From NCBI GenBank assembly GCA_903827265.1, contig CAIKHN010000015.1:1-40778 (forward strand): a stretch of DNA of 40,778 nucleotides. Direction: 5' to 3'. Below, one piece after another: positions 1 through 40,778 of this stretch (its first letter is position 1; each line of letters starts with the position of its first letter). The stretch comes from Candidatus Uhrbacteria bacterium. GTDB lineage: Bacteria > Patescibacteriota > Patescibacteriia > UBA9934. A program made the translations under genes and the position numbers. Under the pieces are notes generated by a model. The model searched no databases. It saw nothing but the letters and a program-made list of their open reading frames with translations, and was not told the DNA's origin.

Positions 1-1
1 A

Positions 2-568
2 ATCGAATTCGAAGCAACGTTTACGGGGATTGATAAGGATGCGGTTCGGGCAAAATTGCAAGAAGTTGGCGGAACGCTCGTGCGGAAAGAATCGTTAATG
101 CGACGAACGGTGTTTCATCCTCCTGTCGCTATTCCTGGCGGATGGATGCGGGTTCGCGACGAGGGGGAGGCGATTACGATGTCGTTAAAAGTGGTAAACG
201 GTAAGGCTATCGAGGATCAGAAGGAAGTGATGGTGAAGGTTGATGATTTCAATAATGCGGTAGATTTTTTGTCGGCGATCGGCGCAGAGAAAAAAGCGTA
301 TCAAGAAACGCTGCGTGAAGCATGGACGTTGAACGGGGCAGAAGTAACGATCGACACATGGCCTGGCCTTCGTCCGTTTGTAGAGGTTGAGGCGCACGAC
401 GAAGCGACGGTCCGTGCGGCGTCGGAACTTATGGGCTTTCATTACGCCGACGCGAAGTTCTGCGAAGTGTCCACGGTGTATCTTGAAGAACTTGGTATTC
501 CGCAGGACGTCATGAAAAACCAGATGCCGATCATTACATTCGAGCATCCGCCAACGCGTTATGTTTAA
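2..568 (+). CDS. CYTH domain protein (class IV adenylate cyclase / thiamine triphosphatase-like), 5' truncated by window edge
   Basis: Frame 2 is open from the window edge (IEFEATFTGIDKDAVRAKLQEVGG...), with CYTH-like E-x-E start and a later FVEVE motif. Confidence 0.75.
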   Translation: MEFEATFTGIDKDAVRAKLQEVGGTLVRKESLMRRTVFHPPVAIPGGWMRVRDEGEAITMSLKVVNGKAIEDQKEVMVKVDDFNNAVDFLSAIGAEKKAYQETLREAWTLNGAEVTIDTWPGLRPFVEVEAHDEATVRAASELMGFHYADAKFCEVSTVYLEELGIPQDVMKNQMPIITFEHPPTRYV

Positions 569-1193
569 TCACTGGTTTCCCTTTATTTCGCAACTCGGCA
601 ATTGGGCATACGCCTTACTGTTTGCATTTGCGTTTGGGGAATCTATTGCCGTTGTAGGCATTCTTGTTCCGGGCGCGACGTTTGTGGTGCTGTTTGGATT
701 TGTTCTTTCGCAAGGCATTTATGACACCGGCGACGCGCTTGTTGTTGGTGCGGTCGGCGCGATTCTTGGAGATGTGTTGAGTTTCGTGCTTGGTCGACGG
801 GGGATCGATCCCGCGAAACGTTTTCCTCGATTGTTCGCACAAAACACCGTCGATCGTGCTGAGAAGTTCATGAACGAATACGGCATTGCGGGCGTATTTC
901 TTGGACGTTTCATTGGGCCGCTTCGTCCGTTTGTTCCGTTTATTGCTGGTGTCCTGAAAATGAAATGGCGCTCGTTCATGACGATGAACATTACGAGCGG
1001 CATTTTGTGGTCAGCTTCGTATCTTGCGATTGGATTTTTCTTCGGACAATTTTGGAGCTCCATTCATCGCGGTTTGCGATGGGTAGGCATTGGCCTCTTT
1101 ATCATTATTGTCGCGTACATCGTTCTTCGCGCAACAGCAACAGGACGCGGAAAGACGGTGGTAGAGGAAGCAGTGGAGGACGTGAAGGAATAG
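561..1193 (+). CDS. DedA family membrane protein
   Basis: GESIAVVGILVPGATFVVLFG...GDVLSFVLGRRG...FLGRFIGPLRPFVPFIAGVLKM is a classic DedA pattern; overlaps the upstream CDS end. Confidence 0.9.
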   Translation: MFNHWFPFISQLGNWAYALLFAFAFGESIAVVGILVPGATFVVLFGFVLSQGIYDTGDALVVGAVGAILGDVLSFVLGRRGIDPAKRFPRLFAQNTVDRAEKFMNEYGIAGVFLGRFIGPLRPFVPFIAGVLKMKWRSFMTMNITSGILWSASYLAIGFFFGQFWSSIHRGLRWVGIGLFIIIVAYIVLRATATGRGKTVVEEAVEDVKE

Positions 1194-1201
1194 CGTTGAA
1201 A

Positions 1202-2851
1202 TTATTCTTTCGGTGGAAGCTCGACGAGATACCCGTTTGTTGGATCGTATATTCCGGTGCTCAGTAAGAGGAATGCGTATTTTTCATCGGCGGTCATGGT
1301 CATTCCGGCATACTGAGCGTCTTCGATCTCTGCGACAGTAACGCCATTTACGGCAAGCGTGTGGCATGGGTATGTAAGTTCATGACGTTCTCCGAGATAC
1401 ACATTTGTGCCGTCGTAGGCGAATTCAACGCCATCGCATGACACGTTTGCCGGAGGAGCGTCGTGGAGCATAGAATCATGTGAACGCTCTGCGTCGCCAA
1501 TATCGGTGATTGAAGGATTTTGAATATCGTTGATGCCAATTCGCATCGTGCGGCTGTTCATTGTGACGACGAGATCGTCGCCAAAACGATACGCGTAATA
1601 ATTCGCATACCAGCCTTCGTTGCGATTAAAGTATTTCACCACAGCGTACATTGGTCCCAATTCTTGTCGTTCCAGTGTTTCTCCAATGTCATTATGCGGA
1701 ACATGCCAAGTGATATGTGATTCGCGTAATGGCGCGAGAGCAGCGATTCCACCGAAATACACAACACTTATTACAGCGACCCATGGAATGGAAAGACGAT
1801 GTACAAGAGTGTATCGGCGGTAAGCGCTCATGATTGGCGTAACGATACTGACAAAGATAACGGTTCCAAAGATGAGAATATATGTCGCTGTCACATTGAG
1901 ATGGAGTATATGCAGCGCAGCGCTACTCATCCACCAATGAATAAAGAACATCCCAAGCTCGATAGCAAATCGCGGCGCTGCAATGAACAATGCGAGTACC
2001 GGATGGGTGTCGACGACGGTGTTAAAGCGATCAAGCGACGCGAGTGTGAGAAAGAGTTTGTGTGTTACAAGGATCGACACCGTGCAATACACGCCAATGA
2101 TCGTTGAGAGCTTTGGATAGAGTTTTTCTCGATACCACAGAATACTCTTGCCAAAACGACTGTATGATGGCGCGGCGATCGAGGCACGAATGATTCGCAA
2201 GGCGAGCAATACGCCAAGAAGGAAAATTGCTATTGAGAGCATGAAGCCGATCACAGTCGCCGGATCGAAAGCGGTAAGGGCTTGAGGGCTTACTATGCCA
2301 ACGCTGACGAGGAAGGAGAACGCTATCGGGAATCCGACTATTGTCCACTGGCGTGCTCTCTGTAGCTGCGCCTGCTCATGATCTGTAACGACTGATCGCA
2401 ATGTAAAGAGATGAAAAATGATGCTCGCTCCAAGACAGAGTAGTCCGTAACCAATGAGGCTTTGTCCAATCGCAAAAACCCACGCAAGTGATTCCGGAAG
2501 CGCCGGATATGCATTCCACGATCCTGAACCGAGTGCGTTGAGTGTTCCCAGGAGTTGCGTAAACATCGCAATAAACGTCATGAGAAAAATCGGTGTTCCT
2601 GCGACGCCAAACCCAATCGCCTCCAGCATTATCATTGTTGGGTTTGCGGTACGACGAGCTGTGCGGTGAGCGTTTGCGATGATCGTTGATTGGCCGAGTA
2701 CTGCTTCCGTGGTTTCTCTTGATGTTCCGGTTAATGCAGCCATCGATTCGTGATCATCAAGGTGCTCGTTAAGTTCCTCAATAAGTCGATCGGTTCGAGG
2801 ATCGTTATTGAGGTCGGTACGAAGGATCGCAAAATAGTCTTTGCGGTTCAT
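1202..2851 (-). CDS. Multi-pass membrane protein with HAAS-like N-terminus, coupled to a PadR regulator
   Basis: N-terminus MNRKDYFAILRTDLNNDPRTDRLIEELNEHLDDHE plus many TM segments; ATGA overlap with the PadR stop codon. Confidence 0.7.
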   Translation of the reverse strand: MNRKDYFAILRTDLNNDPRTDRLIEELNEHLDDHESMAALTGTSRETTEAVLGQSTIIANAHRTARRTANPTMIMLEAIGFGVAGTPIFLMTFIAMFTQLLGTLNALGSGSWNAYPALPESLAWVFAIGQSLIGYGLLCLGASIIFHLFTLRSVVTDHEQAQLQRARQWTIVGFPIAFSFLVSVGIVSPQALTAFDPATVIGFMLSIAIFLLGVLLALRIIRASIAAPSYSRFGKSILWYREKLYPKLSTIIGVYCTVSILVTHKLFLTLASLDRFNTVVDTHPVLALFIAAPRFAIELGMFFIHWWMSSAALHILHLNVTATYILIFGTVIFVSIVTPIMSAYRRYTLVHRLSIPWVAVISVVYFGGIAALAPLRESHITWHVPHNDIGETLERQELGPMYAVVKYFNRNEGWYANYYAYRFGDDLVVTMNSRTMRIGINDIQNPSITDIGDAERSHDSMLHDAPPANVSCDGVEFAYDGTNVYLGERHELTYPCHTLAVNGVTVAEIEDAQYAGMTMTADEKYAFLLLSTGIYDPTNGYLVELPPKE

Positions 2852-3186
2852 ACGTTTGCAAAATGCAATGAAGTTTTGAGCGCAGAGAAGAGTGTTCCAA
2901 ATTCGGTCCGACGGTTTTTTAGAAACGTTTTTCCTGCAGGAGTAATTTTGTAGTAGCGACGTTCTTTACTTCCGGAGACCGTTTTGCGAATACTCGTGAC
3001 GTACTTTCGGTCTTCCATGCGGTAGAGGAGCGGATACAGCGTGCCTTCTTGAAAGGCGAATACATTGTTGCTCTGGGAAGCAATACGCTGGAGGAGTTCA
3101 TATCCGTATGCTTCGCCGTCGTCGGCAAGACATTGGAGAACGACGGCCTCAATAGCGCCTTTGAGGAGTTCTTTGTTGAGCGACAT
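2848..3186 (-). CDS. PadR family transcriptional regulator
   Basis: MSLNKELLKGAIEAVVLQCLADDGEAYGYELLQRIA...EGTLYPLLYRMEDRKYV...RRYYKITPAGK; start taken at 3186 rather than the longer ORF start. Confidence 0.88.
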   Translation of the reverse strand: MSLNKELLKGAIEAVVLQCLADDGEAYGYELLQRIASQSNNVFAFQEGTLYPLLYRMEDRKYVTSIRKTVSGSKERRYYKITPAGKTFLKNRRTEFGTLFSALKTSLHFANV

Positions 3187-3339
3187 ACACGATGGTGTTA
3201 CGATGTGATACATACTATTTAGTACATAGTATTGAATTGAACAAGAGCGCCTGGGGATATGTTTCATTGGTCATGTATTCGTACTCGAGCTCGTCGCTTC
3301 GTGACATTATGCTGGATTTTGTGTACGCTCTTGGCCACT

Positions 3340-4338
3340 ATGCTCGATCTCGAACAAAACCTTCGCGATATTATTACTAAGGCGTTTCGCATTGATGTAT
3401 CGCATCCGTCGATTATTGTTTTCGATGAACAATCGCCGCTTTCAAGGCGTCTTGCGACGGCGTATCGCGATGTCCTTACCAACGCAATTGCCATCAATTT
3501 TGATACAACAACTCCAGATGCGATTCGTGCAGATATCGACACGTTGGCGCCAGGAAGTCTTGTAGTACTTGTTCAGTCTGGAAGCTTCCGATTGAACGAA
3601 TTCCGTTTCCGACTTGAGCTGTTTAACCGCAGCCTTGCCGTTATTGAGCACCCGCACCTTGGCCGCATGCCGGAGGAGGAGCACGACATTTATCTGGATG
3701 CATTGGCATACGACGAGCAGTACTACCATGCGGTTGGCCCGTGGTTAAAAGAAAAGATTGATCGCGCGAAGCAGATTGTTGTGTCGTGCGAAGGAACAGA
3801 ACTGGTATACGACGGGCCGTTTGAATCTGCGAAGTTGAATACTGGTGATTACACGGGAATGAAAAATCTCGGTGGGCAATTCCCAATCGGTGAGGTGTTT
3901 ACTGAAGCGTCGGAATTCTCCAATTTGAACGGAACAGTGAAGCTGTTTGGCTACGCAGACGCAGATTTTCACGTGATTGTTCCGCCGGAACCGGTGCTCG
4001 TCCGTATTGAAAACGGCATTCTTGTTGAGGCTATTGATGCGCCGGAATCATTTACTGCAGTGCTCGATCAGATTCGTGCAGACGAGCAGCTTTGGGTGCG
4101 CGAACTTGGATTTGGGCTGAATCGTGCGCTTACTCGCAACCGTCGACTTACCGACATTGGAAGCTACGAACGCATGTGTGGCATTCATCTTTCTCTTGGT
4201 CAGAAACATTCGGTATATACCAAAGAAGGTTTCCCAAAACGATCAAGTAAATATCACGTCGACGTGTTCGCTGATGTGACGACTGTCACGATCGACGGGG
4301 AAGTCGTGTACAAGGACGGGACGTATACGAACGCTTAA
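3340..4338 (+). CDS. Aminopeptidase (M29-like leucyl aminopeptidase-related)
   Basis: C-terminal ELGFGLN...RRLTDIGSYERMCGIHLSLGQ resembles M29/AmpS; start chosen at internal ATG (MLDLEQNL). Confidence 0.6.
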   Translation: MLDLEQNLRDIITKAFRIDVSHPSIIVFDEQSPLSRRLATAYRDVLTNAIAINFDTTTPDAIRADIDTLAPGSLVVLVQSGSFRLNEFRFRLELFNRSLAVIEHPHLGRMPEEEHDIYLDALAYDEQYYHAVGPWLKEKIDRAKQIVVSCEGTELVYDGPFESAKLNTGDYTGMKNLGGQFPIGEVFTEASEFSNLNGTVKLFGYADADFHVIVPPEPVLVRIENGILVEAIDAPESFTAVLDQIRADEQLWVRELGFGLNRALTRNRRLTDIGSYERMCGIHLSLGQKHSVYTKEGFPKRSSKYHVDVFADVTTVTIDGEVVYKDGTYTNA

Positions 4339-4347
4339 GAACAAGAC

Positions 4348-4376
4348 AAAAACGCTCCGATTGCTCGGAGCGTTTT
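4348..4376. terminator. Bidirectional intrinsic terminator between convergent genes
   Basis: AAAAACGCTCCGA-TTGC-TCGGAGCGTTTTT. Confidence 0.9.
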
Positions 4377-4388
4377 TGGTTGAATCGA

Positions 4389-4619
4389 TTACTCAATGAA
4401 GTAGCGCAGATCAACCTTGCTTCCTGCCTTCACCCACTTTGCGAGGGTGCGGATGCCGCGGCCGGAAACCATGAGCACGACTGGCTTGCCGGTTGCTGGA
4501 TTAATAACCGTTTTCTTTTGCAAATTTGGCATCTGGCGACGCTTTGATTTGACGTTGGAGTGGCTGACATTGTTGCCAGTCAATGGGCTCTTGCCCGTGA
4601 TCATGCAGACTTTGCTCAT
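4389..4619 (-). CDS. rpmB: 50S ribosomal protein L28
   Basis: MSKVCMITGKSPLTGNNVSHSNVKSKRRQMPNLQKK... Confidence 0.93.
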   Translation of the reverse strand: MSKVCMITGKSPLTGNNVSHSNVKSKRRQMPNLQKKTVINPATGKPVVLMVSGRGIRTLAKWVKAGSKVDLRYFIE

Positions 4620-4837
4620 AGAGGGGAATGGTTTCGAATGCGGGAATGCTACCTGAACCCTATAAATTTGGCAAATCTCAGCGGTGGACAGGGTTTTGTG
4701 TTTTATTGGGTACATCTTGGTACGCTTTTGGCGAATATTGGCGAAGAATATTGACTTTTCAGCTCATTTTGCTAGCATATTCCCACGATTGTTCCGGTAT
4801 CCGCCGGCACAGCGACGGCTCTTTCCTCAGGTGCCTC

Positions 4838-5365
4838 ATGAAATTCTCCGACTTTCTCGCTCGTCTCCGGCTGATCCTCGAGAGCGATACCCCCAGGGCT
4901 CGGGCGACTCTCGAGTACATCACGCAACTCATCGACGGCACCGCGGTTCTTCCCGGGGGCATCAAGCGCCTCATGGCGGAACTCGACTGTACAGTCGTCG
5001 GCGCCGAAATCACTGATGCGCTCTTCCCGAACTCTGACGCGTTTGCCTCTACGGCAGACATCCGGCCCATGGAAATCTACTCGGGTTATTTGGAAGGGGA
5101 AAAGATCACTGAAGCAGATCTGCGACAAAGGCTCGATGCCAAAGGACTCGATCCTGCGAATGCAGACGAAGGCCTTCAGTGGGTTGCGGAGAACCGGGAA
5201 CAATTGAAATATGCACTCATGATCTTCAGCCACGGTCGCATCATCGAGATGCGCAAAAACGAAGGTACTGGGAAACTGCGTGCGTCGCTTTCTGTCTTGC
5301 CGACCTGGATTCCGCATCGGTGCGTTGTCCTCGCAAAACCCAAGAAACCGACGCCTGCGACGTAG
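4838..5365 (+). CDS. Hypothetical protein in a GC-rich single-gene unit
   Basis: ORF MKFSDFLARLRLILESDTPRAR...; upstream TTGACT(4751)-N16-TAGCAT(4773); terminator follows. Confidence 0.65.
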   Translation: MKFSDFLARLRLILESDTPRARATLEYITQLIDGTAVLPGGIKRLMAELDCTVVGAEITDALFPNSDAFASTADIRPMEIYSGYLEGEKITEADLRQRLDAKGLDPANADEGLQWVAENREQLKYALMIFSHGRIIEMRKNEGTGKLRASLSVLPTWIPHRCVVLAKPKKPTPAT

Positions 5366-5383
5366 TCGACGTGTTCGCAACGG

Positions 5384-5421
5384 CCGCGCTGATCCGAAAG
5401 GGTCGGTGCGGTTTTCGTTTT
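5384..5421 (+). terminator. Intrinsic terminator after the 4838-5365 gene
   Basis: CCGCGCTGATCC-GAAA-GGGTCGGTGCGG (pairs with G-U wobbles) followed by TTTTCGTTTT. Confidence 0.75.
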
Positions 5422-5441
5422 GCTATACTTCACATAAACGT

Positions 5442-6788
5442 ATGGAGGAAAAAAGGGGGAAAGCGTTGGCGCATGTCGTCGCTGTGAATATGGGCTATGG
5501 CCACGAGCGGGCCGCGTTTGCGTTGCGTCATTTAGCTCCGGGCGGGGAGGTGACGGTCGCGAATGATTATCCAGGAATTCCTGCACACGAAAAACGACTT
5601 TGGGAAACAGGGAAGCGTTTTTACGAATTTGTATCACGATTCAAGAACGTGCCGATCCTCGGAACGACAGCGTTTGGCATTATGGACAAGATGCAGCGCA
5701 TTCCTGAGTTTTATCCGCGTCGCGATCTGTCGAAGCCGAGTTTGCAAGTGCGACAAACATACGCACTTATTCGTCGCCAAGGCATGTGTCGCGATCTGAT
5801 TGAACGATTGAAAGAGCGACCGTTGCCGATCGTTTCTACTTTCTTTACTCCCGCTTTCGCCGCAGAAGAATTCGATTATCCTGAAGATATTTACATCGTG
5901 CTCTGTGATGCCGATGTTGCTCGAGCGTGGGTGCCGCTGAATCCAAAGAAGAGTCGGATCAAATATTTAGCACCGACTGGGCGTGTTGTTGAGCGATTGA
6001 AATTGTACGGCGTGAAGGAGAAGAACATTACGCTGACAGGCTTTCCGTTGCCGTTTGAAACGGTTGGCGGCCCGCATGTTCCCGAATACGTTCGGGCAGA
6101 TTTGCAGCGACGCATGTGCAATCTTGACCCGCACGGAAATTTTGTCGCAAAGGCGCAATCGTTACTCGATGCAACATTTGGTGGAAAGTTCTGTTCTGCA
6201 AAACCATCGACACCAACAATGACGTTCGCGGTCGGCGGAGCAGGAACGCAGCGCGAGATTGTGGCACTCGCACTCCGATCATTAGCAAGCGATATTCGCG
6301 CCGGAAGAATCAATGTGAATCTTGTTGCTGGTACGCGGCCAGAGGTTGCAGAATATTTCGAACGTGAAATCCGATTGTGCGGATTGGTGGGCGCAAAGCG
6401 TACCGGAAAAGTAACAGTGTTGTTTGAACGAACGCGTCATGCGTATTTTGTGGCATTTTCAAAACTCATGCGGAAGACGGATATTCTTTGGACAAAGCCA
6501 TCGGAGCTTTCGTTTTACACCGGTTTGGCGATTCCAATTATCATGGCGCCAACCGTGGGAAGCCAAGAGGATTTTAATCGTGCGTGGTTAACGTATGTCG
6601 GCGGTGGCGCTGACGGGCTTCTTCCGCAGTACATGAACGAATGGTTGTTCGACTGGATTGAAAGCGGTGCGTTGGCTCGAATGGCGTGGAACGGATTCAC
6701 GAACGCACCAACGCACGGCGCGTATCGAATCGAGTCACTGTTGCGTGGCGATACGAAAGTGTGGAGGAATTTGCCGATCGTTGTGTAA
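5442..6788 (+). CDS. GT-B-like glycosyltransferase (MGDG synthase/MurG-like N-terminus)
   Basis: N-terminal HVVAVNMGYGHERAAFAL and glycosyltransferase-like body; start at ATG 5442. Confidence 0.5.
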   Translation: MEEKRGKALAHVVAVNMGYGHERAAFALRHLAPGGEVTVANDYPGIPAHEKRLWETGKRFYEFVSRFKNVPILGTTAFGIMDKMQRIPEFYPRRDLSKPSLQVRQTYALIRRQGMCRDLIERLKERPLPIVSTFFTPAFAAEEFDYPEDIYIVLCDADVARAWVPLNPKKSRIKYLAPTGRVVERLKLYGVKEKNITLTGFPLPFETVGGPHVPEYVRADLQRRMCNLDPHGNFVAKAQSLLDATFGGKFCSAKPSTPTMTFAVGGAGTQREIVALALRSLASDIRAGRINVNLVAGTRPEVAEYFEREIRLCGLVGAKRTGKVTVLFERTRHAYFVAFSKLMRKTDILWTKPSELSFYTGLAIPIIMAPTVGSQEDFNRAWLTYVGGGADGLLPQYMNEWLFDWIESGALARMAWNGFTNAPTHGAYRIESLLRGDTKVWRNLPIVV

Positions 6789-6790
6789 AT

Positions 6791-8194
6791 ATGCCAAAAA
6801 AGACGTCACGAAAAGCTGGGTTCGACGTTGTCGTGATTGGTGGAGGCTCTGCGGGGCTTTCTGCAGCGTTTTCGGCGCGACAGGAGGGTGCAAGCGTTGC
6901 ACTTGTTGCTGCCGACAAGCTTGGAGGCGAGTGCCCAAATTACGCATGCGTTCCAACAAAGACCATGCTCGCTGCTGCGGTGCGATACGACGATATCCGA
7001 AGGAACGGCGCTCGATTCGGTATCGACGTGAAGCGGCTGACTTTTAATGTCAGTGCAATGATGGAACGAAAGGATGCGGTTGTGCATGCAATGACCGGAC
7101 ATCGCCGTCTAGAAAAAATTCTCGAGAGCGAGAAGGTTACGGTGTTCCGCGGAACAGCGACCTTTATTGACGACGAATCGATTCGTGTCGGGACGCATAT
7201 CATTAGCGCCAAAGCATTTGTGATTGCGACAGGATCGGTACCGAAAATTCCACCAGTCGCAGGAATTGAGTCTGTCGAGTATTGGACGCCACGTGAAGCG
7301 ACGTCGATCACCGAACTTCCAGAATCTATCGCAATTCTTGGTAGCGGCCCAATTGGTTGCGAATTCGCAACGTTCTTTTCGATGCTTGGTGTTCCGGTCA
7401 TTATTTTCGATATCGCCGATCGATTGCTTCCTCGTGAAGATGCTGAAGTTGCCGCGCTCGCTGCAAAAACACTTATGCATCGCGGCGTAACATTCCATAG
7501 CAACACTCGTGTTCTCGGCGTTGCAAAATCTGGACGGCATATTCGCGTCACGTATCAGACGAAATCAGAATCTCGAAAAACAGTGCGCGTCGAAAAAATA
7601 TTGATCGCTTCTGGCCGTGCGCCAAACATTGAATCGCTGAGTCTTGAGAACGCTGGTGTAAAACGGAATATAATGAACGGCATCACGATCGATTCAGCAA
7701 TGCGAGTAAAAGGGCAATCAATATTCCTTGCTGGTGATGTTAGCGGACTTCCGGCGTATACGCACACGGCGCATCATGAAGGAACAATCGCGGGGAAGAG
7801 CGCAGCACTATTTGCGCAAGGAAAGAAGAAGTTTGCGAGTATCGATCTCGCCGTTGTTCCTCGCGTGACGTTTGTGGCGCCTGAGCTTGCTTCTGTTGGT
7901 GCAATGCCTGAAGAACTCGTTGCGAAAAAGAAATCATTTACCATTTGGAAATTTCCGGTTGGAGCACTTGGTCGTGCCGTCATTGAAAGCGAACGGATCG
8001 GCCTCCTTAAAGTTTTTGTCGAAAAGAAAACAAACCGTATTCTCGGCGCATCGATGCTTGGCGACCGTTCCGGCGAGGTTATTCACGAGCTTGCGTTGGC
8101 GATGTACGCCGGGCTGACGATCGACTCCCTTCAGTCGATGATTCACGCATATCCCACAATGAGCGAAGCAATTCCTGGACTGATCCCATCGTAA
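6791..8194 (+). CDS. Pyridine nucleotide-disulfide oxidoreductase (MerA/dihydrolipoamide dehydrogenase-like)
   Basis: FDVVVIGGGSAGLSAA (FAD), GGECPNYACVPTK redox CxxxxC, second dinucleotide motif ILGSGPIGCEFA, C-terminal dimerisation region. Confidence 0.9.
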   Translation: MPKKTSRKAGFDVVVIGGGSAGLSAAFSARQEGASVALVAADKLGGECPNYACVPTKTMLAAAVRYDDIRRNGARFGIDVKRLTFNVSAMMERKDAVVHAMTGHRRLEKILESEKVTVFRGTATFIDDESIRVGTHIISAKAFVIATGSVPKIPPVAGIESVEYWTPREATSITELPESIAILGSGPIGCEFATFFSMLGVPVIIFDIADRLLPREDAEVAALAAKTLMHRGVTFHSNTRVLGVAKSGRHIRVTYQTKSESRKTVRVEKILIASGRAPNIESLSLENAGVKRNIMNGITIDSAMRVKGQSIFLAGDVSGLPAYTHTAHHEGTIAGKSAALFAQGKKKFASIDLAVVPRVTFVAPELASVGAMPEELVAKKKSFTIWKFPVGALGRAVIESERIGLLKVFVEKKTNRILGASMLGDRSGEVIHELALAMYAGLTIDSLQSMIHAYPTMSEAIPGLIPS

Positions 8195-8213
8195 TCGTTA
8201 CTCTGGCTACTAT

Positions 8214-9257
8214 ATGCCTTTGTGGTGGCCGATTCCTGTTGCGTTCGCATTCTTAATCTCCGCATGGACGACTCCGATTATTCGATCGTTGGCGTTGCGG
8301 TTTGGCGTGATCGATTCTCCAGACGGCGGGAGAAAACTGCATCGCGAACCGACGCCACTTCTCGGCGGCTTGGCGATTGTTGCGAGCTTTACGATCGTCA
8401 CGATCGGAGTTCTCCTTTCATCGACCGAGCTAACGAGCGGCGCGATCGGTATCCATCACTTCATTGGTTTCTTTGCTGGAATCGCGATCCTTACAATTGG
8501 TGGTGTGATCGACGATCGGTTTGCGATATCGGCGAAGTATTCGATGGCGTTGTTTGTGCTCGCATCCTTCATTGCTGTTCTCGGTGGAATCAACGTCGCG
8601 AAGATGACGAATCCGCTTGGTGGGGTCATTGTGTTGGCTCCGATTATGGCGTCGGTTGTTGCCTTTGTCTGGATTCTTGCAATGACAATGACGACGAAGC
8701 TCCTCGATGGCGTCGATGGCTTGGCATCGAGTGTGTCGTTGGTTGGAGCGCTGATGATCGCCGCACTCGCACTGACACCGACATATTTCCAGTCTGATGT
8801 TGCGCTGCTCGCGTTAATCTTCTCCGGTTCGATTCTTGGGTTTATTCTGTGGAACTGGCATCCGGCGCAGATCTTTCTTGGAGAGTCAGGGAGTACCGTC
8901 CTTGGATTTACCGTTGGAGTGCTCTCCGTGATTGCCGGCAGCAAGATGGCGACAGCGCTTCTTGTTCTCGGCATTCCGGCGATTGATGTCGGTCTCGTTG
9001 CGATCCGCCGTTGGCGAGCAGGGAAGAATCCGTTTACTACTGCTGACCGTTGGCATTTCCATTTTATGCTTCGGGACGCTGGTCTGTCGCCGCGACAGGT
9101 GACGCTGCTCTATTCGCTCTTTGCTTTGGCATTTGGTGTAACAAGTCTGCTCTTTGCAAGCTGGCAAAAGGTGATTGCGTTGGGTTTTCTCGCTATTTTG
9201 GCCATTATCGGCATTAGCCTGTTAGCGAAATACCTTGACGATTCCAAGGCTTCCTGA
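8214..9257 (+). CDS. Undecaprenyl-phosphate sugar-1-phosphate transferase (WecA/TagO/MraY family)
   Basis: DSPDGGRKLHREPTPLLGGLAI, KLLDGVDGLASS, FLGESGSTVLGF, DRWHFHFML motifs. Confidence 0.9.
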   Translation: MPLWWPIPVAFAFLISAWTTPIIRSLALRFGVIDSPDGGRKLHREPTPLLGGLAIVASFTIVTIGVLLSSTELTSGAIGIHHFIGFFAGIAILTIGGVIDDRFAISAKYSMALFVLASFIAVLGGINVAKMTNPLGGVIVLAPIMASVVAFVWILAMTMTTKLLDGVDGLASSVSLVGALMIAALALTPTYFQSDVALLALIFSGSILGFILWNWHPAQIFLGESGSTVLGFTVGVLSVIAGSKMATALLVLGIPAIDVGLVAIRRWRAGKNPFTTADRWHFHFMLRDAGLSPRQVTLLYSLFALAFGVTSLLFASWQKVIALGFLAILAIIGISLLAKYLDDSKAS

Positions 9258-9337
9258 TACTCTTTTCGCACATTTTGGCTTGCAATAGGCAAAAAAGCGT
9301 AGGGGTTTCCTTACCGCCTCAGCAGCTCAATCCTTAT

Positions 9338-9649
9338 ATGTTTGCAGTTATTACCGCAGGTGGAAAGCAGCACATCGTCCGCGAGGGCCAGGTGCTCAGC
9401 GTAGAAAAGATCGATCTCGAGGTTGGTGCTCCAATGACGTTTGATGCACTTCTCGTGGCATCTGACGACGGCGCAACCGTAAAGGTTGGTACTCCAGTCG
9501 TGAAAGATGCAAAGGTAACGGCAATCGTTTCTGAGCACGGTCGTGCTGAGAAGGTGTCCGTTATTAAGTACAAGCCAAAGACACGTTACCGCCGTAACGT
9601 TGGTCACCGCCAGCCTTGGACAAAAATCACAATTCAAACCATCGCGTAA
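9338..9649 (+). CDS. rplU: 50S ribosomal protein L21
   Basis: MFAVITAGGKQHIVREGQVLSVEKIDLEVG...KTRYRRNVGHRQPWTKITI. Confidence 0.95.
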   Translation: MFAVITAGGKQHIVREGQVLSVEKIDLEVGAPMTFDALLVASDDGATVKVGTPVVKDAKVTAIVSEHGRAEKVSVIKYKPKTRYRRNVGHRQPWTKITIQTIA

Positions 9650-9658
9650 TCGCAAATC

Positions 9659-9688
9659 AAAACTCCGAGCATTGCGCTCGGAGTTTTG
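9659..9688. terminator. Intrinsic terminator after rplU
   Basis: AAAACTCCGAGC-ATTGC-GCTCGGAGTTTT type hairpin with T-rich tail. Confidence 0.85.
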
Positions 9689-9862
9689 TTATTCCTTCGG
9701 TGTTTCCTTTGGGATGCTTTCCGTGATGTACGAATAGCAGTGCGGACAACGATAGATCTCCTCGTTGTACCGAATCCCTTCGTATGTGTTGGTGCCGTTG
9801 CGAACGTACTTCATGCCTCGTTTACAGTTTGGACATTCCATATACTGAAAGTTTACTCCCAT
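9689..9862 (-). CDS. Small zinc-ribbon protein
   Basis: MGVNFQYMECPNCKRGMKYV...YRCPHCYSYI with two CxxC. Confidence 0.6.
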   Translation of the reverse strand: MGVNFQYMECPNCKRGMKYVRNGTNTYEGIRYNEEIYRCPHCYSYITESIPKETPKE

Positions 9863-10464
9863 TCCACGATGTCCGTCATCTTCGCCTCGATAGGGTCGGC
9901 AAGTCGAAGTCGTGCGATTTGGGATCGATTCAGCATTGGCGAGTGAGGAATCGAGACAAGATATTCGGGGATATACCAAATCGGTTCTTCGCTCGTTTCC
10001 CATTGTTGATTATTGAATCGCGAGAGATCGACAGGCTTTGAAAAGCTGCGCAACGTTTTCTTTCGATTCGACTGTAAAAAGTATTCGTGAAAGTAACTCA
10101 TTGCAAGTTCGCGGATCGATCGATAGATCGGTTCGCGATATCGGAGTACTCCGTGATTTGTTTTGGAAATTGCGCCCCAATATCCGTCAATTTGAAAGAC
10201 GGCGATGACGTGGTCTTGGTCCTGCGCCGTGGAGACGAGATCGACGATACGTGCCCGATAACCATGGAACTGAAGCGCTGCCGCTGCAAACATTGCGCCT
10301 TCAACACATTGTGCTTCCCGATGTCGCAAGACGAGTCGTGGTGAATAGCACGTTTCATTTTCGCCTATGATTCGGAATCGAAGTGTATTCAAGAAGTCTT
10401 GAATTTTCGCTGGAGTTGAAAGTGCCTTGAGAATGATGCGCTCCTCAGATGTCCATAATGGCAT
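9853..10464 (-). CDS. Transglutaminase-like domain protein
   Basis: REAQCVEGAMFAAAALQFHGYRARIVDL...DHVIAVFQIDGYWGAISKTNH: Cys, His, Asp-like arrangement. Confidence 0.6.
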   Translation of the reverse strand: MPLWTSEERIILKALSTPAKIQDFLNTLRFRIIGENETCYSPRLVLRHREAQCVEGAMFAAAALQFHGYRARIVDLVSTAQDQDHVIAVFQIDGYWGAISKTNHGVLRYREPIYRSIRELAMSYFHEYFLQSNRKKTLRSFSKPVDLSRFNNQQWETSEEPIWYIPEYLVSIPHSPMLNRSQIARLRLADPIEAKMTDIVEWE

Positions 10465-10488
10465 ATGCGCAATTGTATCGCACAAATC

Positions 10489-10521
10489 AAAAAGCCCCAG
10501 CGATTATTCGCCGGGGCTTTT
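10489..10521. terminator. Intrinsic terminator
   Basis: AAAAGCCCC...GGGGCTTTT between the small acidic ORF and the transglutaminase-like gene. Confidence 0.75.
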
Positions 10522-10530
10522 GGGTGAAAA

Positions 10531-10665
10531 CTACGCCGCAGGTTCTGCTGGAACTTCTGAAGCTTCTGTTTCAGGAGCAACAACTTCCTCTGTTCCTTCT
10601 TCTGGCGCTGCAACTGGCTCTGCTGGAGGAACGGTTGTTGTGGTCACTTCTTCGCCGTCGGTCAT
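10531..10665 (-). CDS. Low-complexity acidic 44-aa protein (not in the ORF track)
   Basis: Hand translation MTDGEEVTTTTVPPAEPVAAPEEGTEEVVAPETEASEVPAEPAA*; own terminator downstream; coding-like composition. Confidence 0.55.
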   Translation of the reverse strand: MTDGEEVTTTTVPPAEPVAAPEEGTEEVVAPETEASEVPAEPAA

Positions 10666-10777
10666 ACGAGTGGTTCTTTTGGAGCCATAAAACAGACTCT
10701 CATGTGTGAGGCTGAACCTTATCAGCTTCGGTGGGGAATAGATAGGAGGACCATCGGATTCTGATGAGACCGCATTA

Positions 10778-11124
10778 CTACTGCGTGTTTTGATACGCTA
10801 AATATCCCCCTTCAAGATTGCTGATGTTGGCGTATCCCATCGTGAGAAGCTGATGTGCGGACGTTGTTGCTCTGCCGCCACTTCGGCAGTAAAGCACAAT
10901 TGGCGTGTCTCGGTTTGGTGCAATTTCCGAAATCTTAAATTCAAGAATGCCACGAGGAATGTGTATGGCTCCGGTGATGTGACCAGCGTCCCATTCTTCG
11001 AGTTCTCTGACATCGATGACGAGCGGAGCGGAGTTCGTTTCTTGTGCGTTACGGAGGTCGTCGCACGAAATCGACCGTACGGTAGGCGGTGAAAATGTGA
11101 GGTCATCGCGGGAGAATATAGTCA
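10778..11124 (-). CDS. Rhodanese-like domain protein
   Basis: LVIDVRELEEWDAGHITGAIHIPRG...IVLYCRSGGRATTSAHQLLTMGY, active-site loop CRSGGRA. Confidence 0.93.
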
Positions 11125-11170
11125 TAACGTTTTTCAAGAGGCGGATTTTTTTGCTTGCTATACTATAGAA

Positions 11171-12163
11171 ATGCGATTGCGATACGTCACCGATGATATC
11201 CCTGGATGGACACGGAGGAAAGGCCTCTTTGGTTTTGTATACAAGAATGAGCATGGTCGACGAATTTGGGATCGATCAGCGTTACGTCGAATTCGATCGC
11301 TTGGTATTCCTCCGGCGTATACGTCGGTGTGGATTTGTCCGTTTGCGAACGGCCATATTCAAGCAACAGCGCTCGACGCAAAACAACGAAAGCAGTACGT
11401 CTATCATTCGGATTGGGTGACGAAACATAGTGAAGGAAAATTTCATCGCATGCGAGAATTCGCCGCATCGCTTCCGCGTATTCGTCGAAGAGTGCAGCGT
11501 GATTTACGTCTGCGTGGCATGCCAAAGGAAAAGGTGCTTGCAGCGATTGTTCGGCTGCTTGATACCGCGTTTATTCGTATCGGAAACGAGGAGTATGCGA
11601 AAGACAATCATTCATTTGGCTTAACAACGCTGCGGAATAGGCATGTGAAAGGAACGGGGGAGCACATGGAGCTTGCGTTTGACGGTAAAGACGGCATTGC
11701 GCACGAGGTTGTTATTGAAGATGCGCGCTTGCGAAAGATTGTTGCAACGTGTCATGACATTCCTGGGCAAAAGCTTTTTGAATATATCGATCACGATGGG
11801 AACCCGCACGATGTGAAGTCAGAGGATGTAAATGAATATTTGCAACGGATTTCGAAAGAAGAGATTACTGCAAAGGATTTTCGAACATGGCATGGAACAC
11901 TTGCTGCGGCGTCGTATCTTTGGAGCCGTCCGCTTGCGCAATCAAAACATGACATTCAGGCCGACATAAAGGCTGCAGTTCAGCGTGCGGCTGATGCACT
12001 CGGGAATACGCCATCGGTATGTAAAAAATCATACATTCATCCGCTTGTTCTGTCATTGTATCGCGAGGGAGCATTTCGTCGGATACCACAAAAAAGCGTT
12101 CCTGCGTTTTTCCATGTGGATGAAAGAAGTTTTATTGCGCTCCTAAAAAAGCACGAGCGCTAA
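11171..12163 (+). CDS. DNA topoisomerase IB (poxvirus/bacterial type)
   Basis: GIPPAYTSVWICPFANGHIQATALDAKQRKQYVYHSDW...RIGNEEYAKDNHSFGLTTLRNRHV. Confidence 0.92.
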   Translation: MRLRYVTDDIPGWTRRKGLFGFVYKNEHGRRIWDRSALRRIRSLGIPPAYTSVWICPFANGHIQATALDAKQRKQYVYHSDWVTKHSEGKFHRMREFAASLPRIRRRVQRDLRLRGMPKEKVLAAIVRLLDTAFIRIGNEEYAKDNHSFGLTTLRNRHVKGTGEHMELAFDGKDGIAHEVVIEDARLRKIVATCHDIPGQKLFEYIDHDGNPHDVKSEDVNEYLQRISKEEITAKDFRTWHGTLAAASYLWSRPLAQSKHDIQADIKAAVQRAADALGNTPSVCKKSYIHPLVLSLYREGAFRRIPQKSVPAFFHVDERSFIALLKKHER

Positions 12164-13815
12164 AGCGTTGATCCGACGGTGAATGATGACCATGATGTTG
12201 GGGGAATATCGAAAACGTTTGTTGCCCATTCGTTGCCAAACATCGATGTCGCAATTGCTTCTGTTGGAATCCAGTGAAGCACTGGACGTTCGGCGGTGCC
12301 GTCAACGGCGTACACCTTTGGTACAGAGGTGATTTTTACAAGAACAGTTCCGGGTTTTGGCGGGAGTGGCCGGCCGAGAGGAATTGTTGCCATGACCGCC
12401 GCATCGATAATGCGAACAACGTCGAAAGAACGTTCCCACGTAAAAAACGTTTGCGCGTTAGGAATTGGTTGACGAGCGTCGTCACCATTTATGTAATACA
12501 CGGTGTCCTGTGATGCGGTGCGAACAAAATTCCCGACGGGAATCGTTTGTGTTGCTGTCTGTGTTGTGGAGGTGGTCTTCCAAACGACGCTGTTCGATTC
12601 GGTCGACGAGAGCGATTGTGCGAGATCGGTTGCTTCAACGCGAAAGGTTACCGGTACATTTTGATATGACGACGGCATCTGCCAAGAAAAGGATGATGTC
12701 GGTGCAAGAGGTTCTGATACGCGTTGCCAGGTGTTTGCGTCGGTTGATACGAAGACGCGAACGAATGGAACGGATGACGCTGCAGTCCAGGTAAGCATGG
12801 CTTCGCCGGATTGCGTTATGACAGCGTTGGCGTTTTTGACGGAATAATCGGGTGGAGAAATCGTCTCAAGTGACTTTGACGATGACGTTGTTTGAATGTT
12901 CCAGCCTGTTGTCGACGAGATTCCGGCGTATGCATTACTCCACCCATCAAGAAATGCGCCGTCGTCGATAGTGACGTAATACGGATTTCCGCGAAGGAGT
13001 GATGACGGTGGATTGATGGCGATCGTGCTCGATCCAAAGCCGCTGACTGCATCTGACTGTACGTCGATTGTTTGTACTGCTGCGCCATCGCTCGCTTGGT
13101 GAATGATGATATTGCCAGTTCCGGCGTATACGGATTCGTTGAATGTCATCGAGAGATTCGAGAGTATATTGATTGGTGCGCCGTTGTCTGCCGGAGAAGT
13201 GCTTTCGAGCGTTGGTTCGGTGCTATCGCCGGTAAGTGTCAGTGTGACGTCGTCGAACATCGCGCCTTGATCTGGACCATCGCTCTCGCCGTCGACGGAC
13301 CACAGTTCAATATGAACGTATCGAAGTCCTGGTCCGTAGTTACCGAGTGAAGCTTCGACTTGTGTCCAGTCAGCCGGAACGGTTGCGAGGTTGACATACG
13401 TAAACGCCATGGTGCCGTGGCCTTCGCCTTGAAGCGCAATCAGCATGCCGTACTGATCGTCGAAAGAAACGCCAAACACAAATTGTTTTACCCACGCGGT
13501 AAGACTAATGTTCGTAAACGTGTCGAGCTGTGGCTGGGTGTAGCCCAAGCCGAGCATGTCGACGTCGCGAGTGAGCGCAGAACTGCCAACTCCGCCAACG
13601 AATTCGTTGAGTCCGCTGTGTGGGTCAGAATTATCGACCATCCACGGATCTTCAACGTCGTTTGTCCATCCGGTGAAGTCACCGGTTTCTGCGCCAGGAT
13701 TGGTGAGAAGGTTTGGGGGAAGCGCAAATACCGAAGAATACGGCGCGATGGCGAGACAAAAAAAGAGTGCACCAACAGCGGCAATTCGACGAAATGGCAT
13801 ACGAAAATACTTCAA
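12160..13815 (-). CDS. Secreted protein with SbsA-type Ig-like domain and carbohydrate-binding-like N-terminus
   Basis: Signal peptide; NLLTNPGAETGDFTGW; LESTSPADNGAPINILSNLSMTFNESVYAGTGNIIIHQ. Confidence 0.75.
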   Translation of the reverse strand: MKYFRMPFRRIAAVGALFFCLAIAPYSSVFALPPNLLTNPGAETGDFTGWTNDVEDPWMVDNSDPHSGLNEFVGGVGSSALTRDVDMLGLGYTQPQLDTFTNISLTAWVKQFVFGVSFDDQYGMLIALQGEGHGTMAFTYVNLATVPADWTQVEASLGNYGPGLRYVHIELWSVDGESDGPDQGAMFDDVTLTLTGDSTEPTLESTSPADNGAPINILSNLSMTFNESVYAGTGNIIIHQASDGAAVQTIDVQSDAVSGFGSSTIAINPPSSLLRGNPYYVTIDDGAFLDGWSNAYAGISSTTGWNIQTTSSSKSLETISPPDYSVKNANAVITQSGEAMLTWTAASSVPFVRVFVSTDANTWQRVSEPLAPTSSFSWQMPSSYQNVPVTFRVEATDLAQSLSSTESNSVVWKTTSTTQTATQTIPVGNFVRTASQDTVYYINGDDARQPIPNAQTFFTWERSFDVVRIIDAAVMATIPLGRPLPPKPGTVLVKITSVPKVYAVDGTAERPVLHWIPTEAIATSMFGNEWATNVFDIPPTSWSSFTVGSTL

Positions 13816-13868
13816 TGCCAGTATAACATGAGGGTTTATTCAAGATTCAGCGGTCGAGCGGGGTCGAG

Positions 13869-14297
13869 TTAGATTCTTGCTACACCAATTGCGCGAATGG
13901 TTTGGCGAAGCGGTTCTGGGTTTTCAACGTGCGCTGCGGCGAGGAGCTCTTCGCAGATCATTTCGGCGCGCTCGACGGCTTCTTCGTATTTCCGTTTTCC
14001 GCCAGGTGCGAGCACAACGTAGCTTACTCGGGCGTCTTCTGCGCATGCTTTTCGTTTTACCAGTCCGATTTTTTCCATTGGCGCGAGGAGTCGTGTGATT
14101 CCGGATTGTGTAAGCCCAACATTGTCTGCAAGATCTATCCGCCGAAGTGTTTCGTCGGTGCTGATATGCAACTGGTGAAGAATCATGAATTCATTTAATC
14201 CTAGTCCGCCAAGCCCGGCATCAAAGCGACGAGTAAGAATGGTTTGCGCCTTTGCGAGTTCAAGAAATACCTGCACGGAAGGTGAGAGATTTTCCAT
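13869..14297 (-). CDS. MarR family transcriptional regulator
   Basis: LNEFMILHQLHISTDETLRRIDLADNVGLTQSGITRLLAPMEKIGLVKRKACAEDARVSYVVLAPGGK. Confidence 0.88.
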   Translation of the reverse strand: MENLSPSVQVFLELAKAQTILTRRFDAGLGGLGLNEFMILHQLHISTDETLRRIDLADNVGLTQSGITRLLAPMEKIGLVKRKACAEDARVSYVVLAPGGKRKYEEAVERAEMICEELLAAAHVENPEPLRQTIRAIGVARI

Positions 14298-14309
14298 ATA
14301 CTTGCAATA

Positions 14310-14327
14310 TAGTTGACTAATCAACTA
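14310..14327. promoter_or_regulatory. Probable MarR operator upstream of the marR-like gene
   Basis: TAGTTGA-CTAA-TCAACTA inverted repeat, 13 nt upstream of the start codon. Confidence 0.6.
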
Positions 14328-14364
14328 ATTACAATGCTTGTCTTGCACATGTGATGTGAAATAA

Positions 14365-14397
14365 AAAAAATCCAGCATGTCGCTGGATTTTTTTTTG
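14365..14397. terminator. Intrinsic terminator
   Basis: AAAAAAAATCCAGC-ATGTC-GCTGGATTTTTTTT. Confidence 0.85.
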
Positions 14398-14402
14398 GAT
14401 GT

Positions 14403-14633
14403 TTAGACTCCTGTTGGTGTTGTTTCTGCTGCGGGCACTGGCTTGATTGGCATAATAAGGGCCGCAATCACGTAAACAATAACCCCAGGAATGAAGCCGG
14501 TGAATGCAACAACCAGGGCCCAGATGAGGCGTAGAACCGTCGAATCCATGGAGACGTATTCTGCTACTCCTCCACAAACACCAGCGATCATTTTATCTAT
14601 GGCACTCCGATACAATTTTTTGTTGAGATCCAT
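14403..14633 (-). CDS. PspC domain protein
   Basis: KKLYRSAIDKMIAGVCGGVAEYVSMDSTVLRLIWALVVAFTGFIPGVIVYVIAALIMP. Confidence 0.9.
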   Translation of the reverse strand: MDLNKKLYRSAIDKMIAGVCGGVAEYVSMDSTVLRLIWALVVAFTGFIPGVIVYVIAALIMPIKPVPAAETTPTGV

Positions 14634-14667
14634 ATATGGGCAGCGTAATGTGTTTTTATAAGAAATG

Positions 14668-15282
14668 CTAGTCCTGTGTTATGTGGTGGAGATTACGGAA
14701 TGCTTCCGGAATCTTTTGGCATGCGAATGCAGGGAGTACCGCAACGCACATCGCGACGCCGATCCAAAGTTGCCTGTAAAACGGAATAAAACGGAGTGAG
14801 TCGCCGGAATAAATATAATTATAGTTTTCCTGCATCGCGAGAACGGGATCGGCAAGGCTTAAAACAGAGACATATATTGTAAGGAGAATTATTGCTGAAT
14901 AGAGGATCGACCATGTGGTTGCACGAATGCGTCGTGTCGCAATGAGCGCTAGAATTGCGCTCTGATGCATGATGAAGGTGATGGAAATTGAGAATACGTC
15001 AACAGTGAAGTCGATCGGGAATCCGAAAAGGGGAATGTGAAAGAAGGCTGCGCTGAGAAATGAAACGGTGTAGAGCAGCTGGCCAAAAAGACCAATGTGA
15101 ATGAGCCCTTTTATTCCTTGCGGCGCGTTGCAGAAGAAAAATGCTGCAAACACGGCAGGAGCGAAGTCGCAGAACCAGTAAAAATCGACGTATCCAATAA
15201 TGAAATTTCGCGCCAAAATAAGCACCTGAAGTAGCAGGAAGATGCCCCCCCAAACGAGATTTTCTCGAGTGAGCCTGCGCAT
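14668..15282 (-). CDS. Multi-pass membrane protein of unknown function
   Basis: Multiple hydrophobic segments, 204 aa. Confidence 0.6.
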   Translation of the reverse strand: MRRLTRENLVWGGIFLLLQVLILARNFIIGYVDFYWFCDFAPAVFAAFFFCNAPQGIKGLIHIGLFGQLLYTVSFLSAAFFHIPLFGFPIDFTVDVFSISITFIMHQSAILALIATRRIRATTWSILYSAIILLTIYVSVLSLADPVLAMQENYNYIYSGDSLRFIPFYRQLWIGVAMCVAVLPAFACQKIPEAFRNLHHITQD

Positions 15283-15509
15283 AGATTGTGTGATCCCTCC
15301 AACATGACCGTATCACTTTCTCGCTTATTTTACAATGGTTTCTCGCAATATTCGCTTACACGTTGAGGTTTTGTTCCTTCTTTGGAATTTGCGGTTTACA
15401 GAAGATGAAGAACTTTGTAGAATACTTCTGCTTTCCATTGTTTCGACAGAGGTTGGCGAACGGGTAGAACCTTCTCGTAAAACCAGAAGGTTCTATGCAT
15501 GTTATGTAT

Positions 15510-15583
15510 AGGGGCGTCGTATAATGGTAGTACAACGGTCTCCAAAACCGTTAGCGTGGGTTCGATTCCCCCCGCCCCTGCCA
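15510..15583 (+). tRNA. tRNA-Trp (anticodon CCA), CCA end encoded
   Basis: AGGGGCG/CGCCCCT acceptor stem, GTA...TAC D-stem, ACGGT-CTCCAAA-ACCGT anticodon arm, TTCGATT T-loop, G discriminator + CCA. Confidence 0.9.
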
Positions 15584-17140
15584 AGAGGAAATCACTGATG
15601 AAAAGTCGGTGATTTTTTCTTTATGTAAGCCATTATTTGGGGGTTCTAGCCGTTCTATATCTCTTTGAAGCTGATCATGTGCTTTTGCAAAGAGTTCCCA
15701 CATCTTTCCTAACTGGATATTGAGCTTTCCGTCTTTTAGAACAAAGTTCGAGCCAAGTCGTGTCATAACTTTTCGCTTCTCTTCAAGTGTTCCATTCTCG
15801 AACCAGTATGTTGCGTGTACAGCGAAATCAAAAGCCTCCTCAACCTTTTGCATCCAATTCTCTGCTCGTTGTTCTGTATCGCCCATTTTTTCTTTGAGCT
15901 GAGACTGTTCGGCTAACAGGTGCGTCTTTTGCTTAGAAAATTCTTCGTCCGTAATAAGGTCACGAAGACGAAGGTCCAAAAGCCTATCCAGCTTCGCCTG
16001 GACCTCGTTGTATGTCTTTTGGAGAGTGATATAGATTTGCGTCCGATCACCACTCTCCATTTGATTCACATCCTGCAATTGTTCGATCGCCCAGGAGACG
16101 AATGACTGAGGAATACTAATATTGTTCAAGGTCTCGGAAATCTGTGCCTCAATTTGTTTCACCGTCGAACACTTTTGGGAACATGCAATATTTTCTTTCT
16201 TCTTCGTACACCGATAGTAGATGTACCGTAGTCCAGATTTCTTCACTTTCTCTTCTGCGGTAATCATACAATCGCATTCTCCACATCGCATCAATCCAGT
16301 GAACGCGAACTCCTTCGTCTGGGGACGCGGAGCCGGATTTCCCAGAATACGTTGTGCCTGCCAAAATTCCTCTTCCGTAATCATTGGCTGATGACTGCCG
16401 TGATGATGGCCGCGCGTTCCTTCGGAAAGACGGTTGATGACACCGTAGTAAAAAGGGTTCTTGAAAAGACGGTAAATTGAACTCTGCGCGATCGGCTTTC
16501 CGCCCATGCGCTTTGTCTTTCGACTACGGAAGCCCCATTCTTTGTTTGCAACTTCTCGAATGCGCTGAGGTGAATATGCGCCCGTCAAAAGCAAGTCCCA
16601 CATCTTACGAACGAGATCGAAACGCTCTGAATCAGGAATAATTGTGTGATCATCAAGTTTATTGATGTATCCCAACGGCGCATTGCCCGGTAACCACCCC
16701 ATCTCCAGTTTCGTTTTATTGCCGCGTCGCACATTCTTCCCCAAATCGTCGATGTACTTCTGCGCCATGCCAAACTCAACATACATGAGGATGGTGTTGT
16801 CCTCCTCCGCCGAATAGCCTTGGCTCGGCGTAAAGATTCGTAAATTATTGCTCTTGATACACCAAATAATGCGGCCACCATCAACCGGATTGCGAGCGAG
16901 ACGGTCGAGCTTCCAGCATAGAATTCCGGCAACCTTTCCCGCTTCGACATCTTCCATGAGCTTGTTGAAAATCGGACGACCCGGGGCTTTGGCCGACATT
17001 GATTCATGCAACACGTATGCAACTTCAATGCCGTGGCGTGCAGCAACAGCCCTGAGTTCGTTGATCTGAGAATCGATGGAAAGCACTTGGCGATCTTCGG
17101 ATTCGGTAGACTTTCGAGCGTAGATGACAAATTTATTCAT
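15551..17140 (-). CDS. Large serine recombinase/integrase (resolvase + recombinase + zinc ribbon)
   Basis: MNKFVIYARKSTESEDRQVLSIDSQINEL...KLDRLARNPVDGG...GYINKL...FTGLMRCGECDCMITAE...YYRCTKK; 3' end lies inside tRNA-Trp. Confidence 0.95.
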   Translation of the reverse strand: MNKFVIYARKSTESEDRQVLSIDSQINELRAVAARHGIEVAYVLHESMSAKAPGRPIFNKLMEDVEAGKVAGILCWKLDRLARNPVDGGRIIWCIKSNNLRIFTPSQGYSAEEDNTILMYVEFGMAQKYIDDLGKNVRRGNKTKLEMGWLPGNAPLGYINKLDDHTIIPDSERFDLVRKMWDLLLTGAYSPQRIREVANKEWGFRSRKTKRMGGKPIAQSSIYRLFKNPFYYGVINRLSEGTRGHHHGSHQPMITEEEFWQAQRILGNPAPRPQTKEFAFTGLMRCGECDCMITAEEKVKKSGLRYIYYRCTKKKENIACSQKCSTVKQIEAQISETLNNISIPQSFVSWAIEQLQDVNQMESGDRTQIYITLQKTYNEVQAKLDRLLDLRLRDLITDEEFSKQKTHLLAEQSQLKEKMGDTEQRAENWMQKVEEAFDFAVHATYWFENGTLEEKRKVMTRLGSNFVLKDGKLNIQLGKMWELFAKAHDQLQRDIERLEPPNNGLHKEKITDFSSVISSWQGRGESNPR

Positions 17141-17152
17141 AAAAACCAAAAA

Positions 17153-17272
17153 GGCGGTTCTGACTACCCGACAGCAAGTATCACGAAGACACCGCTTATC
17201 GGCAGAACCGCCCAATTTGGGCGATAAGCAAAACAAAACGTGCCTTCGTTTTTCTGATAACTGTCGGGTAGT
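17153..17272 (-). promoter_or_regulatory. Structured leader of the recombinase gene (nested and crossing inverted repeats)
   Basis: ACTACCCGACAG 17163-17174 / CTGTCGGGTAGT 17261-17272; GCTTATCG/CGATAAGC; GGCGGTTCTG 17153-17162 / CAGAACCGCC 17203-17212, T-rich run on the minus strand after the last arm. Confidence 0.6.
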
Positions 17273-17306
17273 GGACTCATCATATCATCTTTTTCTGTAC
17301 GTGGTT

Positions 17307-17900
17307 CTACGAGCGTCTCAATGCCCTCAGAGCACTCGTTTCTCGTTCCACTTGATCACTGAGCATCCCCAATCTCGCCATCTTTCTGAGCAGTTTTGCA
17401 TAGCGTTTTGTCGGTCTGCCACGCCAATACTTCACACGCATTTCACTGAGTTTTTTGTCGATCTTATCGGACAGAGTCATAAGCTCGAAACAACCCGCGA
17501 GCATGCCGGAATACGAAACCTGTTGAGTGCTATAAGCCAAGTCGTAACACTTCCGACAACCAAAGTAGCGACCAGCCGAATACAACATCGCACATCGTCT
17601 CCCGCAATAACGCCCGGCGATGTTCAGTGGGCAAATAAACCAGTATCGCTTTCCACCAAAACGACATGTATCTGCTTCAAGACGAACGTTATACGCGTAA
17701 TCCTCTCCATCGGAGTTATAGGACAAGCGAGCGGAAAGAGGATATTCATTGAAATCCACGATAACGCGTATAGATTCCTTACGGCCCCATCCATTTTCCC
17801 AAGAAATTCTGGACGAAGTGTAAGAAGTATTGAAGTAGCCCCATTCTTTCAACCGGAATATCGAAAGGCGTGGATGGTCCTCACAGGTATCTTTGGCCAT
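17307..17900 (-). CDS. Cys-rich (zinc-cluster) protein of mobile-element type
   Basis: CRFGGKRYWFICPLNIAGRYCGRRCAMLYSAGRYFGCRKCYDLAYSTQQ. Confidence 0.65.
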   Translation of the reverse strand: MAKDTCEDHPRLSIFRLKEWGYFNTSYTSSRISWENGWGRKESIRVIVDFNEYPLSARLSYNSDGEDYAYNVRLEADTCRFGGKRYWFICPLNIAGRYCGRRCAMLYSAGRYFGCRKCYDLAYSTQQVSYSGMLAGCFELMTLSDKIDKKLSEMRVKYWRGRPTKRYAKLLRKMARLGMLSDQVERETSALRALRRS

Positions 17901-18035
17901 ATGGATTGATCGAAATCATTTGGACTTCGCCGGGTTATTCAAATCGGTTCCAATATCGAAAAATGTGAGAACTTTGAGAAATCATTCAAATAGTTCCAAG
18001 GGGGAGGATGCGCTCCCCCTTTATAAATAAACGGA

Positions 18036-18263
18036 TCAGAATCGTTGCCCAGAACAAAATGCATCAAAAGCTTCTGGGGAGACGACATCAACCACTTCGC
18101 CATCAATACGGATGGTAATTTCCAAGGACGGTTCAAGGTTGCCGAGCAGATCCCGAAAGCGGCTTACGTGATATGTCGCAACAGCACTCCGTAGACGCCT
18201 CAAATAATCGATTCTCTTCTTGGCAAGTGGCTGTTCGCACCGTGGACATGTATTACGGTTCAT
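18036..18263 (-). CDS. Small hypothetical protein with N-terminal CxxC
   Basis: MNRNTCPRCEQPLAKKRIDYLRRLRSAV...; same strand as its neighbours. Confidence 0.5.
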   Translation of the reverse strand: MNRNTCPRCEQPLAKKRIDYLRRLRSAVATYHVSRFRDLLGNLEPSLEITIRIDGEVVDVVSPEAFDAFCSGQRF

Positions 18264-18296
18264 AGATGTTTCATTTATCGGACAAAGCCGAAGGAA

Positions 18297-20486
18297 TTAC
18301 TTTTCACTACTGACTTCGCCAGGGCGCATATTGCGTAGACGAGTACAGTCTTCCGAACAGAACCAGTCGAATTCTTCTTTCAACGTCACAATCTTTTCCG
18401 GACGTCCTGGATCTCCAGTCTTTTCGTCCTGAACATTCACAATTCCAAGAATGCGGAAACTTTCGACTTCTTTGAGTGCGGTCGGGTTGCTACAACCGAT
18501 TGCCCACTCTGCAAGCTTCGTATTGATTGTTCCAGCTCCCTTGATCAGTCCCTCCATGAGCTTGATACGGTTGTACTGAGCCGAATTGAGCGTCACTTCA
18601 ATAATCGGCCACATATCCTCTTCTGTAAGCTGTAAACGACCGCAGATGAGCGCATGACCCCGTGCAAGGTTGTATAGGAGCTGATTGATACGGGTAGGCT
18701 TCTCGATAACGACGTTCGTGTGATGCTGTGTCTTCTCGCCGCCATCTTCATCAGACCAGACGTTGAGCGTTCCTCGCATATGAGCGAGAAGTTTTGCGCA
18801 GCGCGAAACGATGCGACGAAGCTCAGAAGGATCAGAACGCTTGTCCCAATTCACCCCACCGGGGTGCTTCGCCCAACGTGTCAAAAGCACATTCCGCGTT
18901 GCCGTGCGACACTCTCGCTCCTTACGCTTGAAGTCGTCCTGCACAAGAAGGTCTGCAAGCTCTTCCTCGCCTTTGTCACGAACGTTGAGGTTGAGGAAGA
19001 ACAGACGACTACCAAGATTTCCCATGAACTTCCAAACGCGCGGAGCGATTGGTGTTGATCCAGCAAGGAACATGAATGTGTAGTCTCCTCGATAGCCACG
19101 TTTGCCATGCACGCCAGAATCAGACTCATATCCTTCACCGTCAAACACTCGCGTCAGAACTCCAAGGTTCTTCAATAGATTTTCCTGACGTTCGGCGAAG
19201 ATTGGTGCCAGATCGCGCACAATCAACGTTCGGAAACGAATGCGCGGAAGCAGGTCAATCTTTTCGAGGTCCTCCTGTTTACGATTCGTCGCGTGGGATA
19301 CGAGCGAAGAAGGTGTAAAACTATCCGTCGAATACATGAGCTCATCCAACTCCGAAAAGAAGTTGAGCGTGATTGTCTTGCCAGCACTTGGAACATCAAC
19401 GAATACGAGTCCAAAAGGATTTCGAACGTCGTTGATAAGTAACTGACTCACAACTGATAATCCGACTTCTCCCGCACCAAGGCACTCTGGGAAACGTTCG
19501 CTAATCAACGATCGCCATTCATCGATACTCGTTTCTTTTTCCGGTTTGGGTAATGGAACATTGCGTTCTCCTTGCTCCTGTATCTCCCCCGAAGTTTTCC
19601 CAGTTTTGAGCAAAGCTCCGAAGTCATCAGGATTATTTTTCAACTTCACGAAGTAGTCAGTAACATCTCCTGCTTCACCAACGTCAGGAGGCAGTCGCAC
19701 GATCTTTGCAGAAGGCAACATTTTTCCAACACGCAGTGCTCCGCGTCTTCCAGCTTCATCGTTATCGTAAATGACATACAAGGACGTAATGTCTTTGAAA
19801 ATGTCGATCCACGTCTCTTCAAACGTTCCAGCTCCACCGGTCGATGACACTGCCGCGATGCCGTTTGAATGGAGAACGAGAGCATCCAGCTCCCCCTCAC
19901 AGATCACCGCCATACTCGCTCCTTGAAGCGACTCAATGCCGTATAACGCGGCTTTGGCACCTTTTGGGTAAAGATACTTCGGTTCACTTTCAGAATCAGG
20001 TAGAGCGCGACGTTTTGCGAAGAGCCATGTGCCTTTGCCATCCGAAACTGGAACCGTCAGACGTTCGCCGTCAAAGCCCAGTCTTGCGACATCAACAATG
20101 CTCGTCGCGATACCGCGTTCATTCGTAAGCCATGATCGGAGGTGCTCTGGTAACGCGACGTGCCATTTTTCAACATCTTCCGCGGAAAGACCAGCAGCAA
20201 TTTCCTTGGCCTTCTTTTTCACGACACGACCAATCTTCTCAGGACCCTCTTTGAATCCAAGTTCAACCGGATCATCTCCGAGATGTCTGGATAGTGTTAC
20301 GAGATTTCCGGAAGCATCACACTTCACACAGCGATACACTCCAGTTTCGGCCTCCATGTAGAGATGCCCTGCGTGTTTTGTATCAACATCGCAACCACCG
20401 AATGGACACTTGAATACAAGTTCCTTTCCGCGTTCTACGAAACTAATACTGCGTGATCCAAGGTAATCTTTTGCATTCATGTTCAT
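18297..20486 (-). CDS. Toprim primase fused to an ATPase/helicase-like region
   Basis: N-terminal zinc-binding region (CPFGGCDVDTKHAGHLY...YRCVKCDASGN), Toprim AVICEGELDALVLHSNGI...YVIYDNDEAGRRGA, P-loop-like DVPSAGKTIT. Confidence 0.85.
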   Translation of the reverse strand: MNMNAKDYLGSRSISFVERGKELVFKCPFGGCDVDTKHAGHLYMEAETGVYRCVKCDASGNLVTLSRHLGDDPVELGFKEGPEKIGRVVKKKAKEIAAGLSAEDVEKWHVALPEHLRSWLTNERGIATSIVDVARLGFDGERLTVPVSDGKGTWLFAKRRALPDSESEPKYLYPKGAKAALYGIESLQGASMAVICEGELDALVLHSNGIAAVSSTGGAGTFEETWIDIFKDITSLYVIYDNDEAGRRGALRVGKMLPSAKIVRLPPDVGEAGDVTDYFVKLKNNPDDFGALLKTGKTSGEIQEQGERNVPLPKPEKETSIDEWRSLISERFPECLGAGEVGLSVVSQLLINDVRNPFGLVFVDVPSAGKTITLNFFSELDELMYSTDSFTPSSLVSHATNRKQEDLEKIDLLPRIRFRTLIVRDLAPIFAERQENLLKNLGVLTRVFDGEGYESDSGVHGKRGYRGDYTFMFLAGSTPIAPRVWKFMGNLGSRLFFLNLNVRDKGEEELADLLVQDDFKRKERECRTATRNVLLTRWAKHPGGVNWDKRSDPSELRRIVSRCAKLLAHMRGTLNVWSDEDGGEKTQHHTNVVIEKPTRINQLLYNLARGHALICGRLQLTEEDMWPIIEVTLNSAQYNRIKLMEGLIKGAGTINTKLAEWAIGCSNPTALKEVESFRILGIVNVQDEKTGDPGRPEKIVTLKEEFDWFCSEDCTRLRNMRPGEVSSEK

Positions 20487-20535
20487 ACGGGGTAGTTGGA
20501 GGGGCATCCGAATAACCGGATGCCCCAATCGACAT

Positions 20536-20922
20536 TTATTCGAGCTTTACTGGAAAGAAATCGACGACTTTCGCGAATGTCTTTCCAGCTTTCGAAGTCG
20601 CCTCTTTTACGACTACACAAACTGTTTTCCCAATGAGATAACTCACATCGAAACCATCGCGACGCTCCACTTCGTTCAACGGCCGAGCAAGCACGGCTTC
20701 CGTAAACGGTTTGAGATGTCCTTTCGGGTGTAGAACAGGACTTGTCCAAAATCGCGCCGTAGGATGAACACCATCAATTTCGTCGATGGATTCAAGCTCA
20801 ATCATGAGCTTCGCGCGTTCTGGGTCGTTGAGATCGGTAGTCTCTTCAATGTTTTTCACTCTCACCGAGTGCATGCCGCTGGGCAAATAACGTGATCGTG
20901 ACTCGTGAACGATGATTGCCAT
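20536..20922 (-). CDS. Hypothetical element protein (single-stranded DNA-binding-like context)
   Basis: MAIIVHESRSRYLPSGMHSVRVKNIEETTDLNDPERAKLMIELE..., upstream neighbour of primase. Confidence 0.5.
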   Translation of the reverse strand: MAIIVHESRSRYLPSGMHSVRVKNIEETTDLNDPERAKLMIELESIDEIDGVHPTARFWTSPVLHPKGHLKPFTEAVLARPLNEVERRDGFDVSYLIGKTVCVVVKEATSKAGKTFAKVVDFFPVKLE

Positions 20923-20944
20923 ATTGGGATTGATGAATTTTTAT

Positions 20945-21193
20945 TCAGGTGGTAACATCCGGGTAACAAAACGTTGTTCCTGGAGGTTCAGCGTTTACAG
21001 CGGACTGCCCATTGGGTGGTCCTTTGTTATTTATTGGGGGAGAAGTCGCCGACGGAACAGGACGCATCGCAATCTGTAAAACAGAAAGCAATTGCTCCGC
21101 ATATTCACGTGCTTCCTCGAAAGGAATTTCTTGGGCGAATTGCTTCTGCCAAATATCCCGGAAGTCGTTCACGGCCTTTTCTGAAATTTTCAT
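20945..21193 (-). CDS. Hypothetical protein
   Basis: MKISEKAVNDFRDIWQKQFAQEIPFEEAREYAEQLLSVLQI...; packed in the minus-strand operon. Confidence 0.55.
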   Translation of the reverse strand: MKISEKAVNDFRDIWQKQFAQEIPFEEAREYAEQLLSVLQIAMRPVPSATSPPINNKGPPNGQSAVNAEPPGTTFCYPDVTT

Positions 21194-21438
21194 AGAAGGC
21201 CGTCATTACGAATCGCATAAATGCGACTTTTGAGATTTTTGAGGGAACTAAAGAATAGCGATGCATCTATCGACTGATCTCCCGCCCAGTACCTCTCAGC
21301 GATAGATTTTGCCTTTGCGCTGAACTGAAAAGCACAGCGGCCTCCCTCGTCGGGAAGGATCGCGAGGAGCTCCGTACCAAGAGCCACGACGCAGGCTGCG
21401 CACCCCAAATCGCTCGTTGAAAACGCTTCATCTTTCAT
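21190..21438 (-). CDS. Small protein resembling DUF5659
   Basis: FSTSDLGCAACVVALGTELLAILPDEGGRCAFQF...; overlaps the next gene start. Confidence 0.5.
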   Translation of the reverse strand: MKDEAFSTSDLGCAACVVALGTELLAILPDEGGRCAFQFSAKAKSIAERYWAGDQSIDASLFFSSLKNLKSRIYAIRNDGLL

Positions 21439-21504
21439 AAGACGACAAAACAAAAATTACGCGGTCAGCGTAACTTTTTTGCGTTGATTCAATGATGAGT
21501 AGTT

Positions 21505-22755
21505 CTACTCAACGACTCGCTTTATATGCTTATTTCCGTGATCAATGAAGAAAAAATCGTCTACTCCAAATGTTGAGTGAATCTTCTGATTCAGTGCGCG
21601 GGCGGCGTCATAAATAGAGCGAAAATTATCAATATCCACGCTCGCCCCATCAATACGTGTTCCCACCGACTCCGTGAAAGCGAATCGAAGGAGTGCAAAT
21701 TGAATCTCATCCTCTTTGAAGATTTCCGTTCCATCGAAAGCGTCTCGAAACAAGACGCCATGAGTGGGGTCAAAATGGAAATGGGGATTCGCAAATGTAA
21801 CCTTCGGGGTCGTGGGGGTCGGGACAGATGGAGGCGGTTTTGGCAAAAATGCTTCAGGCTTCAACACTCGAACCTGGGTTTCAATGTTGCAAAAATTATC
21901 CGGATCTCTAGCCGTAACAACCGTCTTTGGGTACCTGATCACAACGGGATCATTCAGTTTCTTGATTACGATTACACCCTCATTTTCAAGAGCGAGTAAG
22001 GCTTCGACATATCGCACCTTAAAAGCTGGCTCTGGCTTTCTCGGCCAAATTTCATCCTCATTCAAGACGAGATTATTGGGCGACAGTCCAGCATTCAATT
22101 TCAAACCAATTTTTTCAAAAATATATCTCTTGTGCATTGCATAGGAAAACAGATCTATACCCTGAGAATCAAGCTCATCGTTTGCAAACTTTTTAGCGTA
22201 ACCCGCCAAGAAATCCCTTAGCCCTTGTGTTTCGATCTTCAAATCAAAAAAGATATAAGAAGTCGGGTTTATTGGAGATTTAGCAATCAATTGCGAAACC
22301 TCGGGCAACGAAAGTGGGAGAAAGTCATCGACAACGAGACGGGTGTGACGGTCGATCCCGAGAAAACAATCATCCGCGTATCTCGCATGAACCCCTGCTA
22401 TCCTTTGCTGAATTTCAGCACGTGCGCCAGACGAAACAACCCCAAGACCAGCAATGCGGCTCAAATGATCCTTTCTCTCTCTTTGAAACGCTTCGTCAAA
22501 ACCACGGCTGATTCGAATATTGCCGAGATCGATAAGTCCCTTATTAGCAAGATCGAGCAATCCGTTGAAGTGAAGAGAGAAAAGACGTCGTAGCGTCGAG
22601 AAGCCTTGCTTTTCTTGGCTCTCAACAGTCCCGCCGTTCAATAACAAAACACGCGCGGTATAGGCGGCATCAGATTGAAATATTTCGTCGTTCGCATCAG
22701 GCACACCATTTTCATTCTCATTTGTATTGAATACAGAATAACCCTTTCGTGGCAT
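21505..22755 (-). CDS. Uncharacterised 416-aa two-domain protein with Pro-rich linker
   Basis: Long ORF; linker LPKPPPSVPTPTTPKV separates an N-terminal region from a C-terminal possible winged-helix. Confidence 0.65.
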   Translation of the reverse strand: MPRKGYSVFNTNENENGVPDANDEIFQSDAAYTARVLLLNGGTVESQEKQGFSTLRRLFSLHFNGLLDLANKGLIDLGNIRISRGFDEAFQRERKDHLSRIAGLGVVSSGARAEIQQRIAGVHARYADDCFLGIDRHTRLVVDDFLPLSLPEVSQLIAKSPINPTSYIFFDLKIETQGLRDFLAGYAKKFANDELDSQGIDLFSYAMHKRYIFEKIGLKLNAGLSPNNLVLNEDEIWPRKPEPAFKVRYVEALLALENEGVIVIKKLNDPVVIRYPKTVVTARDPDNFCNIETQVRVLKPEAFLPKPPPSVPTPTTPKVTFANPHFHFDPTHGVLFRDAFDGTEIFKEDEIQFALLRFAFTESVGTRIDGASVDIDNFRSIYDAARALNQKIHSTFGVDDFFFIDHGNKHIKRVVE

Positions 22756-22781
22756 TTTTTACAAGCATTTCTGGTGGTGTG

Positions 22782-22811
22782 TTGCCTATAACCACCTTCA
22801 TGCGTCATAAT
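22782..22811 (+). promoter_or_regulatory. Putative promoter of the RNA leader/R-M operon
   Basis: TTGCCT-N18-CATAAT; predicted start about 22818. Confidence 0.5.
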
Positions 22812-22817
22812 TGTTTC

Positions 22818-22960
22818 GTCTAGCTCCAAATACAACAAACAACAAGACGCTCGCTGCGTTTTGAGGGTCATTTGATGCGCCAGTTTGGGCATCCCTCAAC
22901 AAGCAGCAGTGACCCTGTTGTTTGGGGCTAGACACCTGAGGGGTGTCCTTTTGTTTTTAC
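22818..22960 (+). ncRNA. Candidate structured RNA / leader upstream of the m5C methyltransferase
   Basis: GTCTAGCTCCA/TGGGGCTAGAC plus AAACAAC/GTTGTTT closing helices, internal hairpins AAGACGC/GCGTTTT and TTGAGG...CCTCAA, ends at a terminator-like hairpin. Confidence 0.5.
22931..22960 (+). terminator. Intrinsic terminator-like hairpin inside the R-M leader
   Basis: GACACC-TGAGG-GGTGTC followed by CTTTTGTTTTT. Confidence 0.65.
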
Positions 22961-23015
22961 AGAAGCCCTCGCTGTAAACGCGGGTCGTCTAGCCCCCGCG
23001 TTCGTTCAAAAAACT

Positions 23016-23990
23016 ATGAAGAGAGTGACAATCGGGTCGCTTTTCGCCGGATGTGGCGGAATGGATTTGGGATTCTTGCAGGAGGGTTTTTCCATACGAT
23101 GGGCGAACGATTTTGATCACTGGGCATGCGAAACGTACAAAAAGAATTTCGGTCCGCATATTATCGAAGATGATGTCGCGAAGCTGAATTTCGAAAAACT
23201 CGCGTCGTGCGACGTGATGCTCGGCGGCTTCCCGTGTCAGGATTTTTCAATGATTTCAAAAAGAAAGGGTCTTGGTACGGTGCGCGGGAATCTGTATCGT
23301 CATTTTGTAAAAGCAGTTGTTACCAAGAAACCGAAAATCTTCATCGCGGAAAACGTCAAAGGACTCATTACGGCAAACGAGGGGAAAGCTATACGACAAA
23401 TTACCGAAGATTTCACGCAAGCCGGATACCGCTTACAGGTTCATCTCGTGAACTTCGCGAATTATGGCGCTCCTCAATTACGCGAGCGAGTTCTTATTAT
23501 TGGGATTCGCAACGACCTCAAAAAAGAGTTCATCATGCCCGCTCCGACACACAGCAAGAGCACATGGGTTGGAGCACAACGCGCGCTCAAAGGCGTAGAA
23601 AAAGCACTCTATAACAATGAGCCCCTCAACATACGGCCGGAAACGATTGAAAAACTCAAACTCATTCCTCCCGGTGGAAACTTTTCAAGCATCCCCAAGA
23701 ATTCAAAGCATTACGTCAAAGGGATGATCAGTCACGTCTATCGTCGGTTGCATCCCGACATGCCGTCTTCGACCATTATCGCCGGGGGAGGTGGCGGAAC
23801 GTGGGGCTACCACTACGATGAACCAAGACCGCTCACAAACAGAGAGCGAGCACGTCTTTTTGGCTATCCGGATGATTTTATTTTCGAAGGTTCTACGGCG
23901 GAGGTTCGTCGCCAAATCGGCAACTCGGTTCCTCCGGTAGCAATTCGTGTTGTAGCGAAAGCAATCAAAAAATTCCTTGAAAAGAAATAA
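23016..23990 (+). CDS. DNA (cytosine-5-)-methyltransferase
   Basis: IGSLFAGCGGMDLGFLQEGF, GGFPCQDFSM, IAENVKGL, QLRERVLIIGIR, RERARLFGYPDDF, RQIGNSVPP. Confidence 0.96.
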   Translation: MKRVTIGSLFAGCGGMDLGFLQEGFSIRWANDFDHWACETYKKNFGPHIIEDDVAKLNFEKLASCDVMLGGFPCQDFSMISKRKGLGTVRGNLYRHFVKAVVTKKPKIFIAENVKGLITANEGKAIRQITEDFTQAGYRLQVHLVNFANYGAPQLRERVLIIGIRNDLKKEFIMPAPTHSKSTWVGAQRALKGVEKALYNNEPLNIRPETIEKLKLIPPGGNFSSIPKNSKHYVKGMISHVYRRLHPDMPSSTIIAGGGGGTWGYHYDEPRPLTNRERARLFGYPDDFIFEGSTAEVRRQIGNSVPPVAIRVVAKAIKKFLEKK

Positions 23991-23994
23991 CGAT

Positions 23995-25050
23995 ATGGAA
24001 CTCATTTATTCCAGCGTTATTCCGGTTCAATATCCTGACGTTTCGAATTTTCAAAAAACGTTTGAACGTCAGCTTGTCGCATCTGGGGAAATAAAAATCG
24101 CAACGGGATATGTATCCGAAGATTCCCTCATGGAATTGAAATCAATTTTCGCCCACTACAAAAAGAGCGCTACGCCGAAAGCCTGCGATCTGATTATTGG
24201 GATGCACGGCCGAGAAGGATTCACACGGCCTCAGTACGAAGCAGCGTGCTCACTAGGCCAATTTCTCAGCGACAATCGTATCGGCTGTGTGCGCGTTTGT
24301 ACCGCATTCAAATTCCACGGAAAGGTTTACTCATTCCTAAAGAATCAGCTCCCCCACGCATCAATCGTTGGATCGTCCAACATATCCAACATTCTCGGCC
24401 TCGGTGCGCAGTGGGAAGTGGACACATTGATTACGGAAACGCAGAAAATCACAGATCTCATCGGGCTTCATGAAGACATTGCACGAAAAACAACAAAACC
24501 AATTCTCGAATATACAGACGTAAAATTCATCGATCGCCAAGACCTTCTTGAAGGCTGTAGCAATGTCGAAAAAGTCAGTCATCAAGAACTCGACCGGGCC
24601 AAGCATTCAGTAACTGGTCTCACATTTGATATTCCTCTCAAAGCCGAAGCCAGAAGTAATCTCAATGCACATTTTGGAAAAGGACGAGAAGCCCCAACGG
24701 GACTCATACGATCACGCCCCTGGTACGAAGTGGAAGTTATTGTGCCACTCGCAATCACCACGTTGTCAGGTTATCCGCCAATCGGAGAAACATTCACTGT
24801 TTATACCGATGATGGATGGTCATTCAAGTGCAAGGTCAATGGACAGAACAGCAAGAATCTTCGTTCGGAAGGCGATCTTCAAATTTTGGGTAGATGGATC
24901 AAGGGACGAATGGAAGATGCTCGGGTGCTGAAAGTTGGAGAACTCGTCACCGCAGAAATGCTCCAACACTACGGAACAAATCACCTCAAACTCTCAGCAA
25001 CAAATGATCCGAGGCTTTGGCTTTTGGATTTCTCACCCAAAAAGATATGA
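23995..25050 (+). CDS. NgoFVII-like PLD-fold restriction endonuclease
   Basis: FKFHGKVYSFLKNQ...ASIVGSSNIS single HxK PLD motif; 4 bp after the MTase stop. Confidence 0.8.
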   Translation: MELIYSSVIPVQYPDVSNFQKTFERQLVASGEIKIATGYVSEDSLMELKSIFAHYKKSATPKACDLIIGMHGREGFTRPQYEAACSLGQFLSDNRIGCVRVCTAFKFHGKVYSFLKNQLPHASIVGSSNISNILGLGAQWEVDTLITETQKITDLIGLHEDIARKTTKPILEYTDVKFIDRQDLLEGCSNVEKVSHQELDRAKHSVTGLTFDIPLKAEARSNLNAHFGKGREAPTGLIRSRPWYEVEVIVPLAITTLSGYPPIGETFTVYTDDGWSFKCKVNGQNSKNLRSEGDLQILGRWIKGRMEDARVLKVGELVTAEMLQHYGTNHLKLSATNDPRLWLLDFSPKKI

Positions 25051-26954
25051 GCTATCTCGAAACATATATTGAACGCGCCGAGGCGAGCACCAAAGGAACA
25101 GCCGTTGCCCTCAGACAATCTGCCGAAGACTTTGCGAATAAGTACATCGCAAACTTCAACTTCAATGAACACATTTCGGGACTACTCTTTGGACATGTTC
25201 AAAGTGGAAAGACGGGACAAATGTTCGCTATCGCTTCGGCTGCCGCTGATGCTGGCTTTCGTCTCTTCATCCTCGTGACGACCGACAATATCCGACTTCA
25301 ACAACAAACACTTGATCGAGCCAAAAAACTGCTCGGCGGATTCATGGATGGGTTTCGTGTGCTCAATGAAACAGACGATGCTGCCTTCCTCGTTCCACCA
25401 AGTGCGAACAATCCAACGATCATCGTATTGAAAAAGAATGTTCGTGTTTTGAGACATTGGGCTGATCACATTTCTGCGAGTAAGTATTTCCGTGATAGTC
25501 CGATATTCGTACTTGACGACGAGGGGGATGCTTCAAGCCTCAACACAAAGGTAAACATCCCTGATAAAAGTGCAATCCATGAATTGCTTGAACGAATTCG
25601 AAAACAAGAACCTTCAAGTTTCTATCTTCACGTTACGGCAACGCCACAGTCGTTACTGCTCCAAGCGGAAGAATCTGGTTGGCGACCTGGATTTGCCCAC
25701 TATATCGCTCCGGGGAAAGGATATCTTGGGGGAGATCTCTTTTACGGAGAAGAAACTACTTCCATCCGTATTACACCAGACGATGAAAAGAACACGCTTT
25801 TGAAAAGTGACGATATTCCCGAAGGACTACGCAAGGCCGTTTTGTCTTTTCTTATTACCGGAGCGCATAGTCTTCTGACAGGAGATCGTACTGTTTGTAG
25901 CTTGCTCATTCATCCCGGGATACAAATCAAAGAGCACAATCAGACCAAAGAAAAAGTTGAACGATTCCTCTGCGGTGTGCGAGAAGACCTCACAAACGAA
26001 TCGCCAACGTTCCTTTGTAACCTTCAAGACGCATGGAGCGATCTTGCAACGACAAAACCCGATCTCAGTAGCATGGATCAAATAAAGGCATTCCTGCTCA
26101 ATGGACTCCCCCAAATCAATGTCATCGTCATGAACTCCAAAACAATTGATGGAGTTCGATACGACTCCGGACTCAACGTTTTGGTTGGCGGAAACAGTTT
26201 GGGTCGAGGAGTAACATTCCCCGGACTTCACACTGTTTACTACTGTCGCAGTTCAAAAACTCCCCAAGCGGATACGTGCTGGCAGCACGCCCGTATTTTC
26301 GGCTACGACCGTGATGCAGGACTTTGTCGCATCTTCACGCCAGAACCCCTTGCAAAGCTGTTCAGAGAGCTCAACGACGCAAACAACGCCCTATTCTCTG
26401 TCCTCCGTGAGAAGGGACCGGATGGTGTTCACGTTCTGACTCCTGCGGGGACACGTCCAACGCGAATGAATATTCTCAAAACAGATGAACTGGCTATTCT
26501 TGCAGGTGGCGTCAATTACTTCCCGTCAGCCGCTAAGGAAAGCAATCTCAGCGCACTTGATGACATCCTGGGGGAGATAGACGCCGACCGCCCTTCTACT
26601 GCCGAAGAAATCATAAGGATTCTGCAATTGATCCAAGTGGAAAAGGGCGATCCATGGATCAGCCACAATTTTCCTGGCTGTGTCATGGCCCAAGAACAAT
26701 CCGGTAAGAAGCAATCTTTCCGCCTTATTGTGAGAACGGATCGAAGCATCAAAAAAGGGATGAGAACGTTGCTCTCCCCAGATGATCGAGAGTTGGGCAA
26801 AGAACACAACGATAAAACAGTTTTGACGATGTACAGACTACGAGGCGAAGCAGAGAAAGGATGGAGCGGTAGTCCTCTTTGGGTTCCCAACATCAAACTC
26901 GCCGATGGCATGTGTATCTTCCTGAGTTCAAAGGAACTTTTGCCGATATTCTAA
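25047..26954 (+). CDS. Z1 domain ATPase/helicase-like protein
   Basis: LLFGHVQSGKTGQMFAIASAAADAGFRLFILVTTDN Walker A; FVLDDEGD Walker B; HVTATPQSLLLQ; NVLVGGNSLGRGVTFPGLHTVYYCR; ATGA overlap with the PLD gene. Confidence 0.85.
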   Translation: MSYLETYIERAEASTKGTAVALRQSAEDFANKYIANFNFNEHISGLLFGHVQSGKTGQMFAIASAAADAGFRLFILVTTDNIRLQQQTLDRAKKLLGGFMDGFRVLNETDDAAFLVPPSANNPTIIVLKKNVRVLRHWADHISASKYFRDSPIFVLDDEGDASSLNTKVNIPDKSAIHELLERIRKQEPSSFYLHVTATPQSLLLQAEESGWRPGFAHYIAPGKGYLGGDLFYGEETTSIRITPDDEKNTLLKSDDIPEGLRKAVLSFLITGAHSLLTGDRTVCSLLIHPGIQIKEHNQTKEKVERFLCGVREDLTNESPTFLCNLQDAWSDLATTKPDLSSMDQIKAFLLNGLPQINVIVMNSKTIDGVRYDSGLNVLVGGNSLGRGVTFPGLHTVYYCRSSKTPQADTCWQHARIFGYDRDAGLCRIFTPEPLAKLFRELNDANNALFSVLREKGPDGVHVLTPAGTRPTRMNILKTDELAILAGGVNYFPSAAKESNLSALDDILGEIDADRPSTAEEIIRILQLIQVEKGDPWISHNFPGCVMAQEQSGKKQSFRLIVRTDRSIKKGMRTLLSPDDRELGKEHNDKTVLTMYRLRGEAEKGWSGSPLWVPNIKLADGMCIFLSSKELLPIF

Positions 26955-27019
26955 TCCGAAATTCGAGAAGAGCGTTTTCAAAGCGAATCAGGCTCTGCGT
27001 TGTGGTACCCGTCTTAAAA

Positions 27020-27062
27020 AAGCGAAACGCACCCGGAGGCGGCACGTTTGCCGCGCGGGTGC
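27020..27062 (-). terminator. Intrinsic terminator of the lipoprotein gene
   Basis: Minus strand CGCACCCG...CGGGTGCG with inner TGCCGC/GGCGGCA, then TTTCGCTTTTTT. Confidence 0.75.
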
Positions 27063-27070
27063 GCAAGATG

Positions 27071-27775
27071 TCACTCGGGCATGATGGTGAAGAAGCCTTC
27101 GGCCGTGGATTCACCGGAAGTGCCATTGGACGCCGTCCACGTGACGACCGCGAACACACGCATCAGGTCGGCGTTGGCGTCGTGCAGATCGGCGATCTCG
27201 GCCATCATTTCGTCTTCAGAGAAGAACGCCATGGTGAAGCCGAAGTCGATGGACGTGACGCTGTCAGCCGTGAGCGCGGAGCTGGTGGTGTCGATCACCC
27301 ACTCATTGCTGCAGTAGGTGTTCCCATCCGTGTACGAACCGCAGAAGTTGTCGTACCGCGTGTACACGCCGATGTGCTGGTCGGCCGTCCCGACACCCAG
27401 ACGGGTGTCACCGATCGTGGTTGGCCACGCCGCGTTGGCCGCTCCGATGAAGACATCGAGTTCGGTCACGGTGTAGGTGACGCCAAGATCGTTGGTGTGC
27501 GTGAGGAGGTGGGGCAGGACGACGCTGTCGAGCGTCACAGTTTCACTGGCCACGACCCACTCGGCGATGAAGCCGGAGGGTTCGACGACCGGCGTGCCGG
27601 TGTCGGTCTCCTGAGCGGTGTCGGTGTCGACCACGCCAGTGTCGTCCATGTTCTCGGCCGTGTCGGACTGGGCGCTGTCCTCGAGGTTGGGTTCGGCGGT
27701 GTTGCCGGACTTCTCTTCGGGGATCGCACGACAGCCGACGGTGAGAACGAGGACGATGAGCAGATTGGAACGCAT
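27071..27775 (-). CDS. Secreted putative lipoprotein with Asp/Thr-rich linker
   Basis: MRSNLLIVLVLTVGC lipobox-like; DTDTAQETDTGTPVVEP linker; GC-rich. Confidence 0.75.
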   Translation of the reverse strand: MRSNLLIVLVLTVGCRAIPEEKSGNTAEPNLEDSAQSDTAENMDDTGVVDTDTAQETDTGTPVVEPSGFIAEWVVASETVTLDSVVLPHLLTHTNDLGVTYTVTELDVFIGAANAAWPTTIGDTRLGVGTADQHIGVYTRYDNFCGSYTDGNTYCSNEWVIDTTSSALTADSVTSIDFGFTMAFFSEDEMMAEIADLHDANADLMRVFAVVTWTASNGTSGESTAEGFFTIMPE

Positions 27776-27814
27776 GGGGGAACTCCAGTGTGTTGGGACA
27801 GTGGGCGGAAATGC

Positions 27815-27854
27815 CCGTCTATTGGCACCACTTTGTAGTGATGGCTATAGACGG
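27815..27854 (-). promoter_or_regulatory. Two-tier hairpin in the lipoprotein gene 5' UTR
   Basis: CCGTCTAT-AGC-CATCAC-TACAAA-GTGGTG-CCA-ATAGACGG on minus strand. Confidence 0.55.
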
Positions 27855-27887
27855 ACATCGCTCCTTTGGCCTTCATCGTAACCCTAT

Positions 27888-27916
27888 ATAATAGCGCAAA
27901 AATAGGCTTTTGTCAA
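27888..27916 (-). promoter_or_regulatory. Near-consensus promoter
   Basis: TTGACA-N17-TATTAT on minus strand. Confidence 0.8.
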
Positions 27917-28044
27917 CCAGAAATACGAAGAAGAGCCAATAAAAGCAAGCATTTTACTGGAAATGACCTGTGTACAAGTTTTTGGGCTTTTCTGTAAAGG
28001 ACTCGAGATTCCCTGGCAGCGAGATATGTTAGAATTCCAACAAT

Positions 28045-28515
28045 ATGCCAAACAAACCAGGAGCTGATGCGATCATTGTTCACAACAACAAAATCTGTCT
28101 TGTTCTTCGGGATAACATTCCCACGATTTCCCGCCCAAACAAGTGGAATGCTCCAGGGGGAGGTATAGATGAAGGCGAGACTCCAGAGGAGGGGCTACGT
28201 CGTGAGCTAAAAGAAGAAATCAATCTCGACGCAACAGATATTATCAGCCTTGGATCGACGACGGATACAAACGGGATGATCGTGTACCGATTTTTCGTCC
28301 CCGTCACTGATGAACAGTTTCAAGCCATCACGCTTCTTGAAGAAGGCCAGCGTCTCGATTGGTTTACGTTTGATGAAGTTTTGGAATTCAGCAAAGTGGA
28401 AGAGTTCACACCAAATTTTACGTTCTTTCTTGAAGCATTCGCAGATGACCTCAAAAAACTCATTGAGGGCAAGCGAGAATTCACTCTGCGACACGAAACG
28501 TTAGGGATTCGATGA
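28045..28515 (+). CDS. NUDIX hydrolase
   Basis: GGGIDEGETPEEGLRRELKEEINLD Nudix box. Confidence 0.93.
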   Translation: MPNKPGADAIIVHNNKICLVLRDNIPTISRPNKWNAPGGGIDEGETPEEGLRRELKEEINLDATDIISLGSTTDTNGMIVYRFFVPVTDEQFQAITLLEEGQRLDWFTFDEVLEFSKVEEFTPNFTFFLEAFADDLKKLIEGKREFTLRHETLGIR

Positions 28516-28536
28516 GTCTGCACGTACAATCAAAAT

Positions 28537-28983
28537 ATGACAACTGAAAAATCCCAAGCTAACAAAGTTATCGTCTATTGCGTCAATGCCGGTAAGCTCC
28601 TTGTTTTTCGTCATACGGATTTTTCGTTTGAAGAAGTGGGCATTCAAGTTCCAGCGGGAACAATCCGAGATGGCGAGTCTCCTAAAGACGCGGCACTCCG
28701 AGAGCTTCAAGAAGAAACGGGACGAGAAGAATTCGAAATTATCGGTGAAATCGGAATCGCGACCTACGACATGTCACCATATCGCAACGAAATCCAGAAT
28801 CGGCATTTCTTTCTCGCAAGACCGACAACATCGTTTCCTGATCGCTGGAAGAGTGCAGAGGAACACGACGGAAATCAACCACCAACAAACCTCAAATGCT
28901 TCTGGATTCCTTTGGAAAGCGGGCATATTCTGCAAGCCGGACAGGGTGAGTTGCTTCATTCGATCGATGAGGTTTTGGTTTGA
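28537..28983 (+). CDS. NUDIX hydrolase (second, divergent)
   Basis: PAGTIRDGESPKDAALRELQEETGREE Nudix box. Confidence 0.92.
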   Translation: MTTEKSQANKVIVYCVNAGKLLVFRHTDFSFEEVGIQVPAGTIRDGESPKDAALRELQEETGREEFEIIGEIGIATYDMSPYRNEIQNRHFFLARPTTSFPDRWKSAEEHDGNQPPTNLKCFWIPLESGHILQAGQGELLHSIDEVLV

Positions 28984-29231
28984 AATATGGAAGATCGTCT
29001 TATCAAGAACTGCAAAGCTCTACTTACCGCCTACGCGTCATCGGCTCTCTCACGAAATGCTCTGTGCGACTCGGAGTGATTACGCAATCCGAAGCTGATA
29101 CATGGTCACGAGAAAAGATTTCCGAACGATGGCGTGAACGCCTCGCGGGATCAGGTATCGATCCCATCGACATGCACCCGCCGCTATGGTTCTGGAGCAG
29201 AAATAATTTTCAATATATATTACCGGAATAA
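28980..29231 (+). CDS. Hypothetical protein, possible TTG start overlapping the NUDIX stop
   Basis: ORF KYGRSSYQELQSSTYRLRV...LGVITQSEADTWSREKISERWRERL... Confidence 0.4.
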   Translation: MKYGRSSYQELQSSTYRLRVIGSLTKCSVRLGVITQSEADTWSREKISERWRERLAGSGIDPIDMHPPLWFWSRNNFQYILPE

Positions 29232-29232
29232 T

Positions 29233-29568
29233 ATGACCGACGAATCTCCGAAACTCTCCAACTTACAAGAAGCAATTGACTACATCGCTGCGCGATTTGT
29301 TTTTGATGAAGCGAGCTATCCGCTTTTACAAAAGCTGACACCGGAGGAACGATTGCAATTCTCTATCAATCACAGCCTACAGCACATGATGAAGCAGCTT
29401 GGTCGAATCGCGACGCATCTTGAAGATAAGGATCATGGCGGTGCAGGCAATGACGATTTGCTCAAACAGGCTCTCGTCAAAGAGTTCATCAATATTCTTC
29501 GCCTTTCTGAGCTTCTGAACGTCGAGGCAGAAGAATTGCTTGAATCGATACCGAAGTTCATGAAATAA
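29233..29568 (+). CDS. Small helical protein, possibly MazG-like/all-alpha NTP pyrophosphatase-like
   Basis: HSLQHMMKQLGRIATHLEDKDHGG...LLKQALVKEFINILRLSELLNVEAEELL; position beside NUDIX genes. Confidence 0.5.
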   Translation: MTDESPKLSNLQEAIDYIAARFVFDEASYPLLQKLTPEERLQFSINHSLQHMMKQLGRIATHLEDKDHGGAGNDDLLKQALVKEFINILRLSELLNVEAEELLESIPKFMK

Positions 29569-29672
29569 AAACGAGCGAACGGTATTCAAAGCAAATCCGG
29601 CGTTGAGTCGTCGTACCCCTACCTCCTCCTACATACTCATCGCAAGAGTTCTAACGTCGCGTACTAGCCCCT

Positions 29673-29845
29673 GCCACGTCGGTCGCGACCGACGTGGCCT
29701 GCCACGATACGTCATTCGCAAATGACGTATCACGATCGACCATTCGATCGATAAACAGGTCACGTAAGGTCGTGCCAAGGTGACAACACACAAGCGCCAC
29801 AGTACGTCGTTCGTGAACGATCGTACCGAAAGGCGCTTTTGTGTT
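29673..29845. repeat. Run of consecutive inverted repeats, including a 26-bp perfect palindrome
   Basis: GCCACGTCGGTCGCGACCGACGTGGC; GATACGTCATT-CGCA-AATGACGTATC; CGATCGA-CCAT-TCGATCG; GTCAC..GTGAC; AACACACAAGCGCC...GGCGCTTTTGTGTT. Confidence 0.8.
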
Positions 29846-29867
29846 TGCATGGTAGAATTTTTGCATT

Positions 29868-30134
29868 ATGTGGTATTTCTACATTCTTCAGAGTTTAACA
29901 AGACCCGACTATTTCTATAAAGGTTCAACTGGCAATCTTGAGAAACGCCTTACAGAACACAATCTCGGTGAAACAATTTCAAACAGACCATACAAACCGT
30001 TTCGTATTGTGTATTACGAGGCATATGTTTCCGAGAGCGCCGCAAGACTCCGAGAATCCGCAGTAAAGAAAAGCGGGTCGATTTCCGTTCCATTGTTACG
30101 ACGGATAAAAGAAAGTTTGAATGTACTCGAATAA
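29868..30134 (+). CDS. GIY-YIG nuclease domain protein
   Basis: MWYFYILQSLTRPDYFYKGSTGNLEKRLTEHNLG. Confidence 0.92.
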   Translation: MWYFYILQSLTRPDYFYKGSTGNLEKRLTEHNLGETISNRPYKPFRIVYYEAYVSESAARLRESAVKKSGSISVPLLRRIKESLNVLE

Positions 30135-30220
30135 ATGTCGGTAAGACATTCTATGTGGATGGAATGCTCATGCACGAGCAGAGTTTATGTGTAATACTGC
30201 TCGAGATTGAATATCGTCTT

Positions 30221-30742
30221 ATGCCAAACATTCTCGTCACGGGACCAGCAGGGTCGGGAAAATCCTATCTTTCCAAGAAATTGTCAGAGAAAGGGGTAAA
30301 AACTATCGACGGAGACGCCATGACGGACGTCTGCCGATGGTTCGATAAAAATGGCAACAGGGACGAGTTTCCTGAAGATATCAGCAAGGCCGATGCTGCG
30401 TGGTTCAACTCTCACGTTTTCCTTTGGGATACGCCAAGTCTCATAGAGTTTTTATCAAAGAACGAGCCCATAGTCGTCCTCGGCGTCTGCGACAACATCG
30501 CCGAAGTGGTGAAATATTTCGACCGCGCCTATTACCTCAAAGTCCCGTTCAGCGTCGCAAAGGAGCGTCTGCTCAACCCAGAACGTCAGGCTTTTACCGC
30601 GTTCGGTCAACACGAGGAGCAACGAATAGCATTAGAGAAAATGATTGCCGACGCTGACAAAAAAGCTGCTGATTTGGGGATGACTATTATCGACGCCACG
30701 CTTCCTGCCGATGAAATCCTGCGGCTGATAGACTTGGCATAA
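30221..30742 (+). CDS. P-loop kinase-like NTPase
   Basis: MPNILVTGPAGSGKSYLSKKLSEKG Walker A. Confidence 0.75.
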   Translation: MPNILVTGPAGSGKSYLSKKLSEKGVKTIDGDAMTDVCRWFDKNGNRDEFPEDISKADAAWFNSHVFLWDTPSLIEFLSKNEPIVVLGVCDNIAEVVKYFDRAYYLKVPFSVAKERLLNPERQAFTAFGQHEEQRIALEKMIADADKKAADLGMTIIDATLPADEILRLIDLA

Positions 30743-30772
30743 AAACGAAGAGCGCACCGACGAGGCTGCGCT
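30741..30772 (-). terminator. Intrinsic terminator
   Basis: Minus strand AGCGCAGCC...GGTGCGCTCTTCGTTTTT. Confidence 0.75.
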
Positions 30773-30823
30773 CCCGTGAACGATTGCTCGTTCGGAACGC
30801 CGCCGCGCCGATGCGCGAGGGTG

Positions 30824-31414
30824 CTATTTCTTCTGGCGGAAACGGACCACGAGGAAGTTGAAGGACTTGTTCCCGACTTCCATTGCATCGAACGTCGCGA
30901 GCGTCCGCTTGTCGCTGGCCTTCATGATGCCTGCAAAGGCCGTGTAGCTGGGATTGTGTCCCTTCAGCTTCGTCATGAGTGAGCCGAGCGCGACGGTGCA
31001 CCACTTGGAGGGGTGGCTCGGTTCCTCGGGGTGCGCCTCCGCGAACGCGAGGAGCTCCTCGTAGGTGGCGGGACGAACGCCGTCTTCGTCCATCTCGACC
31101 AGCACCTCAGCCACCTGCTTCTTGCCGCTGATGCTGAAGTACTCGAACACATTGTCGGCCGACTGGTACGGAGCCCGACCATGAGCCCCATAGGGTTCGG
31201 GCTTTGCTCCATCGAGGCTTTCGTTCGCGTTCCCCTTGAAACGCCGCACGAGCTCGGCGAACGTCGGAAACGGGAGGAGGGTGACGGGGACGATGAAGTA
31301 AACGCGCCCGAGGAAGGCCTGCAAGGCCTCACAACTGATGTGGGCACGATGCCCCTCGGGGAGTTCGCAGCGGTCGAGCAGCTTCTTGAGCTGCGCGGTC
31401 GTAATCTTGGCCAT
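30824..31414 (-). CDS. Hypothetical protein in a GC-rich single-gene unit
   Basis: MAKITTAQLKKLLDRCELPEGHRAHISCEALQAFLGRVYFIVPVTLLPFPTF...; own promoter and terminator. Confidence 0.65.
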   Translation of the reverse strand: MAKITTAQLKKLLDRCELPEGHRAHISCEALQAFLGRVYFIVPVTLLPFPTFAELVRRFKGNANESLDGAKPEPYGAHGRAPYQSADNVFEYFSISGKKQVAEVLVEMDEDGVRPATYEELLAFAEAHPEEPSHPSKWCTVALGSLMTKLKGHNPSYTAFAGIMKASDKRTLATFDAMEVGNKSFNFLVVRFRQKK

Positions 31415-31554
31415 TTGGACGCTCCGACACCTACACTTTTTCGCAACGGACCTCGGAGAGGGACGCGGCAACATATGCAGATGGTGGAAAAACACGGGTG
31501 CCGCCGTGCGCGGTTTGCACCTTCGCCCGATAGTCGGAACGAAGATAACGTTTT

Positions 31555-31583
31555 ATATTAGCATAAAAATAGCGTTCCGTCAA
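31555..31583 (-). promoter_or_regulatory. Promoter of the 31414-start gene, -35 embedded in the terminator arm of the preceding gene
   Basis: TTGACG (31578-31583) N17 TAATAT (31555-31560) on minus strand. Confidence 0.7.
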
Positions 31584-31602
31584 TGAAAAACTGACGGAAC
31601 GC
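31572..31602 (-). terminator. Intrinsic terminator of the 31625-32014 gene
   Basis: GCGTTCCGTCA-GTTTTTCAT-TGACGGAACGC then TATTTTTA. Confidence 0.8.
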
Positions 31603-31624
31603 CTCGATAATTTGGAAAAGTCCC

Positions 31625-32014
31625 CTATTTCGTTGAAGAGAGCATGGCATCTTTCCAGCCGAGCACTCGCACCGCAACCTGTGGAAATACGCACATGTCT
31701 TGATACAACGCCGCCCAGTCAAAAGTTCCGAACTCGTCCGCCAGCTCCTGCCACGTCGGTCGCGGCCGACGTGGCCTGCCACCGATAAGGTACAGGTCAC
31801 GTCTCTGGTACCGATATGAGAAGGTGATGCTTTGTTTATCACCGACACCCTCGGCGACATTCGAGAAGCGGAGCTTGCCCATATTCCAACCGTCGCCGTC
31901 ACGTGGGGAGCTCATGACAGAGGCTATTTTTCCCGACTCGAGAATCCAGAGTACTTGATTGCTGTGGTAGACACGTTTGAAGAGCTTAAACGGTGCATTG
32001 TTACTTGCTAGCAT
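31625..32014 (-). CDS. Hypothetical protein carrying the in-frame palindromic repeat (GRPRRPRPTWQ)
   Basis: MLASNNAPFKLFKRVYHSNQVLWILESGKIAS...LIGGRPRRPRPTWQELADEFGTFDWAALYQDM. Confidence 0.65.
   Translation of the reverse strand: MLASNNAPFKLFKRVYHSNQVLWILESGKIASVMSSPRDGDGWNMGKLRFSNVAEGVGDKQSITFSYRYQRRDLYLIGGRPRRPRPTWQELADEFGTFDWAALYQDMCVFPQVAVRVLGWKDAMLSSTK
31750..31775. repeat. Second copy of the 26-bp palindrome, inside a CDS
   Basis: GCCACGTCGGTCGCGGCCGACGTGGC; 35 of 36 bp identical with the 29671-29706 copy including flanks. Confidence 0.85.
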
Positions 32015-32054
32015 ATTTTTGTTCACGTTCCGCGACGTGTTAAAATCATTCCGT

Positions 32055-32279
32055 ATGAACCTCCGCGGAAAGGTGTTGGTTGTTGCGGCAACGATGAATG
32101 ATGAGTTTCGGGCAGATATTGCGTGTGCAAAGCTGATGATTGCAGGCATTCCTTCTGAAATTGCCGGAGATTCCGCGTTTCACTGGAATCCGTTTGCTGC
32201 ACGAACGCCGTCGAAATTTTCCATTATGGTCCCTGCTTCTGCGGCGCAAAAGGCAAAAAAGATTCTTCGAACATTCTGA
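32055..32279 (+). CDS. DUF2007-like small protein
   Basis: MNLRGKVLVVAATMNDEFRADIACAKLMIAGIPSEIAGDS...ASAAQKAKKIL. Confidence 0.55.
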   Translation: MNLRGKVLVVAATMNDEFRADIACAKLMIAGIPSEIAGDSAFHWNPFAARTPSKFSIMVPASAAQKAKKILRTF

Positions 32280-32280
32280 T

Positions 32281-32859
32281 ATGCCAAATGATGTGGTGAT
32301 TCGTTACAAGCCGTTAGGATGGGCGGTGTGGTTTTATGGGCCGATTGCGACGATTGGTGGTGCGTTGCTCCTCATGTCGTGGTGGAACGAGATTGTTCAC
32401 ACGGTGGCGAATTCCGGAATTGTCGTTCACTCGCTGAGCGATTGGTTTTCTGCGGTGCTTTGTCCAGGATCGCGCTGCACAAGTTTTGAACTCGCGTTTA
32501 GCGGAGTAATGTGGGGGCTCTTTTTCGCATTCGGAGCAGCGTTTCTTCTTCTTGGACTCTTCACGATGAACGTTGATCGATCAACAAAAACTGAAGGAGG
32601 GAAACTTGTAACGTGGCGTGGAAATTTTATTCGCTGGCACAAAGAATCGTTCGCACGAGGAGATATCGCGCAGATTGACGTTGCGAAGGTTCCGGTATTT
32701 ATGGTGATGGGGAACCGCGTTTCGAAAATTGGCGAAAAGTGGCGCGTGACAGCGGTACTTCGTGCAAACGGAATGTTTGGTAAACCAAAGAAGCGGATTA
32801 TTGCATTGGAATGGAAAGAAGCTGACGCTCGAGCGATCGCGACTCGCTGTAACGTGTAG
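32281..32859 (+). CDS. Membrane protein, possibly PH-like C-terminal domain
   Basis: Two TM segments then WRGNFIRWHKESFARGDIAQIDV... Confidence 0.6.
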   Translation: MPNDVVIRYKPLGWAVWFYGPIATIGGALLLMSWWNEIVHTVANSGIVVHSLSDWFSAVLCPGSRCTSFELAFSGVMWGLFFAFGAAFLLLGLFTMNVDRSTKTEGGKLVTWRGNFIRWHKESFARGDIAQIDVAKVPVFMVMGNRVSKIGEKWRVTAVLRANGMFGKPKKRIIALEWKEADARAIATRCNV

Positions 32860-32948
32860 CTTGCGTGTGCGTTTGTTCGGAATCGATTCGTCACATGGTA
32901 AAATGGAGTGAAAGTGGATGAGGTTTTACCGCATGTATTGCGTATATT

Positions 32949-35777
32949 ATGGCGAAGATCGATTTCGAAAAGCTCCTAGCAGATCGTGGACCTCAACAGC
33001 CTGTTTTGCCTGCATCTCGGCAGGTCGAGCGAGTTCGTGGATCCGAAGAACGGTTGAGCCCGCAGGAGCGGAGAGTATTAATGTTGAAGAAAGCGGAGCA
33101 CATGGGGATCGTGACGGAAACAGAAGCGATGTTGGGTTTAGTGAAGGCAGTGGAAGGGTTTACCAACATGGCTGCCGTGTATAAAGTTCCGGATCGCGCA
33201 CTGATTAACGCTGAGCAAATGAGGGGCGCGCGCACTGAAATGCAGGCACGCGGCCGTGCGTGGGATAGGTTGCACGGTCGCCAGCGATTACTTGATGGTG
33301 AAATGCGAGAATCGGGGACGGGATATGTCCGTCCGTCGGATTGGTTTCGGCTTTTTGCTGCGCTAAAAAAAGCGACCAAGCCAGATGCGGGCGTTCCACA
33401 TGTTTTTATTGCAGAATCCCCAACGGATCGATCAGCCTTTCGTGCGTGGGCGGATCAGTACGGTTTGGACGGCGACGGATTGGTTCGTGTTGCGAAGATG
33501 CTTCGAGCTGATCAGGAAGCGAAAGCGCGAGGCTCGTTCAACGTGGACGCATTTATTGAGAAAATTCAGGCGCTTAGCGCCAAACAACTCCACGAGGTTA
33601 TTCGTGCGGGGTTTGAGACGGACGATATTTTCGTGCGATCAGACGAAGGAAGTTCCATCCCATTGAAACGGCTTCCTGCGCGGTACAGTGATTCTCAGAT
33701 ACGAGAGCGAGAAACAGCAATACGCACAGAGACGGATCGTCGAGTGAATACTGCGCCTCCGTTGGGAAACGCAATGGCCGCAAAAGAATTCAGGACGCAA
33801 ACGCTTCGTACAGTAGTTGAAGAATATGATGCACATCACTTTGACGCCGTCTTTGTGGATCGCAGTTCTGTCGGGCATGATGGTAGGATTGTTTCAAATG
33901 TTTTCGCGACGCTTAATGATAATGGGAATGGCGAACGAATTGGTTGCGGGTATCACGGTATTATTGAACCGGAGCTTCTCGCGGCGGTGCCTAAGGGATA
34001 TGTATATGAAGAACGTGGAAGGCCGCGTGTTCGAGATATTGACGGAAAGACAGTCGTCGATGTTCAACGCTGGCTCATTAATAAGAAAGGGGTTGGCTTG
34101 ATGCCCGCTGAAGAAATTGTGCAGGGCAATCAGGTTGCGGCGCTTGAGCAGGCGGCGACGCAGCAAATTGCGGATGCGATTGTGTATAACATCGAGGCGT
34201 CACCGCGTTCACGGGTGGGAAATCGTGCAGATATCTTTGCGCCATTCTATTGGAGTGATGTTCATTGGGTATATAAAAAACTTGTTGAGAACCGATTGCC
34301 GTTTCTTGCAAAGCTTGCCGGCGTAGATTACGAGCCGATTGGATCGTTTGTTGGCGAAGATGCGGAGAATGAATGGATGCATAACCGCATACTGTCGTCC
34401 CATGTCACGACCGCAAAACAGCTCGATGACATGCGATCGCATTTCCTGCTTACGTTGGAAGATGTGTTCTTGGACGATGGTGATCGTGCAAAAATCCGAG
34501 AAGTAGAAAAGCAATATCCTGAATCCGTTCGTTTGGGTGGCAACGAATTTTCCATCACGTATGAAAAAGATTCTGACGGGAAGCGCATTGCTCGCGGAGT
34601 GATAGCGATTGAACGCAGTACTGGATTCGATAATAATGCACACTTGCTTGAAAGAGCGGTTCCTTCGGAGGTCCCGACGCTCGGTACAAAAGAGAATCCA
34701 GTTCCATTGGTGTTTCGATTTCGAGATGTTTCGTTTTCTGGTATGCGTGTGATACCGCAGGAATTCACGGCAAGCAATTTTCGAGAGCTGCTTGCGAAGC
34801 TTCAGCCGCAAGAGCGGTTTCTTGATCAAGCATGGCGAGATTTTTCTGGATACGATTCGGTAGGAAAAATGCGTATTCCTTTAACGATCACTGTGCAGGA
34901 TGCATTCCCAACCTTGGAACAGCTGCGCATCGTCATGTCGCCAAACCCGGAGACAGTGCGGTATGTCGTGGATCGTGATGGCGTAGAGCATTTCGCTCAT
35001 ATCGCGCTTCAGTACGTGGAGGGTGACACGTTTCAGTTGCATTATGCGCAAACACAAAAGAACGCCGATGATGAGTTTGCTCACGCGAAAGAAAAACATG
35101 CACAACGTGTTGTGGTATTCCAAAGCCGTTCAACAATGGATGGAAATGCGCAAAACGAACAACTGAAAAACGTGTTGCCGTTACAGGCAGAGCTCGGGAA
35201 ATTCGTATCTGAATTTGATGCGGATAATTTGGTCGCGTTCGTCCTTGGAACCTCGCCATATTCAGAGCAAGAAAAGCAGCGGGTGAAAGGCTATGTGGAC
35301 GAGGGCGATATTGCGCGTGCCGAGATATGGCTGCAGTTGAAGATTCGAGAACGAGCTGAAAGCCAGTCGGTTATTGATGCTATGCGGAAAGTAGCTGAAA
35401 CAATTACGGAATTAGAGAAACTCGGTTTTGATTGGTGGCGATTCAATTACAATAGTCGGAATCGTGACTCCGAGTATGCTCGTCAAGATAGTTCGGGATT
35501 CTATCCTGGCGATATTCGACTTCATAAAAATGAGATTTTCCATTCTTCAATGGGACGGGTTACTGGTCATCGAATGGATCTTTGGAGGCTTCAGCGGGAG
35601 TTACCTGACTTGCAGCGGCGATTGGATCGGGAGCTTGAGGTGTTGAAATTAAAAAAGGAGGCGTTGCGCGGAGAGCGGTCTGGAGCCGGAGTACGTTCGG
35701 ATCGCATCGATTCCGGGCCGGAAGTTATTCATCGCGGTTCCCATGGCGTCGTGGATGACGACGGTGACGATTTCTAA
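32949..35777 (+). CDS. Large uncharacterised protein, 942 aa
   Basis: Single long ORF with coding-like composition; no family recognised. Confidence 0.8.
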   Translation: MAKIDFEKLLADRGPQQPVLPASRQVERVRGSEERLSPQERRVLMLKKAEHMGIVTETEAMLGLVKAVEGFTNMAAVYKVPDRALINAEQMRGARTEMQARGRAWDRLHGRQRLLDGEMRESGTGYVRPSDWFRLFAALKKATKPDAGVPHVFIAESPTDRSAFRAWADQYGLDGDGLVRVAKMLRADQEAKARGSFNVDAFIEKIQALSAKQLHEVIRAGFETDDIFVRSDEGSSIPLKRLPARYSDSQIRERETAIRTETDRRVNTAPPLGNAMAAKEFRTQTLRTVVEEYDAHHFDAVFVDRSSVGHDGRIVSNVFATLNDNGNGERIGCGYHGIIEPELLAAVPKGYVYEERGRPRVRDIDGKTVVDVQRWLINKKGVGLMPAEEIVQGNQVAALEQAATQQIADAIVYNIEASPRSRVGNRADIFAPFYWSDVHWVYKKLVENRLPFLAKLAGVDYEPIGSFVGEDAENEWMHNRILSSHVTTAKQLDDMRSHFLLTLEDVFLDDGDRAKIREVEKQYPESVRLGGNEFSITYEKDSDGKRIARGVIAIERSTGFDNNAHLLERAVPSEVPTLGTKENPVPLVFRFRDVSFSGMRVIPQEFTASNFRELLAKLQPQERFLDQAWRDFSGYDSVGKMRIPLTITVQDAFPTLEQLRIVMSPNPETVRYVVDRDGVEHFAHIALQYVEGDTFQLHYAQTQKNADDEFAHAKEKHAQRVVVFQSRSTMDGNAQNEQLKNVLPLQAELGKFVSEFDADNLVAFVLGTSPYSEQEKQRVKGYVDEGDIARAEIWLQLKIRERAESQSVIDAMRKVAETITELEKLGFDWWRFNYNSRNRDSEYARQDSSGFYPGDIRLHKNEIFHSSMGRVTGHRMDLWRLQRELPDLQRRLDRELEVLKLKKEALRGERSGAGVRSDRIDSGPEVIHRGSHGVVDDDGDDF

Positions 35778-35782
35778 TTCGT

Positions 35783-36571
35783 ATGAACTTGAAGCGAATT
35801 TTTGCACTTGGGTGCTTGGCGATGGTGTGTGGTGGTGTTGCGGTTGGAGTAATCGCCGCAATGTATCTGCCGACGATGAAATTATTGTTCCGGTACGGCT
35901 ATGCCGATCTTCCGGCATTTATGGAACGGAGAATCGCAACATTCGATGGACACGAGGTGTCATTCCTTGTCTCGAAGTTTGCTGCTGATTCGCGATGGTC
36001 GATGGTGAATAATCCAGCGTCACCTCGATCGGTACATGAATGGAGACAGTCGACTAAATCAATGTTTGTTCTGAATGGATCGTACTTCACCGAAACAAAC
36101 CAGCCCGCGGGTTTTTATTCAATCGATGGTGCCGAATCGGCTGTTGCGTGGCCGGAAATCGCGATTGGCGAAACAGGCTATACCTTTGCCGTGAACATTC
36201 GAGAAGACGGAACGATGAACATGTATCACGTACCGTTGAGTTCATTGCTCGGCCCGTATCCAGGATCGACATTTCTTTCGTTCCCAACATTAATCCTCAA
36301 CGACACGTCAGCGATTGCCGAAGACAGCGGACTGCATGCTCGTCGAACCGTGCTCGCACAAGAGGATGGCGGAACGATCGACGTCATCGTGAGTGAGACC
36401 GGTGAAGAATCGCTGTATCAAATGGCAGAGTGGCTCGCGCAGCAACCTGAGCATTTTCGAATTGCCGGTAATCTTGACGGCGGGCCGTCAACGGGAATTT
36501 CGACAGCGTCAAAACCCTGGGATATCGAGGTGCAATCCGCTGCGGTACCGAACGTGTTGATGGTGCAATAG
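35783..36571 (+). CDS. Phosphodiester glycosidase (NAGPA) family protein
   Basis: FVLNGSYF...PAGFYSIDG...GNLDGGPSTGI. Confidence 0.85.
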   Translation: MNLKRIFALGCLAMVCGGVAVGVIAAMYLPTMKLLFRYGYADLPAFMERRIATFDGHEVSFLVSKFAADSRWSMVNNPASPRSVHEWRQSTKSMFVLNGSYFTETNQPAGFYSIDGAESAVAWPEIAIGETGYTFAVNIREDGTMNMYHVPLSSLLGPYPGSTFLSFPTLILNDTSAIAEDSGLHARRTVLAQEDGGTIDVIVSETGEESLYQMAEWLAQQPEHFRIAGNLDGGPSTGISTASKPWDIEVQSAAVPNVLMVQ

Positions 36572-36605
36572 GCATTCTGGAGCGGTCTTGTTACCATGCC
36601 GGCAT

Positions 36606-37451
36606 ATGAAAAATCTGAACGGCATCATGCTCGGAATGGCGATAGTTGTCATTCTCGCCTCTGGAGGATACTTCGTGTACAAAGAATATCTTCAGCCTGA
36701 AACAGAGGTTCCAACAGATGTGACGGTCGCGGCAGGAACAGACCTTACATTCCGCGAAGTCACCCAAACGCGTCATGAAGACGTCGATGGTACTGGCGGT
36801 TGTGATGTGAAATTGTTATACCCGCAGATTGAGGAATCATCTGGCGTTTCGGCAGACATTCGTGAATCGATCAATCTGCAGATCGCATCGGCAGTGAAAG
36901 AATTCCTCACGACTGACGACGAAGATCTCACTCTCGCAGCGACGAGTTTCGTTACGTCGTGCAAGACGGATCTTACGGATCTCGTGGCACAAATGGACGA
37001 TCCTATTGAGTCTGCGCAGCAGGCGTGGACGAGTGAAGTGGGCTACGACATCAAACAGAACGCGAATGGGATTCTCTCGATTGGATTATCGGATTACCTC
37101 AATCAAGGCGGTGCGCATCCAAACATTACACAGCTTTTCTTGAACTTCGATGTGAAGACGGGGAAGCAGCTGACGTTGCGTGATGTTATTGAACCGGCGA
37201 AGTTGCAGGCATTTGAAGTGAAAGAAAAACAGTGGCTCATCGATCATGAATCTGATGCGTTGTTTGAGGAATCGTTGAACGAGTTCAGAGCATACGCGAG
37301 TAATCCAACAGACGAATCAACGGATCGGTACATCGACGATGCGATTTTTTATCTGACTCCTGATGCGATCGGCGTCTTCTATAATCCGTACGCTATTGCG
37401 CCATATGCTGCTGGTCCGATTGCAGTAGAGATTCTGCGATCAGAAATCTAG
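36606..37451 (+). CDS. Membrane-anchored DUF3298/PdaC-like protein
   Basis: N-terminal TM; DYLNQGGAHPNITQLFLNFDVKTGKQLTLRDVI...IGVFYNPYAIAPYAAGP. Confidence 0.8.
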   Translation: MKNLNGIMLGMAIVVILASGGYFVYKEYLQPETEVPTDVTVAAGTDLTFREVTQTRHEDVDGTGGCDVKLLYPQIEESSGVSADIRESINLQIASAVKEFLTTDDEDLTLAATSFVTSCKTDLTDLVAQMDDPIESAQQAWTSEVGYDIKQNANGILSIGLSDYLNQGGAHPNITQLFLNFDVKTGKQLTLRDVIEPAKLQAFEVKEKQWLIDHESDALFEESLNEFRAYASNPTDESTDRYIDDAIFYLTPDAIGVFYNPYAIAPYAAGPIAVEILRSEI

Positions 37452-37460
37452 AAAAGGCGA

Positions 37461-37495
37461 GAGGCTCCGATCCCTAGGGACTGGAGCCTCTTTCG
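37461..37495. terminator. Intrinsic terminator between convergent genes
   Basis: GAGGCTCC...GGAGCCTCTTTCGTT. Confidence 0.75.
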
Positions 37496-37502
37496 TTCGT
37501 CG

Positions 37503-38246
37503 TTACAGCGGATGGATGGCGGTCGAGTCGAACATGTTGCTGAACAGCACGTGGCCGTCGTCTGTTTGTCCTTCGTGTTGTCCACCGCCTGTGGTGGCGA
37601 GTTCGGCGGGGGAGACTCGCCGCACCCTCTTCAGCGGATCCGCGAGAAGCTTCTCGAGGACGCTCGGATCTTGGAAGATCGCTTCGTGGCAGTAGTAGAA
37701 TGGAGTCGTGACGATTCCTTCGTCCCCGCGGCGGGACTTGCGGGCGCCGCCACACTTCCACCCCACCAGTCTCGTTTGAATAGTCCCGAGTTCGGCGAGC
37801 GAGAGAATGCCCGGATTGTCGTCTACGAGTTCTTCTTTGAACTCGCGGCGAACGTCGAGCTCGATGCGTTCCGTTTTACGTTGTTGAGCCCACTCGATCA
37901 GCGTTTCCAGGATTCGCACACGACGTGCGCGGACCACGGCGGGGGCACCAGGGCACGCGAGCGTCATTCGTGCGTCCAGGAGAGCGCCGTCGTCATGCGG
38001 TTCGAACGTCATTCGTCCGGCGATGCCATTGAGGTGGCGCACACCTTCTGGAGTGACGGTCGCACCACCGCCAATTGCGCCGTACTGGATTTTTTCAACT
38101 TTGTATGCGCTATCGTTGCGAATGGCGAGAGCGAACGTTGACGGACTATCAACGATGCGCCATGAGCACACGATGTTGGATGCCGCGACGCGGCGATGCG
38201 TGGGGAGCGCGGTGAGAGGCGGGGGAGTTGTGGCGGGAAGGGTCAC
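37503..38246 (-). CDS. Hypothetical protein (weak NUDIX-like REFKEEL segment), GC-rich single-gene unit; GTG start proposed
   Basis: RIELDVRREFKEELVDDNPGIL...; promoter-like GTGACA-N17-TACTCT upstream on minus strand. Confidence 0.5.
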   Translation of the reverse strand: MTLPATTPPPLTALPTHRRVAASNIVCSWRIVDSPSTFALAIRNDSAYKVEKIQYGAIGGGATVTPEGVRHLNGIAGRMTFEPHDDGALLDARMTLACPGAPAVVRARRVRILETLIEWAQQRKTERIELDVRREFKEELVDDNPGILSLAELGTIQTRLVGWKCGGARKSRRGDEGIVTTPFYYCHEAIFQDPSVLEKLLADPLKRVRRVSPAELATTGGGQHEGQTDDGHVLFSNMFDSTAIHPL

Positions 38247-38317
38247 GAGGAACCTGGGGTGAGCCGCGAAAGAGTAGCAAGAAAAAGAAGAATTGTCACG
38301 TGTTATACTTCTTTTAT

Positions 38318-38833
38318 ATGCCACAGCACAGGAGGGTGCGAACCATGGTTCGCGGGGTGAAACGCCGTACGCCGGTGTTTTCGGCAGAAATGAATCGGAA
38401 GCGAAGCGTGAGCGAGCGTATCGCGGATTTTCTCACGGATTCATTTGGAACCATTGCGTTTTTTAATGTGAACGCCGTGCTTTTCCTTGCGTGGATTTTT
38501 GTGAACTCCAGTGTCATTCCTGGGTTTATTCCATTTGATCCGTATCCGTACGGCATGCTAACGATGGTGGTGTCGCTTGAAGCAATTTTCCTTTCGATCA
38601 TTGTCCTTATTAGCCAGAACCGTGCGGCAAAAATTGCTGATCTTCGAGAAGAGCTTGATTTTCAAGTGAACGTGACGGCGGAGCAGGAAATTACGCAAAT
38701 CCTTAGAATGATCGAACGTGTCGAAAAGAAATTGCTCGTTAGAGAGAAGGATCCCGCCGAGGTAGCCCGAATGCGAGAAGTTCTCGATCTTGTGGATCTG
38801 GAAAAGAATGTCGTGAAGGAATTAGAGCGTTAA
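38318..38833 (+). CDS. DUF1003 membrane protein
   Basis: ERIADFLTDSFGTIAFFNVNAVLFLAWIFVNS...FDPYPYGMLTMVVSLEAIFLSIIVLISQNRAA. Confidence 0.92.
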   Translation: MPQHRRVRTMVRGVKRRTPVFSAEMNRKRSVSERIADFLTDSFGTIAFFNVNAVLFLAWIFVNSSVIPGFIPFDPYPYGMLTMVVSLEAIFLSIIVLISQNRAAKIADLREELDFQVNVTAEQEITQILRMIERVEKKLLVREKDPAEVARMREVLDLVDLEKNVVKELER

Positions 38834-39679
38834 CGAAATTTTCCATCGGCTTCCTGGCATCCAAACGCGATGGATGTTGAAGTGCGTTTTGAAGTTGGAG
38901 TAGCCAATAAAATCATCAAACGGGAATGGATGCGGGCCGACGATGTCGCCAAAATTTGCGTGTACCATACCGCGCGCTGTGCATCGTTCGAACCACCACG
39001 CCACCAGCGCCACCATCGCGTGAGTCTTTCCTCCGTCGCCGGTAAAGCAGCCCACGAGGTATGAACTCTCTTTCGCCTCGAGGCAATAGCCGGCAATGAA
39101 TCCTGCGATCGGTTGATTATTGAGCGTCGCGATGAGCACCTCGACATCTTCCGGATGTGCCACGATATGGCGCTTGGCAAAGTCGAGGAACGTTTGATGG
39201 AGAGATTTTGGAACTTGCGACGTCGGCAGCATGACAGCCATTTCGTCGATTGTGCCAAAGCGAAGTTTAAGATCAGGATTCTTTCTCGCCGATGACAAAT
39301 GTCGACGAGCCTGCGAACTCCAGAGTTTTGTCGGCTCCGGCGTGAGAACGGTGAGCGCTTCAAAATGATTCATGCTAAACGCAAAAAATCCGGGAACTTT
39401 TCCTGGAAACGTTGGCGGAATCCATTCGTGAATGTGAATGAGGCTTTTGGATTCGAGTGTTGGAATCGAGAGGTCCTTTGTAAATGTTCTGTGCCAGGTG
39501 ATGAACCGATTTTGAAAATCGGTCACCGTATATCCGTTCTGGTGTTCGATGATGGGGAATGCGGTTTGCGTCGCTCGTCCTTTCCAGATCGATGCGTCAT
39601 GTGACGGGAATCCAGGTAATGGACAAATGTCCTTTACGATTCGAAGCCTGTTGAGATTTTGGAACAGCTTGAATCGCAT
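38822..39679 (-). CDS. GNAT/FemAB-like acyltransferase
   Basis: ARRHLSSARKNPDLKLRFG...FLDFAKRH...VLIATLNNQPIAGFIAGYC...VALVAWWFERC...NFGDI. Confidence 0.6.
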   Translation of the reverse strand: MRFKLFQNLNRLRIVKDICPLPGFPSHDASIWKGRATQTAFPIIEHQNGYTVTDFQNRFITWHRTFTKDLSIPTLESKSLIHIHEWIPPTFPGKVPGFFAFSMNHFEALTVLTPEPTKLWSSQARRHLSSARKNPDLKLRFGTIDEMAVMLPTSQVPKSLHQTFLDFAKRHIVAHPEDVEVLIATLNNQPIAGFIAGYCLEAKESSYLVGCFTGDGGKTHAMVALVAWWFERCTARGMVHANFGDIVGPHPFPFDDFIGYSNFKTHFNIHRVWMPGSRWKISLTL

Positions 39680-39707
39680 ACTGTCGGGATTGTAGCAGGA
39701 AAGTCTT

Positions 39708-40778
39708 TTACTTTTTGAGTTTTGTTAACACCTTCCAGATTGGGAGTTTTGGTGTTTTTGCAACAGTTGGAAACGATGTACGAATGGCAGCAAGTGCGCC
39801 GTTGAGGCCGTCGAGCGTATACGTCACTCCACCAATAGTTGCAGTAAACATTGACGTTCCAGTTTTAGATTTCAATTGCATCGCGATTCCTGCCCCGCCA
39901 ACGGCGTAGTCGTAGCGCGAGCCATCTGGGTACGCAACGATGAATCCACCGGTTGTGGTTGATACGCCAACGGCAGTAACGATTCCCGTTGTGGTGAGCG
40001 GATTCATTCCGGCGTATGTTGGGTGCGTGCTGTTTTCAGCGACGGTGTTTACTTCGTCGATGTACGCATCGCCGTCGTTATCAACGCCATCACCGTAAAT
40101 TTCAATTCTGTTGTTTGGGTACGCGTCAGAATGGTTTGCGACGTAGCCTTTTGGTGCCGTTGCACTGCAAAGTGTAGTTGGGGTTGCGCTATCTCCGTAG
40201 CCGTCGCGATCTTGGTCCTTCCAGTAAGTTCGGTCTGTGGACACCGTTGAATCTGCGTCGTTGCAGTCGACGTCGCTGTACACGCCGTCGCTGTCTGCAT
40301 CAATAACTACGCACGCAGCAGGATAGCTTCCGTATCCGGTTACTCCGCCCGCATCATTTGCGAGAACAATGGTTCCGGTGCGCGACGTTGGGCAGCTGTC
40401 GTTGAGTGTAATGCCTTCCCATGATCCGGAGTCTGGGATTGTTGATGACGTAATGAGTGTTCCGTCGGTTTCGCGTTCCTCAACAAGATCGTATCCGTCG
40501 TATACCGCAAAAATTGTTTCGGTTGCCGAGTTGTACGAAAGCCCAGACAAATCGCTCATGCCTGATGTTGTTTTGATTCGGTCGAGGTACGTGATCGATC
40601 CACTCGTTGAGGTGTCGACGTCAAACACATACATGTCGGCGTCATACTGCCACCCTGCGTAAAAGACGCCGCCGCTTGCGGTGGTGCCGTATGGATGTTT
40701 ACCGTCCGGTACCCAAGTTAATGCTTCGAGACCGAGTTTTCCAACAGGATAAATATACGCCGATACGCTCCACGAATC
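39708..40778 (-). CDS. Secreted protein with MopE-like Asp-rich motif, truncated by window edge
   Basis: DADSDGVYSDVDCNDADSTV...YWKDQDRDGYGDSATPTTLCSA; frame stays open to 40778. Confidence 0.7.
   Translation of the reverse strand, partial: DSWSVSAYIYPVGKLGLEALTWVPDGKHPYGTTASGGVFYAGWQYDADMYVFDVDTSTSGSITYLDRIKTTSGMSDLSGLSYNSATETIFAVYDGYDLVEERETDGTLITSSTIPDSGSWEGITLNDSCPTSRTGTIVLANDAGGVTGYGSYPAACVVIDADSDGVYSDVDCNDADSTVSTDRTYWKDQDRDGYGDSATPTTLCSATAPKGYVANHSDAYPNNRIEIYGDGVDNDGDAYIDEVNTVAENSTHPTYAGMNPLTTTGIVTAVGVSTTTGGFIVAYPDGSRYDYAVGGAGIAMQLKSKTGTSMFTATIGGVTYTLDGLNGALAAIRTSFPTVAKTPKLPIWKVLTKLKK

Follow-up and report, generated by a model that had tools for sequence, protein, structure and literature searches.

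Considering that a folded leader stands before a restriction-modification (R-M) operon in the 40,778-nt stretch of Candidatus Uhrbacteria DNA analysed here (the window; genome 0.95 Mb, 100% complete), the question is whether this RNA governs the R-M genes or belongs to something else. The operon encodes, all on the plus strand, an M.NgoFVII-like C5 cytosine methyltransferase (MTase; 23016-23990), an NgoFVII-type restriction endonuclease with PLD and B3-like domains (23977-25050) and a Z1-domain type II helicase protein (25017-26954). After the Z1 gene, an ORF on the same strand (26879-27838) has no match in Pfam, PHROGs or PADLOC, and a 234-aa minus-strand ORF (27071-27775) overlaps it. A sequence-only reading had proposed a switch-like RNA that leads into the R-M genes and may control them, and every sequence that it listed was found at its position when the window was checked.

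The structured leader RNA occupies 22818-22958 of the plus strand (about 141 nt, U-tract end included). It is closed by a helix, P1, whose 5' arm GTCTAGCTCCAAATA (22818-22832) pairs with the 3' arm TGTTTGGGGCTAGAC (22919-22933); the sequence check placed GTCTAGCTCCA from 22818 onwards, TGGGGCTAGAC at 22923-22933 and the pair CAAACAAC/GTTGTTTG at 22836-22843/22917-22924. Folding gives a hairpin at the P2 position, AAGACGC-TCGCT-GCGTTTT (22844-22862; arms 22844-22850/22856-22862). Segment X, TTGAGGGTCATT (22861-22872), is common to two exclusive helices: a local one with segment Y, CCCTCAA at 22893-22899 (X-Y, TTGAGGG/CCCTCAA, 22861-22867/22893-22899), and a long-range one with segment Z, AGTGACCCT at 22908-22916 (X-Z, AGGGTCATT/AGTGACCCT, 22864-22872/22908-22916). 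The apical loop motif GATGCGCC...GGGCATC (22874-22893) holds a conserved GCG...GGCA and the pairing GATGC/GCATC (22874-22878/22889-22893), while the linker AACAAGCAGCA (22898-22908) contains an AACA that is invariant in an 18-sequence alignment. The final GAC of P1 also opens the intrinsic terminator, GACACC-TGAGG-GGTGTC followed by CTTTTGTTTTT (22931-22958; stem 22931-22936/22942-22947). Two extra hairpins and a third copy, GTCTAGCCCC (22987-22996), lie in the window-specific segment 22956-23002, and the pairings TTTACAG/CTGTAAA and AACGCGGG/CCCGCGTT were confirmed in the window sequence.

The 213 nt from 22818 to 23030 fold with -81.7 kcal/mol, where shuffled sequences average -60.5 (z = -4.75); none of 200 dinucleotide shuffles was as stable. 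The opposite strand also folds strongly (z = -4.25), so stability by itself does not settle the strand; the promoter, the U-tract and the downstream ATG, all kept in relatives, indicate that the plus strand is the one read. Within the window the two core states are nearly isoenergetic, about 1 kcal/mol apart: P1 with X-Y and P1 with X-Z reach -56.9 and -57.9 kcal/mol without the terminator, and -55.1 and -56.1 kcal/mol with it.

Relatives of the R-M operon include some with 68% identity in other small-genome bacteria, and in the upstream regions read among the 80 best MTase relatives (mainly the closest) the leader was not found. For these loci, a different feature was observed. The sequence GCSGC, presumably the recognition sequence of the NgoFVII family, occurs within 180 nt upstream of the methylase in the closest relatives 22 times, against 4.3 expected; it is present in 12 of 18 selected loci (L023, L024, L025, L026, L028, L029, L042, L046, L049, L053, L064 and L104) versus 2 of 66 others, the 18 having been chosen after the motif was seen. 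It often takes the form TAGCGGCTTTTT preceding TATAAT, near the promoter. This suggests, as a lead, that the closest R-M relatives are controlled via the enzyme's own site, by methylation or binding. No GCSGC lies upstream of the methylase in the window, which is consistent with expression there now depending on the leader of a mobile element.

Such an element extends to the left of the leader. First comes a gene for a divergent 416-aa protein of unknown function and family (21505-22755, minus strand), whose matches, in two other genomes, are confined to its last 70-85 residues; then two small proteins, an SSB-like protein (20536-20922, minus strand) and a DNA primase/helicase-like protein (18297-20528, minus strand). 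Further on are the gene for a 197-aa protein and that for a large serine recombinase, or integrase (15551-17236, minus strand). The C-terminus of the recombinase, ..GRGESNPR, was seen to end inside the plus-strand tRNA-Trp gene (15510-15583) at the element end; because the recombinase gene ends within it, this tRNA gene is likely the attachment site. A search with the primase through 384 genomes of the same class found related elements, three of which (L128, L129 and L130) conserve the recombinase, the 197-aa protein, the primase and the same tRNA-Trp. Between their leftward replication operon and rightward cargo, which is unrelated to R-M, these three have an RNA of similar build, in which the P1 arms and a core precede GACACC...GGTGTC and a U-tract. 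In another related element (L134) the same place (9840-9960) holds a different leader, with three hairpins inside AAGCTCTCCGCTT/AAGCGGGGAGCTT and then a U-tract.

A covariance model of the three elements (R1), made without the window sequence, recovered window positions 22818-22964 with 33.1 bits (E 5.3e-5 in 237 kb; E 2.1e-4 on the window's own genome), and did not match the leader of L134 at 9840-9960. R1 found matches in 16 of the 384 same-class genomes, among them a second copy in the window's genome (C3:58214-58356, 88 bits). With a type-1 model (R2) the window reached 38.3 bits, and members turned up in three genomes that belong to other classes of the phylum; a type-2 model that included the window (R3) added members within the order, one of them in the window's own family. 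Two IMG/VR contigs carry the RNA, and additional scans of IMG/VR for the terminator pattern added none. Reverse-strand matches were disregarded as mirror images of near-palindromic copies, and one doubtful locus (L174, 28.5 bits) was excluded, having no same-strand gene after it. Several hundred genomes and IMG/VR thus yielded 27 usable members, with RNAs of 124-157 nt and the core closed by P1. Two diverged members from other classes of the phylum (L200:8874-8998 and L201:8674-8803) keep P1, the terminator and the ATG layout around a different core, and are perhaps a third subtype. A sequence-only search within the family returned the window alone, and phage and plasmid records gave no match to the window or to a strong type-1 member. 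Neither the window nor any of 17 related loci had a relevant match in Rfam 15 at gathering or permissive thresholds, in line with the sequence-only reading, which a known Rfam class would have refuted, and no published description was found in the open-access literature. By comparison, the window leader is a single member of a strongly conserved family of folded RNAs that had not been described before.

The company that these RNAs keep argues that they belong to serine-recombinase elements or prophages, rather than being R-M regulators as such. Matches to the window recombinase lie near 14 of the 26 other members (a count uncorrected for how common such recombinases are in general), and phage terminase genes lie near three (L173, L176 and L177); IMG/VR held no relatives of the 416-aa protein or the primase. 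The first or second genes after the leader were surveyed as cargo. They include R-M systems of type II (window), type III (L163) and type IIG-like (L199), an Avs1b-like NACHT gene (L162), GmrSD/HEC-06 (L175 and L177, type 1), GmrSD_N/HEC-05 (L202, type 2), PDC-S11-like genes (L167 and L203) and trypsin-like genes (L164 and L170); several others are zinc-ribbon, membrane or lipoprotein-like. About one-third of the cargo consists of recognisable or candidate defence genes, and cargo types such as GmrSD, PDC-S11-like and trypsin-like are common to both RNA subtypes. L162 is the second copy in the window's genome (L162:9915-10057, minus strand); it lies near a serine recombinase and a tRNA-Asp, and the genes after it encode a zinc-ribbon protein and an Avs1b-like NACHT protein of 1970 aa that contains a Cap4-type nuclease domain. 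The downstream genes share no common pathway, and the cargo is too varied to indicate a single metabolite. The idea of an R-M leader was given up, since relatives of the R-M operon lack the RNA in the upstream regions read, whereas related mobile elements have it before unrelated cargo; sensing of SAM or of an R-M-specific signal is likewise unsupported, as the RNA precedes varied non-R-M cargo. The RNA is carried instead by prophages and integrated mobile elements in bacteria with small genomes.

The arrangement around the RNA points to leader geometry, with promoter, RNA and downstream ATG in order. The window promoter has its -35 box TTGCCT at 22782-22787 and its -10 box CATAAT at 22806-22811 (plus strand, 18-nt spacer). 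Counting the first base of P1 as +1, relatives align at 22818 and 22 of the 27 members have a -10 hexamer at -12 to -7, that is, 6 nt before the first paired base, which upholds the proposed start; a -35 hexamer at -35 is present in 12 of 27. All 27 members have an intrinsic terminator, and in all 27 its stem is followed after 11-99 nt (median gap about 36) by an ATG on the same strand that begins a frame of 80 codons or more, compared with 24% of random intergenic points. The expectation of a structured leader closed by a terminator shortly before a gene was therefore borne out throughout the family, and promoter, leader and intrinsic terminator before a same-strand gene are the arrangement of a transcription attenuator. 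The terminator stem is 94% paired and nearly invariant in type 1; in L171 and L200 it reads GACAACC/GGTTGTC. Its 5' arm overlaps the end of P1 by only about 3 nt (GAC). In L167 and L177 a compensatory change preserves P1 and disrupts the corresponding terminator pair, so competition between the P1 base and the terminator is not strictly conserved.

The sequence-only reading had staked its case on covariation among homologues, and covariation is present. Among 17 type-1 sequences P1 is 95.7% paired, with compensatory double changes in 8 of 14 pairs, and the six inner pairs of X-Z are 100% paired, five with double changes (variants include GGAUAG/CUAUCC, GGAUCG/CGAUCC, GGAAAG/CUUUCC and CGGUUG/CAACCG). 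None of 500 shuffles reproduced the covariation of P1 and X-Z, and with slid partners as a control pairing fell to 20-50%. X-Y, which shares the nucleotides of X with X-Z, is 87% paired, and the P4 loop GCAC/GUGC 100%; G-U pairs occur in P1 and P4. A hairpin at the P2 position is present in most members and was left out of the covariation count. In an alignment-free permutation test, the X of each of 25 members was compared with its own Y and Z and with those of other members, L200 and L201 being omitted for their diverged core motif (the architecture is retained). Across all 25, none of 5000 permutations was as good for X-Z, X-Y or P1; within types the counts were 0/5000 in both type 1 and type 2 for X-Z, and 1/5000 in type 1 and 2/5000 in type 2 for X-Y, all these statistics ignoring kinship. 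In L204, Y and Z have both changed along with X (CUGGAU with AUCCAG and CUAUCCAG). Two helices that share nucleotides and both covary form the three-way pattern expected of a switch, and such a pattern indicates two alternative structures under selection. X-Z could also be constitutive, forming a pseudoknot with the P4 loop, and X-Y a folding intermediate.

The earlier claim of mutually exclusive pairings therefore holds in kind, with a different pair. The pairing then proposed, 22924-22933 with 22987-22996, is a real 10-nt complement in the window; in every other member, downstream complements to the 3' arm of P1 do not exceed 7 nt. The conserved alternative is AGGGTCATT/AGTGACCCT, which had not been listed and competes with TTGAGGG/CCCTCAA. 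The window-specific hairpins and third GTCTAGCCCC copy adjoin the MTase start; being positioned after the terminator, they would not be expected to act on the termination decision, and they could affect translation instead.

Taken together, these features make it probable that the RNA is a conserved cis-acting transcription attenuator that gates the cargo of integrative elements and prophages. Transcription would begin at base 1 of P1; as the RNA emerges, P1 would close and the core would take either X-Y or X-Z. Just before the cargo ATG lies the terminator, whose 5' arm has GAC in common with the 3' end of P1, so the folding state may weaken or permit the terminator and thereby set the amount of polymerase reading into the cargo. 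Comparison among members supports the promoter position, P1, X-Z, X-Y, the terminator, the downstream gene and the mobile-element link on which this scheme builds. Exclusive X-Y/X-Z pairing and an adjoining terminator are observed in members, and the sequences do not reveal how the two would be coupled; that the alternatives change termination in vivo, and the sign of that effect, we infer. A metabolite, a protein, an RNA or the state of the polymerase may set the choice. A further-reaching possibility, which we hold only tentatively, is a new class of RNA sensor, by which mobile elements and prophages would hold cargo, often immune genes, behind a terminator until a signal, for example infection, excision or entry into a new host, releases it.

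The main rival, somewhat unlikely in our judgement, is processive antitermination by RNA alone, as with HK022 put or Tn916 canT: once folded, the nascent RNA would bind polymerase and carry it, ligand-free, past the adjacent and later terminators. Mobile elements and phages do use such RNAs (PMC9378689, PMC11658703), a site past the promoter and ahead of a terminator in an element operon fits, and the near-invariant unpaired AACA linker and the GCG..GGCA motif would suit a protein-binding surface. However, put consists of about 70 nt in two stem-loops, canT is several hundred nt long, neither has a sequence or Rfam link to the leader, and a terminator in every copy with two covarying exclusive pairings suits a switch better. 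We regard as improbable a stand-alone trans-acting small RNA of about 140 nt, with cargo read by leak-through or from another promoter. A promoter of its own in most copies, a strong terminator in all and a long compact hairpin speak for it; the same-strand gene directly after 27 of 27 copies (24% expected) does not, nor do gaps of 11-30 nt, which leave little space for a second promoter. The same downstream gene makes a small RNA acting on the leader, as once suggested, less likely. That the hairpin acts as DNA, an origin of replication or recombination site at the divergence point of the element, with its RNA features incidental, is scarcely credible: it does sit between replication operon and cargo and both strands fold, but P1 and P4 use G-U pairs, the promoter and terminator signals belong to one strand, several members are not located at such modules, and the integron core GTTRRRY is absent.

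The origin idea, which came from the primase and SSB neighbours, was dropped on the strand-specific signals and G-U pairs. An integron attC site was rejected (core GTTRRRY/RYYYAAC absent, arms GTCTAGC/GCTAGAC, recombinase of the large serine type), as was a retron msr-msd, a Pfam scan of flanking genes having given no RT domain match; weak PADLOC matches of the primase to RT-associated DnaG-like profiles are limited to its Toprim part.

Returning to the attenuator, a guess at a single locus has become a defined RNA family with testable structure, carried by the mobile elements of a bacterial group whose members are largely uncultivated, and the RNA is a sequence handle for locating such cargo loci. 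Should it control read-through, the RNA would act as a modular gate before interchangeable defence and membrane cargo, and a mobile element could in this way, with no controller protein, time the expression of restriction enzymes and other risky genes. If the sensor reading is true, defence expression would hinge on an RNA switch.

Among known systems, EcoRI and Eco29kI also have RNA near a type II R-M system, namely antisense RNAs inside the R-M genes that control them (review PMC3874152); the present leader, in contrast, is sense-strand, brought by a mobile element and common to unrelated cargo. The putRNA of HK022 is phage-borne, about 70 nt in two stem-loops, located just after the promoter and linked to read-through (PMC9378689). 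The leader is likewise a nascent RNA right after a promoter on a phage or mobile element, but departs from the put type in its length of about 140 nt and in having P1, a long-range helix that covaries and a terminator of its own attached. The canT of Tn916 is an element-encoded cis-acting RNA that influences termination, several hundred nt long, without a defined conserved structure and preceding transfer genes (PMC11658703); it shares with the leader a termination-related position on an integrative element, whereas no terminator-coupled switch is described for canT. In architecture the leader resembles riboswitches and attenuators with an intrinsic terminator, which have the same 5' leader, P1-closed conserved core with covariation, exclusive pairings and terminator before the start codon. 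The leader differs from them in that it matches no Rfam class, its downstream genes have no metabolic theme, its P1 and terminator overlap by about 3 nt, and it is tied to the cargo of mobile elements.
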